Positions 1 through 64,000 of a stretch of DNA of 64,000 nucleotides are shown one piece after another; the first letter of the stretch is position 1; the number at the start of each line of letters is the position of its first letter. The stretch is taken from positions 1,612,001 through 1,676,000 of the forward strand of contig NZ_LT907782.1 of the NCBI RefSeq assembly GCF_900206265.1. The letters run 5' to 3'. Origin of the DNA: Nitrosomonas ureae. Its GTDB lineage: Bacteria; Pseudomonadota; Gammaproteobacteria; Burkholderiales; Nitrosomonadaceae. The translations under genes were made by a program, and so were the position numbers. The notes below the pieces were generated by a model, which was given only the letters and a program-made list of their open reading frames with translations, was not told the origin of the DNA and searched no databases.

Positions 1-21
1 CATGTATATAAAAACCGGAAA

Positions 22-264
22 CTAACCGACACTCGTATTAGCGGTGACGTAATCAATCGCTTCTTGGACGGTATTTATTTTTTCAGCTTGCTCATCCGGG
101 ATTTCGCATTCGAATTCTTCCTCCAACGCCATGACCAACTCCACCGTGTCGAGCGAATCAGCACCTAGATCATTAACAAAAGATGATTCGTTCTTGACTT
201 CTGCCTCATTAACTCCAAGTTGTTCAGCTACAATTTTTTTAATACGCTGCTCAATATTTTCCAT
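22..264 (-). CDS. acpP: acyl carrier protein
   Basis: Small acidic carrier (80 residues, the usual length) that holds growing acyl chains on a 4'-phosphopantetheine arm during cytosolic type II fatty-acid synthesis. The attachment motif GADSLD is present with Ser37, and the protein has the usual acidic helix II ([12 protein letters not shown]). It is the last gene seen of the plsX-fabH-fabD-fabG-acpP cluster on this strand; the 186-bp gap to fabG is wide enough for its own promoter, in keeping with the high demand for ACP. The next gene of such clusters (usually fabF) would lie beyond the window edge. Confidence 0.98.
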
Positions 265-450
265 CTAGATATTTCCTTTTCAAGTAAGAAACATGTTTAT
301 TCTAACAAATTTTACATGTCGGCAGAACCGAAACATGGCTACAGATATAAAGTACAGCTTAGTTTTTGTTTGGTAATGCATTATAAGAATGGTGCATGAT
401 TATTCTGTGATTAATTTGCTTTCACAAATGATTACCTACTTAACTATGGG

Positions 451-1194
451 TTAATCCATATACATCCCACCGTTAACATGGAGTATTGTACCCGTAACAT
501 AACCGGCTGCAGACGAAGCAAGAAACGCAACCGCTGAAGCGACTTCTTCAGGACGACCCAACCGTCCTAAGGGAACATGCTGAATCAAATTTTGTTGAAA
601 CTCATCCGCCAGAGAACGAGTCATGTCAGTGTCGATGAAGCCGGGAGCAACGCAATTTACAGTAATATTGCGACTGCCAACTTCCCGTGCCAATGATTTA
701 CTAAAACCAAAGATACCTGCCTTAGCGGCTGCATAGTTTGTTTGCCCCATATTTCCCATTGCGCCGACAACAGAGGAAATGTTAATGATGCGGCCATATC
801 GGGCTTTCATCATGGCTCGGAGAACCGCACGGCTTAACCGGAATACTGACTTTAAGTCGGTTTCCATAATTTCATCCCACTCTTCATCTTTCATACGAAC
901 CAGGAGATTATCACGTGTAATACCGGCGTTATTTACTAGTATCTCCACCTCACCAAATTTTTCCCGAATGATTTGAATAACCTGATTGATTTGTTCCGCA
1001 TCATTTACGTTTAAAATAACACCGCTGCCTTGAATACCAGCCCTCTCCAAATACTGATTAATCCCTGCGACACCACTTTCGGTGGTTGCCGTACCCACGA
1101 CTCGCGCGCCAAGCTGTCCTAGCTTTAATGCAATAGCTTGCCCGATTCCCCGGCTGGCGCCAGTTACTAAAGCAATTTTATTTTCCAAGATCAT
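451..1194 (-). CDS. fabG: 3-oxoacyl-ACP reductase FabG
   Basis: NADPH-dependent SDR enzyme reducing 3-ketoacyl-ACP to 3-hydroxyacyl-ACP. Visible are the nucleotide-binding TGASRGIG near the N-terminus, the NNAG motif, and the catalytic Ser141-Tyr154-Lys158 triad (ISSVVG...YAAAK). I chose the ATG at 1194, which gives 247 residues, the usual family length. An upstream in-frame ATG at 1206 would add four residues, but its codons cover the AAGGAG sequence that looks like the ribosome binding site, although the spacing to the chosen ATG is short. It lies 46 bp after fabD in the fatty-acid operon. Confidence 0.97.
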   Translation of the reverse strand: MILENKIALVTGASRGIGQAIALKLGQLGARVVGTATTESGVAGINQYLERAGIQGSGVILNVNDAEQINQVIQIIREKFGEVEILVNNAGITRDNLLVRMKDEEWDEIMETDLKSVFRLSRAVLRAMMKARYGRIINISSVVGAMGNMGQTNYAAAKAGIFGFSKSLAREVGSRNITVNCVAPGFIDTDMTRSLADEFQQNLIQHVPLGRLGRPEEVASAVAFLASSAAGYVTGTILHVNGGMYMD

Positions 1195-1240
1195 ATCTCC
1201 TTGCATAGAGTCATGACAGTTGACTGCAAATAAACATTAT

Positions 1241-2185
1241 TCATATAGTCTTGACATCGTTGATAGCTAGTTTGATCGCTACGCTATCAGTCAATGATAA
1301 CTGTTGCAAATGCTGATCAATGCGTTTATTCAATCCGCTCAACACTTTGCCTGGCCCACATTCAACGACGTGTGTGATTTCAGCGGTCACAAAAGCCCGG
1401 ACAGTATCCACCCAATGTATCGGATTTATAAGCTGCTGAACCAGAATTTCTTTAATTATCAATGGATCTGAATGCGGTTTTACATCAGTATTATGCAAAA
1501 TTGGGATTTTAGGCGCCTGCAGGGTGACATGCTGCAATTGCAAGCGCATACTTTCAGCTGCCGGTTTCATTAGAGAACAGTGTGAAGGAATACTCATGGG
1601 CAGCATGATCGCACGCTTTGCTCCTTTCGATTTCGCCAATTCAATTCCTTGCAGAATTGCATTTCTGTGTCCGGCGATAACGATCTGACCCGGTGAGTTA
1701 AAATTGGCTGGCTCGAGAGATTCCCCATCACCCTGATTTGTAATATCGCGACAAATTGTTTTGATGGTTTCGTCATCCAATCCGAGAATCGCGGCCATTC
1801 CGCCAACCCCTTCCGGCACGGCTTGTTGCATAACTTGTGCGCGGAAGCGCACCAATGACAGCGCATCGGCAAAACCCAGCGCTTCCGATGCAACCAACGC
1901 GGTGTATTCCCCCAGACTATGTCCTGCCAGCAGCACTGGTTCTTTGCCGCCCAGGCTAATCCAGGCACGATACACCGCTACCCCCGCAATCAACATGAGG
2001 GGTTGCGTATTCAAAGTAAGATTAAGTTCCTCTTCAGATCCGGAATTTGCCATCGACCAGAAATCCTGCTTGAGGATATCGGAAGCTTCTTGAAAGGTTT
2101 CTTGAATGATGGGCAACTCTTTATACCCATTCATCATTCCAACCGATTGTGATCCTTGACCTGGAAATACGAATGCAAATTTCAT
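1241..2185 (-). CDS. fabD: malonyl-CoA:ACP transacylase FabD
   Basis: Transfers malonyl from CoA to ACP, supplying the extender unit. The N-terminus MKFAFVFPGQGSQ is the family signature, and the nucleophile elbow GHSLGEY carries catalytic Ser90; the partner His lies in SIPSH. The start at 2185 is two bases after the fabH stop, with a GGTGG inside the end of fabH as a possible ribosome binding site. A longer frame from 2215 would overlap fabH and add ten residues absent from the family. The tight packing supports co-transcription and coupling with fabH. Confidence 0.97.
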   Translation of the reverse strand: MKFAFVFPGQGSQSVGMMNGYKELPIIQETFQEASDILKQDFWSMANSGSEEELNLTLNTQPLMLIAGVAVYRAWISLGGKEPVLLAGHSLGEYTALVASEALGFADALSLVRFRAQVMQQAVPEGVGGMAAILGLDDETIKTICRDITNQGDGESLEPANFNSPGQIVIAGHRNAILQGIELAKSKGAKRAIMLPMSIPSHCSLMKPAAESMRLQLQHVTLQAPKIPILHNTDVKPHSDPLIIKEILVQQLINPIHWVDTVRAFVTAEITHVVECGPGKVLSGLNKRIDQHLQQLSLTDSVAIKLAINDVKTI

Positions 2186-2187
2186 GA

Positions 2188-3147
2188 TTACCACCGCAGC
2201 AAAACTGCTCCCCATGTAAAACCACCACCCACACCTTCCATCAATATCAATTGATCAGGCTGAATTCGTCCGTCTCTTACAGCCATATCCAGCGCAAGTG
2301 GAATGGAGGCCGCTGAGGTATTTCCATGCTTATCCACTGCTACTACCACTTTTTCCATGGGTAATCCCAATTTCTTTGCGGTCGATTGAATAATCCGGAT
2401 ATTGGCCTGATGAGGAATCAGCCAATCAATATCAGTGGATTGCAAATTGTTTCCTGCAACTGCCTCATGCACGACCTCTTCCAGGACTTTGACTGCGAAT
2501 TTAAAAACGGCATTGCCTTCCATGTTGATGTAGGGCGTGCCATGCACTTTGCCGCCACTAATGCACCCAGGGGCGGATAGAATATTACTATGACTGCCAC
2601 TGGCATGGAGATGAGTTGACAAAATCCCGGGTTGATCACTGCGCGATAGTACGACAGCGCCCGCACCGTCGCCAAATAAAACACAGGTGCTACGATCATT
2701 CCAATCGAGTATCTTTGAGTAGATTTCACTCCCAACCACTAAGGCATTGCGGCATTTTCCCGAACTGACAAACATATCGGCTGTCGCCAATGCATAAACA
2801 AAGCCACTGCAAACTGCCTGCACATCAAATGCCGGACAGTTTTCGATCCCTAATTTATTTTGCAGAATGCAAGCCGTACTTGGAAAAATCATGTCGGGTG
2901 TGGTAGTGGCGACAATGATAAGATCAATGTCTTTTCCAGTTACGCCTGCAGCCTGCATGGCGCTCTGGCATGCATACAATGCGAGATCGCTGGCAACCTG
3001 GTCCTCTGCGGCAATATGCCGTTGCGTAATACCCGTCCGTGTTCGTATCCATTCATCACTGGTATCAACCATACGTTCCAGATCGAGATTGGTAAGCACT
3101 TTTTCCGGTAAATAACTGCCTGTTCCAGTGATTCTTGAATACATCAT
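2188..3147 (-). CDS. fabH: beta-ketoacyl-ACP synthase III FabH
   Basis: Starts fatty-acid chains by condensing acetyl-CoA with malonyl-ACP. The catalytic Cys lies in AVCSGF (residue 112 or 113 depending on which of two adjacent ATGs is used), and the His and Asn of the active site lie in PHQAN and GNTSAAS. Length (318-319) is typical. The double ATG overlaps the plsX stop (ATGATG over TGA), so translation is probably coupled. Keep in mind that the second ATG (3144) gives the more usual single-Met start. Confidence 0.97.
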
Positions 3148-4184
3148 CTTGTAACTTCTTTAGAGGGAAGCTGTGGATGTCGGGAGAACTCAGCAACCCG
3201 TTCACTAATCCGTCGCAACATTCCACCACGAACTTCATCTGCAGCTCGTTTTATGGCAAAACCAAAAGCATACTTATCTGCCGAACCATGACTCTTAATG
3301 ACTATACCGCGCAAACCCAGAAAACTTGCGCCGTTATAGCGTCGGTGATCAACACGGCGTTTGAACGAATTAATTACAGGCATTGCAATCACACCTGCTA
3401 TCTTTGTCAACAAATTACGCTTGAATTCTTCGCGCAAATAAGTCGCCAGCATTTGTGCCAAGCCCTCCGATGTTTTTAAGGTAATATTACCAACGAATCC
3501 ATCACAAACTACAACATCAGTTGTTCCTTTATAGATATCGGTACCCTCGACATTACCATAAAAATTAAGTCCGCTATCCCGCAATAATTCGGCTGCCTGC
3601 TTGACTATCTCGTTTCCTTTGATTTCTTCTTCACCAATATTGAGTAGCCCAACGCTTGGATACGCCTTGCTTTCCACTGAAGATACCAAGGATGCGCCCA
3701 TGATTCCAAATTGAAACAAGTGTTCGGCTGTACAATCGACATTTGCTCCCAGATCCAAAACGTAAGTATGACCAATACTGGTGGGTAGGATTACAGCAAG
3801 TGCCGGGCGGTCAACACCGGGAATCGTTTTCAATACAAACCGGGAAGTTGCCAATAATGCGCCTGTGTTTCCGGCACTGATACAGGCCTGCGCCTCACCT
3901 GTTTTAACCAGATTGATGGAAACTCGCATGGAAGAATCCTTTTTACCACGCAGAGCTACTGCCGGTGATTCATCCATACCGACCACTTCGCTTGCCGGAT
4001 GCAGACGTATTCTCGGTCCCAGCTCCAAATTTGCCGCACGAAGTTCAGCTTCGATAGCATCGGGAATACCGACAAGAATAATATTAGCCTCAGGATCGCT
4101 GTGTAAATAATCAAGCGCTGATGGAACTGTGACATGCGGACCATGATCGCCGCCCATACAATCTATTGCTACAGTAATATCCAA
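3144..4184 (-). CDS. plsX: phosphate acyltransferase PlsX
   Basis: Makes acyl-phosphate from acyl-ACP for phospholipid synthesis. The N-terminus [14 protein letters not shown] and the internal GNTGALLA motif are characteristic, and the 346-residue length fits. It sits between rpmF and fabH, the common proteobacterial order, and overlaps fabH by four bases. It is a peripheral membrane enzyme in studied bacteria; nothing in this copy looks unusual. Confidence 0.97.
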
Positions 4185-4245
4185 TTTTAGTGCTCTTGTG
4201 ACTTAGAGAAATCTATATTCAGGATGTAGTAGCAATAAAAAAACT

Positions 4246-4425
4246 TTAATCGTTTTTCGTTTTAACAACTTTCTTGCCACGATAATATCCATTTGGACTA
4301 ATATGGTGACGTAGGTGAATTTCTCCAGTACTGGGTTCCACGGCTAAAGGCGGATTAGTCAGAAAATCATGCGAGCGATGCATACCGCGTTTTGATGGTG
4401 ATTTTTTATTTTGTTGAACTGCCAT
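4246..4425 (-). CDS. rpmF: 50S ribosomal protein L32
   Basis: 59-residue ribosomal protein. The reading begins [20 protein letters not shown], the standard L32 N-terminus, continues through a Pro/His-rich middle ([14 protein letters not shown]) and ends in a basic KKVVKTKND tail. This is the version without the zinc-binding Cys pairs. It lies 18 bp after yceD and before plsX, the classic yceD-rpmF-plsX-fab arrangement. An AAGGAG-like sequence (rc of ctcctt) precedes the ATG. Confidence 0.96.
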
Positions 4426-4443
4426 TGCGATAACTCCTTAAAC

Positions 4444-4959
4444 TTAATGTGTCTTTTTTAATGTTGCCAATACTGCAAAGGGATTTTCTGATTGCTTTTT
4501 GTCAGCCAGATTATCTGCAGCTGATTTTAGTTTTAGTGAATTACACTCACCATCCGCATGACGTGATGAAATCGACAAACCAAGAATTACCTCATCTTCA
4601 ATTAAATTGATCACATCTAAATCAGGTACTGCTAAAATCGCATCAATAGTATTGTCTTCATCAGCCTGTTGCAGCTCTATCTCGTTTTTTGCCAGCAACA
4701 AAAACGTCTTCAGGTCAATCTTGTAAGCCAGTTTTTCAAGGCAGCGCTGACAATTAAGATGAATTTTGCCTTTTACTTCCAACTGCAAACCAGGTTTTGC
4801 ATTCTTGTCGAGTCGGCCACTGATTTGATAGATTAGCTCCCCTTTTTTGTCAAACAATAAGTCATGCAAACGCACAAGATCAATTACCGGGATTTTACCA
4901 TGACGTATACCCGCATTTTGAACAAAATCTATAGGATCTATTATTAACCTAACAGACAT
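4444..4959 (-). CDS. yceD: YceD/DUF177 family protein
   Basis: Cytosolic protein of the DUF177 family, 171 residues. In plants and some bacteria family members are linked to 23S rRNA accumulation; the precise role here is inferred. The Cys pair CQRCLEKL in the middle and the conserved C-terminal HADGECNSL segment are visible. It is first in the operon before rpmF, 18 bp apart, which is the usual partnership and points to a role in ribosome assembly. Confidence 0.9.
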   Translation of the reverse strand: MSVRLIIDPIDFVQNAGIRHGKIPVIDLVRLHDLLFDKKGELIYQISGRLDKNAKPGLQLEVKGKIHLNCQRCLEKLAYKIDLKTFLLLAKNEIELQQADEDNTIDAILAVPDLDVINLIEDEVILGLSISSRHADGECNSLKLKSAADNLADKKQSENPFAVLATLKKTH

Positions 4960-5015
4960 AAGGCGCGCATGTTATATTTTTTACTCTTAAGTGTCAAAAA
5001 ATACAGAAGAAAACT

Positions 5016-5615
5016 TTGAAAACAAAAAACGACTCTACACCGCAGATTATACTGGGATCCGGCTCTATTTATCGCAAAGAATTACTTCAACGATTACAAA
5101 TTTGCTTTGAAACCAGCAATCCACAAATTGATGAAACACCGCTAATCAATGAATCTCCTGACCAAACAGCCGCACGTTTAGCTGAGGCAAAAGCCCGCGC
5201 GGTAGCCAGAGTTTATCCACAAGCACTTATTATCGGCTCAGATCAAGTGGCAGCATTAGGAGACATTCGTCTTGGCAAACCATTGAATCACACCAATGCC
5301 GTGGAGCAATTGCGACAAACTCAAGGGAAGGAAGTTGTTTTTTATACCGCTGTATGTGTTCTGAATAGTTTTACAGATAAGCTGCAAATACGTGTTATTC
5401 CCTACCATGTGAAATTCCGGCGATTGAGTGACCAGCAAATCGAGAATTACTTATTAAAAGAGCAACCTTATCAATGTGCCGGCAGCGCAAAATCTGAAGG
5501 GCTCGGTATTGTACTTATCGAACGAATGACGGGAGACGATCCTAGCGGATTGATCGGATTACCTCTTATCACTTTAATCGATATGCTGACTCTTGAAGGG
5601 GTCAAGATAATTTAA
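5016..5615 (+). CDS. Maf family nucleotide pyrophosphatase (YceF-like)
   Basis: House-cleaning nucleoside triphosphate pyrophosphatase of the Maf fold. The N-terminal substrate loop ([13 protein letters not shown]), [11 protein letters not shown] and [11 protein letters not shown] with its catalytic Asp follow the family. The RKELL form resembles the YceF subgroup that acts on 7-methyl-GTP rather than dTTP/UTP-type Maf. The start is a TTG at 5016; no in-frame ATG lies nearby, so the exact start is uncertain. It is divergent from yceD with a short shared promoter region (4960-5015). Confidence 0.9.
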
Positions 5616-5725
5616 AAAACTCAGAATCTGAATTTTTTAATAAAATTTCCTAATTGCAAATGGCATGATAATGTGAAATGATTTCGACTATTCAAGATTT
5701 ACATTATTTGTAGATTGACATATCC

Positions 5726-6100
5726 ATGCGAAAATATCCTACTCATCCACTCATCCTTATGCTGATTATCAGTATACTGACGAATGGATTAAGCTTGTCT
5801 TTTAGAGGGGAAGTTTTCGCTCACGAACTGGATCATATCCGTCAATCCTTATCCGCGGATCCTGCGACACATCTGGAATTGCATCAGAGTAATGTAGCCT
5901 GGGATGGTGTTGATCTGGATGCAGTCACTCATCTATGTCTACACTCCGTAGGGCAATACCAGCCGTTTTTCTTTAATTCTTTTCCGCATATTCCGGATCT
6001 GATCATTACAGAAGCTATTACAGTATTCATTTCTTCATTTATTCCGGAAACCATTCCGGATTTGCCCTTGCGCCCTCCTCGAAACATTCTTCTAGGCTAG
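5726..6100 (+). CDS. small His-rich exported protein leading the czc operon (CzcI-like)
   Basis: A 124-residue protein with an N-terminal hydrophobic segment (residues 8-28) and a likely cleavage after VFA, followed by several possible metal ligands (HELDH, HLELH, THLCLHSVG) and a Pro/Arg-rich end (PLRPPRNILLG). It stands 126 bp before czcC on the same strand. Position, size and the arginine-proline tail recall CzcI-type periplasmic proteins of metal-efflux loci, whose regulatory role is only partly known. I cannot name the family with certainty; role in periplasmic metal sensing or buffering is inference. Confidence 0.65.
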   Translation: MRKYPTHPLILMLIISILTNGLSLSFRGEVFAHELDHIRQSLSADPATHLELHQSNVAWDGVDLDAVTHLCLHSVGQYQPFFFNSFPHIPDLIITEAITVFISSFIPETIPDLPLRPPRNILLG

Positions 6101-6226
6101 TTTAAAGAACTTTGATCGTTGTGAGTTAGATTTATTGATTCACAATCATATAGGTACAGATCAAATTAAATTTGATGATGTGCTCTATAGATCTATAAAT
6201 GCATAAACAGACGACGGAGGAATTCC

Positions 6227-7654
6227 ATGAGACTAATCAGTCTGTCTAGAACGCCATACAGTTGTGTGGCAAAAGAATTACGAATCATGATACTGAGTTG
6301 TATTCTATGTCTGGGTTTTTCATCTCAAATAGAAGCCGGTGCCGATACCTTCAGTAACGCATCAAACCGGATGAATGATTATTCCGCCACACCATCGATC
6401 AATGAGATGAGTGATCTTACGTTGCATGATGCGATCAATCTGGCATTACTTCGCAATCCGGAGCTGGCAGCTTTTTCCAAAGAAATACGCGCATTGGAAG
6501 GAGTAACGCTGCAAGCCGGGTTACTCAAAAACCCAGAATTATCGGTGAATGTTGAAAATGCTGGAAATATCCAGAAGATACGTGGTGACCTTAATGCACC
6601 CGACTCGATCGTGCAAGAAGTTGTACAGCAGGTTACGACAATACGCATTGGTCAATTAATCGAGTTAGGTGGCAAGCGTACCGCCAGAGTGAATGCCGCA
6701 TTACTTGGAGAAGAACTGGCAGCCAAAGATTATGAAGCCAAACGCATCGAGATTATTGCTCGAGTTGCCAGTGTGTTCACAGAAGTGCTGGCTGCGCAGG
6801 AGCGGCTTAAGCTGGCCGCAGAAACCAATCAAGTGGCGCAAAACGTGGTCAGCACCGTCACTGGGCGGGTGCAAGCGGGAAAAGTGCCCCCCATAGAAGA
6901 AACCCGGGTGAAAATAGGCCTGTCGACGACGCGTATTGAGCAGGAGCAAGCACAACGAGATCTGATATCCGCACGCAGGCGGTTAGCGCTGTTATGGAAC
7001 AGCTCCTCGCCGCAATTCAATATCGCCATTGGCGATCTGAAAATAATAATTGCACCGCCGGACTTTCACGTACTTGAAAAAAAGGTACTAGATAACCCAC
7101 TGGCGCTTCGCGCCATAAAAAATATTGAGCATCGTAAAGCCTTACTGGAAGTTGAACAAACCCGCCGCATTCCCAACTTGACTTTAACTGCGGGAATCGT
7201 GAACTATGCTGTCGTCGGGGGTAACACAGCCGTAGCAAGCATAATGATGCCATTACCACTATTCGATCGCAATCAAGGCAATCTTAAAGAAGCTTATCAG
7301 CGAGTGGATAAAGCCGAAGATGAACAGACGATGACGGAACTCAGGTTGAAAACCGAATTGGCGCAGACTTATGAAGCCATGCTAGCAGCCTGGAATGAGA
7401 TTAACCTATTACGCGACGAAATTTTGCCTGGCGCCAAGAATGCTTTTCATGTGATGCGCAGAGGTTATGAATTGGGAAAATTTGGCTTGCTGGAGTTGCT
7501 GGATGCGCAGCGCGTACTGTTTCAGAATCAATTGCTCCATGTCCGCGCACTGGCAAATTATCAACGCTTGCTGAATGACATAGAACGCCTGATTGCAGCG
7601 CCTATCGATAGCATTCTAAATCATCGTGGTGCAGAGAAAAAGGCTAAGGAATAA
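6227..7654 (+). CDS. czcC: outer-membrane factor of heavy-metal efflux, CzcC-like
   Basis: TolC-type outer-membrane channel subunit (475 residues). A signal peptide is followed by two OEP repeats: the first begins LTLHDAINLALLRNPEL, the second near residue 300, each with long amphipathic helices. It has a strong ribosome binding site (GGAGG, 6 bases before the ATG). The gene is 3 bp before czcB, so the three efflux subunits form one operon that spans the envelope and exports divalent cations (Co/Zn/Cd class). Confidence 0.93.
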   Translation: MRLISLSRTPYSCVAKELRIMILSCILCLGFSSQIEAGADTFSNASNRMNDYSATPSINEMSDLTLHDAINLALLRNPELAAFSKEIRALEGVTLQAGLLKNPELSVNVENAGNIQKIRGDLNAPDSIVQEVVQQVTTIRIGQLIELGGKRTARVNAALLGEELAAKDYEAKRIEIIARVASVFTEVLAAQERLKLAAETNQVAQNVVSTVTGRVQAGKVPPIEETRVKIGLSTTRIEQEQAQRDLISARRRLALLWNSSSPQFNIAIGDLKIIIAPPDFHVLEKKVLDNPLALRAIKNIEHRKALLEVEQTRRIPNLTLTAGIVNYAVVGGNTAVASIMMPLPLFDRNQGNLKEAYQRVDKAEDEQTMTELRLKTELAQTYEAMLAAWNEINLLRDEILPGAKNAFHVMRRGYELGKFGLLELLDAQRVLFQNQLLHVRALANYQRLLNDIERLIAAPIDSILNHRGAEKKAKE

Positions 7655-7657
7655 ATT

Positions 7658-9157
7658 ATGGACAAAGCGCGATTAATAGCAATTTTGAGTGTGATCACCG
7701 TTGGAATTATATTGAGTGGGTTGATTTTAACCGTGGATAAGCCATCCGGGGTTTCAATGAAGATGGAAGACACTCATGCCAGTGAAGAATCAATCGAAGA
7801 TCAGATTGCTACTGGGCCAAGAGGAGGCAAACTGTTTACCGATCATGATTTCAGCGTGGAACTAACCATTTTTGAGAAAGGAGTGCCTCCCCAATTCCGG
7901 GTTTATTTATATGAAAAGGGTAAATTGTTACCACCAACCTCCGCTGCTGTTGCCATCACATTAACCCGTTTAGGCGCACCGGCGCAATTGTTTCGATTTA
8001 CTCCGGAAGCGGATTATTTACTAGGGGATCAAATCGTCGAAGAACCCCATTCTTTTGATCTCGCCATTGCCGTGGAACATGACAATAAATTGATGCGTTG
8101 GAGCCATAGTCAGATTGAAGGACGAGTGGAAATACCGGATGAAATGCTAAAAAGTATGGGTATCGAGCTCCTCACTGCAGGAGCGGCGATTATCAAACCC
8201 AAACTGAGACTTCCGGGAGAGGTAATCTTCAATGAACACAACATCGTGCGCGTAGTGCCACGGGTTCCCGGCATGGTGAGTGCGGTGCATGCCCATCATG
8301 GCCAGCACGTAAAAAAAAATGATGTCCTGGTCGTCATCGAAAGCCCAATGCTGGCAGACTTGCGCAGTCAATATTCTGTGGCAAAAAAACGGCTGGTACT
8401 GGCGAAAACGACTTACGAGCGAGAAAAACAATTGTGGGAAGAAAAAATCAGCGCCAAGCAGGAATTTCTTTTGGCGGAAGAGTTATGGAATGAAGCCCAA
8501 ATTGCCCTGGAATTGGCTACAACCAAATTACGCGCTTTAGGCGTGCAACCCGAATCCGGATTCTTGAAAACAAACATTACTCAGTATGAAATACGCGCCC
8601 CAATTTCCGGAATCATCATTGCCAAGGCTGTTGCTCTTGGTGAAGTGCTCAAGGAAGACAGGGAAATTTATACTGTCGCGGATGTATCGACAGTATGGAC
8701 GGCTGTTACAGTTTATCCAAAGGATCTCAACGTGATTCGGGTGGGCCAGAAAGTTGCCGTTAAAGCAACGGCTTATGATATAGAGAGTGAAGGAACCGTG
8801 ACTTACATCTCCACCCTGATCGGCGGACAAACACGCACGGCAACAGCCCGGGTTGAGCTGGATAATGCTGATGGCAAGTGGCGTCCCGGCATGTTTATAA
8901 ACGCTGAGCTGGTGGCGGAAGAAATTGCAGTACCTGTCGCCGTTTCTGTTGATGCCATTCAAACGTTCCATGACTCGTCGGTAGTATTCGGCCGCTATGA
9001 CCAGTATTTCGAAATTCGTCCTTTGAAGCTGGGGCGCAGTGATGGTGACATGGTTGAAGTCCTCGAAGGATTTGCCCGCGGTGAACAATACGCCGGGGGA
9101 AACAGTTTTGCACTTAAGGCAGAACTAGGTAAAGCGGGCACAACGCACGACCATTAA
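7658..9157 (+). CDS. czcB: periplasmic adaptor of heavy-metal efflux, CzcB-like
   Basis: Membrane-fusion (HlyD/RND adaptor) protein of 499 residues. It has one N-terminal membrane anchor (residues 7-26), an extra N-terminal domain (about 40-150) typical of CzcB-type adaptors, a lipoyl-like half (VVPRVPGMVSAVHAHHGQHV), an alpha-helical hairpin, and a beta-barrel with the second lipoyl half. It links CzcA in the inner membrane to CzcC. The metal specificity cannot be read from the sequence alone. Confidence 0.93.
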   Translation: MDKARLIAILSVITVGIILSGLILTVDKPSGVSMKMEDTHASEESIEDQIATGPRGGKLFTDHDFSVELTIFEKGVPPQFRVYLYEKGKLLPPTSAAVAITLTRLGAPAQLFRFTPEADYLLGDQIVEEPHSFDLAIAVEHDNKLMRWSHSQIEGRVEIPDEMLKSMGIELLTAGAAIIKPKLRLPGEVIFNEHNIVRVVPRVPGMVSAVHAHHGQHVKKNDVLVVIESPMLADLRSQYSVAKKRLVLAKTTYEREKQLWEEKISAKQEFLLAEELWNEAQIALELATTKLRALGVQPESGFLKTNITQYEIRAPISGIIIAKAVALGEVLKEDREIYTVADVSTVWTAVTVYPKDLNVIRVGQKVAVKATAYDIESEGTVTYISTLIGGQTRTATARVELDNADGKWRPGMFINAELVAEEIAVPVAVSVDAIQTFHDSSVVFGRYDQYFEIRPLKLGRSDGDMVEVLEGFARGEQYAGGNSFALKAELGKAGTTHDH

Positions 9158-9189
9158 AGCATAACCTGATCAAAGCGGAAATCACCATC

Positions 9190-12100
9190 ATGTTTGAACG
9201 CATTTTACATCTATCCATCTATCAACGCGGTATCGTGCTGATAGCGGTGCTGGCAATGGCTGCATTTGGCATCTACAACTACCTCAAACTACCTATTGAC
9301 GCTGTGCCGGACATCACCAATGTGCAGGTACAAATCAACACCACAGTCCCCGGTTATTCACCTCTGGAAGCTGAGCAACGTATCACCTTTCCGATTGAGA
9401 TGGCGATGGCCGGTTTACCCAATCTTGAATACACCCGATCTCTCTCGCGTTATGGGTTATCGCAAGTTACGGTAATTTTTAAGGACGGCACTGATATTTA
9501 TCTGGTACGGCAATTGGTCAGTCAACGGATCCAGGAAGCCAGAAACCGGTTACCGGCCGGAATCGTACCTACGATGGGACCTATTTCCACAGGTCTGGGT
9601 GAAATCTTCATGTGGACTGTCGATGCGGAAAAAAATGCGCGCAAGCCGGATGGCACTCCGTATACAGCGACTGATTTGCGCGAGATTGAAGACTGGATTA
9701 TCAAGCCGCGAATGCGTATGGTGGAAGGAATCACTGAAGTCAACTCCGTCGGTGGTTATGTCAAGCAATTTCATGTGACACCTTATCCTGAGAAATTGAT
9801 TTCATTCGGGCTCACATTGCAAGACTTGGTACTTGCGCTGGAACGTAATAATCTCAATGTAGGTGCCGGCTATATTGAGAAAAGCGGCGAACAGTATCTG
9901 GTCAGAGTACCTGGGCAGGTGGTGAATCTGGCCGAAATCGGCGAGATCATTCTGAGCAGTAATCAAGGCGTGCCGATACGAATCAAAAACGTAGCTGATG
10001 TACTGATTGGCAAGGAGTTACGCACTGGCGCCGCAACCCAGAACGGCAAGGAAGTAGTGCTGGGCACGGCACATATGCTGATCGGGGAAAATAGCCGCAT
10101 CGTTTCACAGGCAGCAGCGGAAAAACTGGCCGAAATCAACCGTAGCCTGCCTGCCGGTGTGGTTGCAACACCTGTTTATAACCGAACCACATTGGTCGAC
10201 AAAACCATCAGCACAGTTTCAAATAATCTGCTGGAAGGCGCCGCATTGGTCATTGTCGTATTGTTCATAGCACTTGGTAACTTGCGTGCCGCCCTGATTA
10301 CCGCCCTGATTATTCCCCTGTCAATGCTGTTCACTATCAGCGGCATGGTGGCCAACAATGTCAGCGCCAATCTGCTGAGCCTAGGTGCACTTGATTTTGG
10401 CATTATCGTCGATGGTGCTGTCATTATTGTCGAAAACTGTATTCGCCGCCTTTCCCTTGAACAAGGACGGCTGGGGCGAGAATTGACGCCTGCTGAGCGC
10501 TTCGAAATTGTTTTTGATGCTTCCAAGGAAGTAAGGCGGGCGCTGCTGTTCGGACAAATTATTATCATGGTGGTTTATTTACCGGTATTCGCATTGTCCG
10601 GAGTTGAAGGAAAAATGTTCCATCCAATGGCCTTCACGGTTCTACTGGCATTGTTAGGAGCGGTATTTCTATCGGTGACATTTGTACCGGCAGCCGTGGC
10701 TATGTTCCTCTCTGGAAAGATGATGGAAAAAGAGGGAGCTACCGTGCTATGGGCTAAGAAAATCTATGCCCCTACACTGGATGCCGCCATGGATAACAAG
10801 GGATTGACGGTTACCATCGCCGCTGTCATTGTGGTATTGTCCCTGTTGCTGACTACACGCATGGGCAGTGAATTCATTCCCAGTCTCGATGAAGAGGATA
10901 TCGCACTGCATGCAATTCGGATACCCGGCACAAGTCTGAGTACAGCCATTGAAATGCAGAATGAGTTGGAAGCAACGATCAAGAAATTTTCTGAAGTCAG
11001 TCGGGTATTTTCTAAAATCGGTACCGCAGAGATTGCCACCGACCCGATGCCACCCAGCGTCGCGGATATTTTTATCATTCTAAAACCGCAATCCGAATGG
11101 TCTGAAAAGTATCGCAACAAAGAAGAATTAATCACGGCGATGGAACAAGCGGTACTAAAAGTGCCAGGCAATAACTATGAATTCACGCAACCGATACAGA
11201 TGCGATTTAACGAACTATTATCCGGGGTGCGTGCGGATGTCGCGGTAAAAGTATTTGGCGATGATCTCGACGTGATGCTCAATGTCGCTGAACAGATTGA
11301 GAAAATCGTCAAGGCCGTTCCTGGTGCAGCAGATGTACGGATCGAACAAATCACGGGGCTGCCGGTATTATCAATTCAAATGGACCGGACAAAAATGGCG
11401 CGTTACGGTCTCAATGGCAGCGATGTACAGGATGCCATCAATATTGCGATTGGTGGCAGAACTACCGGTTTGATTTTCGAGGGCGATCGCCGTTTCGAAC
11501 TGCAAGTGCGTTTACCGGAACAGATTCGCGGTGATATCGAAACACTTAAGCGCTTGCCAATCAAACTTCCGGTACTGAATATGCCCGGAGGCCAGAATAC
11601 ACCAGTTACCGCTTTGCCCATCTACGTCGCATTAGGCGAAGTAGCCGATCTGCAAATTGTCACAGGCCCTAATCAAATCAGCCGCGAGAACGGCAAGCGC
11701 CGGGTGGTAATCACTGCGAATGTACGTGGACGCGATATCGGCTCTTTCGTCAATGAAGCAGAAAAACTCATCGAGAAGCAAATAAAAATTCCAGCGGGCT
11801 ACTGGCTTGCCTGGGGCGGACAATTCGAGCAGCTGATTCTGGCAGCGGAACGCTTGCAGATTGTCATTCCACTGGCGCTTTGTCTAGTATTTTTTTTGCT
11901 TTACACCATGCTTGGCAGCTTTCGCGATAGCTTGCTGGTGTTTAGTGCAGTTCCCTTGGCAATCACCGGTGGAATCGCGGCTTTATGGCTACGCGACATT
12001 CCCTTGTCGATTTCCGCCGGTGTAGGGTTCATCGCCATGTCTGGCGTAGCGGTATTGGATGGCTTGGTGTTGTTGTCGTTTATCCGCGATCTGCGACAGC

Positions 12101-12348
12101 AGGGGCTCACACTCGACGACGCCATTCGAACCGGTTCTCTCATGCGATTACGTCCGGTTCTGATCACGACTTGGGTGGAATCATTGGGTTTCCTGCCCAT
12201 GGCGCTCAGCACCAGTACCGGCGCCGAAGTACAACGTACACTCGCAACGGTGATGATTGGCAGTACATTATCTCAATCTCTGTTATCTTTGCTGGTATTG
12301 CCGGTGCTGTATCGAATCGTGCATGGTAGGAATATAAGTAAGAAATAA
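9190..12348 (+). CDS. czcA: RND heavy-metal efflux pump CzcA
   Basis: Inner-membrane proton/cation antiporter of the HME-RND family, 1052 residues, a full-length member with two six-helix membrane blocks and two large periplasmic loops. TM4 carries DFGIIVDGAVIIVEN; its two Asp and Glu correspond to the CzcA proton-relay residues (D402, D408, E415 in the Cupriavidus protein). The N-terminal YLKLPIDAVPDITNVQVQI is the family signature. It ends the operon; the preferred ion (Zn/Co/Cd versus Ni or monovalent Cu/Ag) is unresolved, but the DFG-IVDG motif favours divalent cations. Confidence 0.96.
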   Translation: MFERILHLSIYQRGIVLIAVLAMAAFGIYNYLKLPIDAVPDITNVQVQINTTVPGYSPLEAEQRITFPIEMAMAGLPNLEYTRSLSRYGLSQVTVIFKDGTDIYLVRQLVSQRIQEARNRLPAGIVPTMGPISTGLGEIFMWTVDAEKNARKPDGTPYTATDLREIEDWIIKPRMRMVEGITEVNSVGGYVKQFHVTPYPEKLISFGLTLQDLVLALERNNLNVGAGYIEKSGEQYLVRVPGQVVNLAEIGEIILSSNQGVPIRIKNVADVLIGKELRTGAATQNGKEVVLGTAHMLIGENSRIVSQAAAEKLAEINRSLPAGVVATPVYNRTTLVDKTISTVSNNLLEGAALVIVVLFIALGNLRAALITALIIPLSMLFTISGMVANNVSANLLSLGALDFGIIVDGAVIIVENCIRRLSLEQGRLGRELTPAERFEIVFDASKEVRRALLFGQIIIMVVYLPVFALSGVEGKMFHPMAFTVLLALLGAVFLSVTFVPAAVAMFLSGKMMEKEGATVLWAKKIYAPTLDAAMDNKGLTVTIAAVIVVLSLLLTTRMGSEFIPSLDEEDIALHAIRIPGTSLSTAIEMQNELEATIKKFSEVSRVFSKIGTAEIATDPMPPSVADIFIILKPQSEWSEKYRNKEELITAMEQAVLKVPGNNYEFTQPIQMRFNELLSGVRADVAVKVFGDDLDVMLNVAEQIEKIVKAVPGAADVRIEQITGLPVLSIQMDRTKMARYGLNGSDVQDAINIAIGGRTTGLIFEGDRRFELQVRLPEQIRGDIETLKRLPIKLPVLNMPGGQNTPVTALPIYVALGEVADLQIVTGPNQISRENGKRRVVITANVRGRDIGSFVNEAEKLIEKQIKIPAGYWLAWGGQFEQLILAAERLQIVIPLALCLVFFLLYTMLGSFRDSLLVFSAVPLAITGGIAALWLRDIPLSISAGVGFIAMSGVAVLDGLVLLSFIRDLRQQGLTLDDAIRTGSLMRLRPVLITTWVESLGFLPMALSTSTGAEVQRTLATVMIGSTLSQSLLSLLVLPVLYRIVHGRNISKK

Positions 12349-12686
12349 TCCAGACAAGTCTTGGACAATCCGCTTGATATGTGTCGGCAGGAAAATCCTG
12401 AGCTTGAAGAAGTACTATAAGGCAGGTTTCTCCCGGGAAAGATCGCTCTAGAAAGTTATTGAACCGCATCACCATTCTAGCAAAGCATCCTGCACAGATT
12501 ATGAATAACACTGAAATAACATAGACATAACCCACTCAATATCTGTATGTTTGTATCTTGATCAAACCTGCTAAAACAGCTTCTGGGCAATTAAGAAAAA
12601 ATTTTTAAACTTGGTAATGTTCCGTCATTCTCTACAAAATATACTTAAAAGATTTTTTTTGCGCGAAATAGAATTCAGTCTATCAA
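12349..12686. other. intergenic region between convergent czcA and clpA
   Basis: 338 bp with no convincing gene. Short open frames here lack start context and family resemblance. The last 100 bp is A/T-rich and could contain a transcription end for clpA on the minus strand, but I see no clear stem followed by a T-run. Confidence 0.6.
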
Positions 12687-14942
12687 TCAAATAATTACAG
12701 TTTCTTCTTCAAATAATAGTATTACTTTGCCATCATTATCCATATCAATCGTCACTTTACCACCATTGACTAAGCGCCCGAACAATAATTCATCGGCAAG
12801 CACACTACGAACTGTGTCCTGGATTAAGCGTTCCATGGGTCGCGCGCCCATTAACGGATCAAAACCATGTTTCGCAAGATATTTACGCAACCTCTCCGTA
12901 AACGTTGCCTCGACCTTTTTCTCTTGCAACTGACTCTCAAGCTGAATCAAAAACTTATCAGAGACTCGCAAAATAATTTCTTGATCTAAGGGAGCAAAAG
13001 AAACAATCGCATCAAGCCTATTACGAAATTCGGGAGTAAATAATTTTTTAATATCAATTAATTCATCACCAGCAGAATTTGATTTTGTGAACCCGATTGA
13101 AGATTTTGTAAGTGCTTCAGCACCTGCATTTGTTGTCATGATAATGATGACATTACGTAAATCCGCTTTACGCCCATTATTATCAGTCAATGTTCCATAA
13201 TCCATAACTTGCAGAAGGATATTAAAAATATCTGAATGCGCTTTCTCAATCTCATCCAATAATAAAACCGAATAGGGATGTTTAATCACCGCCTCAGTTA
13301 ATAATCCGCCCTGATCGTACCCCACATAACCAGGTGGCGCACCAATCAGCCGTGATACTGCGTGACGTTCCATATACTCGGACATATCGAAACGATGCAA
13401 ATGAACACCCAAAGCATAAGCCAATTGCCTCGCTACTTCAGTTTTCCCCACACCTGTTGGACCTGTAAAAAGAAAAGAGCCAACTGGCTTTCTTGAATTA
13501 CCCAGTCCGCTTCTTGCCATCTTAATAGCTGCTGTTAATGTATTAATTGCATTATCTTGCCCAAAAACAACTGCTTTCATATCACGCCCCAAAGTTTTTA
13601 ACTTACTACGATCATTTGTAGAGATATTCTGTGACGGAATTCTTGCGATCTTAGCGACCACACTTTCAATTTCTCCTTTACCAATAACCTTGCGTTTCTT
13701 TGATTTTGGCAATAGTCGCTGCGCAGCACCAGCTTCATCAAGCACATCTATGGCTTTGTCTGGTAAATGTCTATCATTAATGTATCTTTCTGATAATTCT
13801 GCAGCAGAAACCAATGCGCTACTGGTATATTTAACCTTGTGGTGCTGCTCATAGCGTGACTTCAGACCTCGTAAAATGACGACTGTCTCATCCACGCTCG
13901 GCTCGTTGACTTCTATCTGCTGAAAACGCCTTGATAATGCATGGTCTTTCTCAAAAATTCCACGATACTCACTAAAAGTTGTCGCACCGATACAACGCAA
14001 TTGCCCAGTATTTAGAATCGGTTTTAGCAAATTTGAAGCATCCATAACTCCACCCGAGGCAGCACCAGCACCAATAAGCGTATGAATCTCATCAATAAAT
14101 AGAATTGCAGCGGGATTATCAGTCAATTGCTTCAGTAAAGTTTTTAAGCGCTGCTCAAAATCTCCCCGGTATTTTGTACCCGCTAATAAAGCCCCCATAT
14201 CGAGCGAGTAAATCTGATGCTTTAAAAGTAATTCGGGCACATTCTCCTCGACAATTCGTTTTGCCAAACCTTCTGCGATTGCAGTTTTCCCAACACCTGC
14301 CTCTCCAACCAGTAATGGATTATTTTTACGGCGCCTACACAGGATTTGTATTACACGTTCGATTTCTTTTTCACGCCCCACCAAAGGATCAATTTTATTT
14401 ATTAACGCCAAGTGATTTAGATTTACCGTATAATTCTCAAGCAGTCCAGCAGAGCCTAACTCATGCTCCGTATCGCTCTCATTCGCAGTTTTAGTATCAT
14501 TTTCCTGTGATATTTTCTTAATACTGTGAGAAATGTAATTCACTACGTCCAAACGTGTCACGCCTCTTTGATGCAAGAAATAAACTGCATGCGAATCTTT
14601 TTCTCCAAATATTGATACTAATACATTCGCACCAGTTACCTCCTTTTTTCCAGATGACTGAACATGCAATATGGCACGTTGAATAACTCGCTGAAAACCC
14701 AGTGTAGGTTGCGTATCAACCTCTTCATCACCTTTAATTACCGGGGTATGATGTGTTATGTGATCTACTAGTACTGTTCGCAAATCTTCTATATCTACCA
14801 AACAGGCATTTAATACTTCAGCAGCACTAGCATTATCTAGCATCGCCAACAACAAGTGTTCTACCGTAATGAATTCATAGCGCTTTTGTCTCGACTCTAC
14901 GAATGCCATGTGCAAGCTAACTTCTAAATCTGGTGCAATCAT
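12687..14942 (-). CDS. clpA: ATP-dependent Clp protease ATPase subunit ClpA
   Basis: AAA+ unfoldase that feeds ClpP, 751 residues as usual. The N-domain (1-145) is followed by AAA module 1 with Walker [14 protein letters not shown] (about 214) and AAA module 2 with [12 protein letters not shown] (about 494). The loop SSIGFTKS near 612 is the IGF/L ClpP-docking tripeptide, confirming ClpA rather than ClpB. It starts one base after the clpS stop, so the two are co-translated; clpP is elsewhere. Confidence 0.98.
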
Positions 14943-14943
14943 T

Positions 14944-15252
14944 TTAGTTTTCCTCCATTACACACCTCAGTGGATGCTGATTTCTTCTACTAAATTCAAT
15001 GACCTGCTTGACTTTAGTACTTGCAATATCACCAGGGTATATACCACACACACCCACTCCTTCTGTATGTACCTTTAACATTATCAATGTCGCCTGTTCT
15101 TGATTCATGGAGAAAAACGACTTTAGTACTTCAACTACAAACTCCATTGGAGTGAAATCATCATTCAATAGTAAAATTTTATAAAGAGGGGGGGGTTTGT
15201 ACTTAACCTTCTCTTGCGAAAGTTTAACGGTTTCAGACTTACTTTCCGTCAT
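14944..15252 (-). CDS. clpS: ClpA adaptor ClpS
   Basis: N-end-rule adaptor (102 residues) that delivers substrates to ClpA. The conserved [16 protein letters not shown] segment, the [13 protein letters not shown] segment and the C-terminal end of the core are all present. The unstructured N-terminal tail (first 25 residues) is also seen. It directly precedes clpA. Confidence 0.97.
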
Positions 15253-16620
15253 GAATGTTTCCTATTCAAACTGATAAATTTTCAATCATAAAATATAGTA
15301 CAAAAAGACTCTACTACACTAGAGATATAAACATATTTAACGATTACGACAAAATTTTCAAGTATCTTGAGACAATTACTTTTCTCTTAATCGCAAAAAT
15401 GGCATCACCACAGTATTTTAAATACAGAACGATACAAGAAATGAATCTCAAAGAAGATTAATAAAATTGGGCATCAAACTTAATTCTATTTCGGCTCAGG
15501 TTAAAAATGTTTCGCTTGTATTACTATTGCATCATTACACAATCTGTTTGAGTGCAGCAACAATGTATAGAATAGCCCTTATTTAATGCTCTGCAACTGC
15601 ATCAGTGTCACCGATTCTTAAAGTGTGTTTGATTCAGTTGTTCGAAAGTTATTCACGGCCTGAAATGTAAAGCTCCATACAGCGATGATTTCAACTTTTT
15701 TGAGAGGTCATCATATGTTACAACAATATTTCTCGTTCTTTACGTTGTTGTCAATGATAATTCCTGAAAAAACAGAAACAATAAAAGCTGAATTACGAGA
15801 AGCCAGTACAGAATACAGCAATCGTTTTTCAATAAACCGTTAAATGGGTATAGCCGGAAAGTTTGTCTATAAGCAACAACATCATTCTTAATTTCACCAT
15901 GGCATTATCGTTAGAATACTTTGATCGTGATTTGGTAAATTCGATGATGCATAGCTTTTCCTGCAGTCTGGCGCCTTTGCTTTGTAAAATTGACGAGCTT
16001 CGAACCGTTATGACACGAAAATCCAAGGAGATAAACGCAAGCAAATAACCTCATTGATCTCTCACTCAGATGCTCACAAACTGAATTTGTGAGCGCAATG
16101 GACCACATAGTAGAGACACCCCACTGCCCTGACTACCTTGGTTGTAGACCTTATGCGGATGTAATCGATAACCAAAGCGAAGTAAAGTACTCAACGTTTT
16201 CTCTCATGCACACCAACAGGGCGAGTATTCGGTTTATACTGCTTTATCTTAATATACGTGATCAGCTCATAAAGAAATTGCATACATTTGAGCATGACAT
16301 CCTGCATCCTCTTCCAGAAATGCTCCTACTTGCGCTAGATTTGTTGTTTGTAGCGTATATTCCATTCAGGTCGATTGCTATGTCTCGCATAATGAACAAA
16401 GCAGAATCTAATCACTCAGTTTTATTCATTGGAAATGCGACAACGCCTTCAAATTCATTTCATGGTGGAGAGACTACCGCTTGACTTTAATCCAGGATTT
16501 GCGTAAAACAGCAAATGGCGTTTGGTTTCAAGTTTTTTATGGATCGATTTTGTTCATAAATAGTCTTGAATTTCAGATAGTATTAGGGTTTCCGGCCCAG
16601 TTTTTATATAGGAAGTAGAA
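15253..16620. other. gene-poor region upstream of the cold-shock gene
   Basis: About 1.37 kb between divergent clpS and cspA with no recognised gene. Open frames at 15863-16048 and 16089-16484 (plus) resemble no family I know. A 42-codon frame at 15715-15843 (plus) has a GAGAGG eight bases before its ATG and a Lys/Glu-rich end, so a small protein is possible but unproven. The last 130 bp before cspA probably includes a long 5' leader of the cold-shock mRNA. The stretch could hold a decayed gene or an unrecognised RNA. Confidence 0.5.
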
Positions 16621-16824
16621 ATGGCAACAGGTACAGTAAAATGGTTCAATGATTCTAAAGGTTTTGGTTTTATTACTCCTGATGACGGTAGCGAGGATTT
16701 GTTTGCACACTTCTCGGCAATCAATATGTCTGGTTTTAAAACCCTTAAAGAAGGTCAAAAAGTGAGCTTTGATGTCACTCAGGGACCAAAAGGGAAACAA
16801 GCCTCAAATATCCAGGCCACCTAA
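16621..16824 (+). CDS. cold-shock family protein (CspA-like)
   Basis: 67-residue single cold-shock domain, an OB-fold that binds single-stranded RNA/DNA. The RNA-binding motifs KGFGFI (RNP1) and DLFAHF (RNP2) and the N-terminal TGTVKWFND are perfect matches to the family. An AGGAAG ribosome binding site precedes the ATG. It stands alone with an A/T-rich leader; whether it is cold-induced cannot be told. Confidence 0.96.
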
Positions 16825-16905
16825 CTTTCATAACTACTGGCCTAGAAACTTAGTCTTATAATTATAAGCTGGCCAAAACAATAAAAAATTTTCTCTATAT
16901 AAGAG

Positions 16906-16940
16906 CCCCTTTGCTTTGTTGTGCTACACCTAGCAAGGGG
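16906..16940. terminator. imperfect hairpin between cspA and icd
   Basis: CCCCTTTGCT at 16906-16915 pairs with AGCAAGGGG at 16932-16940 with one bulged base. It lies between the convergent ends of the cold-shock gene and icd. There is no clean T-run after either side, so terminator function is only possible. Confidence 0.3.
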
Positions 16941-17005
16941 TATTACATTACTTTAGAGCTTTTCCATCTACCTCGATAGTCAATAAAATAACATTCCGTT
17001 AGTGC

Positions 17006-18256
17006 TTAACTCATAGAATTAATCATTGCATTACCAAAATCCGAGCAGGAAACTTTCTTAACGTTAGTCATCTGCCGGGCGAAATCATAAGTAACAATTC
17101 CGTTCTGAATAGTCTTTTCCATAGATTTAATAATCTTATCAGCGGCTTCAATCCAACCAATATGTCGCAGCATCATTTCCGCTGATAGTATTATTGAACC
17201 AGGATTTACTTGATTTTTTCCAGCATATTTAGGTGCTGTGCCATGTGTTGCTTCGAAAACCGCCACTATATCGCTGAGATTAGCGCCGGGTGCTATCCCA
17301 ATCCCACCCACCTGCGCAGCCAAAGCATCGGATATATAATCTCCATTCAAATTCAGTGTTGCAACAACATCATACTCTTCTGGGCGAAGTAAGATTTGTT
17401 GAAGAAAAGCATCAGCAATTACATCTTTGATAATAACTCCACCCATTGTCGAGGGTAACTTCATCCACGGTCCGCCATCCAGCAGCTCCGCTCCGAATTC
17501 ACGAGCAGCCAATGCGTAACCCCACTTTTTGAATGCGCCTTCAGTAAACTTCATAATATTACCTTTATGCACCAATGTAACCGACTTACGTTTGTTATCA
17601 ATGGCATACTGAATCGCTCTTCGAACAAAACGCTCCGTTCCTTCTTTTGAAACCGGTTTAATACCGATACCAGAAGATCGAGGAAAACGTATACTAGTCA
17701 CCCCCATATCTTTAATCAGAAAATCAATAACCTTTATCACAGATTCTGATTCCGCTTCCCATTCTATGCCCGCATAGATATCCTCAGAGTTTTCACGAAA
17801 AATAACCATATCTGTTTTTTCTGGATTTCTTAATGGACTTGGAACGCCACAAAAATAGCGTACAGGTCTCAAACAAATATATAAATCCAGTTGTTGGCGT
17901 AAAGCTACATTAATTGAACGGATTCCACCGCCAACCGGAGTTGTTAACGGACCTTTAATTGAAACCACAAATTCTTCAGCAGCTTGCAATGTCTCTTCCG
18001 GCAACCATACATCTGGTCCATAAATTTGAGTTGATTTTTCGCCCGCATAAATTTCCATCCATGAAATCTTTCGTTGCGCTCCATAAGCTTTCTCAATGGC
18101 TGAATCAACAACACTACGCATCACTGGAGTAATATCAACACCAATTCCATCGCCTTCAATAAAAGGAATTATTGGATTGTCGGGCACCACTAATGAATAA
18201 TCATCATTAACCTTAATGCGCTCTCCCTTACTAGGCACCTTTATATGCTGATACAT
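17006..18256 (-). CDS. icd: isocitrate dehydrogenase (NADP+)
   Basis: TCA-cycle enzyme converting isocitrate to 2-oxoglutarate, 416 residues, homodimeric prokaryotic type. The substrate loop [18 protein letters not shown] contains the Ser that is phosphorylated by AceK in enteric bacteria. The [15 protein letters not shown] motif and HGTAPKYAG are present; the Lys-Tyr of the latter mark NADP specificity. Single-gene unit, convergent with cspA and divergent from the RpfE-type gene. In autotrophs it supplies 2-oxoglutarate for amino acids. Confidence 0.97.
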
Positions 18257-18470
18257 AATCTCTCCAAGAATTCAAAAATGCAATTTGCAAGAAAAATTCT
18301 GTCAATTTAAAATAATAGACTTAGCTTCTGTACATTATACGTGTAAACACAATACCTTTCCACGCCTGACCCGGTTTCATTCATACATATGGCATTACTT
18401 CGAATTTGTATCAGTATCAACCCGGCCACTGACTCTATAACACATTTTTGGAGTATCTCATTCTCTCATA

Positions 18471-19505
18471 ATGAATATTAACCTTTTAATTCCCAATTTA
18501 TTTTGGTCCGAGACTTCACAGTTAGAAATCTACGATGGTTTATCAATTCATTCTTTAGAAACACTACTATCTAAAGGCATTTCCACAGCAAATTCATCTT
18601 TTGAAATGGAAACTTGGTTGTGTAAGCAATTTAATTTGGAGCAACAACATGAAAGCTGGCCTATTGCACCATTGATGTTAAACATTGATGCTCCCTCATT
18701 GGCAAAAACAAGTAAAGATTTCTGGATGTGTGCCGATCCTGTTCATCTCCGAATTGAACAAAACCATATCATGCTAGCAGATAGCCAATCTTTCAAAATT
18801 TCTCCAGAAGAAGCGGAGCAGCTCGTACAGGACTTGAATCGGGATCTCGGTAACGCGAATTTTATTTTTTCAGCTTTCCATCCGCATCGCTGGTACATTC
18901 AAATACCTAGGGCACCTGAAATACAAACATATCCACTCAGTCAAGTCACATGCAAAAACATTAATAATTTCTTGCCGACAGGCAAAGACAGTATCATCTG
19001 GCATAAAATCTTTAACGAAGTACAAATGCTGCTGCATGAGCACCCCATTAACCAAGCCCGCGAATCTCGCGGTGAACTGATCATCAATAGTATTTGGCTT
19101 GGAGGAGGAGGAAACATACTTCAGTCAATACATTCTCCTTATACACATATATGGAGCAATGATGACTTTTCTCAGTCACTAGCACTAGCTAGCAGTATTA
19201 ATCACTTAAATTTACCTATTGATGTTAACAATTGGCTCCAAACTGAGATACCGGGTAATCATCTCGTAGTATTGGACTCGCTACGCAGTCCAGCAAAATA
19301 CAAGAATGCTTATGAATGGCGCGAAACTCTCAAAAATATGGAACACAATTGGTTTCTACCCTTATATACAGCAATCAAGAATGGAAAAGTTAGCCGATTA
19401 ACCATAACAACATCGAACGAGATTGCTTTAAATGACTTTGTAATAACACGCTCTGATCTATGGAAATTCTGGTTATTTAATAAACCGCTTTCCACTCACA
19501 GTTAA
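18471..19505 (+). CDS. RpfE-type conserved protein (phosphoglycerate-mutase-like)
   Basis: 344-residue cytosolic protein of the betaproteobacterial family annotated as 'regulatory protein RpfE type' or cofactor-independent phosphoglycerate mutase-like. Visible conserved stretches are the HPHRWYIQI and the GELIINSIWLGGGG segment after NEVQMLLHEHP. No membrane segment. The name comes from Xanthomonas rpf loci; the biochemical role is unknown to me. It lies 73 bp before the EAL-domain gene and may be co-transcribed, which would connect it to c-di-GMP-related signalling, but that is inference. Confidence 0.75.
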   Translation: MNINLLIPNLFWSETSQLEIYDGLSIHSLETLLSKGISTANSSFEMETWLCKQFNLEQQHESWPIAPLMLNIDAPSLAKTSKDFWMCADPVHLRIEQNHIMLADSQSFKISPEEAEQLVQDLNRDLGNANFIFSAFHPHRWYIQIPRAPEIQTYPLSQVTCKNINNFLPTGKDSIIWHKIFNEVQMLLHEHPINQARESRGELIINSIWLGGGGNILQSIHSPYTHIWSNDDFSQSLALASSINHLNLPIDVNNWLQTEIPGNHLVVLDSLRSPAKYKNAYEWRETLKNMEHNWFLPLYTAIKNGKVSRLTITTSNEIALNDFVITRSDLWKFWLFNKPLSTHS

Positions 19506-19578
19506 AAAACCAAATAAAAATACTTTATATATTGTAGCAGCGCATTTTAATCTATGCCATCAGGAATAAGGAATTACC

Positions 19579-21093
19579 GTGCAAAAGAATCCATTATTAA
19601 ATAACGTCAAACCTTACTTGACTATTTTTAGCGCATTGATTATATTGATTATTATCATTGCAGATACATATTTTACCAATGAACTCCCCTCCCATTGGTT
19701 ACCTGTATTATGGTTTTTTTTGCTTTTCGCAATATTAATAGTAGTCATTCAGTTAGCGCATGCTGAGAAAAATACCAGAAACCTTGGTAATCAGCTTAGT
19801 ATTACTAAGGAAAGACTCGGAAATGAGATTAAACATCGGCTTTGGGCCGAAAAAACAGCTTCAGAAAACAAGATAAAATCACAATTTATTGATGAAAATT
19901 TTCCTGTGATGTTGGCCTATTTTAATACTGAACTCCGCTGTCGATACCATAATCGAATTTTCCGCCGATGGTTTGGATTAAATCCTGATCAGATTGATGG
20001 TCATTTTTTAACAGAATTTTCAAATGAAGAATTCTTCTCTGATATTCAGAATAATATTGAAAAAATCTTAACTGGGAAAACAATACACAACGAAAGAGTT
20101 CTCAAGTCTATCAAGGGTTTTCCCTATATTTTCACAGAACAATATCTTCCTCACATTGACAATAAAGGAAAAGCTATCGGCTTCTATACGTTGCACACCC
20201 CGCGCGCGCAAGAAAAAAGTCGCACATCCTCAAAAAACAATAAAGATGAGAATAAAATAAAACTCGAGTTAAAACAACAATCTATTGTTGCTTCAACTGA
20301 TAATGATATAAAGCTTCAACAAAACAATCAACCACCGTCATCAAGGCCAAGCATTACTGCTGCGCGCATTGCTCAAGCAATTGATGGAGAAGAGTTTAAT
20401 CTTTATTGTCAAAGAATAATTCCCATCAAGTCTCCTAATTCATCTTCCTTACATTATGAGATTCTGATTCGAATGCATGAGGAAGAAAATAACTTGATGC
20501 CTCCAGGTTCATTTTTACCTCTCGTCGATCAATTTCAAATGATGCCTAAGCTGGATCGGTGGATCATTAGCCATATTGTTCAATGGATGTCGGCTCACCC
20601 CGGAGCCAATTCGGTATTTCACCTTAATTTGGCCAAAGATACTTTAAAAGACTTAGCCTTCCCCGATTTTATTCAAGATCAATTACGAAAAACCAAAGTC
20701 GCGGGCTCCAATCTTTGCTTCGAAATTGAGGTCTCAGATGCGAAAAATAATATAACAGATATACATATCTTCACACAAAAAATTCATGAACTAGGTTGCT
20801 TGGTTTCACTTTGCAGCTTTAGCGATAATCCTGAATCATTAAATCTACAGAGCAAAATTAAAGTGGACTACTTGAAAATTGATGGTTGCATTGTTTGCAA
20901 CATACTTCGCGACGACGAAGATCTAACCAAGATAAAAACCATCCATCAGCTTGCTCAAAAAGCGAATGTCAAAACGATTGCAGAATTGGTTGAGACTGAT
21001 GATATCATTGCAAAATTACAAGAAATTGGCATTAACTATGCTCAAGGATTCGGTATTGCAAAACCTCATCCTTTTAATGATCTTGACACTTAG
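19579..21093 (+). CDS. membrane PAS-EAL protein with degenerate EAL domain
   Basis: 504 residues. Two N-terminal membrane segments (about 12-32 and 40-60) are followed by a charged helical linker, a PAS-like domain (about 105-210) and an EAL-type domain (about 255-500). The EAL domain is degenerate: the signature ExL reads EILIR, and the catalytic DDFG block is replaced by CSFSDN, so the two Asp that bind metal are lost. DYLKIDG and AELVE remain. Phosphodiesterase activity is therefore unlikely; a c-di-GMP-binding or protein-binding role is more plausible. The start is a GTG with AAGGAAT upstream. Confidence 0.8.
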   Translation: MQKNPLLNNVKPYLTIFSALIILIIIIADTYFTNELPSHWLPVLWFFLLFAILIVVIQLAHAEKNTRNLGNQLSITKERLGNEIKHRLWAEKTASENKIKSQFIDENFPVMLAYFNTELRCRYHNRIFRRWFGLNPDQIDGHFLTEFSNEEFFSDIQNNIEKILTGKTIHNERVLKSIKGFPYIFTEQYLPHIDNKGKAIGFYTLHTPRAQEKSRTSSKNNKDENKIKLELKQQSIVASTDNDIKLQQNNQPPSSRPSITAARIAQAIDGEEFNLYCQRIIPIKSPNSSSLHYEILIRMHEEENNLMPPGSFLPLVDQFQMMPKLDRWIISHIVQWMSAHPGANSVFHLNLAKDTLKDLAFPDFIQDQLRKTKVAGSNLCFEIEVSDAKNNITDIHIFTQKIHELGCLVSLCSFSDNPESLNLQSKIKVDYLKIDGCIVCNILRDDEDLTKIKTIHQLAQKANVKTIAELVETDDIIAKLQEIGINYAQGFGIAKPHPFNDLDT

Positions 21094-21203
21094 TCTCAAA
21101 TCATAAATCGCCATTCAATATATTGGAAAAAGAAGAACAGCTCTTCATGCAGTTGTTCTCCTGATTTCAGCCTACCATTAGTCAATACTTCTTCAATGAA
21201 CAA

Positions 21204-21693
21204 CCCCGCCGCAAGCGGCGGGGTATCAGAAGAGAGCGAGTTGTCTGTCTTCGTATAACTGCTGATAGACATCTCCGTGCTTTTTAACGTAATCTCTTAT
21301 TGTGTCCTCATCGCCATGACGGCCAACTGTACTGACGAAATAACCATCAGTCCAGAATTCCCCGCCCCACAACTGTTTCTTCACATGAGAACATAAGCGA
21401 AATACCTCCCGCGCCGTGATACTCTTGATCAGTGTCACCAGTTTTGTGACACTGTATGCGGGAACCGACTGCACCAGAAAATGCACATGATCCTTATCTG
21501 TACCAATCTCCATGAATTTCAACTGGTAACGCCGTTCGAGATCTAAACAGACATCCCGCAACACCCCGTCCACAGCTTCATCAAATACGGCGCGGCGATA
21601 TTTCGCCGGAAACACCAGATGATAAAGCAGCACTGTTACATTATGGCTCTTATGTATATTCGCTCACGCAAATATATTACGCCCCAAGGGGCG
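21204..21693 (-). mobile_element. IS200/IS605-type insertion element
   Basis: A tyrosine HUH transposase gene lies between two hairpins, as in IS200-type elements that have no terminal inverted repeats. One hairpin is a perfect 9-bp stem with an AA loop at 21204-21223, directly after the tnpA stop. The other is CGCCCC-AA-GGGGCG at 21680-21693, upstream of tnpA. Outer boundaries are uncertain by about 20-30 bp. The element fills the gap between the EAL gene and the pntB stop at 21718. Confidence 0.8.
21226..21633 (-). pseudogene. tnpA: IS200-type transposase TnpA with shifted N-terminus
   Basis: 135 residues of a Y1 HUH transposase: the HUH motif is DHVHFLV and the catalytic Tyr is likely in TDGYFVSTVG. 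The open frame begins at a GTG (21633), but codons upstream still read IHKSHNVT, the usual N-terminus of the family, back to a stop. A GTGAGCGAATAT start (21667) is in a different frame. Inserting two bases (TA in the TATA run) would join them as VSEYIHKSHN. So this copy probably carries a 2-bp deletion and lacks about 11 N-terminal residues unless the internal GTG is used. Confidence 0.7.
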
Positions 21694-21717
21694 GGAAATA
21701 AATCCCGAAGAGATTCA

Positions 21718-23100
21718 TCACAAGGCTTTGACCATATGCTCAACGACTTTTTTAGCATCCCCGAATATCATCATAGTCTTATCCATATAGAATAAGTCGT
21801 TATCAAGGCCAGCGTAACCTACAGCCATGCTGCGTTTAACCACCATAACGGTACGCGCTTTATGCGCATCCAGTATCGGCATGCCATAAATCGGGCTACC
21901 GGGAACATTCGCCGCCGGATTCACCACATCATTCGCACCCAGTACCAACACAACATCTGTGTTTGAAAAATCGCTGTTGATTTCATCCATTTCCAGGACT
22001 TGTTCATAAGGGATCTCAGCTTCAGCCAGTAACACATTCATATGTCCCGGCATACGCCCCGCTACCGGATGAATCGCAAATCGAACGTTAACGCCTTTTT
22101 CGTGCAATATTTCAGCCAATTCCTTCACAGCATGCTGCGCCCTCGCAACGGCCAAACCATATCCAGGAACAATAATGACGCTGTCAGCATTACCCATTAA
22201 GAAAGCAGCATCTTCCGCACTGCCACTGCGGTATGTCTTCTGTACACCATCATCTGTCGCCGCGGCGCTTCCGCCATCACTGCCAAAACCGCCCAATATA
22301 ACTGATAGAAATGGTCGATTCATGGCCTTACACATGATATACGAGAGAATCGCACCAGAACTGCCTACCAGTGACCCTGCGATGATCAACATTGGATTGC
22401 CCAAAGAAAAACCAATACCTGCAGCAGCCCAGCCCGAATAGGAATTAAGCATGGATATCACCACCGGCATATCAGCGCCGCCAATAGGAATAATAATCAG
22501 GAATCCCAAGATGAAAGCAATTGCGGTCATTGCAATAAACGCGGTCCAGTTCGTCGTTTCGCTAAAGAAAAACCATAGACCAAATCCGATCATGATGATT
22601 GCCAACAGCAAATTAAGCATATGCTGACCGCTGAAAACAATCGGAGTGCCACTCATGCGTCCTGACAATTTCAGGAAGGCGATGACTGAACCAGACCATG
22701 TCATGGCACCAATAAAGGTACCCAAAAACAATTCCAGCTTACTACCCCCAGGAAGAATCTCTGGCAAACCGAATGAAACCGGATTATTAACCGCCGCAAC
22801 CGCAATAAATACTGCTGCCAGACCAACCAGTGAATGCATAAAAGCAACCAGTTCTGGCATTGCTGTCATCTGAACACGTTGCGCTACAATCGCGCCAATG
22901 ATACCTCCCATCGCAATACATCCCAGAATCAAAAGCCAGTTCTGCGTAAGCGTCAAAGTTGTGGCTACTGCAATCGCCATACCCACCATGCCAAACAAAT
23001 TTCCACGACGCGCAGATTCAGGCGAACTTAGGCCTTTTAGTGCAAGTATGAAAAATACTGAAGCAACTAAATATGCAAGTGCTACCATATTTGCTGACAT
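21718..23100 (-). CDS. pntB: NAD(P) transhydrogenase subunit beta
   Basis: 460-residue proton-translocating transhydrogenase beta subunit. The first 260 residues form membrane helices; the C-terminal third is the NADP-binding domain III, with VPGYGLAVARAQH and VLVLGANDVVNPAA. It transfers hydride from NADH to NADP+, driven by the proton gradient. Its ATG overlaps the stop of the preceding pnt gene by one base (TAATG). It is the last gene of a three-gene unit. Confidence 0.97.
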   Translation of the reverse strand: MSANMVALAYLVASVFFILALKGLSSPESARRGNLFGMVGMAIAVATTLTLTQNWLLILGCIAMGGIIGAIVAQRVQMTAMPELVAFMHSLVGLAAVFIAVAAVNNPVSFGLPEILPGGSKLELFLGTFIGAMTWSGSVIAFLKLSGRMSGTPIVFSGQHMLNLLLAIIMIGFGLWFFFSETTNWTAFIAMTAIAFILGFLIIIPIGGADMPVVISMLNSYSGWAAAGIGFSLGNPMLIIAGSLVGSSGAILSYIMCKAMNRPFLSVILGGFGSDGGSAAATDDGVQKTYRSGSAEDAAFLMGNADSVIIVPGYGLAVARAQHAVKELAEILHEKGVNVRFAIHPVAGRMPGHMNVLLAEAEIPYEQVLEMDEINSDFSNTDVVLVLGANDVVNPAANVPGSPIYGMPILDAHKARTVMVVKRSMAVGYAGLDNDLFYMDKTMMIFGDAKKVVEHMVKAL

Positions 23101-23408
23101 TACGCATTTCCTTTTTTATCTTTTTTCTTGAACATCTCCAGCATCCGTTGACTCACCAGAAATCCACCAAAAACATTGATTGCTGCCAGCGTAACCGCAG
23201 CAGCACCTAACCAAACACCCCAGTCAGTCTCAGTCGGTCCTGCAGCCAACATTGCACCGACGAGAATAATACCGGAAATAGCATTAGTCACTGACATCAG
23301 AGGGGTATGCAAAGCCGGTGTAACGTTCCACACAACATGATAACCAACAAAAACTGCCAGCACAAAAACAGTTAGATTGATAATAACCGGATCAATTTCA
23401 CCAATCAT
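23100..23408 (-). CDS. pntAB: NAD(P) transhydrogenase subunit alpha, membrane part (PntAB)
   Basis: 102 residues with three membrane helices, equal to the C-terminal membrane portion of the fused E. coli PntA. The [19 protein letters not shown] segment is diagnostic. Here alpha is split in two genes, as in Rhodospirillum rubrum and many proteobacteria. It follows pntAA by 78 bp and overlaps pntB by one base. Confidence 0.96.
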
Positions 23409-23486
23409 ATTTACTCCTTTAAAATTCGTTAACTGTACTTTCTCAATGCAACAACTAAAAAGTGTTTTTTACTTTATCGCGGGTGA

Positions 23487-24614
23487 TTATGGCTTCCCGA
23501 CAACATCTCCGCCTGCACACAACAATGTTCCCGCGATAATCTCATCTGAGCGATCTATTTTTAGTGCATCATTTTCTTGATCAAGCATCAAGTTAAGGAA
23601 ATTCATTAGATTTCGTGCATATAAAGTACTAGCATCGGCTGCCACCAAACCGGGAAGATTCGCAATACCAATCAGATGTACGCCATGTTTAATCACGTTC
23701 TTATTTAGTTCGGATAATGGGCAGTTACCCCCAGCTTCAACCGCCATGTCCACAATAACCGAACCTTGCTTCATCGCCTGAACGGTACTCTCTTTGATCA
23801 AAACAGGTGCCGGACGCCCTGGAATTAGTGCTGTGGTAATAATAATATCTGCTGAAATCGCACGCTCATGAACTAATTCTCCTTGCCGTCGCTTGTAATC
23901 ATCCGACATTTCAGCCGCATATCCACCTGCTGTCTCAGCCTGAGCTTTTTCTTCATCACTGAGCGGAACTTCTACAAACTTCGCTCCCAAACTCTCCACC
24001 TGCTCCTTAACCGCGGGACGCACATCAAACGCCTCAACCACGGCACCTAGTCTTTTCGCGGTTGCAATAGCCTGCAATCCAGCAACACCCGCACCCAAAA
24101 CCAAAACTCGTGCCGCCTTGACAGTACCCGCTGCCGTCATCAACATTGGAAAAAATTTTTGATAGATATTTGCCGCTACGATCACCGCCTTATAGCCCGC
24201 AATGTTGGCTTGTGATGACAAAACGTCCATATTCTGCGCACGCGAAATACGCGGCAATTTCTCCATTGCAAATGCGGTCAATCCATGCTGTGCAAGTGCA
24301 TTCACGCCATCCTCCTGGTGTGGAGACAACAATCCCAACAATACCGCATCCTTGCGCATCATCGCTAACTCATTGGATTCCGGACCACGCACTTTGAGCA
24401 CAATTTGTGATTGCGCATACAATTCAGCCACATCAGTCACTATCATTGCACCCGCCTCTTGATAGGCTGAATCTGGAATACTGGCACCCGCACCGGCACC
24501 TAACTGGACTAAAACCTTATGAACACCCTTGGCAGTATATTTTTTCACGGTCTCCGGTGTAGCGGCTACACGCGTTTCTCCGCTGCGAATCTCTGCCGGT
24601 ATGCCTATATGCAT
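23487..24614 (-). CDS. pntAA: NAD(P) transhydrogenase subunit alpha, soluble part (PntAA)
   Basis: 375-residue domain I protein that binds NAD(H) and is related to alanine dehydrogenase. MHIGIPAEIRSGETRVAATPE at the N-terminus (alanine dehydrogenase/PNT signature) and the Rossmann motif VLVLGAGVAGLQAIATAKRL are visible. First gene of pntAA-pntAB-pntB; the promoter should be in 24615-24921. A transhydrogenase next to an Nfn-like flavoprotein makes an NADPH-supply neighbourhood. Confidence 0.97.
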   Translation of the reverse strand: MHIGIPAEIRSGETRVAATPETVKKYTAKGVHKVLVQLGAGAGASIPDSAYQEAGAMIVTDVAELYAQSQIVLKVRGPESNELAMMRKDAVLLGLLSPHQEDGVNALAQHGLTAFAMEKLPRISRAQNMDVLSSQANIAGYKAVIVAANIYQKFFPMLMTAAGTVKAARVLVLGAGVAGLQAIATAKRLGAVVEAFDVRPAVKEQVESLGAKFVEVPLSDEEKAQAETAGGYAAEMSDDYKRRQGELVHERAISADIIITTALIPGRPAPVLIKESTVQAMKQGSVIVDMAVEAGGNCPLSELNKNVIKHGVHLIGIANLPGLVAADASTLYARNLMNFLNLMLDQENDALKIDRSDEIIAGTLLCAGGDVVGKP

Positions 24615-24921
24615 TGATAATCTCCCTTTTCTTACCTATCTGCTTGCAAATAAGAACTAATATTGAGTTAAAATCTTTTAACGAACTGCGAATTATAAAT
24701 CAATTTGGGCATAATGCATTAAATGGATCAGGAAAAACTTGATATCGCATGATTTTCTGATAACTCACACAATTTTTTTGCAGTCATTAATACTACGTCG
24801 GATTAAACAATCCAGTCTGGATGGATAAATATCCCACTACTATACTTCTATCAAATTTCAATTAAGAATCCTTACGGGATCATCGGGATTAAATAATCAT
24901 CGAGATTCTTTGCTAAGAATC
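24615..24921. other. intergenic region before pntAA with hairpin after the Hpt gene
   Basis: 307 bp without a gene. It must hold the pnt promoter. A 7-bp stem, GATTCTT (24904-24910) with loop TGCT and AAGAATC (24915-24921), lies immediately after the Hpt stop codon. It could end the upstream operon, though the following bases on the minus strand are A/T-mixed rather than a T-run. Confidence 0.45.
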
Positions 24922-25308
24922 TTATTCACTTAATTGACTCAACTCATTTTCTAATTGCTCTGTAATCTGCTTCAACAAGAGTCGAATTTTTACCATCAAT
25001 GATTCAGCATCAAACCAATTGTTATTGGCACTCGCCTTCTCAAGCGCCTCGCAAATATCAGCAAAACTTAATGCGCCGATTGTTCTGGCTGAAGATTTTA
25101 ATTTATGTCCTAAACGACCCAACGCTGGCAAATCTCTTTCCCCTTGCGCCACTTCCATCTCTGATAGCGTGTTATTGGCAACTTCAATAAATTTAAGGCA
25201 AAATTTCTGCACTAGCACAGAATTGTCATGAAACATCTGACGCATTCTTACTATATCAACCGGTAATGACGTATCTGGCAATGATTCTTTTTCTACTTCA
25301 TTAATCAC
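24922..25308 (-). CDS. histidine phosphotransfer (Hpt) protein
   Basis: 128-residue stand-alone Hpt domain. The phospho-acceptor is His68 in LGHKLKSSARTIGA, the standard Hpt motif, with the following ADICEALEKA helix of the four-helix bundle. There is no kinase or output domain. It begins six bases after the stop of the 1182-residue oxidoreductase and is surely in the same transcript. With the REC protein at the front of the operon it could form the last steps of a phosphorelay, but no histidine kinase is present. Confidence 0.9.
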   Translation of the reverse strand: MINEVEKESLPDTSLPVDIVRMRQMFHDNSVLVQKFCLKFIEVANNTLSEMEVAQGERDLPALGRLGHKLKSSARTIGALSFADICEALEKASANNNWFDAESLMVKIRLLLKQITEQLENELSQLSE

Positions 25309-25314
25309 TGAAGT

Positions 25315-28300
25315 TCATACTCCATGCTTTAAACAACGATCGATCCATCGGTTCGTTAATTTTTCTTGAACAGTATTTTGGCGCAGACGCGTATTTAATC
25401 CAGAAAAATCCACTTGATCCAAAGGTTGATCTTGATTGAAGCAAGAAAACACATATGTAATTTTTCCTGTTTCCGGATCCTGATGCGGTTGTAGGCATTG
25501 CGCACAAATTTCCTTCATCATGCACTGCATGGGGGAATTAATCGAACCAATAGCAAAATGATCTGCCTTCAAGTAAGGTTTCAACTGGTTATGACGAGCC
25601 ACACCAACAGCCGCCATCATTCGATCTGAACCAATTGCAATAATGTGATCAGCTTCAGCCAGCGCTATCGGTTGCGCACCTAATTCGCCGCTGGCATATG
25701 CCACCATTGCTTGTACGATATTCCCCACATAGCTTTTATCCTGAGAACGCGTGGCTGTAAAGCCAGGCGACTCATCGCAACACCACACGACGATATCCGC
25801 TGCAGCCTCAATTTCAGCCACTTTATATCGATCAATCAATTTCTTGTAGCCAGCAAAATATAATACTTTCGATCCCGCTGCACGCGCAGCTGCGCCAATA
25901 GAAAATAACACCGCATTGCCTAAACCGCCACCCACCAATACTACAGTCTGATTCTCGGGGATTTCCGTCGGCGTTCCGGTTGGACCCATCAGCACAACCG
26001 GTTCGCCCGGTTTCAACATCGCACACAAATTAGAAGATCCCCCCATCTCCAAAACAATAAGCGAAACCAGCCCGAGCTCGATATCCACCGACGCACCCGT
26101 CAACGCCAAACCTTCCATTGCAAGCCGGGTATCTCCAGTAATTGTTGCCAGTGTTGCATAATTCTGAAAACGGTAAAACTGACCTGGCTGGAAATGCTCC
26201 GCTGCCATCGGAGCATGCACAACAATCTCGATGATATTGGGCGCAAGTCTTTCTACTTTATGAACCGTTGGACGCAACTGAGTGTTAAGACCTGTAAAAA
26301 ATTCCCGACTCGACTGACTCGACTTCGGTTTAACACGCTCCAGCACCCGGTGCACCACCGGATAACCCTGCTTGGCGCTCGACATCGCTTTCACCACATT
26401 ACCTGAATAGGATGGATGCAAATCACCAAAGAAGCTTATAAAACGGCCATCCCGATCATCCCGATAACGGCTGAGCAATACCATCGGTGTCTCAGGTTTG
26501 GGATTTGCGTACTCTGGTTGCACTGGATTTCCTTCCTCATCGCAAGCAGCAAAATATCGGCCATTGAGTTTGAACAGTTTCTCATCTTCCCGTGCCAGCA
26601 CTGTATTAGGTTGAGTACCAGCAGCGACCAGCAATGCATGGGCTGGTAACTCGACGTTGCCTGCATCTTGCCATTGGCCAGTTTCATCCCGTTTTTGCAC
26701 ACCAAATTGAACCGATTGCGTGTGTCCCCACTGATCCACATTAACGCGCTTTGGAGTCATTCCCTCAGCAAACCAGATGCCTTCTTCCAGTGCCTTTTCT
26801 ACTTCCTCATGATTTAATGTATAGGAAGGACTATCGATCAGACGTTTGCGGTAAGCTATTGTCGCACCGCCCCAACCTTGCAGCAAATTGATAATATGCG
26901 GTGCGCGTCCTGCTTTTTTTGCATCCTGACGTTCTGCTCGAATAGCTCGAGCATGATTAAGGAACTCATCAGCAATTTTTTTCTCCTCATCATCCCAAGC
27001 CTCACGGACTGCGTCTTCGCCTTGTATTACTATCAGTATTTCATAGCGCTGCAGAAACTTCTCTACCTGCACCGGGTAATATGCCAATGCCTCGGTTGCG
27101 GTATCGATAGCAGTGAGACCACCACCGATTACCACCACCGGCAATCGTAATTGCATATTCGCAATCGAATCACTTTGCGCAGCACCCGTAAGCTGCAGGG
27201 CCATCAAGAAATCTGATGCGGCACGCACCCCACGCGCCAATCCATTTGGCAAATCCAAAACAGTGGGCCGCCCAGCACCTGCGGCCAGGGCAACATGGTC
27301 AAACCCCATGGCAAAAGCATCATCGGCGGTCAATGTGCCACCAAAACGCACACCTCCAAACAACGCAAATTCTTCTCTGCGCTCCAGCAGCAACCTAATT
27401 AGTTTAAGAAAATTTTTATTCCAACGCACAGTGATACCGTATTCTGCCACCCCCCCAAAACCACCCGGCATACGCTGCTCCAAGCTTTCTTCTAGCGTGC
27501 TAGCCGATCGGATCGCTTGAAATGGCACTCGCCCACCCTGTAAATTTACCCCTGAAATCTCTTCCGGCAGAAACTCAATCTTAAGCCCATCAATACCCAC
27601 CACCGTGTGACCTTCGTTCATTAAATGATGTGCGAGTGTATATCCGGCCGGCCCCATACCGACCACCAACACCTTGCGGCCGGATGGCGCTTTTGGCACT
27701 GGTCTGTGTAAATTCAAAGGATTCCAGCGCGTCAATAAGCTATAAATTTCAAATCCCCATGGCAATGCCAGCACATCTTTCAGCGTTCTCGTTTCGGCTT
27801 GCGGGATATCAACCGGTTCTTGCTTCTGATAAATACAAGATTTCATGCAATCGTTACAAATGCGATGACCGGTTCCGGCACACATCGGATTATCCAACAC
27901 GATCATAGCCAGACTCCCGACTGCGACTCCCTGTGTCTTGAGCTTATGAAATTCGGAAATACGCTCTTCCAGCGGACAACCTGCAAGCAGTGCACCCAGC
28001 TCACTGCGTTTGAAAGCTGGTGGTTCATCCGACGATTTAGATTTCTGCACCAAACCCTTAGAGCATGAATCTTTACCTTGCTCATGACACCAGATACAGT
28101 AATTAGCTTCATCAAGTGCACCCATCAAATCTGTTCCGGTATCGGTCAGCGCAAAACCATTGCGTTCACGCAAGTGACTTAACCGATGCACTGGATATCC
28201 TGCCGATTCATCCGTTTCTAACGACAACAGATGCTGAAAATCTAATTTGGCAGGCGACTTAAACAAAACACCTTGCCGCGTATGTTGCTGTCCAGCAGGC

Positions 28301-28863
28301 GTTCGCAGTGCCCAGGCAGCATAGTGGAGCGCTTTATTCAACCGGGACTCATTCTCCGCTTCCGTATCCATCCAGTGCGTCACGTTGACAGCAAAAACCA
28401 ATTCAGAAAAAGCTTCCCCAAATTCTGCAGCCAGCTCCTTCTCAAGAGTCAATCCATCGATGCCAGCCAATTCTGCATCACTGACTTTTCCCTTTGCACG
28501 ACGCTGAACAAACTGTCGTTTGCAAAAATATAACGGAGCCAGCTCATGATGTTGTACCGCCAGCTGCTGCACTTCATTCTCAATGTTAAACAACCGGGCA
28601 ACGAAATCTTCCAGCCAAGGTGCAATTTCAATCAGCAATGCAGACTCGTCTTTCGGCAACAGATCGTCAGGATGCGCACGCGCCTGCTCTAATTTTTTAT
28701 GTAGTGCCTCATCCCCGGTACGAAGAAAGTCCAGAAATACTTGATCCAATCTAACCAAGCCGTCACGACAATAGAGATCAGCGATTGTGAAACCAAAGTT
28801 AAAATTTGATAAAGTAGTTGTTGCTTCCTGTCGGGTATGAAACGTAGCATCCATTTTTGTCAT
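25315..28863 (-). CDS. large Nfn-like FAD/Fe-S NAD(P)H oxidoreductase fusion
   Basis: 1182 residues, cytosolic. Order: a long N-terminal region (1-245) of unknown fold; a Cys-rich iron-sulfur-like region (about 255-350; CIWCHEQGKDSC, then CNDCMKSC); a GltD-like FAD module with VVGMGPAGYTLA (about 401) and a nucleotide-binding module VVIGGGLTAIDTATEAL (about 579); then a ferredoxin-reductase/PyrK-like half with FYRFQNY (about 894), VVLVGGGLGNAVLFS (about 976) and a C-terminal Cys cluster CMMKEICAQC plus a distal Cys (about 1116-1135). This equals NfnB and NfnA in one chain, or a GltD-PyrK fusion. Electron transfer between NAD(P)H and ferredoxin is likely; bifurcation is unproven. It lies between REC and Hpt genes. 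Confidence 0.8.
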   Translation of the reverse strand: MTKMDATFHTRQEATTTLSNFNFGFTIADLYCRDGLVRLDQVFLDFLRTGDEALHKKLEQARAHPDDLLPKDESALLIEIAPWLEDFVARLFNIENEVQQLAVQHHELAPLYFCKRQFVQRRAKGKVSDAELAGIDGLTLEKELAAEFGEAFSELVFAVNVTHWMDTEAENESRLNKALHYAAWALRTPAGQQHTRQGVLFKSPAKLDFQHLLSLETDESAGYPVHRLSHLRERNGFALTDTGTDLMGALDEANYCIWCHEQGKDSCSKGLVQKSKSSDEPPAFKRSELGALLAGCPLEERISEFHKLKTQGVAVGSLAMIVLDNPMCAGTGHRICNDCMKSCIYQKQEPVDIPQAETRTLKDVLALPWGFEIYSLLTRWNPLNLHRPVPKAPSGRKVLVVGMGPAGYTLAHHLMNEGHTVVGIDGLKIEFLPEEISGVNLQGGRVPFQAIRSASTLEESLEQRMPGGFGGVAEYGITVRWNKNFLKLIRLLLERREEFALFGGVRFGGTLTADDAFAMGFDHVALAAGAGRPTVLDLPNGLARGVRAASDFLMALQLTGAAQSDSIANMQLRLPVVVIGGGLTAIDTATEALAYYPVQVEKFLQRYEILIVIQGEDAVREAWDDEEKKIADEFLNHARAIRAERQDAKKAGRAPHIINLLQGWGGATIAYRKRLIDSPSYTLNHEEVEKALEEGIWFAEGMTPKRVNVDQWGHTQSVQFGVQKRDETGQWQDAGNVELPAHALLVAAGTQPNTVLAREDEKLFKLNGRYFAACDEEGNPVQPEYANPKPETPMVLLSRYRDDRDGRFISFFGDLHPSYSGNVVKAMSSAKQGYPVVHRVLERVKPKSSQSSREFFTGLNTQLRPTVHKVERLAPNIIEIVVHAPMAAEHFQPGQFYRFQNYATLATITGDTRLAMEGLALTGASVDIELGLVSLIVLEMGGSSNLCAMLKPGEPVVLMGPTGTPTEIPENQTVVLVGGGLGNAVLFSIGAAARAAGSKVLYFAGYKKLIDRYKVAEIEAAADIVVWCCDESPGFTATRSQDKSYVGNIVQAMVAYASGELGAQPIALAEADHIIAIGSDRMMAAVGVARHNQLKPYLKADHFAIGSINSPMQCMMKEICAQCLQPHQDPETGKITYVFSCFNQDQPLDQVDFSGLNTRLRQNTVQEKLTNRWIDRCLKHGV

Positions 28864-28967
28864 AATTCCATAAATTTAATAATTATTATTACTAATGGGA
28901 AAATAAGCCATCATGATTTGCGGCAATATTGCCCGCCTAATTTCAAACACCTGAGTTTTATAACCAC

Positions 28968-29372
28968 TCATCCTGGTAACAGCCACTTTGATATGATGAT
29001 AACTAGTTGCTCCGGATCAATTGGCTTGACTAAAAAATCATTCATACCGGCACTCCGGCATGAATCTCTATAATCCTGATCCGCATTGGCTGTTAATGCG
29101 ATAATCGATATTTTCGACCACTTCGGATTAGCCCTGATCATTTTTGTAGCCTCTAAGCCATCCAAAACAGGCATTTGAACATCCATCAATACACAGTCAA
29201 AATTTTCCTTACTTAACTCATCCAGTGCTTCTTGTCCGTTACTTGCAATCGATACGACAGCTCCATTATATTCGAGTAGCGCCTGGGCTACTTGTTGATT
29301 CAATTCATTATCTTCCACCACTAGAATAGTGCATCCCTTTAGTTTCAGGTCTGAGTTATTTATTATATTCAT
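28968..29372 (-). CDS. single-domain response regulator receiver (REC)
   Basis: 134-residue CheY-like receiver with no output domain. The acidic pocket is VVEDNELNQQ, the phospho-acceptor is Asp64 in DCVLMDVQMP, with Thr94 and Lys116 (VKPID) as the conserved switch residues. Its sequence style (LNQQ, LTANADQDYRDSCRSAGMND) is that of the REC domain in BarA-type hybrid kinases rather than CheY. It leads the REC-oxidoreductase-Hpt operon; 104 bp separate it from the oxidoreductase start. Confidence 0.9.
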   Translation of the reverse strand: MNIINNSDLKLKGCTILVVEDNELNQQVAQALLEYNGAVVSIASNGQEALDELSKENFDCVLMDVQMPVLDGLEATKMIRANPKWSKISIIALTANADQDYRDSCRSAGMNDFLVKPIDPEQLVIIISKWLLPG

Positions 29373-29577
29373 ATTGTGTTGGCTCGATTTACTACTTCCC
29401 TTACAGTTCCTGCTGTATCTGTCAATTCTTGTATAGCGATATAATTTTTTTATATGCGCAGGGCAGGAATAGAGAAAAATTCACTTGTAATTTCTACAAT
29501 ACAAACAAACATCAAATGAAACCTAATAAATACCCTCGTGACAAAAAACCAAAAAAATAAAATGCTAAAACGTATTA
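29373..29577. other. spacer between cysD relic and REC gene
   Basis: 205 bp without a gene. It should carry the promoter of the REC-oxidoreductase-Hpt operon. A/T-rich with no strong repeat seen. Confidence 0.4.
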
Positions 29578-29895
29578 CGACTTTGCATTCCTGAATACAG
29601 CGCCATCTTATCTTTTTACTCGAATCTGCCATGCTGCGCACAATTTCCTATCATCCAATTATTTGACTCGCTGATCCCAAAATACAATAACCTCAGGAAA
29701 ATTATGTGTCGCATCACAATGGAAATGGAAACCGCCCGGGACGAAATGCTTTTCTCAACTAAACACAATAAAACAGTAGCGACCTTCCCCGAAACATAGC
29801 AGCACAGGATTGACACATTCCGCCGCCACTTCACGCACAGTATGTATCGCCTCACTTTCCAGCGCATCAAAAGGAGTAAAGGCGCGATGATTCAT
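29578..29895 (-). pseudogene. cysD: decayed sulfate adenylyltransferase subunit 2 (cysD)
   Basis: Reading from an ATG at 29895, the frame gives FDALESEAIHTVREVAAE and NPVLL, matching the CysD N-terminus, then hits TGA (29755-29757). The same frame continues with KHFVPGG, then THNFPEVIVF.DQRV (to 29665), matching the CysD core around HNFPEVI-FRD-RV, then further stops, then RNAKS near 29580 matching the SRNA-Q segment. The ATP-loop SGGKDS is replaced by FGEGRY. Three or more in-frame stops and a lost start of the P-loop make it non-functional. It lies 85 bp after cysH, the normal place of cysD; no cysN follows. Confidence 0.85.
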
Positions 29896-29980
29896 TTTCT
29901 TTTCTCGACAAATAAAAATGATGCAAATTCTGGAGATATCGCTCTGACAAAAACAAACAGGGTATTGCAAATAACCACGA

Positions 29981-30679
29981 TTATTTTGATTGAACTATCT
30001 TTTCGGTGTGTAATCCGCATTCCTTGGTTTCCGGCATCTCCCACCACCAGCGACCGGAACGTATGTTTTCTCCCGGTGTAACAGCGCGCGTACAGGGAGC
30101 ACAACCAATACTGGGATAAAATTTGTCATGCAGTTTGTTATAGGGCACTTCATAGCGTTTGAGATATTCCCAAACTTCCGCATGGGTCCATTCCAGTAGT
30201 GGATTAATCTTTTGCATACGATTGTCCATATCATATGCAGACACGCTCAGGTTCGCCCGAGTTGTTGCCTGTTCACGTCTAATTCCAGTGACCCATCCTC
30301 GCTTACCTTGCAAGGCACGACGCAATGGCTCCACTTTACGGATGTAGCAGCAGTTTTTACGCAAATCAACGCTTTGATAAAAACCATTGACACCGTGCTC
30401 AGCAACATATTCCTCAACTTGCCTTACATTTGGAAAATAGATACGCAATGCCGTTTTGTAACGCTCTCGCACAGTTTGCATCAGATCATAAGTTTCTTGC
30501 GGCAAACGTCCGGTATCCAGACTAAACATTTCAATATCGATATGATGTCGATCAATGATGTCTGTCAGCACCATATCTTCAGCACCCAGGCTATTAGCAA
30601 ACGCTACCGGGGCATAATCACGCACAGTTTCAGTCAGAACCGCCACAACCTGATCAACTCTATGTTGCAAATTAATCAT
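29981..30679 (-). CDS. cysH: adenylylsulfate (APS) reductase CysH
   Basis: 232 residues; reduces APS to sulfite with thioredoxin in assimilatory sulfate reduction. Four Cys that bind a [4Fe-4S] cluster are present (Cys110-Cys111 and Cys193/Cys196), which marks the APS-type enzyme rather than the PAPS-type. The redox-active Cys221 lies in ECGLH. The ATP-loop analogue SLGAEDMV is at 30-37. It overlaps the DUF934 gene by eight bases. Upstream activation of sulfate would normally come from cysDN, but the local cysD is decayed. Confidence 0.96.
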   Translation of the reverse strand: MINLQHRVDQVVAVLTETVRDYAPVAFANSLGAEDMVLTDIIDRHHIDIEMFSLDTGRLPQETYDLMQTVRERYKTALRIYFPNVRQVEEYVAEHGVNGFYQSVDLRKNCCYIRKVEPLRRALQGKRGWVTGIRREQATTRANLSVSAYDMDNRMQKINPLLEWTHAEVWEYLKRYEVPYNKLHDKFYPSIGCAPCTRAVTPGENIRSGRWWWEMPETKECGLHTEKIVQSK

Positions 30680-31205
30680 TGAACGTACCTACAATGGAAT
30701 TTCCTTTGCGTTGCGCGCGTCGGAACAGGGGCAAAACCGGATCAAAAGAAGTCTGATAAACCTCAGAGAAATCACTGAGACCTTTTAGTGCATCTTCAAT
30801 CTTGCGATCCGGACGCGGCGCAAAAGCATCAAAACCAACCCGATGCATATAAAATAATTGATCACGCAATACATCGCCGATCGCCCGCAGTTCACCCTTA
30901 TAGCCGAGTCGTGCACGCAAGTTATACGCAATGGAATACCCCCGGCCATCCGAAAATTTCGGAAAATCAACCGCAATCACAGAAAATTTTTGCATATCAT
31001 CCTTTAAATCTTCCGCACGCTCATCACTAGCCAACCAAACGCCGATGTTCTCACGCTGCTGTAACGTTTCGCGTTGAGCTCGCCATACTTTTAGCGGAAC
31101 AATGACTTTTCCGGCTGAAACTATTATGTTCTCAGCAGTATCATGCTCCTGTAGCCGCAAGACCGTCCAATCGTCCGCAACGATGGTTTTATTTTTTATG
31201 ATCAT
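30672..31205 (-). CDS. DUF934 family protein of the cys operon
   Basis: 177 residues. The family occurs between cysI and cysH in many beta- and gammaproteobacteria; its exact role is unknown, commonly viewed as an accessory to sulfite reductase. Visible are VDFPKFSDGRGYS and LRARLGYKGELRAIGDVLRDQ, the conserved core. I take ATG 31205, seven bases after the cysI stop; the longer open frame to 31397 only overlaps cysI. No Cys ligands or membrane segments. Confidence 0.88.
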   Translation of the reverse strand: MIIKNKTIVADDWTVLRLQEHDTAENIIVSAGKVIVPLKVWRAQRETLQQRENIGVWLASDERAEDLKDDMQKFSVIAVDFPKFSDGRGYSIAYNLRARLGYKGELRAIGDVLRDQLFYMHRVGFDAFAPRPDRKIEDALKGLSDFSEVYQTSFDPVLPLFRRAQRKGNSIVGTFND

Positions 31206-31212
31206 ATCGATA

Positions 31213-32955
31213 TCAGAACCTGGGGGAATAATAAGGAACCTCGTACTGCGCAGGCTCCACGATGTGTTTGTCCGCAACCTTTTCTTCCTGAGCCATAAAG
31301 CCAGTAGCGTATACATGCTCTTTGAATGGCGCATGACCAATACGACGTACCGTTTCAATGAAACGCTCGGTTTCCATACGCTCACGCAGATACACATGAA
31401 TCAAGCGTTCAATAACTTCAGGCACCTGATTGAAAGTAAATGACGGACCAATAATTTTACTAATCGAACTGTCGTTGCCTTCCGCACCACCGATCGAAAC
31501 TTGATACCATTCGTCGTGATCTTTCTTCTCCACACCAGTGATACCAATATTGCCAATATGATGTTGCCCACAAGCATTCACGCAACCCGAGATGTTCAAC
31601 GTAATCTCACCGATATCATGCTGATAATCCAAATCTTCAAAACATTCGGCAATCACCTTTGCCAGCGGAATCGAACGAGCATTAGCCAAGGTGCAAAATT
31701 CCGCCCCGGGGCAACTAATAATATCGGTTAACATGCCAATATTAGGTGTAGTCAATTCATGTTCGGTCGCCTCTTGCCATAAACTAATCAAGTCTTTCTG
31801 CCTGACGTCGGCCAATACCAGATTTTGCTTATGCGTGATGCGCAATTCACCAAAGCTGTATCGATCCGCCAAATCCGCGACTGCTTCCATTTGTTCAGCC
31901 GTAGCATCGCCGGGGGCGTTACCCGGTTTTTTCAGCGACAGAACAACGATCGCATAACCCGGAACACGATGAGGTCTAACGTTACGCGACAACCAGTTCG
32001 AGAATGAGCGGCTATCCGCCTTGAACTCATTTAATTTCGAATCATGATCTGGTAATGTTTCATAAGACGGATCAGAAAAGAAAGAAGCAACACGATCGAC
32101 TTCCTCAATAGTTAATGTACCCGGACCATCTCTCAGACCAGCCCAATCCGCCTCCACCCGACGCTTAAATTCATCTATCCCAAGTGCTTTCACCAGTATT
32201 TTGATGCGCGCTTTAAATTTGTTATCGCGTCGACCATATTCGTTATACACACGCAAAACAGATTCGACATACGTCAAGATATGCTGCCATGGCACAAAAT
32301 CACATATTTCACTGCCAATGATCGGCGTCCGTCCCAATCCACCGCCGACTAATACCCGAAAGCCGATTTCACCTTGCGCATTCTTTATCACTGCCAACCC
32401 GATGTCATGCGCATAAATAGCAGCACGATCTTCTTTTCCACCACTGATGGCAATTTTAAATTTTCGCGGAAGATATGCAAATTCCGGATGAAAAGTACTC
32501 CACTGGCGCAAAATCTCCGCATAAGGACGTGGATCAACCACTTCATCCTGTGCCACACCGGCAAATTCATCCGAGGTAATGTTCCGCACACAATTCCCGG
32601 AAGTTTGAATAGCATGCATTTCAACCGATGCCAGATCCGCCAGGATATCCGGGGTATCCTCCAGTTTAAGCCAATTAAATTGAATATTCTGACGCGTGGT
32701 GAAATGACCATAACCACGATCGTACTTTCGTGCAATATGAGCAAACATGCGCATCTGCTTAGAAGAGATCAGACCATACGGTACTGCGATACGCAGCATA
32801 TAAGCATGGATCTGCATATACAAACCATTTTGTAGCCGCAGTGGAAGAAACTCCTCCTCACTCAACTCCCCTGAGAGGCGTCGACGCACCTGATCACGGT
32901 ACTGCATGACGCGCTCATTCACTATTTGCTGATCATATTCATCATAGCGATACAT
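31213..32955 (-). CDS. cysI: sulfite reductase hemoprotein CysI
   Basis: 580 residues, siroheme and [4Fe-4S] enzyme reducing sulfite to sulfide. The cluster ligands are CPGAEFC and CVNACGQH, the conserved C-x5-C and C-x3-C pair. Two ferredoxin-like halves are present (residues about 30-100 and 330-400). No cysJ flavoprotein partner lies here, so electrons may come from ferredoxin or another reductase. Together with DUF934 and cysH it makes the sulfur assimilation operon, read away from cysB. Confidence 0.95.
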   Translation of the reverse strand: MYRYDEYDQQIVNERVMQYRDQVRRRLSGELSEEEFLPLRLQNGLYMQIHAYMLRIAVPYGLISSKQMRMFAHIARKYDRGYGHFTTRQNIQFNWLKLEDTPDILADLASVEMHAIQTSGNCVRNITSDEFAGVAQDEVVDPRPYAEILRQWSTFHPEFAYLPRKFKIAISGGKEDRAAIYAHDIGLAVIKNAQGEIGFRVLVGGGLGRTPIIGSEICDFVPWQHILTYVESVLRVYNEYGRRDNKFKARIKILVKALGIDEFKRRVEADWAGLRDGPGTLTIEEVDRVASFFSDPSYETLPDHDSKLNEFKADSRSFSNWLSRNVRPHRVPGYAIVVLSLKKPGNAPGDATAEQMEAVADLADRYSFGELRITHKQNLVLADVRQKDLISLWQEATEHELTTPNIGMLTDIISCPGAEFCTLANARSIPLAKVIAECFEDLDYQHDIGEITLNISGCVNACGQHHIGNIGITGVEKKDHDEWYQVSIGGAEGNDSSISKIIGPSFTFNQVPEVIERLIHVYLRERMETERFIETVRRIGHAPFKEHVYATGFMAQEEKVADKHIVEPAQYEVPYYSPRF

Positions 32956-33007
32956 ATTTAATTTCCTCGCTCATTTGTTCAAGATGCTTCCAAGAGGCAT
33001 TCAGGAT

Positions 33008-33226
33008 CTATGTATAGTGTTTAGACACCGGCAGCAACAAGGCTGCATCCAAAGGGAATTTAGCACCATACTTCATGATATGGTCCACATCATCATCTTC
33101 ATCATGCCTTAACGCCACGCCAATATAGGCATGCTCACCATTTTCACCCACTACTATACCAATCCGCCCGCCACAACCATTAAACCAACTCACTTGTTTA
33201 GGCTTATTCTCTACATTCGTACTCAT
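33008..33226 (-). CDS. small conserved acidic protein leading the cys operon
   Basis: 72 residues, no family recognised. The ATG at 33226 has AGGA seven bases upstream; an adjacent TTG at 33229 is less likely. The N-terminal part includes WFNGCGGRIGIVVGENG, then the acidic HDEDDDVDHIMKYGA stretch. No signal peptide or membrane segment. It is 52 bp before cysI, on the same strand, and probably belongs to the same transcript. Function unknown. Confidence 0.6.
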   Translation of the reverse strand: MSTNVENKPKQVSWFNGCGGRIGIVVGENGEHAYIGVALRHDEDDDVDHIMKYGAKFPLDAALLLPVSKHYT

Positions 33227-33659
33227 CAATCAATCCTTGTTTCATTAATGGAAATTGCCAAAACCTGTCAAAAATAAGCAACCCGCCATTCCGGATGCCT
33301 ATTACTGCTATTCAGTTAAGAACAATTTCACCCACCACCAATTATTTGAATTTTTTCAACCCTGATCGAATCGATCAGTGATCACTCAGCATTCCAGCAT
33401 CGTTGATACATGCAACCAACACAGACAGAATGGCCAATTCGTTATTCTACCAAAAACTAACGATAATAACCTTTCGCGTGCCAATAACAACCAACTGAGC
33501 AGTGTGAAAAAAATTGATCAGAGAACCCGACAGAATAGATTTAGTAACTGCCTTTCAATTTACTTTTTTGGTTATTTATTATGATAACAATACATTTTTA
33601 TAAATCAAAATAATATTATATTAGATGTATATAACAATTTATTATTACCAGGTACGCTT
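33227..33659. promoter_or_regulatory. divergent cys operon / cysB control region
   Basis: 433 bp between the divergent cys operon and cysB. The 100 bp before cysB is very A/T-rich. By analogy with LysR-type regulation this is where CysB would bind, but I cannot point to a specific operator. No gene is seen. Confidence 0.45.
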
Positions 33660-34592
33660 ATGAAACTTCAACAACTTCGCTATTTGTGTGAAACCGCTCG
33701 TCAAGACATGAATCTATCCAAAGCAGCCAAGAATCTGCACACTTCTCAACCGGCCATCAGCAAACAGATCCAGATGCTTGAAAACGAATTAGGCGTCGAT
33801 ATTTTTTTGCGCAATGGTAAACGTATTGTGCAGATAACCCCACCTGGGCAGCTGATCATAAAAACGGCTACCAGAATGCTCCGCGATGCCGATAATCTAA
33901 AAAAAATCGCGCAGGAATTTACCAATGAAGCAGGTGGAACTCTAACAATCGCAACCACACATACACAGGCTCGCTACGCTCTACCGGCTGTAATCAAGCG
34001 CTTTACCGCGCGATATCCGAAAGTTAAGCTTATCCTACGTCAAGGCAGTCCGATGCAAATTTCAACTTTAGTAACTTCCGGCGAAGCGGATGTCGCAATT
34101 GCCACAGAAGCCATTGAACACTTTCAAGAACTAGTCATGCTGCCATGCTATGAATGGAATCGATGCGTTATTGTACTCCCCAAGCATCCACTCTTGAAGA
34201 TAAAAAAACTTACATTGGAAGCGATCAATCAATATCCCATCATTACTTATGACTTCGCTTTCACCGGTCGCTCAAAAATTAATCAAGCTTTTGCAAACTG
34301 TGGATTGGAGCCTAATGTGGTATTGACAGCAATCGACTCAGACATAATCAAAACTTACGTAGAATTGGGATTAGGCGTCGGCATATTGGCTAATATGGCT
34401 TTTGATGCCAAACGTGACAAGAATCTAAGGTCGATTGATGCCAGCCACTTGTTTGAATCCAGCACAACGCGTATCGGCATAAGCCGCCATAGTTATTTAC
34501 GTGGTTATATTTTCGATTTTATCGAAATGTTTGCTCCGCATCTAAATTATGCAAGTATTCAAGCCAGATTAGAAAACAGTAAAGAAACATAA
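33660..34592 (+). CDS. cysB: LysR-type regulator CysB
   Basis: 310 residues. N-terminal winged helix (MKLQQLRYLCETARQDMNLS then LHTSQPAISKQIQMLENELG) and a C-terminal effector domain with the CysB-type ATTHTQARYALP motif. CysB proteins activate sulfur-assimilation genes with O- or N-acetylserine as inducer. Its divergence from the cysI-DUF934-cysH operon supports that role. Length is slightly less than E. coli CysB (324). Confidence 0.92.
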   Translation: MKLQQLRYLCETARQDMNLSKAAKNLHTSQPAISKQIQMLENELGVDIFLRNGKRIVQITPPGQLIIKTATRMLRDADNLKKIAQEFTNEAGGTLTIATTHTQARYALPAVIKRFTARYPKVKLILRQGSPMQISTLVTSGEADVAIATEAIEHFQELVMLPCYEWNRCVIVLPKHPLLKIKKLTLEAINQYPIITYDFAFTGRSKINQAFANCGLEPNVVLTAIDSDIIKTYVELGLGVGILANMAFDAKRDKNLRSIDASHLFESSTTRIGISRHSYLRGYIFDFIEMFAPHLNYASIQARLENSKET

Positions 34593-34664
34593 CGATTCAG
34601 AAAATTCAAATTTTGACTCGCTATCAGTGCTTACTGTCATTTTATAGATCATCCTTAGTCTTAG

Positions 34665-34807
34665 GGAAACGCTGATTAATTGGCTGCACGAACGAATCAC
34701 TTCGTTGCGCGGTATTCACGCCTTCACCTATCTTGTTGATAAGTCTCAATTGCTGCGTTCCGAGCGTCTCGTGCTTCATCTCGTTCGCCGAGTTAATCAG
34801 CGTTTCC
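34665..34807. repeat. 143-bp MITE with IS5-like ends
   Basis: Perfect 15-bp terminal inverted repeats: GGAAACGCTGATTAA at 34665-34679 and its complement at 34793-34807. Each end is flanked by TTAG (34661-34664 and 34808-34811), a 4-bp target duplication that fits the YTAR target of IS5-family elements. The interior has no coding capacity and contains short self-complementary pieces (cgaacgaatcacttcgttg). It fits a miniature element moved in trans by a DDE transposase. It lies upstream of flp, so it might affect tad expression. Confidence 0.8.
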
Positions 34808-34811
34808 TTAG

Positions 34812-35169
34812 TAATAAAGAACATTCACGATGTTTATGATATGCGCTACGCTCTTTTATCACGATTAGAAATCTTCATTCGATACAGCATGCCTTTTATC
34901 GTCAGGCGCGAATTACTCTCGTTAAAAATAGTACAAACAAACTACTAGGAACACGTATTAGCATACTAATAAAAAAGGGTTAATTTCCTATGGATAGGTA
35001 AGATTAGCTCGCCAAAAATACACGTATCGGTAATTAAAAAATGAGCAACTACCGTTTGATAAAAGCAAGCTCAAATATATACTAAAGATTCAACGAAATT
35101 TGCCGAAGCCAATGAAGTCTATCTCAACAAAATAGGCGATTATTAACTTTAATCACGAAGGAAAGAATC
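34812..35169. promoter_or_regulatory. flp upstream region
   Basis: 358 bp without a gene, A/T-rich, presumably with the flp promoter. I see a GAAGGAAAG ribosome binding site just before the flp ATG. No other element is identified. Confidence 0.4.
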
Positions 35170-35352
35170 ATGGAAAAATTGGTACAAGCGGTGCAAAATT
35201 TTTGGTATGACGAAGCAGGTGCTACAGCAGTTGAATATGGTTTGATGGTTGGACTAATTGCTGTAGCTATTATTGCTACAGTGCAAGCTCTTGGTGGAAG
35301 CTTGAACGCTGCATTCGCAGCGATAACAGCTGCAATACAAGCTGCACTGTAA
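35170..35352 (+). CDS. flp: Flp-type pilin
   Basis: 60-residue prepilin, the major subunit of the tad pilus. The processing site is EAGATAVEYGLM: cleavage before AVEYGLM is expected, with Glu and Tyr of the mature N-terminus conserved, followed by a hydrophobic helix (VGLIAVAIIATVQAL). A strong ribosome binding site (GAAGGAAAG) precedes it, and a terminator lies just downstream, as expected of a gene expressed far more than the rest of the locus. Confidence 0.95.
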   Translation: MEKLVQAVQNFWYDEAGATAVEYGLMVGLIAVAIIATVQALGGSLNAAFAAITAAIQAAL

Positions 35353-35394
35353 TATTTTACCTGTAACCCAAAACAGAAATAGTGCTTTCTGATT

Positions 35395-35424
35395 AAAAGG
35401 CCATCTATCAACGGTGGCCTTTTT
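35395..35424 (+). terminator. terminator after flp
   Basis: AAAAGGCCATC pairs with GGTGGCCTTTT (one G-T pair) around a short loop and runs into TTTTTAT. It lies 43 bp after flp. It probably lets a strong flp transcript end while some transcripts read through to the assembly genes. Confidence 0.8.
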
Positions 35425-35451
35425 ATAATATATCGATTAAAAACACCGATT

Positions 35452-36003
35452 ATGCATCTTGTGACAATAAGTGTCTTGGTATTGTTATTAATAACAGCAT
35501 GCTGGCAAGATTATTGCGGCTACCATATTCGGAATGCACTTGTTTTATCCGGCACATTACTGGGCTTTTTATTGAATTTTTTCTTAACTTTAGAAGTTGG
35601 GATTGCTGATTCATTAATCGGCTGCGTTATAGGATTACTCTTGTTGTTGCCATTTTACATGTCTCGCATGATGGGTGCTGGCGATGTCAAGCTAATGGCC
35701 ATGGTCGGGGCATTTGTAGGGTCCAATGATATCGTTAGCGTGTTTCTTAGCACCTTAATCGTTGGCGGTCTGCTTGCTCTCGTTGTTTCATGGCGACAAG
35801 GATTTTTACGTAGATTGATGGATAATTTCATCTTCATGTTCTTGTCGGCATTGTCAGTCAATAAGTTCAAATCTTTAAATAATAATTTATCAGTATCCGA
35901 AGAAACCCCAAACTCTACCGGAAAACTGCCTTACGGCATAGCAATAGCAGTGGGAACCATAACTTCCTTGGCGATTAATCACTCAACGTTAATGATTGAT
36001 TAA
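35452..36003 (+). CDS. cpaA: prepilin peptidase CpaA/TadV
   Basis: 183 residues, polytopic membrane aspartyl protease. The catalytic pair is Asp in WQDYCGY near residue 20 and GAGDVKL (GxGD motif) near residue 77. It lacks the N-terminal methylase domain of the longer PilD enzymes, as usual for tad. It processes Flp and the pseudopilins TadE/TadG-type. Starts 28 bp after the flp terminator. Confidence 0.92.
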   Translation: MHLVTISVLVLLLITACWQDYCGYHIRNALVLSGTLLGFLLNFFLTLEVGIADSLIGCVIGLLLLLPFYMSRMMGAGDVKLMAMVGAFVGSNDIVSVFLSTLIVGGLLALVVSWRQGFLRRLMDNFIFMFLSALSVNKFKSLNNNLSVSEETPNSTGKLPYGIAIAVGTITSLAINHSTLMID

Positions 36004-36075
36004 CAGAAAAGCTGAAGAAATAGCAATAGGACCATTGATTAGCTTCACAAATAATCTCTTTATAGGATACTACCC

Positions 36076-36696
36076 ATGAGTACACTCCCTATCATTCTGC
36101 GATCCAGTCGATTCAATTTGTATAGTGGTGCACTACTGGCAACATTCTTTGGTATTTTTGCTTATGCGCATTTCATAATGTTTCTGGATACAGGTAAATT
36201 GTCATTGCTGCTAGTTATTATTTCTGAAGCATTAACAACAGTTTTTTTTATTTTTCGCAGCAACCCAAAAACTGTTTCAATCATTCCATCTGATTGGCTG
36301 GTTGCGATTATTGGTTCCTTTGCCCCACTTTTTCTACGCCCCTCAGATTATGGGGTTTTACCGCAAGCGGAAATCCTCATTGCACTAGGTACTCTCCTGC
36401 AGATCGCTGGCCTTATTTCGCTCAATCGCAGTTTCGCCATTGTGGCCGCTAAACGTGAAATCAAAACCGGATGGATGTACCGTATGATTCGCCATCCCCT
36501 CTATGCCAGCTATTTCTTGATATTTGGCGGTTATGTTTTAGTTCATACCACTACTATGAATCTGATTCTTTACTTAGTAACGATAAGTTTTCTTTGTTTG
36601 CGTATTTTCAGGGAAGAAAGACACCTGTCTCTTGATCCGGCATATTGCCACTATATGTCGAAGGTACGGTACCGGATTATTCCGTATATCTTCTAA
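36076..36696 (+). CDS. isoprenylcysteine-carboxyl-methyltransferase-like membrane protein
   Basis: 206 residues with about five membrane segments. The C-terminal half has the ICMT/phospholipid methyltransferase signature: MYRMIRHPLYASYF, then EERHLS near the end (the RHP...EE pattern of SAM-dependent membrane methyltransferases). It stands inside the tad locus between cpaA and cpaB, an unusual place. The substrate is unknown; pilin or lipid methylation are guesses. RBS AGGA is 10 bases before the ATG. Confidence 0.8.
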   Translation: MSTLPIILRSSRFNLYSGALLATFFGIFAYAHFIMFLDTGKLSLLLVIISEALTTVFFIFRSNPKTVSIIPSDWLVAIIGSFAPLFLRPSDYGVLPQAEILIALGTLLQIAGLISLNRSFAIVAAKREIKTGWMYRMIRHPLYASYFLIFGGYVLVHTTTMNLILYLVTISFLCLRIFREERHLSLDPAYCHYMSKVRYRIIPYIF

Positions 36697-36934
36697 AATA
36701 AATCTCACCAATAAAAACCTGCCAAACGAAATTAGCCGTAAATTACCGTTCTCTTCCTGAAATAGTCCCACCGAAATACTCACTACAATCAAGCTGTCAA
36801 ATGTAGATGGTTTGATTGTAAGTGGAAATCAAAATATTCCATAAAGTTTAACCACCCTATTCCGTAGCTTTAAGAAGACTAAAGCTACTAATAATGTACT
36901 GAACTAATGACTAAAAGATTTTAGGAATGCAAAT

Positions 36935-37756
36935 ATGAAAAATACCCGAGCGCTTTTGATGATTCTGGTTTCACTGCTACTTGGATTGGTGGCTGTAGCG
37001 GTTGCAGGCAAATGGATCAATGAGAAGACACGTGTTGATGCATCAACAGTATTTGTCGCGATGCGCGATATTGATGCCGGCACACGACTGGCTCACGATA
37101 TGCTGAAGAAAACTGATTGGCCAAGTGGCAGTATCCCCATCGGTGCATTTCAAGAAATTGAACTGCTGGAAAACCGTGTACTTAAAACGCATCTGGTGGC
37201 CGGAGAACCCGTTCTGGAATCCAAATTAGCACCAATTGGTACCTCAGGCGGCCTATCGGGGGTGATTGCAGAAGGCAAACGAGCTATTACTGTGCGAGTG
37301 AATGATGTCATTGGGGTAGCCGGTTTCGCATTACCTGGTAACTTGGTGGATATTCTGGTCAGCGCCAAGGATGAAAACCAGAAACCATTCTCGAAACTAG
37401 TATTGGAACAGATTCTAGTACTTGCCATCGCACAAGATGTCGGTCGTGATGATACCAAACCTAAGGTAGTCACCGCTGTGACTTTAGAGGTATCTCCCGA
37501 GCAAGCCGAGACCCTGGATCTTGCCCGAAGTATCGGCACACTTTCTTTGGCACTGCGCAATCAGGTCGATGGCCATTCTACCGATACACAAGGAAGACGC
37601 ATTTCTGATCTACTCAAGCAACCCGTGCCAATTACAACTGTATCAACAGAGCAGAAAATTGTTTATCGCTCCAGAGGGTCGCAGTATGAATCTATAGCGA
37701 TTATTCGTGGAACAAATAAAACCGAAACTAAAACGACTGAAGGAAAAGGAAAATGA
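36935..37756 (+). CDS. cpaB: Flp pilus assembly protein CpaB/RcpC
   Basis: 273 residues, one N-terminal membrane segment (about 5-27) then a SAF domain (VFVAMRDIDAGTRLAHDML) and the CpaB core (ITVRVNDVIGVAGFALPGNLVDIL). Periplasmic protein of the tad secretin complex. It overlaps cpaC by four bases (ATGA). A ~240-bp gap before it may hold a second promoter. Confidence 0.92.
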   Translation: MKNTRALLMILVSLLLGLVAVAVAGKWINEKTRVDASTVFVAMRDIDAGTRLAHDMLKKTDWPSGSIPIGAFQEIELLENRVLKTHLVAGEPVLESKLAPIGTSGGLSGVIAEGKRAITVRVNDVIGVAGFALPGNLVDILVSAKDENQKPFSKLVLEQILVLAIAQDVGRDDTKPKVVTAVTLEVSPEQAETLDLARSIGTLSLALRNQVDGHSTDTQGRRISDLLKQPVPITTVSTEQKIVYRSRGSQYESIAIIRGTNKTETKTTEGKGK

Positions 37757-39435
37757 AGCGACTGCTCATCGACAACTTTATGATATTGATCGTCAAGTAT
37801 TTTTTCCATTTTATTCTACCTGTTGGTTTGATTTTTTTGATGGTGTTGCAGTCGCATGCAAACGCTCAAGCACCTGGATCCATTAAATCTATTCCCTCAC
37901 ATGCGGAACAAACAATAATATCCGATCGATCTTTAACACAAACTGGTGCCGCTAAAATTGACGTCACACTGGGTAAATCAACCTTACTAAAACTACCCAC
38001 TACTATCAAACGGATATCAGTGGGTAGTCCAAATGTTGCTGATGTCATGTTAATCAATCCCCAAGAAATATATATTTTGGGAAAAATCGTTGGTATGACC
38101 AATATTACGTTATGGACAAAAGATGGTAGATCAACTGTTATTGATGTCAATGTTCTCATGGATGTGACGGCATTAAGTCTACAAATACAGGCCATTATGC
38201 CAGAAGAGAAAAGCATTAGAATTATTGCAGCAGGTGATTCACTCATTGTGTCGGGTATGGTTTCAAATACCTTGAAGGCTGATCGGATTATCGCATTGGC
38301 TGAAGCTTTCGTGCGCACTTCAGTACTGAGCATGATGATGAGCTTTCAAGGAGATCAATCCACTACGGAAAGTCAAGCATCAGGTAGTGGCGGTAGTGGA
38401 CCGGGTGGAATGATGGCCGTGCAGTTATTGAAGGAAGCGGGGCAACATAAAGATAAGACTCTAGGGGCAGGTTCCGGTCTTGGTAGATTTCCGGTTATCA
38501 ATTTACTGGGAGTCCGTGATAACCAGCAAGTCATGTTGGAAGTGAAGATTGCTGAGGTTAACCGTACAGAAGCTGAGAAACTAGGTTTTGATTTTCAAGG
38601 CGCTTTGAGAAAATCAGGAAGTGCATGGACTCAGATCATGGGTGGATTAATCGGCGGCAGTCCGGCTAGCTTACTGCTTGGGAAAAATCCTGTTTCTACA
38701 GGTTTGCCATTCGCTTCCAGTGAAGGCGGTTCTTTCCTAATTGACGCTGAGAAAAAAGACAACGTCATAAAAATCCTTGCTGAGCCCAATATTGTTGCGA
38801 TTAGTGGGCAGGAAGCCAGCTTTCTGGTGGGGGGCGAAATTATGATTCCCGTTACCTCAGGCGTAGGTGGTGCTGTCAGATTACAATCCAAGCAGTTTGG
38901 TGTCGGATTGATTTTTCAGCCCACAGTTCTGGAAGAAGGTCGTATCAATTTAAGAGTCAACCCGGAAGTCTCGGAGTTGGTATCGTTTCAGCAGGTAGCC
39001 TCCACTGGTTTGGGAGCGATTGTGGCAGTGCCGACTTTTAAAACACGGCGTATTTCAACGACTGTTCAATTGCGCGACGGCCAATCCTTGGCGATCGGTG
39101 GATTATTGCAGGATAACTTCAGAGAGCAGATCAGACGCTTCCCAATGCTAGGAGAAGTGCCGGTGCTGGGTGCCCTATTTAGTAGTAGTGATTACCTGAT
39201 GGATAAAACCGAGTTGATGATTATCGTGACACCCCGTTTGGTACAGCCGCTGCAGCCTGATCATGGCACACCGACCGATGCATTTATACGTCCAGGACGC
39301 GGAGAGTTCCTCATACAGGGAAGACTGGAACGGGAAACTGATCCATCAGACAACAGGGATGCATCACAGTATATGATTGAGCAACCTAAAGGTCAATCAG
39401 GCATAGCTGAGCCAAGTGGATTTCAAATGAAATAA
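37753..39435 (+). CDS. cpaC: Flp pilus secretin CpaC/RcpA
   Basis: 560 residues, outer-membrane secretin. A signal/anchor region (to about 37) is followed by a BON-like/N-terminal domain with LPTTIKRISVGSPNVADVM and the secretin core (VAISGQEASFLVGGEIMIP, then LGEVPVLGALFSS near the end). It forms the pore for Flp pilus exit. An internal Met ten codons later could be the true start. No separate CpaD follows; a small lipoprotein takes that place. Confidence 0.93.
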   Translation: MKRLLIDNFMILIVKYFFHFILPVGLIFLMVLQSHANAQAPGSIKSIPSHAEQTIISDRSLTQTGAAKIDVTLGKSTLLKLPTTIKRISVGSPNVADVMLINPQEIYILGKIVGMTNITLWTKDGRSTVIDVNVLMDVTALSLQIQAIMPEEKSIRIIAAGDSLIVSGMVSNTLKADRIIALAEAFVRTSVLSMMMSFQGDQSTTESQASGSGGSGPGGMMAVQLLKEAGQHKDKTLGAGSGLGRFPVINLLGVRDNQQVMLEVKIAEVNRTEAEKLGFDFQGALRKSGSAWTQIMGGLIGGSPASLLLGKNPVSTGLPFASSEGGSFLIDAEKKDNVIKILAEPNIVAISGQEASFLVGGEIMIPVTSGVGGAVRLQSKQFGVGLIFQPTVLEEGRINLRVNPEVSELVSFQQVASTGLGAIVAVPTFKTRRISTTVQLRDGQSLAIGGLLQDNFREQIRRFPMLGEVPVLGALFSSSDYLMDKTELMIIVTPRLVQPLQPDHGTPTDAFIRPGRGEFLIQGRLERETDPSDNRDASQYMIEQPKGQSGIAEPSGFQMK

Positions 39436-39448
39436 GGATAAGATTATT

Positions 39449-39760
39449 ATGAATAAATTTTCTACTAAAGTAACTTTATGCTTGTCAATACTAATGCTGA
39501 TATTAACTGCTTGTGTCACCCATCCCCCGAAACGGATGGATACGAGATTTGGTAATGCTTTAGGTATGGCAAAGGCGCAACAAACCGTGAATCCAGATGC
39601 GTCGCTAAACACTGTGCCAGTTAGAGGAGTTGATGGCCAAGCCGGCGATGCCATGTACGATAATTATCGGGATTCGTTTATCAGTCCTAAAGCACCCGCC
39701 CGGGGTGCGTTAGATGTAGGAACTTCTGGCGGTAGCAGTAGAGGTGGCGCAATGCAGTAA
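39449..39760 (+). CDS. small lipoprotein of the tad locus
   Basis: 103 residues with a signal peptide and lipobox LTAC (Cys22), so an outer-membrane or periplasmic lipoprotein. The mature part has the MDTRFGNALGMAKAQQTVNPDA segment, seen in tad loci of betaproteobacteria, and a Gly-rich end. It stands where other tad loci have cpaD, between the secretin gene and the TadE/G-type pseudopilin genes; it could serve as the secretin's pilotin, which is inference. Confidence 0.75.
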   Translation: MNKFSTKVTLCLSILMLILTACVTHPPKRMDTRFGNALGMAKAQQTVNPDASLNTVPVRGVDGQAGDAMYDNYRDSFISPKAPARGALDVGTSGGSSRGGAMQ

Positions 39761-39818
39761 AGACTCGCCTGCTTTCTATCAGCATTGAGATTGGCAACCA
39801 TCATCAGAGGGATTGGTT

Positions 39819-41093
39819 ATGCGCAGTATAAATACTCCTAACTTGGGAAAAAGACGGCAAAATCTGAACATCAGAAAACAACAGGGTGTCGTCGCTATTA
39901 TGATGGTGCTATCTTTGGCAGCGTTGATTGGCTTTGTCGGACTTGCTCTGGATTTGGGTAAACTTTTTGTGACCAAATCAGAATTACAGAACAGTGCAGA
40001 TGCTTGTGCATTGGCGGCCGCGCGGGAATTGACAGGCGCGAGTACAAACCAATTGACGCTTGCCGAAGCAGCCGGTATAGCAGCAGGAATCAGCAACAAT
40101 GTTCAATTTCAGAATAATCCAGTTACTGTCAATGCCGATGACGTTACTTTCAGTGATACGCTCAACGGTGCTTATTTGACCAAAGATGCTGTAGCAAATG
40201 CATTGACTATGCGCTTTGCGCGGTGCACTGTCCAGCGTACAGGTATTGTCAATTGGTTTATGCAGGTGCTGGGTGCCGGGGATCAACAGGTCAATGCGAC
40301 GGCTGTAGCCAGCCTTGTTCCCGGTCAGACAACTTGTGCGGTTCCTGCCGGGGTTTGTCAAGCGGATGTAGCAGCAGCGGCACCCGGCACTTGGTTACAA
40401 GGTGTACTTGGACCCAAAGGGGATCTAACGGGTGGATTCAAATGGATCGATTACTCTCCACCTGGTGGGGGGGCATCTGAACTAAGCGATTTATTGACAG
40501 GAACAGGAGCCTGCAATCTGCCAGCAGTTGGAAGTATTGTGGGGCAAGGCGGTGTGATTTCTTCCTTGTCAAAAGCCTGGAATAGCCGTTTTGGTATTTA
40601 TCGTAATCCCGTTGAGGATAGCCCTGGACAGCCAGGATTTGCTGTGCCCGACAAAACAGGTTTTGCTTATACGGAAGTAACATGGCCAAGCAAATTCAAT
40701 GCTTTTAGTGATTTTGCAACACATAGAGGAAGTCCTCCTGCTGCCTATCAAGGCGATGGCGTTACTGGTTTAAAAGCTCAAGTTGGTGGAGCTATAACTG
40801 TGGATCGAACATTTCTCCAGCAGCATGGAGCGGATCGCAGATTGGCTACTGTGGCCGTAGTTGATTGTGACGTGCTGGATGCCGGTGGACCCACTGCACC
40901 CGTATTGTCCTGGGCATGTATATTGATGTTGCATCCTATTAATTCTAACTCGGGTGGCAGTGGTACTGGAGCAGACCGAATGTATGTTGAATATCTAGGA
41001 CAATCGAATGATCCACTGAGTCCTTGTGCATCATCGGGCACGGTCGGTGGACCAGGCAGTGTGGGACCATTGGTGCCGGCTTTAGTGCAGTGA
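39819..41093 (+). CDS. tadG: TadG-type pilus assembly pseudopilin
   Basis: 424 residues. N-terminal Tad domain: QQGVVAIMMVLSLAALIGF followed by VGLALDLGKLFVTKSELQN, as in TadG. The remainder is periplasmic, Gly/Ser-rich and with several Cys. The ATG at 39819 follows AGAGGGA by five bases; a TTG two codons earlier is less likely. Function: minor pilin/pseudopilin of the Flp machine; envelope-located. Confidence 0.85.
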   Translation: MRSINTPNLGKRRQNLNIRKQQGVVAIMMVLSLAALIGFVGLALDLGKLFVTKSELQNSADACALAAARELTGASTNQLTLAEAAGIAAGISNNVQFQNNPVTVNADDVTFSDTLNGAYLTKDAVANALTMRFARCTVQRTGIVNWFMQVLGAGDQQVNATAVASLVPGQTTCAVPAGVCQADVAAAAPGTWLQGVLGPKGDLTGGFKWIDYSPPGGGASELSDLLTGTGACNLPAVGSIVGQGGVISSLSKAWNSRFGIYRNPVEDSPGQPGFAVPDKTGFAYTEVTWPSKFNAFSDFATHRGSPPAAYQGDGVTGLKAQVGGAITVDRTFLQQHGADRRLATVAVVDCDVLDAGGPTAPVLSWACILMLHPINSNSGGSGTGADRMYVEYLGQSNDPLSPCASSGTVGGPGSVGPLVPALVQ

Positions 41094-41106
41094 ATTTACA
41101 AATGCA

Positions 41107-41589
41107 ATGACTACCCTTATGAATAAAAGAAATATTCAATTAAACCCAAAAACCATGCGTGGTTCCGTAGCGGTCGAGCTCGCATTATTGCTGATTCCAT
41201 TGATTATACTGGTGTTTGGTGTAGCGGAGTTTGGCCGTGCAATATATCAATACAATACCTTGGTTAAAACAGTCCGCGATGCTGCCCGTTTACTATCCCA
41301 ACATAGCCCAACTGATACTGTAAATTATCCAGAATCAGAAGCTCGATGCTTGGTTGTACATGGTTCAGCGGACTGCTCGGGGTCGGCACTTCTGCCTGGA
41401 TTAACTATAGGTATGGTGGGAATTGCATCATCCACGACGGCCACTGGCGCAGGTAACAGCATCAATCTGGTAACAGTCACCGTGACAGGTTACACTTTTA
41501 ACTTTGTTTTCAATCCATTAGTATTTTTTGGTAACAGCATGACCACTTTGCAATTTGATCCGATTCAAACGACCATGAGGCAGTTATGA
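41107..41589 (+). CDS. tadE: TadE-like pseudopilin
   Basis: 160 residues. TadE domain: RGSVAVELALLLIPLIIL plus VFGVAEFGRAIYQYN, with the conserved Glu after the cleavage-like site. N-terminal basic stretch, one hydrophobic helix, periplasmic C-terminus. Overlaps the next tadE-like gene by four bases. Exact start (41107 or ATG 41119) is unsettled as neither has a clear ribosome binding site. Confidence 0.88.
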   Translation: MTTLMNKRNIQLNPKTMRGSVAVELALLLIPLIILVFGVAEFGRAIYQYNTLVKTVRDAARLLSQHSPTDTVNYPESEARCLVVHGSADCSGSALLPGLTIGMVGIASSTTATGAGNSINLVTVTVTGYTFNFVFNPLVFFGNSMTTLQFDPIQTTMRQL

Positions 41590-42023
41590 GACGAATTCAT
41601 TTAACAGCTAATCAATTTTCACAACAGGGTACTGCGGCTGTAGAGTTTGCCATCATTGCCGTAATACTCTTCACATTATTATTGGGCATCATGGAATTTG
41701 GCCGCGTACTATTCATGATGAATACGACGACAGAAGCAACTCGTTTGGGCGCTCGTTTGGCAGTAGTTTGTGATCAGAATGATACCGTCATCACCACGAA
41801 AATGGTCAATTTAGCAGGCTTCTTAAACCCTAGTAATATTAATGTTGCCTATAGTCCGGGTGGCTGTGATCCAACTTCATGCCGCTATGTAACAGTTAGT
41901 GTGATTGGATTAACTGTACAGTCGTTTGTTCCGTTAATACCTATCAATTTTCAGATGCCTGGTTTCTCGACAACTTTGCCACGCGAAAGTATGTCAAGTC
42001 TTAACAATCCAGTCTGCACTTAA
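41586..42023 (+). CDS. second TadE/TadF-like pseudopilin
   Basis: 145 residues. TadE-like: QQGTAAVEFAIIAVILFTLL plus LGIMEFGRVLFMMN. It overlaps the previous gene (ATGA). Together with the previous one it probably forms the TadE/TadF pair, processed by CpaA. Periplasmic part is short and contains four Cys. Confidence 0.86.
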   Translation: MRRIHLTANQFSQQGTAAVEFAIIAVILFTLLLGIMEFGRVLFMMNTTTEATRLGARLAVVCDQNDTVITTKMVNLAGFLNPSNINVAYSPGGCDPTSCRYVTVSVIGLTVQSFVPLIPINFQMPGFSTTLPRESMSSLNNPVCT

Positions 42024-42052
42024 AAATTATTGAAAATTAGAGGAAAATAAAA

Positions 42053-43249
42053 GTGATTATTGCTGCCATCTCACAGAAACAACAAATTCTGGAAAGTATT
42101 CGTCAATTTTTGTCTGAATTTGATATATCACATCCATCCTTCCAAGGGTCGGATCAGGAAAATCCGCATAAGATATTAACTATCAATGGTGGTATACAGC
42201 AAGTAACCGCAGTTGCTGAACAAGAACATCCTGACTTGTTGTTATTGGAAAGTTCAGACGCTATGGAGAGTGAACTACAGGTACTGGGAAATGTAACCGC
42301 GCGATTCCCGAACTTGAGCGTCATCTTGTTATGTTCGATCCAGTCTCCTGAACGATTGTTGGAAGTCATGCGTGTAGGCGTTCGAGAGGCGCTTCCAACA
42401 CCACTGACTCGTGAGTCATTACTAGGTGCAATCCATCGTTTTCAGCACAGAATCAAACAGGCAAGCATGCCTGTTAGAAGCGGTAAAATTTTAGCGTTTA
42501 TTCCCTGTAAAGGAGGAAGTGGCGCTACATTTTTAGCCACTAATCTGGCTTATACATTGGCAGCACAGAACAATCAGCGAGTCGCCTTAATTGACTTTAA
42601 TCTTCAGTTGGGAGATGCTTCACTTTTCCTGAGCGATAGCAAATCTCCCGCATCAATTGCTGATGTCACTCGACAAATTCATAGGCTGGACGGATCATTC
42701 CTGGCTTCCAGCATGATTCAGATTTTACCTAATTTGGGTATTTTAGCAGCACCGGATGAACCGGAGAAAGCAACGGAAATAAAACCCGAACATGTAAATC
42801 CCCTGCTTCAGGTTGCGATCAAGAATTATGATTTTGTCATTCTTGATATCGGTCGACGTATGGATGCCGTATCAATCCAAGCACTCGACAAAGCCGAGAT
42901 GATTTTCCCAGTGTTGCAGCAGACTTTACCATTTATTCGCGATGCTAAGCGCCTGATCGATGCATTCCACTCCTTAGGTTACCACAAGGAAAAGTTGCGG
43001 CTTATTGTCAATCGTTATGACAAAAAAAGCGAGATTACGCTGGATGATATTCAGAATACACTTAAAAATCAGGTTTTCAAATCGATTCCCAACAACTTTT
43101 CCGTAGTCGATGAATCGGTGAATCATGGTGTGCCAGTCTTCAAACTGGCTCAGCGCAGTCCAATCTCTAAAGCTATTGAAGAGATCAGTAATGAACTGAG
43201 TCTGAATGCTGAACAACAAGAACGCTGGTTTAAAAGACTATTCTCTTAA
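42053..43249 (+). CDS. cpaE: Flp pilus assembly ATPase CpaE/TadZ
   Basis: 398 residues. N-terminal receiver-like domain (1-125, without the phospho-acceptor signature in a clear form) and a MinD/ParA-type ATPase domain with the deviant Walker A KGGSGATFLATNLA (about 152-165; Ala in place of Lys before Thr). TadZ proteins localise the tad machine at the pole. Start GTG with AGAGGAAA upstream. Confidence 0.9.
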   Translation: MIIAAISQKQQILESIRQFLSEFDISHPSFQGSDQENPHKILTINGGIQQVTAVAEQEHPDLLLLESSDAMESELQVLGNVTARFPNLSVILLCSIQSPERLLEVMRVGVREALPTPLTRESLLGAIHRFQHRIKQASMPVRSGKILAFIPCKGGSGATFLATNLAYTLAAQNNQRVALIDFNLQLGDASLFLSDSKSPASIADVTRQIHRLDGSFLASSMIQILPNLGILAAPDEPEKATEIKPEHVNPLLQVAIKNYDFVILDIGRRMDAVSIQALDKAEMIFPVLQQTLPFIRDAKRLIDAFHSLGYHKEKLRLIVNRYDKKSEITLDDIQNTLKNQVFKSIPNNFSVVDESVNHGVPVFKLAQRSPISKAIEEISNELSLNAEQQERWFKRLFS

Positions 43250-43273
43250 CATTATATTTATGGGTTATTAATC

Positions 43274-44644
43274 ATGTCTATACGAGATCGCTTACAACGC
43301 TGGGGAGAGAATAATACAACCGCGCCTGAACAGGTATTGATTATGGAAGATAGCATTACGCAGCTCGAGAAAAGTTCGTATCATGAGCTTAAATCCAAGA
43401 TACATCAAAAACTACTCGACCGCGTTGATTTATCTGTGATGGAGAGGTTACCTTCAGATCGTTTGATGAACGAGATCAAGGATCTAGTAGAACAATTACT
43501 GAATGAAGAGAAAATACCAATTAATCTGACAGAAAGAGGCTGTTTGGTCTCCGATATTCAACATGAAATTCTTGGTTTGGGGCCATTAGAGCCTTTACTG
43601 GCTGATCCAACAATTTCCGATATTCTGGTTAATACTTATAATCAGGTTTATGTCGAGCGCCGCGGCAGACTGGAGTTAACAGATGCTCACTTTGCCGATA
43701 ACCGTCATTTGATGAGAATTATAGACCGCATCGTATCCAGAATTGGGCGCCGCGTCGATGAATCCAGTCCGATGGTTGATGCCCGTTTATCCGACGGTTC
43801 CCGTGTCAATGCCATTATTCCGCCATTGGCTTTGGACGGGCCGTTATTATCTATCCGGCGCTTTCCGGCAGCTCCTCTTAAGATGGATGATCTGGTTCGC
43901 TATAAATCACTGACACCGTCAATGGCCGAAGTAATCGCAGGGCTTGTTAAAAGTAAGTGCAATATTCTCATTTCCGGTGGAACTGGTAGTGGCAAAACGA
44001 CGTTGCTTAATATTATGTCCGGCTTTATTCCAGCATCTGAGAGGGTTGTGACTATCGAAGATGCGGCGGAACTGCAGCTACAGCAACCCCATGTTGTGCG
44101 GCTTGAAACACGCCCTCCAAATGTTGAAGGTAAGGGTGAAGTAGCACAACGCGCATTAGTCCGCAATAGCCTGCGCATGCGGCCGGATCGAGTCATAATC
44201 GGTGAAGTGCGCGGCCCTGAAGCCATGGATATGTTGCAAGCCATGAATACAGGTCACGAAGGCTCCATGGCCACAGTGCACGCGAATACACCCAGAGATG
44301 CATTGAGTCGGATTGAAAACATGGTCAGCATGGCTGAAATGAATCTTCCTGCTAAAGCTGTACGACAGCAGATCAGCTCTGCAATCTGGGTCGTTGTTCA
44401 AGTTTCCCGTATGACAGATGGAAAACGCAAGCTAATCAGCATTCAGGAAATTACCGGTATGGAAGGCGACATTATTACCATGCAGGAGATTTTTACTTAT
44501 AGCCAGACAGGTGTAGATGAAAATGGAGTTATCCAGGGACACTTTCATGCGACCGGTATTCGACCCAAATTTGCTGAACGCTTGAAGGTATTCGGCATTC
44601 CTCTACGAGACGAATTGTTTGATCCGGGTAAAATCATTAAATAA
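43274..44644 (+). CDS. cpaF: Flp pilus assembly ATPase CpaF/TadA
   Basis: 456 residues, hexameric secretion ATPase of the GspE/TadA class. Walker [13 protein letters not shown] (about 235), Walker [11 protein letters not shown] with Glu, and the [13 protein letters not shown] His box are seen. It drives both assembly and retraction of Flp pili through TadB/TadC. It follows cpaE by 25 bp. Confidence 0.96.
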
Positions 44645-44653
44645 CGAGGTTGT

Positions 44654-45637
44654 TTGCAGAAAATGGACTATTCTTATTATTTGTTTATAGCCTTGGTATT
44701 TGTGGCGATTGTGCTATTTCTGGAAGGACTGTACTTAACATGGAATGCCTATAAAGGGCCAGAAGCAGTTCGTATCGAGAAACGGCTACAAACTATCTCT
44801 GCGGGTTGGCAGGACGCTACTGAGCGAAACCTGATTAAACAGCGGCTATTAAGTGACTCTCCAACCTTAGAGCGCCTGTTGTTACAAATCCCGCGAATTC
44901 ATAGTCTAGACCGGCTATTGATTCAATCAGGCATGGAGCTTAGCGTAACAGGCTTTCTGGGCTATACCTGCATGACCGTACTGGGTGGCATGGCCATAGC
45001 GTTACTGTTGAATTTGCATTTCTTAATACTATTGCTGTGCGCCATAGTAGCCGGGTTATTTCCTGTTTTATTGGTACTGAGTGCACGACATAAACGTTTG
45101 CTAAAAATTGAAGAACAATTGCCGGATGCCATGGATTTAATGGCGCGTGCACTGAAGGCTGGCCATGCCTTCTCCGGGGCGCTGCAAATGGTTTCCAGTG
45201 AAGGCGCGGAACCCATTGCAGGTGAATTCAGTACAACATTTGAAGAAGTCAATTATGGTATTTCGATGCAGGAAGCACTCATGAATCTCAGTATGCGTGT
45301 ACCCAGTACTGACCTGCGCTATCTTGTCATTGCAGTGCTTATTCAACGTGAAAGCGGTGGCAATTTGGCAGAGTTACTTGAAAGTATCAGCAGCCTGATC
45401 CGGGCACGTTTGAAATTGTTAGGAACCATTCGAGTTTTATCAGCAGAAGGGCGATTATCTGCATGGATCCTAGGCTGCTTACCATTCGCTTTGGCATTAT
45501 TAATCCACTTAGCTAATCCAGAATATTTGAATTTATTGTTTACAGATCCAGTAGGGCATCAGCTTCTCGGTGGTTCCTTAACGATGATGGTAATTGGAAT
45601 TTTTGCCATGTGGCGTATTATCAAAATTCGAGTATGA
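44654..45637 (+). CDS. tadB: Flp pilus platform protein TadB
   Basis: 327 residues, GspF-like inner-membrane protein with an N-terminal membrane segment and later helices; the conserved cytoplasmic DAMDLMARALKAGHAFSGAL and RESGGNLAELLE motifs are present. Start is TTG 44654 (GAGG four bases before it) or ATG 44663; spacing favours TTG but both are possible. Interacts with CpaF and TadC. Confidence 0.93.
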   Translation: MQKMDYSYYLFIALVFVAIVLFLEGLYLTWNAYKGPEAVRIEKRLQTISAGWQDATERNLIKQRLLSDSPTLERLLLQIPRIHSLDRLLIQSGMELSVTGFLGYTCMTVLGGMAIALLLNLHFLILLLCAIVAGLFPVLLVLSARHKRLLKIEEQLPDAMDLMARALKAGHAFSGALQMVSSEGAEPIAGEFSTTFEEVNYGISMQEALMNLSMRVPSTDLRYLVIAVLIQRESGGNLAELLESISSLIRARLKLLGTIRVLSAEGRLSAWILGCLPFALALLIHLANPEYLNLLFTDPVGHQLLGGSLTMMVIGIFAMWRIIKIRV

Positions 45638-45710
45638 GAATAAAAGCCTGATTAAATAAACTCAGTTCGAACTTACTGTACATTTGTATGTAATTTGGAG
45701 TAAATAAATT

Positions 45711-46652
45711 ATGACCACGATTCAAATAGCATATCTAACTATCATTTTTTTTGCTGTGGCAGGCGGTGTTTTTGGATTGATGCGATTATTGACACCTAAT
45801 CCAACACAATCGCGATTGGATCAAATTGCCTCCGAACATACTGAATTATTCTTAAATGAGTCCAATCAATGGGAACAGGTTGCTAATAAGTTCACAAGTC
45901 CTTTTGCCGCACTTTCGCTACCAAAAGAAGATTGGGAAAACTCCCCTTTGCGCATTCGTTTTATGCACGCGGGCTACCGTTCACAGTCAACACCTTTCTT
46001 TTACTTTGGAGGAAAAACATTGCTGGCATTTATCCTGCCAGGTATTTTCTTTCTTTATGTGGGCATCAGTCGTTTGCAGATAAATACTGATATTTCTTTG
46101 CTGTTTTTTCTCGCACTAACTGCAGTAGGTTATTATCTACCGAATTTAATCTTGGCGCATGTCATTAAAATACGTCAGCGCGACTTGTTTGAAAATTTTC
46201 CTGATGCGATTGATCTCATGACGGTTTGTGTTGAAGCGGGATTAGGATTAGATGCAGCAATGAAAAAGGTCGGAGAAGAAATGTATGTCAAATGCAAACC
46301 ATTGGCAGAAGAATTCCATTTGGTCAATCTGGAAATGCGTGCAGGCAGGAGTCGCGAACAGGCATTGCGCAATTTAGCACTGCGGACCGGTGTAGAAGAA
46401 ATAGAAGGTCTAGTCGCTATGCTGATTCAGGCCGATCGTTTTGGTACTAGCATTGCATCATCTCTAAGAGTTCATTCTGATATGTTGCGCACCAAACGCC
46501 GTCTGCGTGCGGAAGAAGCAGCAGCTAAGATAGCTCTCAAGCTTCTTTTTCCACTCATTTTCTTCATTTTTCCAGCATTGTTCGTGGTCATCATTGGCCC
46601 AGGTGCGATCAATATTTATCGCGTTCTTATACCCACGATATCGGGCAATTGA
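45711..46652 (+). CDS. tadC: Flp pilus platform protein TadC
   Basis: 313 residues, GspF-domain inner-membrane protein. FPDAIDLMTVCVEAGLGLDAA and LIQADRFGTSIASSLRVHSD are its conserved stretches; three or four membrane helices. The ATG has GGAG upstream. It is paired with TadB to form the base of the pilus motor. Confidence 0.93.
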   Translation: MTTIQIAYLTIIFFAVAGGVFGLMRLLTPNPTQSRLDQIASEHTELFLNESNQWEQVANKFTSPFAALSLPKEDWENSPLRIRFMHAGYRSQSTPFFYFGGKTLLAFILPGIFFLYVGISRLQINTDISLLFFLALTAVGYYLPNLILAHVIKIRQRDLFENFPDAIDLMTVCVEAGLGLDAAMKKVGEEMYVKCKPLAEEFHLVNLEMRAGRSREQALRNLALRTGVEEIEGLVAMLIQADRFGTSIASSLRVHSDMLRTKRRLRAEEAAAKIALKLLFPLIFFIFPALFVVIIGPGAINIYRVLIPTISGN

Positions 46653-46670
46653 TTGAAGGAGTTACCAATT

Positions 46671-47204
46671 ATGCGCAAACCTACACTACTCATGTTAATT
46701 ATCTGCTCCCTATTGATATTGAGCGGATGCGCAAGTTCTCAACAAAAGAATAGCAGTGAAGTCAATGCGCTGTTCAAATCAAAAGATTCGCATTTGGTGC
46801 AAGCCAAGCAATTGTATCAATTGGGTCGCGAATACTATCAGAAAAATGAGTACGCTGAAGCAATCAATGCCTATGAAAAATCTATTGATCTAATGCCTGA
46901 GAATTACGATGCTTACAATAACTTGGGAGTAATCTATTCGATCCTGGGAGAAGATGAGCTTGGACTCCATTTCATCAGTGAAGCCATAAAACTGGCACCC
47001 TCACTATCCTATTTACACAATAATCTGGGCTATGCGTTATTAAAACAAGGACGTAACAGTGAAGCAGCCGGCGCATTTGAACGTGCGTTGCAACTCGATC
47101 CTGAAAATTCACATGCACGCAATAACCTGCGATCAGCATATAAACGAATGGGATGCACCCCAAATGAACCTTGTGGACAATGGCAAGAACCCAAACAACC
47201 CTAG
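46671..47204 (+). CDS. tadD: TadD-type TPR lipoprotein
   Basis: 177 residues. Signal peptide with lipobox LSGC, then about three TPR repeats (YYQKNEYAEAINAYEKSI, then LPENYDAYNNLGVIYSI-like and LHNNLGYALLKQGRNSEAA). TadD lipoproteins are required for secretin stability. The ATG at 46671 follows GGAG by ten bases; the upstream TTG 46653 would spoil the signal peptide. Confidence 0.88.
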   Translation: MRKPTLLMLIICSLLILSGCASSQQKNSSEVNALFKSKDSHLVQAKQLYQLGREYYQKNEYAEAINAYEKSIDLMPENYDAYNNLGVIYSILGEDELGLHFISEAIKLAPSLSYLHNNLGYALLKQGRNSEAAGAFERALQLDPENSHARNNLRSAYKRMGCTPNEPCGQWQEPKQP

Positions 47205-47247
47205 CTCTAAATTTAAAACAATTACTGAATATCACAGGAAACATACT

Positions 47248-48300
47248 ATGTTCAAAGTAAAACGACTCAGTTGGATATTAGGATGCGCACTCGCTTTAAA
47301 TGGATGCACCTCAATTCAAAAAGATACATTATCGGCTGACATTGAGATCAAACCTGTAATGCGTGTGAACCATGCCAATGGCAGCCCTAAGATCATGTAT
47401 TTGTTAGGGCGGTATTATCAAGGCAAGATAGATTACCAGCGAGCCATTGCCGCTTATGAAAAAGCACTCGCGGCAAAGCCTGACTATGTTGAAGTACATA
47501 ATGGACTTGGGGTCATCTATTCCATACAAGGCCGACATGAACTATCACTGCAACACTTCCACACGGCGATTGAATACGCACCGATGGAAACCTATTTGTA
47601 TAACAATCTCGGTTATGCCTATCTGATTCAAGGCAATACAGCTGAAGCCGTTAAATCGCTAGAGAAAGCAGTATTGGTAGACCCTGGCAATAAAAGGGCC
47701 CAACTTAATCTGGCAGTTGCGCAAGAAAGAATCAATCTGAATGATAAAGTTGCTACATTGCAATCAGACTCGATTGACTCGTTGCCTCTTGCCATACAAG
47801 AAGCTTCCAACGCTAACGTTAATGAAGTAGATGATAAGGTATCCAAATTTAATGGTAAGGCTGAGTCCCTAGCCACAGCTATGTCATATCACGCAGATGA
47901 TCAGGTGTTCCACCATCATAATGACTCTAAATCACTGGATGGCACATACATCCAATTAGAAATTTCCAATGGTAATGGCATTACAGGCATGGCAAAACAG
48001 ATATCATATTTTTTTCAACAACATGGTGTTGCAAAAGCAAGATTAACAAATCACCAAACATACAAACATACCCAAACTGAAATTTATTATCGCTCAGGAA
48101 ATTATGATCAAGCTTATCAGATCAATCAAATGTTACCTATGCAAGTCAAGTTGATTGAAAGTAACGAATTACGAAGCGACATACAAATAAAAATTCTATT
48201 AGGGCAAGACTTCTCTCGTGAAGCTGCTTATTTTAATAAAAAAGAACTAATGCAAATCAGCCAAAATGCTACAAAATCCATAGTCAATCAGATCAATTAA
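47248..48300 (+). CDS. TPR lipoprotein with LytR_C-type domain
   Basis: 350 residues. Signal peptide with lipobox LNGC, TPR-like repeats (about residues 40-160: YLLGRYYQGKIDYQRAI and HNGLGVIYSIQGRHELSL), a low-complexity linker (180-225), and a C-terminal domain (about 240-335) matching the LytR_C pattern: LEISNGNGITGMAKQ, then TEIYYRSGNYDQAYQINQM. LytR_C domains are found with cell-wall proteins. Start ATG 47248 with CACAGGAA upstream; the open frame extends upstream into tadD, but that part is not a signal peptide. Last gene of the tad operon. Confidence 0.82.
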   Translation: MFKVKRLSWILGCALALNGCTSIQKDTLSADIEIKPVMRVNHANGSPKIMYLLGRYYQGKIDYQRAIAAYEKALAAKPDYVEVHNGLGVIYSIQGRHELSLQHFHTAIEYAPMETYLYNNLGYAYLIQGNTAEAVKSLEKAVLVDPGNKRAQLNLAVAQERINLNDKVATLQSDSIDSLPLAIQEASNANVNEVDDKVSKFNGKAESLATAMSYHADDQVFHHHNDSKSLDGTYIQLEISNGNGITGMAKQISYFFQQHGVAKARLTNHQTYKHTQTEIYYRSGNYDQAYQINQMLPMQVKLIESNELRSDIQIKILLGQDFSREAAYFNKKELMQISQNATKSIVNQIN

Positions 48301-48316
48301 TAAATTGACCTTCAAT

Positions 48317-48360
48317 CACTGCATGGAGGTTCGCATGCGCAGGCAAATCCCCATGCAGTG
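48317..48360. terminator. inverted repeat between convergent tad operon and ATPase gene
   Basis: CACTGCATGG (48317-48326) and CCATGCAGTG (48351-48360) form a perfect 10-bp stem with a 24-base loop. Placed between the end of the TPR-LytR_C gene and the end of the convergent ATPase gene, it may end transcription from both sides, though a T-run is absent. Confidence 0.45.
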
Positions 48361-48370
48361 AGGATATCAT

Positions 48371-49807
48371 TTACAACTCTATAAAATAGTTAGTTGCTGC
48401 CATATCGACGGTTGCAGTAGTAAATGTCGGCAACTGTTTTAAGTACCTTGATAAATCAACAACTTGATCGATAATATCGCGTGGATGACTACCCGTCAGC
48501 ACTCGTCCGGTTTTTCGATAATACGTATCTATAAGATAATCTGCCACATCTTCCTTAAATTCGATACCTTGTATCACACAAACACGTCGCAAAATCTCCT
48601 TATATTCACCTTCAGTTGAATGAGGCATCTTTATTTTATGACGGATACGACGTAAAAAAGCTTCATCAACCAAATCCGAAGGATGTAGATTAGTACAAAA
48701 GATGTTAACTTGATCAAAAGGTATCTCAAATTTCATACCAGTATGCAATGATAGAAAATCTGTACCCCGCTCCAGGGGAACAATCCAACGATTGAGCATC
48801 TCACGTGGAGTCACTCTCTGGCGGCCAAAATCATCCAGAATGAACACGCCATTCGCGGCTTTCATTTGTACTGGCGCTTCATAAAACTTGCTATGAATAT
48901 CCAAATGCAAATCGAGCATTTCGGTAGTAAATTCCGCACCGACCATTACAACGGGGCGACGGCATTTTTTCCAACGTGGATCGTGTTTCAGATTTACGTT
49001 TATATCCAGTTGCATTTCTTCTCTGGTTTTTTCTGTAATTTCAAAATGTATTGCAGGATCAAATACGCGAATTATTTGACCACCCACCTCGATCGCTTGC
49101 GGTATAAAAACATGGTCAGGTAATGCGCGCCCTAATGCTTCTGCAACGCTTGATTTTCCTGTTCCCGGCGGACCATATAGAAAAATTGCACGTCCTGAGC
49201 TGAAAGCAGGACCTAATTGGTTAAGTAATTTTTCACTAATAACCATATGACTTAGGGACTCTTGTATCCATCTACTATCTATCTGAATCTGCTGAACATG
49301 TTGCTGGGCAAGAATGCGCGTATAGTCTTTCAGAGGAACCGGAGCAGCACTGGCATAAAGGCTAATATTCAAAGCTGCCTCTGCTCTTTCGCGACCTCGC
49401 TGCGTTAATTCAAAAACTTGAGTTTCTCGCCCATAACCAGCTGCTGAACGAATAGCAATCAAATGATCTGCTTGAAGTAATTCAATGATTTCATTTATAA
49501 CACTAAATGGAAGACATAATTTGTCATTGATTTGACACAGGGTAAAAGTGCCTGCTTCTTGATATGCAATTTTCAATAATAGATCACTAAGAAAAGCTTC
49601 GCTTAGTCCAGTATTATTTATTTTCAATGGTATTGGTGGAATAGGATGCAATATTTTCTTTACTTGCTCAGATGTAAGAAAACCTAATGAAACGAGACTA
49701 TCTTCTAGTTTCCCACTACTCTGCTTTTGGTTGATTCTTGCTTGAACCAATTGCGCATCAGAAATAAGACCTTCTTTAATCAATAACCTGCCAATAGAAT
49801 TCGCCAT
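48371..49807 (-). CDS. AAA+ ATPase associated with Flp pilus assembly, MshEN-like N-terminus
   Basis: 478 residues. N-terminal repeat like GspE/MshE N-domain (IGRLLIKEGLISDAQLVQAR, then LGFLTSEQV; residues 4-52), a helical/winged region (70-150), then an AAA+ core with Walker A GPPGTGKSS (212-220), Walker B VFILDDFG (about 323) and a later LRRIRHKI arginine-finger-like box. Similar ATPases stand by tad loci in betaproteobacteria. MshEN domains of MshE bind c-di-GMP, but here the first Arg of RLG is Ser/Ile, so binding is uncertain. Convergent with the tad operon. Confidence 0.75.
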   Translation of the reverse strand: MANSIGRLLIKEGLISDAQLVQARINQKQSSGKLEDSLVSLGFLTSEQVKKILHPIPPIPLKINNTGLSEAFLSDLLLKIAYQEAGTFTLCQINDKLCLPFSVINEIIELLQADHLIAIRSAAGYGRETQVFELTQRGRERAEAALNISLYASAAPVPLKDYTRILAQQHVQQIQIDSRWIQESLSHMVISEKLLNQLGPAFSSGRAIFLYGPPGTGKSSVAEALGRALPDHVFIPQAIEVGGQIIRVFDPAIHFEITEKTREEMQLDINVNLKHDPRWKKCRRPVVMVGAEFTTEMLDLHLDIHSKFYEAPVQMKAANGVFILDDFGRQRVTPREMLNRWIVPLERGTDFLSLHTGMKFEIPFDQVNIFCTNLHPSDLVDEAFLRRIRHKIKMPHSTEGEYKEILRRVCVIQGIEFKEDVADYLIDTYYRKTGRVLTGSHPRDIIDQVVDLSRYLKQLPTFTTATVDMAATNYFIEL

Positions 49808-49922
49808 AACATACCTTCTTTCTTAAAATTAAAAGTAATTAACCGCATCTGCTCTAAAGAATTGAGTTCTTTATCTTGTTTTAAAATTTAAGTTCAAGTT
49901 AACGACTAATTATTATTTTTCT

Positions 49923-50121
49923 TCATACAAAGTAAGGACCCAGCTTTTGCAAACAACACTTAATCCACGTAGCTGCGCGTACCTCACTCTTGCGCCACCA
50001 TATGCGAAATCGTTTCGCTGCTTCTACCAGAATCAATCCACTTTCTTTATAAAACTTGACCGGCTGTTCCCTAAATTTTCGACTACATTATGCGCGCGGT
50101 AATTCCATCTTTATTCTCCAT
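49923..50121 (-). pseudogene. probable relic of an IS3-type transposase orfA
   Basis: An ATG at 50121 with GAGGAG upstream opens MENKDGITARI, then stops. In another frame (to the TGA at 49923) a 54-codon stretch reads RKFREQPVKFYKESGLILVE, AAKRFRI and ATWIK, which resembles the helix-turn-helix of IS3-family OrfA proteins (EFREQAVKLYKESG..L.EAAKR). It is a frameshifted remnant with no orfB. The rest of the 49808-50315 gap holds no gene that I recognise. Confidence 0.4.
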
Positions 50122-50315
50122 TTCTCCTCTTCGTTTTATGAAACGTCGGACTCATTGAAAACTAGCATACATCACACGGGCAATTTATTGATTATCTACC
50201 TATCCGAAAACATAAATTGATTCGCATGATAATTAAAAGTACTATGAGATAACTGATAGCTAAAACTGCTCAGTATTACTGAAACCAGTGCCAGATCATT
50301 TAATGAGGTGAAACA

Positions 50316-50879
50316 ATGAAAACAATCCTGAGTCTGTTATTGGCATTATTTGCCATAGGTATCATCGCTCTTGGATCGGGTGCTTACAATATGGCCGCGA
50401 CAGAGAAACACTGGAAAATCACCGAAAGAATCATTGAATGGGTACGTGACAGCTCCATTAAAGCACGCGCCGAAGACTTGACAGTACCTTCACTGGAAGA
50501 TACAGAGTTGCTCGCGCAAGGCGCGGAGCACTACAATGCCATGTGTACCATCTGCCATCTGGCACCCGGCATGAAACCGACTGAACTCTCGGCAGGCCTG
50601 TACCCCCAAGCGCCCATATTCCATCAACGCGAAACCACGACTGATGAAACAAAGAGAATGGAACTCGCCAAAGCGTATTTTTGGGTAATAAAGAATGGCC
50701 TAAAAATGACTGCTATGCCAGCATGGGGATTGAGTCATGATGATCAAGCAATCTGGGGAATGGTCGCTTTTATTTTCAAACTGGGTCATATGGCACCGGA
50801 ACAATATGAAAATCTCATCAACTCAACCCAAAGTCACGCACATGGCGGCGAAGACAACGGCCATGGGCACAGCCATTGA
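50316..50879 (+). CDS. c-type cytochrome with His-rich tail
   Basis: 187 residues, one N-terminal membrane anchor or signal (1-28), one heme-binding motif CTICH (Cys77-Cys80-His81) and a likely distal Met in MTAMPAWG. The C-terminus HGGEDNGHGHSH is a metal-binding-like His/Gly tail. It is periplasmic. Its partner is unknown; electron transfer from respiratory complexes is likely. The gap upstream is gene-free. Confidence 0.88.
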   Translation: MKTILSLLLALFAIGIIALGSGAYNMAATEKHWKITERIIEWVRDSSIKARAEDLTVPSLEDTELLAQGAEHYNAMCTICHLAPGMKPTELSAGLYPQAPIFHQRETTTDETKRMELAKAYFWVIKNGLKMTAMPAWGLSHDDQAIWGMVAFIFKLGHMAPEQYENLINSTQSHAHGGEDNGHGHSH

Positions 50880-50930
50880 CTGGGCAAACCCTCCGCCAAG
50901 CAAAAAAGTTAAGCTTATCATTGCTCAATT

Positions 50931-51359
50931 GTGGCTCTATCGGTTATCGCAAGCAACCTCATCACAAGTTACCGCCGCACCCATTATCAGGTGGGTGCCA
51001 AATGCAATTCAATCTCCTTACACATTGATCAGTATTCGGAATCAATGGCAAAACTTTTAACAGCATCAAAACAATCATGCGCGGCAATTCTCAGCGCATA
51101 CAACCCCCACAGTCAGCTTGCCAGTAATGAAGAAAACTTAGCAGCGCACGAACAACTCAGAAATTTATTGCAGCATCGTGCCTATCCCATTATTGAAAGC
51201 TTGAATATAGATCCAACCGACCAATGGCCCCCTGAAAAAAGTTTCTTTGTTCCTGGATTGGATCTTAGTACTAGCCGATCGATCGGACAACGGTTTAATC
51301 AAAATGCCATTGTATGGATTGATAATGAAGTGATTCCCCGCCTGATATTGTTACGCTAG
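50931..51359 (+). CDS. DUF3293 family protein
   Basis: 142 residues. The core matches DUF3293 (AILSAYNPHSQLASNEENLA, then FVPGLDLSTSRSIGQRFNQNAIVW). Cytosolic, function unknown. Start GTG 50931 is uncertain because no strong ribosome binding site is visible; the family core begins near residue 13. Independent of the neighbouring cytochrome gene. Confidence 0.78.
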   Translation: MALSVIASNLITSYRRTHYQVGAKCNSISLHIDQYSESMAKLLTASKQSCAAILSAYNPHSQLASNEENLAAHEQLRNLLQHRAYPIIESLNIDPTDQWPPEKSFFVPGLDLSTSRSIGQRFNQNAIVWIDNEVIPRLILLR

Positions 51360-51490
51360 AAAACACGGTTCAGCTCTTTCTGCAACAGAAAAAACCATTC
51401 AAAATTTGCCTCGCTAAAAAACTCACTGTAGCTTGCAGCATAAACCCGATGCTATACTCGAAGCTTTAAAATACAGGTTGGAAGATCATT

Positions 51491-52351
51491 ATGAAAAAAA
51501 CACTCACCTTTCTAACTTTGGCTATTTTCAGTTTTGGCTTACTTGCTTTTGATGCAGAAGCCAAACGCATGGGCGGCGGTAAAAATCTAGGCACTCAGCG
51601 CCAATCGGTCAATCAGCAGCAAGCTGCACCCAAGCCGCAGCAGGCACCGGCTGCAGCACCCGCCGCCGCGTCTGGTGGCAGTAAATGGGGCGGTGCATTA
51701 GCCGGCCTGGCTGCCGGTGGTTTACTGGCTGCACTTTTTATGGGGGGCGCGTTTGAAAACATCAATATGATGGATATCGTAACCATGCTGTTACTCATAG
51801 GTGCTGTATTTTTCATCATTCGCATGCTGCGTAAACCCAAGGTTGAACAATCGCCCTCCATGCAATACTCGGGTATGAATACAAATACGCGCGAAAACTT
51901 CAACACCCCTGCATTCACGCCCTCTGCTGGAACTACTGTCGCGGACAGTCAAACCGCTTATCGGCAACCCAATATCCCTGCAGATTTTAAAGTGGAGCCC
52001 TTTCTACGCCATGCAAAAGCTTCGTTTATGCGTCTCCAGGCCGCTCACGATCATGGCGATATTAATGAAATCCGTGACTACATGACACCGGAGATGCTGG
52101 CAGAAATTAGCGCACAAATTAATGAACGGGGTGATGTGCAACAAACAACCGAAATCATGTTCATTGATGCTAACTTACTGGAGGTTGAAACAGCCGGTGA
52201 TCTGGCTATCGCAAGCGTCCGCTTTACCGGTCAACTAAAAGATTTACCTGATGGCGAATCGGAAGCATTTGATGAGATCTGGCATGTACAGAAAGATCTG
52301 AAAGATCCGGATGCAACCTGGTTATTGGCAGGTATTCAACAAGCCTCTTAG
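51491..52351 (+). CDS. Tim44-like domain protein
   Basis: 286 residues. Signal peptide/N-anchor, then a Gln/Ala/Pro-rich linker, a Gly/Ala-rich hydrophobic segment (about 60-85), a second membrane helix (about 95-113) and a C-terminal Tim44/MBA1-like domain (from about 170: FLRHAKASFMRLQAAHDHGD, then LLEVETAGDLAIASVRFTG). Bacterial Tim44-domain proteins have no fixed function; membrane-associated. RBS GGAAG precedes the ATG. Confidence 0.85.
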   Translation: MKKTLTFLTLAIFSFGLLAFDAEAKRMGGGKNLGTQRQSVNQQQAAPKPQQAPAAAPAAASGGSKWGGALAGLAAGGLLAALFMGGAFENINMMDIVTMLLLIGAVFFIIRMLRKPKVEQSPSMQYSGMNTNTRENFNTPAFTPSAGTTVADSQTAYRQPNIPADFKVEPFLRHAKASFMRLQAAHDHGDINEIRDYMTPEMLAEISAQINERGDVQQTTEIMFIDANLLEVETAGDLAIASVRFTGQLKDLPDGESEAFDEIWHVQKDLKDPDATWLLAGIQQAS

Positions 52352-52450
52352 TTTTCCGCACCCTATCCCGGCCGACTGCCTACGGTTTGAATAGCACCAG
52401 CCGGGATTACAAATTCCTCAAGTTTAAACTGCGCCATTGCTTTAATTATC

Positions 52451-52945
52451 ATGTATACGCGATTATCAAAAAGTATGATGGTACTGGCTTTCGCGTTGTA
52501 TGCGTCGCTGGTTGCATTCAATAATCTCACCGATTACGACTCAAATTTCTTCATCACCGCGCATGTTCTTCTGATGGATACGACTTTTCCGGATAACCAG
52601 GGCCTCTGGCGGGCTATTAACTCTCCTTTTTTGCATCATGCAGCTTATAGCCTGATAATTGTTACTGAAATCCTGATTGCCGGGCTATGTTGGCTGGGTA
52701 GCTTGCGCTTATTCCAAAATATCCAGAATCCCTCAACTTTCAATCAAGCAAAAAGCTTGGCCATACTCGGACTTTCTCTCGGTTTCTGTCTATGGTTCGT
52801 CGGATTTATGACGATTGGAGGAGAATGGTTTTTAATGTGGCAATCGGAAGTTGCCAATGGCCAACAAGCTGCATTCCGTCTGGTGATAATTACTGCCGTT
52901 ACTCTTATTTACCTCACCCAGAAAGACGAAGACAAACATAGTTAG
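52451..52945 (+). CDS. DUF2165 small integral membrane protein
   Basis: 164 residues with four membrane helices. The N-terminal ASLVAFNNLTDYDSNFFI and the GGEWFLMWQS motif between helices match DUF2165. Function unknown; inner membrane. Its ATG has no clear ribosome binding site. Confidence 0.85.
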   Translation: MYTRLSKSMMVLAFALYASLVAFNNLTDYDSNFFITAHVLLMDTTFPDNQGLWRAINSPFLHHAAYSLIIVTEILIAGLCWLGSLRLFQNIQNPSTFNQAKSLAILGLSLGFCLWFVGFMTIGGEWFLMWQSEVANGQQAAFRLVIITAVTLIYLTQKDEDKHS

Positions 52946-53043
52946 AGATTCACGTAAGCGGCTCGTATCCTGTGTAGGCATTACAAATTTATATTTAACC
53001 TCGACACACACGCAAGATCTGTTGCAAATTCTCGGCAAGAAAA

Positions 53044-53451
53044 TCAAGACAACAATGCATTGATTCCAGCCTGAGCGATTTGTGCATCCTGGAAAGATCT
53101 TACGCCACTGACTCCAATTGCACCCACAAATTGACTATTGACAACTACCGGCAGCCCGCCTTCAATCGGCAAGGCGCCTGGTAAATTCAGATAACGCAAT
53201 TGCCCTTCCGCAATATTGTCTTCCCATATCTTGGTCGGGCGGCGAAAAGCTATCGCAGCACGCGCTTTTTCAATTGCCACACCTATGCTGCCATGTTGCG
53301 TATGATCCAAACGTTGCAAGTAAATCAAATGGCCACCATCATCGACAATTGCAATGACAACCGGCCATTTATTGCATATTGCTTCGGATTCTGCGGCTGC
53401 CACCATTTTTTTGGCGTCGTCCAACGTAAGGATTACTTTGTCAGCGGTCAT
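53044..53451 (-). CDS. GlcG/HbpS-like (DUF336) protein
   Basis: 135 residues. LTLDDAKKMVAAAESEA, VAIVDDGGHLIYLQRLD and FVGAIGVSGV are the family motifs. Related HbpS proteins bind heme or are linked to cobalamin/glycolate metabolism; the exact role here is unknown. Single gene, 28 bp before cysE in the same direction (cysE-start side differs), GAG at ribosome binding distance. Confidence 0.85.
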   Translation of the reverse strand: MTADKVILTLDDAKKMVAAAESEAICNKWPVVIAIVDDGGHLIYLQRLDHTQHGSIGVAIEKARAAIAFRRPTKIWEDNIAEGQLRYLNLPGALPIEGGLPVVVNSQFVGAIGVSGVRSFQDAQIAQAGINALLS

Positions 53452-53478
53452 TTGATATCTCTAAAGAGTACTCATTGA

Positions 53479-54429
53479 TTAAATCCCGGCGCCCCCCTCA
53501 AATACCTCCTGACGCATTTGCGCCTGAGAGATATTACTACCCGGTGGCACGCTTCGCGTCAGCCATACATTGCCGCCGATCGTCGAACCTCGCCCTATGG
53601 TTATTCGTCCCAAAATTGTAGCTCCGGCATAAATCACCACGTCATCTTCCACAATAGGGTGGCGTAGATTGCCTTTCACCAGAGTTCCATTCTCATCTAC
53701 CGGAAAACGTTTGGCACCCAACGTAACTGCCTGATACATACGAACATTCTGCCCAATAATAGCAGTCTCTCCAATTACCACACCGGTACCATGATCAATA
53801 AAGAAACTGCCGCCAATCTGTGCACCGGGATGAATTTCAATACCGGTGGCAGAGTGCGCAATTTCTGAAATCATGCGCGCAATCAGGGGTACCCCCAAAC
53901 CGTGCAAAACATGCGCCAACCGATAATGCGTAATTGCCATGATGCCAGGATAACAAACCAGTACTTCATCCACATTGCGTGCCGCCGGATCACCTTCATA
54001 CGCTGCTTTAATATCGGTTTCCAGCAAACTTCGAACCTCCGGCAAATGTTTTGCAAACGCCTGCGTAATCGCTACCGATTGTGCACGATCCTGATCGCCC
54101 AAAACCTCCAAACCGGAGTTATAGTGCAATTCATGCTGAATCTGCACCATCAACTCACGTAATGTCATATTCAGGGTATGTCCGACATAATGATCGATAC
54201 CTTCATCAGCCAACTCAGATGAACCCAGGCGATTAGGGAACATAGCCGCACTCAGGCCCTCTGCAACACTCGCCAGAATCCTGCGTGACGGTAGCCTGGG
54301 CGGACGATCATGCCGGTTACGGCTTTCCAACGAAGCCAGGCGCAACGCACGCAGCTCCGCCACGATATTATCAACATTCAAATAGGTGCTCCGCAACAAA
54401 AGATCGCGCGTTCTCTTGCTAGTGTTCAC
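53479..54429 (-). CDS. cysE: serine O-acetyltransferase CysE/EpsC type
   Basis: 316 residues, long form like EpsC/SerAT of proteobacteria. N-terminal helical domain (1-140) then left-handed beta-helix repeats with GVVIGETAIIGQ, IVEDDVVIYAGATILGRI and GGNVWL. The catalytic His is in DHGTG. Start GTG overlaps the cysK TAG stop by one base, so they are co-translated: serine to O-acetylserine to cysteine. O-acetylserine is also the CysB inducer. Confidence 0.92.
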   Translation of the reverse strand: MNTSKRTRDLLLRSTYLNVDNIVAELRALRLASLESRNRHDRPPRLPSRRILASVAEGLSAAMFPNRLGSSELADEGIDHYVGHTLNMTLRELMVQIQHELHYNSGLEVLGDQDRAQSVAITQAFAKHLPEVRSLLETDIKAAYEGDPAARNVDEVLVCYPGIMAITHYRLAHVLHGLGVPLIARMISEIAHSATGIEIHPGAQIGGSFFIDHGTGVVIGETAIIGQNVRMYQAVTLGAKRFPVDENGTLVKGNLRHPIVEDDVVIYAGATILGRITIGRGSTIGGNVWLTRSVPPGSNISQAQMRQEVFEGGAGI

Positions 54430-55406
54430 TATGCTGTCAGGCCTTGTTCGTCAAACATACGTTCAAACAGAATACCGCTTAGATAACGCTCAGCGGAATC
54501 CGGCAAAATCACTACAATAGTTTTTCCCTTATTCTGGGCAAGTTTAGCATGACGCACTGCCGCCGCCACAGCCGCACCGCAGGAAATTCCGGCCAGAATA
54601 CCTTCCTCGCGCGCCAAGCGCCGCGCATAAAGCAGCGCTTCTTCATTGGTCACCTGCTCGATTTCGTCCACCAGTGAAAGATCTAGATTATCAGGCACAA
54701 AACCAGCTCCAATACCTTGAATCTTATGGGGACCGGGTGCCAATGAAATTCCCGCACGCTTTTGCGACAATACGGGGCTCGCTGCAGGTTCAACTGCCAC
54801 TGAAATGATAGCTTTGCCTTTGGTTTTTTTGATATAACGAGAAACACCGGTAATCGTGCCACCCGTGCCCACGCCTGCCACAAAAATATCGACAGCACCA
54901 TCCGTATCGCTCCATATTTCCGGTCCGGTGGTTTTTTCATGAATTTCTGGATTGGCGGGATTCTTGAACTGTTGCAGCAACACATAGCGATCCGGGTCAG
55001 CGGCAATAATTTCTTCCGCCTTCGCCAAAGCGCCATTCATACCCCGTACACCCTCGGTTAATTCCAGCTTGGCACCCAATGCAATTAACAACTTACGTCG
55101 CTCAACACTCATAGTTTCCGGCATTGTCAAGGTCAACGGAATTCCTCGTGCAGCTGCCACGAATGCCAGTGCAATTCCGGTATTACCGCTCGTAGGCTCA
55201 ACAATTTCCTTCCCCGGTCCTAATAATCCTCTATGTTCAGCATCGTCAATCATTGCTACGCCAATGCGGCACTTAACCGAATACGACGGATTACGCCCTT
55301 CAATTTTTCCCAACACTACGGCCGGCGCATTGTCTATCACCCGATTAAGTTGCACCAATGGTGTTTGCCCAATGGATAATGAATTGTCTTTAAACCAATT
55401 TGCCAT
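54429..55406 (-). CDS. cysK: cysteine synthase (O-acetylserine sulfhydrylase), CysK type
   Basis: 325 residues. PLP-Lys45 in SVKCRIG, the substrate loop PTSGNTG, and [10 protein letters not shown] that binds the cofactor phosphate. GVGTGG and the SVKC motif match CysK rather than CysM. It starts at ATG 55406 with AGAGAAA; a longer frame adds nine residues. It uses sulfide from CysI. A second synthase is at 63.7 kb. Confidence 0.95.
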
Positions 55407-55700
55407 GATTTCTCTTTTTGCACTAGATACCAATTTTAGGTCAGATTTATATTATTATCTCTTTATCAGATACCTAACCGAAATATTCGTTGCGCCACAT
55501 TCATTTAAGGTCTCAAAGTACATAGCTAGAGGCAGACTGAACCATAATATTCATGCAATTTGGATATCGCAAGAAGCTGTACCGATGGAATTAGGACAGA
55601 AGAAGAAACTGCTTTGCAGATAGCAACGTACGAAAAGCTATCCTCTTCGTAACAGCTCTAAATAGATTAGTCATAAAACCAATCCCTTTACCCATAAAGA

Positions 55701-55776
55701 TGGTGGCGAATCAGGGATTTGAACCCCGGACCAACGGATTATGATTCCGCTGCTCTAACCACTGAGCTAATTCGCC
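55701..55776 (-). tRNA. tRNA with CAU anticodon (Met or lysidine-type Ile2)
   Basis: A 76-base cloverleaf with encoded CCA: acceptor GGCGAAT/ATTCGCC, D arm with AGTGGTTA loop, anticodon loop ATCATAA with CAT at positions 34-36, variable loop TGGTC and T arm loop TTCAAAT. The D-loop and variable loop resemble E. coli ileX, so it may be tRNA-Ile2 (C34 changed to lysidine) rather than elongator Met. The surrounding 55407-55700 and 55777-56034 hold no other gene I can support. Confidence 0.92.
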
Positions 55777-56034
55777 ACGTGCTTAACACAAGGGCCGCAT
55801 TTTGCCTTCCAGGGGGTGGCTTGTCAAGATCAAAAATGTGACATGACAAGGGTTTATGCGTTTTTCCAGGACATTGTATTACGCTTGCCGATTCTTCCCA
55901 GGTGTATCAGTAGCTTAGATTTATCCACTGAAAATGTACGATTGTTAGTTGATTCGAGTAGCAAGAAATTTGCTTCCAACGATGACTAACTTTGTGTTAC
56001 CTGTTCATCCCAAAGCAGCTGTATAATTAATTTC

Positions 56035-57204
56035 ATGAAATTCGATATCATAGTAATAGGTGGCGGACTGGTAGGTGCAAGCCTGGTAGCTGCGCTTAAA
56101 GGTAGCGGGCTAAAAATAGCGTTGATAGAACCGCATGAACCATCACCGGTACCCCAAGATAATAGCTGGGATAATCGGGTGTATGCAATTAGCCCGGGCA
56201 GTGCCGCTTTCCTGCAACAACTGGGCGCATGGCAGTGGATGAAAATTGAACGGATAGCGCCCGTTTATGAGATGGCGGTATTTGGCGACGACAATACTGC
56301 GCATATCAACTTCAGTGCGTACGAGATCGGTTTACCCGAATTAGCATTTATTGCTGAAAACCGCCAATTGCAAGCCGCCATCTGGCATATGATTGAATCT
56401 TCAAAGGAAAATGTACGAATATGCTGCCCGGCAAAATGTGCCGCAATCATTTGGCATGATACGCATGTCGATGTGCAGCTGACGGACGGCACCGAACTTA
56501 AAGCTTCATTAGTGATAGGTGCTGATGGGGTCAATTCCTGGGTACGTAAACAAGCTGAGATTGATGTATCGCAGCATGCCTACGATCAGGTTGGCATAGT
56601 CGCCAATTTTAGTACGGAACTATCGCATCGTCAGATTGCCCATCAATGGTTCAGGCGCGATGGCGTATTGGCATTACTTCCGCTACCGGGAAAACGTGTA
56701 TCAATGGTCTGGTCAACCACGAAAGATCATGCGGATTTTTTGCGCAACTTGTCTGCGGAAAAACTTTGCCAACAAGTGGAAGAAGCTTCTGCACATACTG
56801 TGGGGGCAATGCAACTGATTTCACCACCAGCAGGTTTTCCATTGAATCATGTGCATGTGAAAAAATTGATTAAAGCTCGTCTGGCATTAATCGGTGATGC
56901 TGCACATGGCATTCATCCGCTGGCTGGCCAGGGTGTCAACTTGGGATTACGCGACGCGCGAGCACTTGCGGCAATACTGAACTCGCAAGGTAAGCTGACA
57001 GATTGCGGCGATTATTTATTATTGCGGCGTTACGAGCTGGCACGCAAGGAAGATATTCTGGTTCTGGAATGGGTAACGGATGGACTACAGAAATTATTCA
57101 ACAACCCCAATCCGACGTTAGCCCGCATACGCAATTTAGGGCTTGAAATAACCAATCATCTGCCATCGATTAAAAATCGATTGATACAGCACGCTTTGAA
57201 CTAA
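56035..57204 (+). CDS. UbiH/COQ6-type FAD monooxygenase
   Basis: 389 residues, FAD-dependent hydroxylase family of ubiquinone synthesis. FAD motif IIVIGGGLVGASLVAAL at the N-terminus, GADGVNSWVR in the middle, and LALIGDAAHGIHPLAGQGVN near 285-305. Which ring position it hydroxylates (UbiH, UbiF, UbiI) cannot be read; betaproteobacteria often have one or two. It is 24 bp before dsbC. Confidence 0.9.
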   Translation: MKFDIIVIGGGLVGASLVAALKGSGLKIALIEPHEPSPVPQDNSWDNRVYAISPGSAAFLQQLGAWQWMKIERIAPVYEMAVFGDDNTAHINFSAYEIGLPELAFIAENRQLQAAIWHMIESSKENVRICCPAKCAAIIWHDTHVDVQLTDGTELKASLVIGADGVNSWVRKQAEIDVSQHAYDQVGIVANFSTELSHRQIAHQWFRRDGVLALLPLPGKRVSMVWSTTKDHADFLRNLSAEKLCQQVEEASAHTVGAMQLISPPAGFPLNHVHVKKLIKARLALIGDAAHGIHPLAGQGVNLGLRDARALAAILNSQGKLTDCGDYLLLRRYELARKEDILVLEWVTDGLQKLFNNPNPTLARIRNLGLEITNHLPSIKNRLIQHALN

Positions 57205-57228
57205 ATTTCTTTTTAAACTGGAGTTGTC

Positions 57229-57951
57229 ATGGCCACACACTTAAAGCTTTTCATTTTAATTTTATCATTAAGTCTTTTCCCCGGAATACTTTGGGCCGAT
57301 GAAGAAACTGTTAAGAAAGCCGTCCAACCCCATTTCGAGAATCAAAAAATTGACAGTGTAAAGAAAACACCTTTTTCAGGTCTATATGAAGTCGTTGTAG
57401 GTGACGAACTGTTTTATACCGATGATAAAGCAAATTTTTTCTTTTTTGGCCATGTCATCAATACCCAAACTCGGGTTAGCATGACCAACGAGCGCATCCA
57501 GGAAATCAAAGCGGCACGACGCGTGCCATTCGACTCCCTGCCTCTGCAGCATGCTATCACAGCGGTTAAAGGCGATGGCAAACGCAAAGTTGCGGTGTAT
57601 ACAGACCCTAATTGCCCTTATTGCAAACAATTGGAAAAGGAATTGATCAACGTCACGAATGTTACCGTTTATAACCTGCTCTACCCGGTGTTGAATGGCT
57701 CGATGGAATTATCAAAAAAAATCTGGTGCTCTGATAATCAAATCAAGGCCTGGGAGGATTTTATGCTGAAAGGCACCGCACCAGCAGAAAAAGACTGCGA
57801 AACTCCCTTGGAAACTTTGGTAAAGTCAGGTCGTGAAAATAAAGTTTCAGGCACACCAACGCTAATTTTTACTGATGGCTCAGTTGTTGGGGGAATGATC
57901 CCCGCCGCAGCCATAGAGGAAAAGTTGGAAAACGCAAGCAAAAGCAAATAA
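57229..57951 (+). CDS. dsbC: thiol:disulfide interchange protein DsbC
   Basis: 240 residues, periplasmic disulfide isomerase. Signal peptide (cleavage after WA), N-terminal dimerisation domain (FSGLYEVVVGDELFYTDD), thioredoxin domain with CPYC (Cys129-Cys132) and a cis-Pro SGTPT. A second Cys pair near 174-193 is also typical. A strong terminator follows. Confidence 0.93.
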   Translation: MATHLKLFILILSLSLFPGILWADEETVKKAVQPHFENQKIDSVKKTPFSGLYEVVVGDELFYTDDKANFFFFGHVINTQTRVSMTNERIQEIKAARRVPFDSLPLQHAITAVKGDGKRKVAVYTDPNCPYCKQLEKELINVTNVTVYNLLYPVLNGSMELSKKIWCSDNQIKAWEDFMLKGTAPAEKDCETPLETLVKSGRENKVSGTPTLIFTDGSVVGGMIPAAAIEEKLENASKSK

Positions 57952-57964
57952 AACCTAAAAACTT

Positions 57965-57998
57965 AAAAAGCTTGCTGATAAACCGCAGCAAGCTTTTT
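57965..57998. terminator. bidirectional terminator between dsbC and mltA
   Basis: AAAAAGCTTGCTG (57965-57977) and CAGCAAGCTTTTT (57986-57998) form a perfect 13-bp stem with an 8-base loop and A/T-runs on both sides. The mltA stop codon (57997-57999) overlaps the end of the stem, so the hairpin serves both convergent genes. Confidence 0.9.
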
Positions 57999-59199
57999 AT
58001 TGTTGGGTAAGCGCAACCGGCTGATATTCCTTCGGCATCAATATCCACATTCTTCCTGCTTGCTTCATTTTTCCTGCCTGATTTCCGGCTGCATGACCAA
58101 ATCCCCAAAAGAAATCCGCGCGTACCCCGCCTTTTATCGCACCACCCACATCCTGAGCAACCATAAGCCGATTCAAAGGCTTACTCGTATTGGGCCAGGT
58201 CGTTGCCAGAAAAACCGGCACACCCTGCGGAATTGACAATGGATCAATGGCGATACTTCTACCAGCAGTCAATGGCACACCCAAAGCTCCAATGGGGCCT
58301 GATAGATCGGACGGTAATTCACGAAAAAACACGTAGCGTGCATTTTGCTGCAACAACTCCGCCAGCTTACGAGGGTTTTGTCGCCCCCATTGCTTGATAC
58401 CCTGCATGGATGCTTGTTCGAGGGGTAGCTCACCGCGTTGCACCAGAAGTTTACCAATAGAGTTATATGGAAATCCATTCTGATCGGCAAAACCTATTTT
58501 CATCATTTCACCATTATCAAGCACAATGCGTCCTGAACCCTGCACATGGAGAAAAAATAACTCAACTTCGTCTTCCACCCATAAGAGCTCATATCCATTC
58601 AATAATCCCGGATTATTCATAATCTCTGACCGGCTATAGTAAGGTACCACTTTGCGTCCGTTCAAACGTCCGCGCAAACGTAGATCTTTAAGCTCCGGGT
58701 AGGCTTCGCCCAATTCGATGGTTAACAATTCATCAGGCGCAGCATAAACCGGGAAACGATAACGTTCCGACAATGTCCGGCTTCCTTTTAGCAAGGGCTC
58801 ATAGTAGCCGGTAATCAGCCCTTCCTCGGTATTATCGACATTAACAACTTGATACGGAATGAAATAAGTTTCAAAAAAATTTCTTATCATTGTATTGTTG
58901 GGATGTCGCAGTGATGCGGCGATTTTGCAATTTTCCTGCCAAACGGATTGCTTGCTTAAAACCCTGCAACTTTGCAGAAAAGCCTGCCATGCAGGCAGTA
59001 AATCATCGCTGTTCCAACCAGTTAATGAAGACCATTGATCACGTTTATGGATAGACTTCGCTAGTGGCTTATCGGGCAAAGGCGGTGTAATAGTTTCCTC
59101 AGATTGCGTCGGTGGTGGCGTGGGACTAATACTTCCAGTGGTACATGCTGCAAGCCACAAAAAAGAAATAATAACGATAAAACTTAATTGGTTTTTCAT
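57997..59199 (-). CDS. mltA: membrane-bound lytic murein transglycosylase A
   Basis: 400 residues. Lipobox LAAC near residue 19 makes it an outer-membrane lipoprotein. MltA and 3D domains: GLITGYYEPLLKGSR, the HVQGSGRIVLDNG segment, and the C-terminal AQDVGGAIKG with the catalytic Asp. It cleaves peptidoglycan to 1,6-anhydro-muropeptides. Single gene; convergent with dsbC. Confidence 0.94.
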   Translation of the reverse strand: MKNQLSFIVIISFLWLAACTTGSISPTPPPTQSEETITPPLPDKPLAKSIHKRDQWSSLTGWNSDDLLPAWQAFLQSCRVLSKQSVWQENCKIAASLRHPNNTMIRNFFETYFIPYQVVNVDNTEEGLITGYYEPLLKGSRTLSERYRFPVYAAPDELLTIELGEAYPELKDLRLRGRLNGRKVVPYYSRSEIMNNPGLLNGYELLWVEDEVELFFLHVQGSGRIVLDNGEMMKIGFADQNGFPYNSIGKLLVQRGELPLEQASMQGIKQWGRQNPRKLAELLQQNARYVFFRELPSDLSGPIGALGVPLTAGRSIAIDPLSIPQGVPVFLATTWPNTSKPLNRLMVAQDVGGAIKGGVRADFFWGFGHAAGNQAGKMKQAGRMWILMPKEYQPVALTQQ

Positions 59200-59254
59200 C
59201 TGATTTTGGTTAAAGTAACAGCTCGATTCAATTATGAAACAGCAATCTTAAATT

Positions 59255-59368
59255 ATGTGGTTACTAATCGTCGAAGCGGCAGTGGCATTGGGTTTATTTC
59301 TATTCATTATCTGGTGGACTATGTTTTCAGGTAAAAAAAAGCAAGATGACAAAAACAAAGAGGAATAA
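59255..59368 (+). CDS. 37-residue single-helix membrane protein
   Basis: Frame MWLLIVEAAVALGLFLFI then IWWTMFSGKKKQDDKNKEE. One membrane helix followed by a Trp-Trp and a charged tail. Such short proteins occur in several betaproteobacteria. No strong ribosome binding site is evident. Lies between divergent mltA and the Nif3-like gene end. Function unknown. Confidence 0.5.
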   Translation: MWLLIVEAAVALGLFLFIIWWTMFSGKKKQDDKNKEE

Positions 59369-59417
59369 AAACCAGTATTAGAATTATCCGATATTTCCTC
59401 AATGTCAACTTTACCCA

Positions 59418-60164
59418 TTACACAGGATTTTCAATATCAATGAATTGATGTTGTATTCCAAATTCCTGTTCAAGGTAATTTCCCAGCGCTTGCACACCGT
59501 AGCGCTCCGTTGCATGATGCCCCGCGGCGATAAATGCGACACCTGATTCACGTGCGGTATGTACATTGTGTTCTGAAATTTCACCCGTCAAATAGGCATC
59601 GACTCCTTGCAGAATAGCCGCATCAAAATAATTTTGCGCGGAACCGGTACACCAGGCGATGCGCTGTATGGTTTTATTAAGGTCACCGATTATCATCGGC
59701 TTACGCAATAAAGTTTGCGCTATCCGATCACCCAGCGCAGCCAAGTTCATAGTTTCTTTCAGTTCTCCCTGCATCATGATATCTTGTCCGCCAAAACGAC
59801 CGTTTTCAATAAACCCCAATTTTTGTCCCAATTGCGTATTATTGCCAAACTGCGGATGTGCATCCAACGGTAGATGATAGGCAAACATATTGATCTGATG
59901 ATTTATTAACAAAGCGATACGACGATTTTTTATACCGGTGATGCGCATATCTTCACCACGCCAAAAAAAACCATGATGAACCAAAACCGCATCCGCTTTT
60001 GCTGCCAGCGCCGCCTGCAGCAGATCGAGTGAAGCAGTTACACCGCTGACAACAACATGAATATCGCTACGCCCTTCCACTTGCAACCCATTTGGGCAAT
60101 AATCCTGAAAACGGGGTATATCCAGTAACTGATTCAGATGATTTTCCAGCTCATCTCGGTCCAT
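59418..60164 (-). CDS. Nif3-like dinuclear metal-centre protein (YbgI/DUF34)
   Basis: 248 residues. Metal ligands: the VLVHHGFFWRGE box near residues 65-75 and HATERYGVQAL near 220, with AYHLPLDAH. Nif3/YbgI proteins are proposed GTP cyclohydrolase-like or metal-chaperone hydrolases. ATG 60164 follows AAGGAGG; an upstream in-frame ATG (60194) lacks such support. Divergent from the protease gene. Confidence 0.92.
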   Translation of the reverse strand: MDRDELENHLNQLLDIPRFQDYCPNGLQVEGRSDIHVVVSGVTASLDLLQAALAAKADAVLVHHGFFWRGEDMRITGIKNRRIALLINHQINMFAYHLPLDAHPQFGNNTQLGQKLGFIENGRFGGQDIMMQGELKETMNLAALGDRIAQTLLRKPMIIGDLNKTIQRIAWCTGSAQNYFDAAILQGVDAYLTGEISEHNVHTARESGVAFIAAGHHATERYGVQALGNYLEQEFGIQHQFIDIENPV

Positions 60165-60241
60165 CGATTTCCTCCTTGGTTTCTTATACTGCATCGCAAT
60201 ATACTCATATTAAAACTATTTATTCTGGAGTAACACATTTG

Positions 60242-61381
60242 ATGTACAGACTTTGGTTAATTTTTGCACAAACTGTAACAGTATTGCTGGCTATTTTTTT
60301 TATCGTGTCAACATTGCGACCGGATTTACTCTCCTGGAAACCCCGAGGAGAAATTGTAACCGTAAGAGAAGCTGCGCCTGCGGTTACATCGGAAAGACCG
60401 GATAGCTATGCCAAAGCAGCCGAAATTGCCATGCCGTCTGTTGTCAATATTTTCACTAGTAAGGAAGTCAAGGAACCTGCTCATCCTTTGCTGAATGATC
60501 CAATGTTTCGCAGATTTTTTGGAGACCAGTCAGAATCCAGACCAAAGCGTACTTCAAGTCTGGGATCCGGGGTCATTGTCAGCTCTAATGGCTATATACT
60601 GACCAATCATCACGTCGTTGAAACCGCTGACGAAGTTGAAGTTGCGCTGGTTGATGGCAGAAAAACCAAAGCCCGTCTGATTGGCTCCGATCCTGAAACA
60701 GACCTGGCAGTACTCAAAATAAATTTGAAAGACTTGCCTGCCATAACGTTTGGCCAATCACAGCAGGTTAGAGTAGGCGATGTCGTGCTTGCTGTGGGCA
60801 ATCCTTTTGCGGTTGGTCAAAGTGTTACTATGGGAATTGTTGGCGCACTGAGCAGGAGCCGGGTAGGAATTAATACCTTTGAAGATTTCATTCAAACCGA
60901 TGCAGCGATCAATCCGGGCAACTCTGGTGGAGCATTGACCGATACCTCAGGCAATCTAATTGGAATCAACACTGCAATTTATTCCAGCAGCGGCGGCTCA
61001 CTCGGCATCGGCTTTGCAATTCCAATTCATACTGCCAAACAAATTATGGAGCAGATCATTCAGTCTGGCGGTGTAATCCGTGGCTGGCTGGGAGTCAGCA
61101 TGCAAGATATGACGGAAGAGTTGGCAGAGTCATTCAATCTGGATCATCCATCGGGGGCCTTGATAGCCAGTATTCTTAAAGACGGTCCGGCCGATAAAGC
61201 GGGAATAAAGCCAGGCGATATACTGATTGCAATCGAGGGCAAATCACTTAAAAATTCATCGGAAATGCTCAATTACGTAGCTGCATTGCCACCGGATAAA
61301 GTGGTAACTGTTACAGTCATTCGCAATAAACAAGAAAAATCTTTTCCGGTACAGGTAGGTGTAAGACCAAAACAAAAGTGA
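60242..61381 (+). CDS. AlgW/DegS-type envelope serine protease
   Basis: 379 residues: one N-terminal anchor (about 5-25), a trypsin-like domain with His124, Asp154 and Ser228 (GNSGGAL), and one PDZ domain (about 280-375: GWLGVSMQDMTEE, PADKAGIKPGDILIAIEG). One PDZ and the anchor match DegS/AlgW, which trigger the sigma-E envelope stress response. ATG 60242 follows GGAG. An open frame continues upstream to 60092 but overlaps the Nif3 gene. Confidence 0.93.
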   Translation: MYRLWLIFAQTVTVLLAIFFIVSTLRPDLLSWKPRGEIVTVREAAPAVTSERPDSYAKAAEIAMPSVVNIFTSKEVKEPAHPLLNDPMFRRFFGDQSESRPKRTSSLGSGVIVSSNGYILTNHHVVETADEVEVALVDGRKTKARLIGSDPETDLAVLKINLKDLPAITFGQSQQVRVGDVVLAVGNPFAVGQSVTMGIVGALSRSRVGINTFEDFIQTDAAINPGNSGGALTDTSGNLIGINTAIYSSSGGSLGIGFAIPIHTAKQIMEQIIQSGGVIRGWLGVSMQDMTEELAESFNLDHPSGALIASILKDGPADKAGIKPGDILIAIEGKSLKNSSEMLNYVAALPPDKVVTVTVIRNKQEKSFPVQVGVRPKQK

Positions 61382-61414
61382 TCATATTTTAAAAATTAGA
61401 ATGATATCAAATTT

Positions 61415-63067
61415 ATGAAAAACCTATTACCCGCAAACGGCTTTCTATCCGTAATCGCACAATGGCTTAGCGTCAATATCCTTGCCTTGGGTCGTGAAAT
61501 GCGGCTGTCCTATTTACCTCCCTTGATGGTATACGTCGCTGCCGGCATATCGGGTCTGACAAGTATTGTTGGTACGTTTTATGTCAAAGAAAAACTTGGG
61601 CTTTCCGCCGAATTTCTAGCCATGCTGGGATTCTGGATGATGTTGCCATGGGCACTCAAAATGCCGATGGGGCATTTGGTTGATTTGATCTGGCGCTGGA
61701 AAGGCTTACTGGTATATTTGGGTGCCAGTTTGATCATGTTAAGTCTGTTAATCATGATTGGGTTGCTCGGCCACACTGAGGCTATGATTGCTATAGCTTC
61801 AGTTGAAACCTGGTATGTAGTCTCAGCGTTATTGGCTCCGATCGGTTATGTTCTACAGGATGTGGTAGCCGATGCCATGACCGTTGAAGCAGTGCCGCGC
61901 GTAGACGAAAATGGTAACAAGCTGGGTTTAGAGAAACGCAAACTGATGCATGTCACGATGCAAACTCTCGGACGTGTCGCCATTATCGGCGGCGGTGTGC
62001 TGGTATCCGTGGTCAATGTTTTTGTACTCCGCGATGCTGGATCATTACCGGAAGTGGAAAAAGAAGCGGTTTATTTATTGGTGTATGAGCTTGCTTTGAT
62101 TATTCCGTTAATTTCAATCTTTGGTGTGGTGTTTGCATCCTGGTTACGTCGCCGCGAATATAAACGCTTTCTAGCGCTGGGACATAGTCGTCAGGAAGCT
62201 GATAGACTACTTAATATACATTCGGAATCGCCCGCAGTAAACTGGTGGATCCTCGGCGGTGGATTAGCTTTCACACTCATATCCTTGAGCGTTGGCCTGA
62301 GCCGCATGCCCGGCAGCGAGGAGATCATTTTCGTCATTTCCATGGCCATAGTCATATTCTTGATGTGGCGCTTGACCGGCGAGCTTGAACCCGATGCTCG
62401 TAATGTGTTAGTCGGCACGGCTGTGCTGATATTCATATTTCGCGCTATTCCGGGACCCGGTGCCGGTTCTACCTGGTGGATGATTGACGAATTGGGCTTT
62501 GACCAGCAGTTCCTCGCCGTTTTATCATTAGTCGGCGCTACATTAACGCTATTCGGCATGTTTATTTTCCGCCGTTTTATGGCCGAACGCTCGATTGCCT
62601 ATATCATCGGCTTTCTGACGATCGTAGGAACATTTCTTTCATTACCGATTATTGGCATGTATTTTGGCCTGCATCAATGGACAGCAGCTATGACTGGCGG
62701 AGTGGTCGATGCACGTTTCATTGCATTGATTGATACCGCGCTGGAATCGCCGCTCGGTCAGATTGCCATGATTCCAATGCTAGCCTGGATTGCCAACTCC
62801 GCACCGGAAAAACTTAAAGCCACTTTTTTTGCCGTGATGGCATCATTCACCAATCTGGCGCTTTCGGCTTCGCAACTCGGAACCAAATATCTTAATCAGA
62901 TTTATGAAGTAAAGCGTGAAGTAAAAGATGCCGTTTCCGGTCAAGTGACTATTCCGGCAGATTATAGCGAGCTGGGACATTTACTGATTACCGTCACAGT
63001 CATTGGTTTTGTTTTGCCGCTGCTTACCATTTTGGTTGTCAAACACTCGCGCTTTCGCAATGCTTGA
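61415..63067 (+). CDS. BT1/folate-biopterin-type MFS transporter
   Basis: 550 residues with about twelve membrane helices. GTFYVKEKLGLSAEFLAMLG, the LMMLPWALKMPMGHLVDLIWRW-like segment (about 70-95) and GYVLQDVVADAMTVE resemble BT1 (folate/biopterin) transporters and related MFS permeases. Substrate unknown; inner membrane. It begins 33 bp after the protease gene, possibly in the same transcript. Confidence 0.75.
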   Translation: MKNLLPANGFLSVIAQWLSVNILALGREMRLSYLPPLMVYVAAGISGLTSIVGTFYVKEKLGLSAEFLAMLGFWMMLPWALKMPMGHLVDLIWRWKGLLVYLGASLIMLSLLIMIGLLGHTEAMIAIASVETWYVVSALLAPIGYVLQDVVADAMTVEAVPRVDENGNKLGLEKRKLMHVTMQTLGRVAIIGGGVLVSVVNVFVLRDAGSLPEVEKEAVYLLVYELALIIPLISIFGVVFASWLRRREYKRFLALGHSRQEADRLLNIHSESPAVNWWILGGGLAFTLISLSVGLSRMPGSEEIIFVISMAIVIFLMWRLTGELEPDARNVLVGTAVLIFIFRAIPGPGAGSTWWMIDELGFDQQFLAVLSLVGATLTLFGMFIFRRFMAERSIAYIIGFLTIVGTFLSLPIIGMYFGLHQWTAAMTGGVVDARFIALIDTALESPLGQIAMIPMLAWIANSAPEKLKATFFAVMASFTNLALSASQLGTKYLNQIYEVKREVKDAVSGQVTIPADYSELGHLLITVTVIGFVLPLLTILVVKHSRFRNA

Positions 63068-63262
63068 TTTTATTATTTAAACAACAATAATATATTGATT
63101 AGTATCAGCTAATTTACCCCTAAATTAATTTCCGCAAAATCCGATATCACTTTGACCTGTGTGCATAGCAATTTTATGTATTCAGGTATTTTTTAATCCA
63201 TAAAAACTGAAGCACTACTTTTGTTGTATGCATCAGTATTTGTTTTGATAAAGGAGATATTT

Positions 63263-63550
63263 ATGCAGAAATGGGTTTTACTGATAGCTCTGGTATTCTT
63301 GTTTACCGGCACTGCATTTGCAGCAGTCAATATCAATACGGCGTCGCAAGCTGAGCTTGAATCTTTACAAGGTATTGGTCCTGCTAAAGCAAAAGCGATC
63401 ATTGAACATCGCGAAAAAAGCGGCACCTTTGCTTCCGTTGATGATTTAGCGAAAGTAAGTGGTATTGGTCAAGGAACTATCAAACAACTTCGCGATGTAA
63501 TTACCGTCGAAGGTGAAAAAGCCACAGAAGCTCCGGCCAAACAGGAGTAG
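63263..63550 (+). CDS. comEA: ComEA-like helix-hairpin-helix protein
   Basis: 95 residues: signal peptide ending TAFA, then VNINTASQAELESLQGIGPAKAKAI and VSGIGQGTIKQLRDVI, two helix-hairpin-helix motifs of the ComEA class that bind DNA in the periplasm and aid uptake. Start ATG 63263 follows AAGGAG. A terminator follows. Confidence 0.93.
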   Translation: MQKWVLLIALVFLFTGTAFAAVNINTASQAELESLQGIGPAKAKAIIEHREKSGTFASVDDLAKVSGIGQGTIKQLRDVITVEGEKATEAPAKQE

Positions 63551-63570
63551 TTTTTGCAGTGGATTAATTA

Positions 63571-63603
63571 ACCCTCTCTGAATTATCTTCAGAGAGGGTT
63601 TTT
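63571..63603 (+). terminator. terminator after comEA
   Basis: ACCCTCTCTGAA pairs with TTCAGAGAGGGT (63588-63599) over a 5-base loop and is followed by a TTTT run. Typical Rho-independent terminator of the comEA gene. Confidence 0.92.
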
Positions 63604-63677
63604 ATTTGTGTGATTACTTTCTTTCAATGCTGATCGCTTATGCGATAATTAAACCTATCTATGATAAAGTTTGCATT

Positions 63678-64000
63678 ATGCATAAAACGATCGAAAATTT
63701 TGTTGGTAATACACCTTTAGTAAAACTCAAGCATTTGCCCGGATTAACTTCAAACACGATTCTTGTTAAGCTCGAAGGTAATAATCCTGCCGGATCAGTG
63801 AAAGATCGCCCGGCCTTGTCGATGATTTCGCATGCGCAACAACGCCGGGAAATTAAGCCAGGCGATACGCTGATCGAAGCTACCAGTGGCAATACCGGAA
63901 TTGCTTTGGCCATGGCTGCCGCCATGATGGGGTATCGGATGATACTGATCATGCCGGAGAATTTGAGTATTGAACGACGGCAATCCATGAGTGCCTACGG
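63678..64000 (+). CDS. cysM: cysteine synthase CysM-like, cut by window end
   Basis: Only the first 107 codons are visible. MHKTIENFVGNTPLVKLKHL and EGNNPAGSVKDRPALSMI with the PLP Lys in SVKDR, then [12 protein letters not shown]. Its SVKDRPA form is typical of the CysM (O-acetylserine sulfhydrylase B) type, different from the CysK at 54.4 kb (SVKCR). CysM can use thiosulfate as well as sulfide. The gene runs past 64000. Confidence 0.9.
   Translation, partial: MHKTIENFVGNTPLVKLKHLPGLTSNTILVKLEGNNPAGSVKDRPALSMISHAQQRREIKPGDTLIEATSGNTGIALAMAAAMMGYRMILIMPENLSIERRQSMSAY

Follow-up and report, generated by a model that had tools for sequence, protein, structure and literature searches.

The window is a stretch of 64,000 nucleotides (positions 1612001-1676000) of a complete 3.06 Mb Nitrosomonas chromosome, G000. 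On its minus strand, cysI, a DUF934 gene, cysH, the remnant of a cysD gene and a response-regulator gene follow one another, with the features below given in window coordinates.

31213..32955, minus strand: cysI, sulfite reductase, intact
30672..31205, minus strand: DUF934 gene (the open reading frame list puts the start upstream at 31397; homology runs from 31205)
29981..30679, minus strand: intact cysH for an APS reductase of the [4Fe-4S] type, with CC at residues 110-111 and CxxC at 193-196
29568..29895, minus strand: cysD pseudogene, 5' third, approximately codons 1-113 of 301 (tblastn, DNA identity, four in-frame stops)
29789..29790, minus strand: 2-bp deletion within the SGGKDS codons (alignment to G078; common to G084)
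29751..29754, minus strand: 1-bp insertion in an A run (alignment to G078; common to G084)
29716..29717, minus strand: junction of an 8-bp deletion (alignment to G078; common to G084 and G007)
29659..29661, minus strand: in-frame TAA stop 3' of the HNFPEVI block
29373..29567, minus strand: post-deletion sequence without cysN similarity, reaching the response-regulator gene
28968..29372, minus strand: response-regulator gene, which in relatives bounds on the far side the cysDN that is lost here (conserved gene order)

A first-pass annotation of this DNA had called cysH and cysI intact, and both are. The operon CysH scores 264.1 bits against TIGR02055 (cut-off 235.3), has the CC and CxxC cysteines, and is 93% identical to CysH of N. 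ureae Nm13 (G007). In many relatives the response regulator is followed by a gene for an EAL-domain response regulator, which the window lacks at 28864-28967.

The same annotation had placed a decayed cysD at 29578-29895, at the end of the operon, and the relatives bear this out. Four of them (G078, G029, G028 and G025) carry an intact cysD-cysN at exactly this place, between the operon and the response regulator, with the gene order of G000. In a tblastn search, intact CysD of G029 matches the minus strand from 29895 to 29611 over residues 1-98 in one frame, with 49% identity and E = 1e-21 in a genome-sized search space. At the DNA level, the remnant aligns with the intact cysD region of N. 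supralitoralis (G078) at 78.3% identity across 429 bases (E = 2.5e-94), with the match extending down to approximately 29568. The annotated coordinates fit. The frame from the ATG at 29895 meets four stops down to 29560, in agreement with the annotated minimum of three. Judged as a functional CysD, the remnant lacks a full-length frame (approximately 300 codons), since only about 113 codons' worth are left with three frame lesions among them, and the nucleotide-binding motif SGGKDS, reported as lost, is broken by the 2-bp deletion near 29790/29789. The annotation had also read the CysD landmarks as lying in one frame. This is correct for both blocks, because the lesions of -2, +1 and -8 sum to -9, but not for the intervening sequence, which is frameshifted.

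The remainder of the operon copy, approximately codons 114-301 of cysD and the entire cysN, has been deleted. A search for CysN similarity in the gap between cysH and the response-regulator gene gave no match, and the spacer at 29373-29567 aligns with the same spacer of G007 (77.9% across 394 bases, some of which belong to the remnant). Repeats at the locus are chance-level pairs only, and promoter and terminator patterns occur no more often than at shuffle level.

A dead cysD and a missing cysN in the operon would fit a strain that no longer assimilates sulfate and relies on reduced sulfur. However, the genome has an intact, constrained cysD-cysNC pair elsewhere, in addition to intact cysH and cysI, and we consider such a loss very improbable. 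G000 encodes three PAPS_reduct genes, i.e., the operon cysH, the unlinked cysD and a second CysH-like gene; those outside the window, together with cysNC, are as follows.

Genome 535282-536178 (L086 7283-8179): second cysD, full-length and intact (NCBIfam CysD cut-off, motifs)
Genome 536178-538082 (L086 8179-10083): cysNC fusion, 634 aa (NCBIfam bifunctional CysN/APS kinase cut-off, motifs)
Genome 993977-994693 (L087:8978-9694): second CysH-like gene, with CC and CxxC cysteines

All nucleotide-binding motifs are present in the second CysD and CysNC, among them SIGKDS and the GTPase motifs, and the APS kinase domain of CysNC has an intact P-loop (GLSGSGKS). Substitutions by codon position (8/0/35 for the second cysD, 6/2/88 for cysNC) point to purifying constraint on both genes. 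No Sat-type ATP sulfurylase was found in the G000 genome. Most likely, sulfate activation runs through the predicted CysD/CysNC and feeds the operon cysH-cysI. The first-pass annotation had asked for another route to APS or a supply of reduced sulfur: another cysDN copy does exist, in the form of the unlinked cysD plus cysNC, a Sat enzyme does not, and reduced sulfur is not needed. A broken operon cysD therefore does not imply an inability to use sulfate, which guards against misreading the genome in that way.

We are thus highly confident, from the gene content and the comparison with relatives, that a redundant operon cysDN has decayed and that the unlinked cysD-cysNC is now the sole sulfate activator feeding cysH-cysI. 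The presence of the unlinked pair in the lineage would have made the operon ATP sulfurylase (cysD-cysN) redundant, and we infer that this redundancy caused its loss. Frameshifts would then have inactivated the operon cysD in an ancestor common to the N. ureae-type relatives, with piecemeal deletion of cysDN afterwards. The second pair would supply all APS, passing it to the intact operon cysH and cysI, and the kinase half of CysNC could convert part of this APS to PAPS. Direct use of APS by Fe-S reductases is established.

The relatives also date the decay. The 8-bp deletion is present in G000, G084 and G007, so that at least this lesion is older than their split, in line with the old divergence proposed by the annotation, while the -2 and +1 lesions occur in G000 and G084. 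Further loss differs by relative: G084 lacks the 3' part of the remnant and G007 the 5' part, G030 and G033 are down to the opening bases of cysD plus a small piece of cysN, and G031 has a different fossil comprising parts of cysN residues 31-120. In the remnant, first, second and third codon positions differ about equally often (10/10/8 for G000-G084 and 14/15/14 for G000-G007), whereas differences between the intact cysD genes of G078 and G079 are nearly all at third positions (6/4/51). The flat pattern indicates that no coding constraint acts on the remnant and speaks against its retention as a coding sequence. The operon cysD is a truly dead gene.

Persistence of the 5' piece with its ATG in G000 and G084 might suggest that the remnant has been kept for a new role behind cysH, for example as a regulatory RNA or a short peptide. 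Against this, an Rfam scan of window positions 29300-30100 returned no match, the substitution pattern is flat, and the 5' part is absent from G007, with nearly all of the remnant gone from G030 and G033; we regard a new role as highly unlikely. False frameshifts commonly arise in homopolymer runs and the +1 does sit in an A run, but the chance that an intact gene only looks broken through errors of sequencing or assembly is practically nil, given that identical lesions in separately assembled relatives rule this out, more than half of the cysD sequence has gone together with the whole of cysN, and the codon-position pattern is flat.

What is seen here is the ordinary decay of a redundant gene, but an unusually clear and well-preserved one, in which a common 8-bp lesion followed by relative-specific deletions forms a clear series of stages. 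It is also a natural case of how ammonia oxidisers resolve duplicated sulfate activation, and a genus survey of 37 genomes (G000-G036) places it in a wider pattern. The operon cysDN is kept in 25 genomes and lost in 10, with G022 and G014 undecidable at contig ends. All 10 losers have the unlinked cysD-cysNC set, compared to 8 of the 25 keepers (Fisher 3e-4, with kinship ignored). On a CysI tree, which includes 2 losers outside the second-set screen (G070 and G077), 7 changes are required to explain the losses, no fewer than 4 of them on well-supported branches, and loss of the operon cysDN after it had become redundant has probably occurred at least 4 times. Since a sulfate-dependent cell cannot lose both sets, the association by itself does not establish cause. 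A literature search on cysD in Nitrosomonas found nothing relevant.

Among known systems, the remnant is homologous to cysD of the CysDN ATP sulfurylase, as in E. coli cysDNC. Where relatives still carry the operon copy intact, cysN comes after cysD; in G000, by contrast, cysD has decayed to a pseudogene and cysN is gone. PMC4373884 describes the sulfate-activating complex of M. tuberculosis as the point where sulfate assimilation divides into the reductive cysteine branch and PAPS. Like M. tuberculosis, G000 combines cysD and a fused cysNC with a CysH that carries the CC and CxxC cysteines; unlike in M. tuberculosis, its cysH lies in a separate operon, which once included a cysDN as well, and a second CysH-like gene is present.

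The more interesting remaining matter is that of partial pathway replacements in relatives. The second CysH-type reductase is approximately 30% identical to the operon CysH and has orthologues of at least 78% identity in 24 other Nitrosomonas genomes. Two genomes, G013 and G024, have lost the operon cysH as well, leaving cysI-DUF934, and the second CysH-like gene is present in both; a search for operon-type CysH gave no match in G063, G064 and G083 either. It is conceivable, though we put this forward only tentatively and think it rather doubtful, that the genus repeatedly and stepwise swaps one assimilatory sulfate pathway for another: the operon cysDN would be lost first, then cysH in some lineages, while the unlinked cysD-cysNC and the second CysH-type reductase take over, possibly with a shift of substrate from APS to PAPS.

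Directly after cysNC in G000 lies a gene for a DHH/DHHA1-like protein (L086:10164-11123), and relatives of this protein, approximately 50% identical, adjoin APS kinase domains in G002, G017 and G026 as well. Its putative role may be to break down PAP, a by-product of PAPS use. Separately, in G029 (L068), G003 (L062) and G023 (L215) the APS kinase half of CysNC lacks the P-loop and other blocks, with the CysN half open and conserved. The idea that this half is degenerate in all relatives without the DHH gene proved wrong: degenerate in these three, it is intact in G028 and G031.
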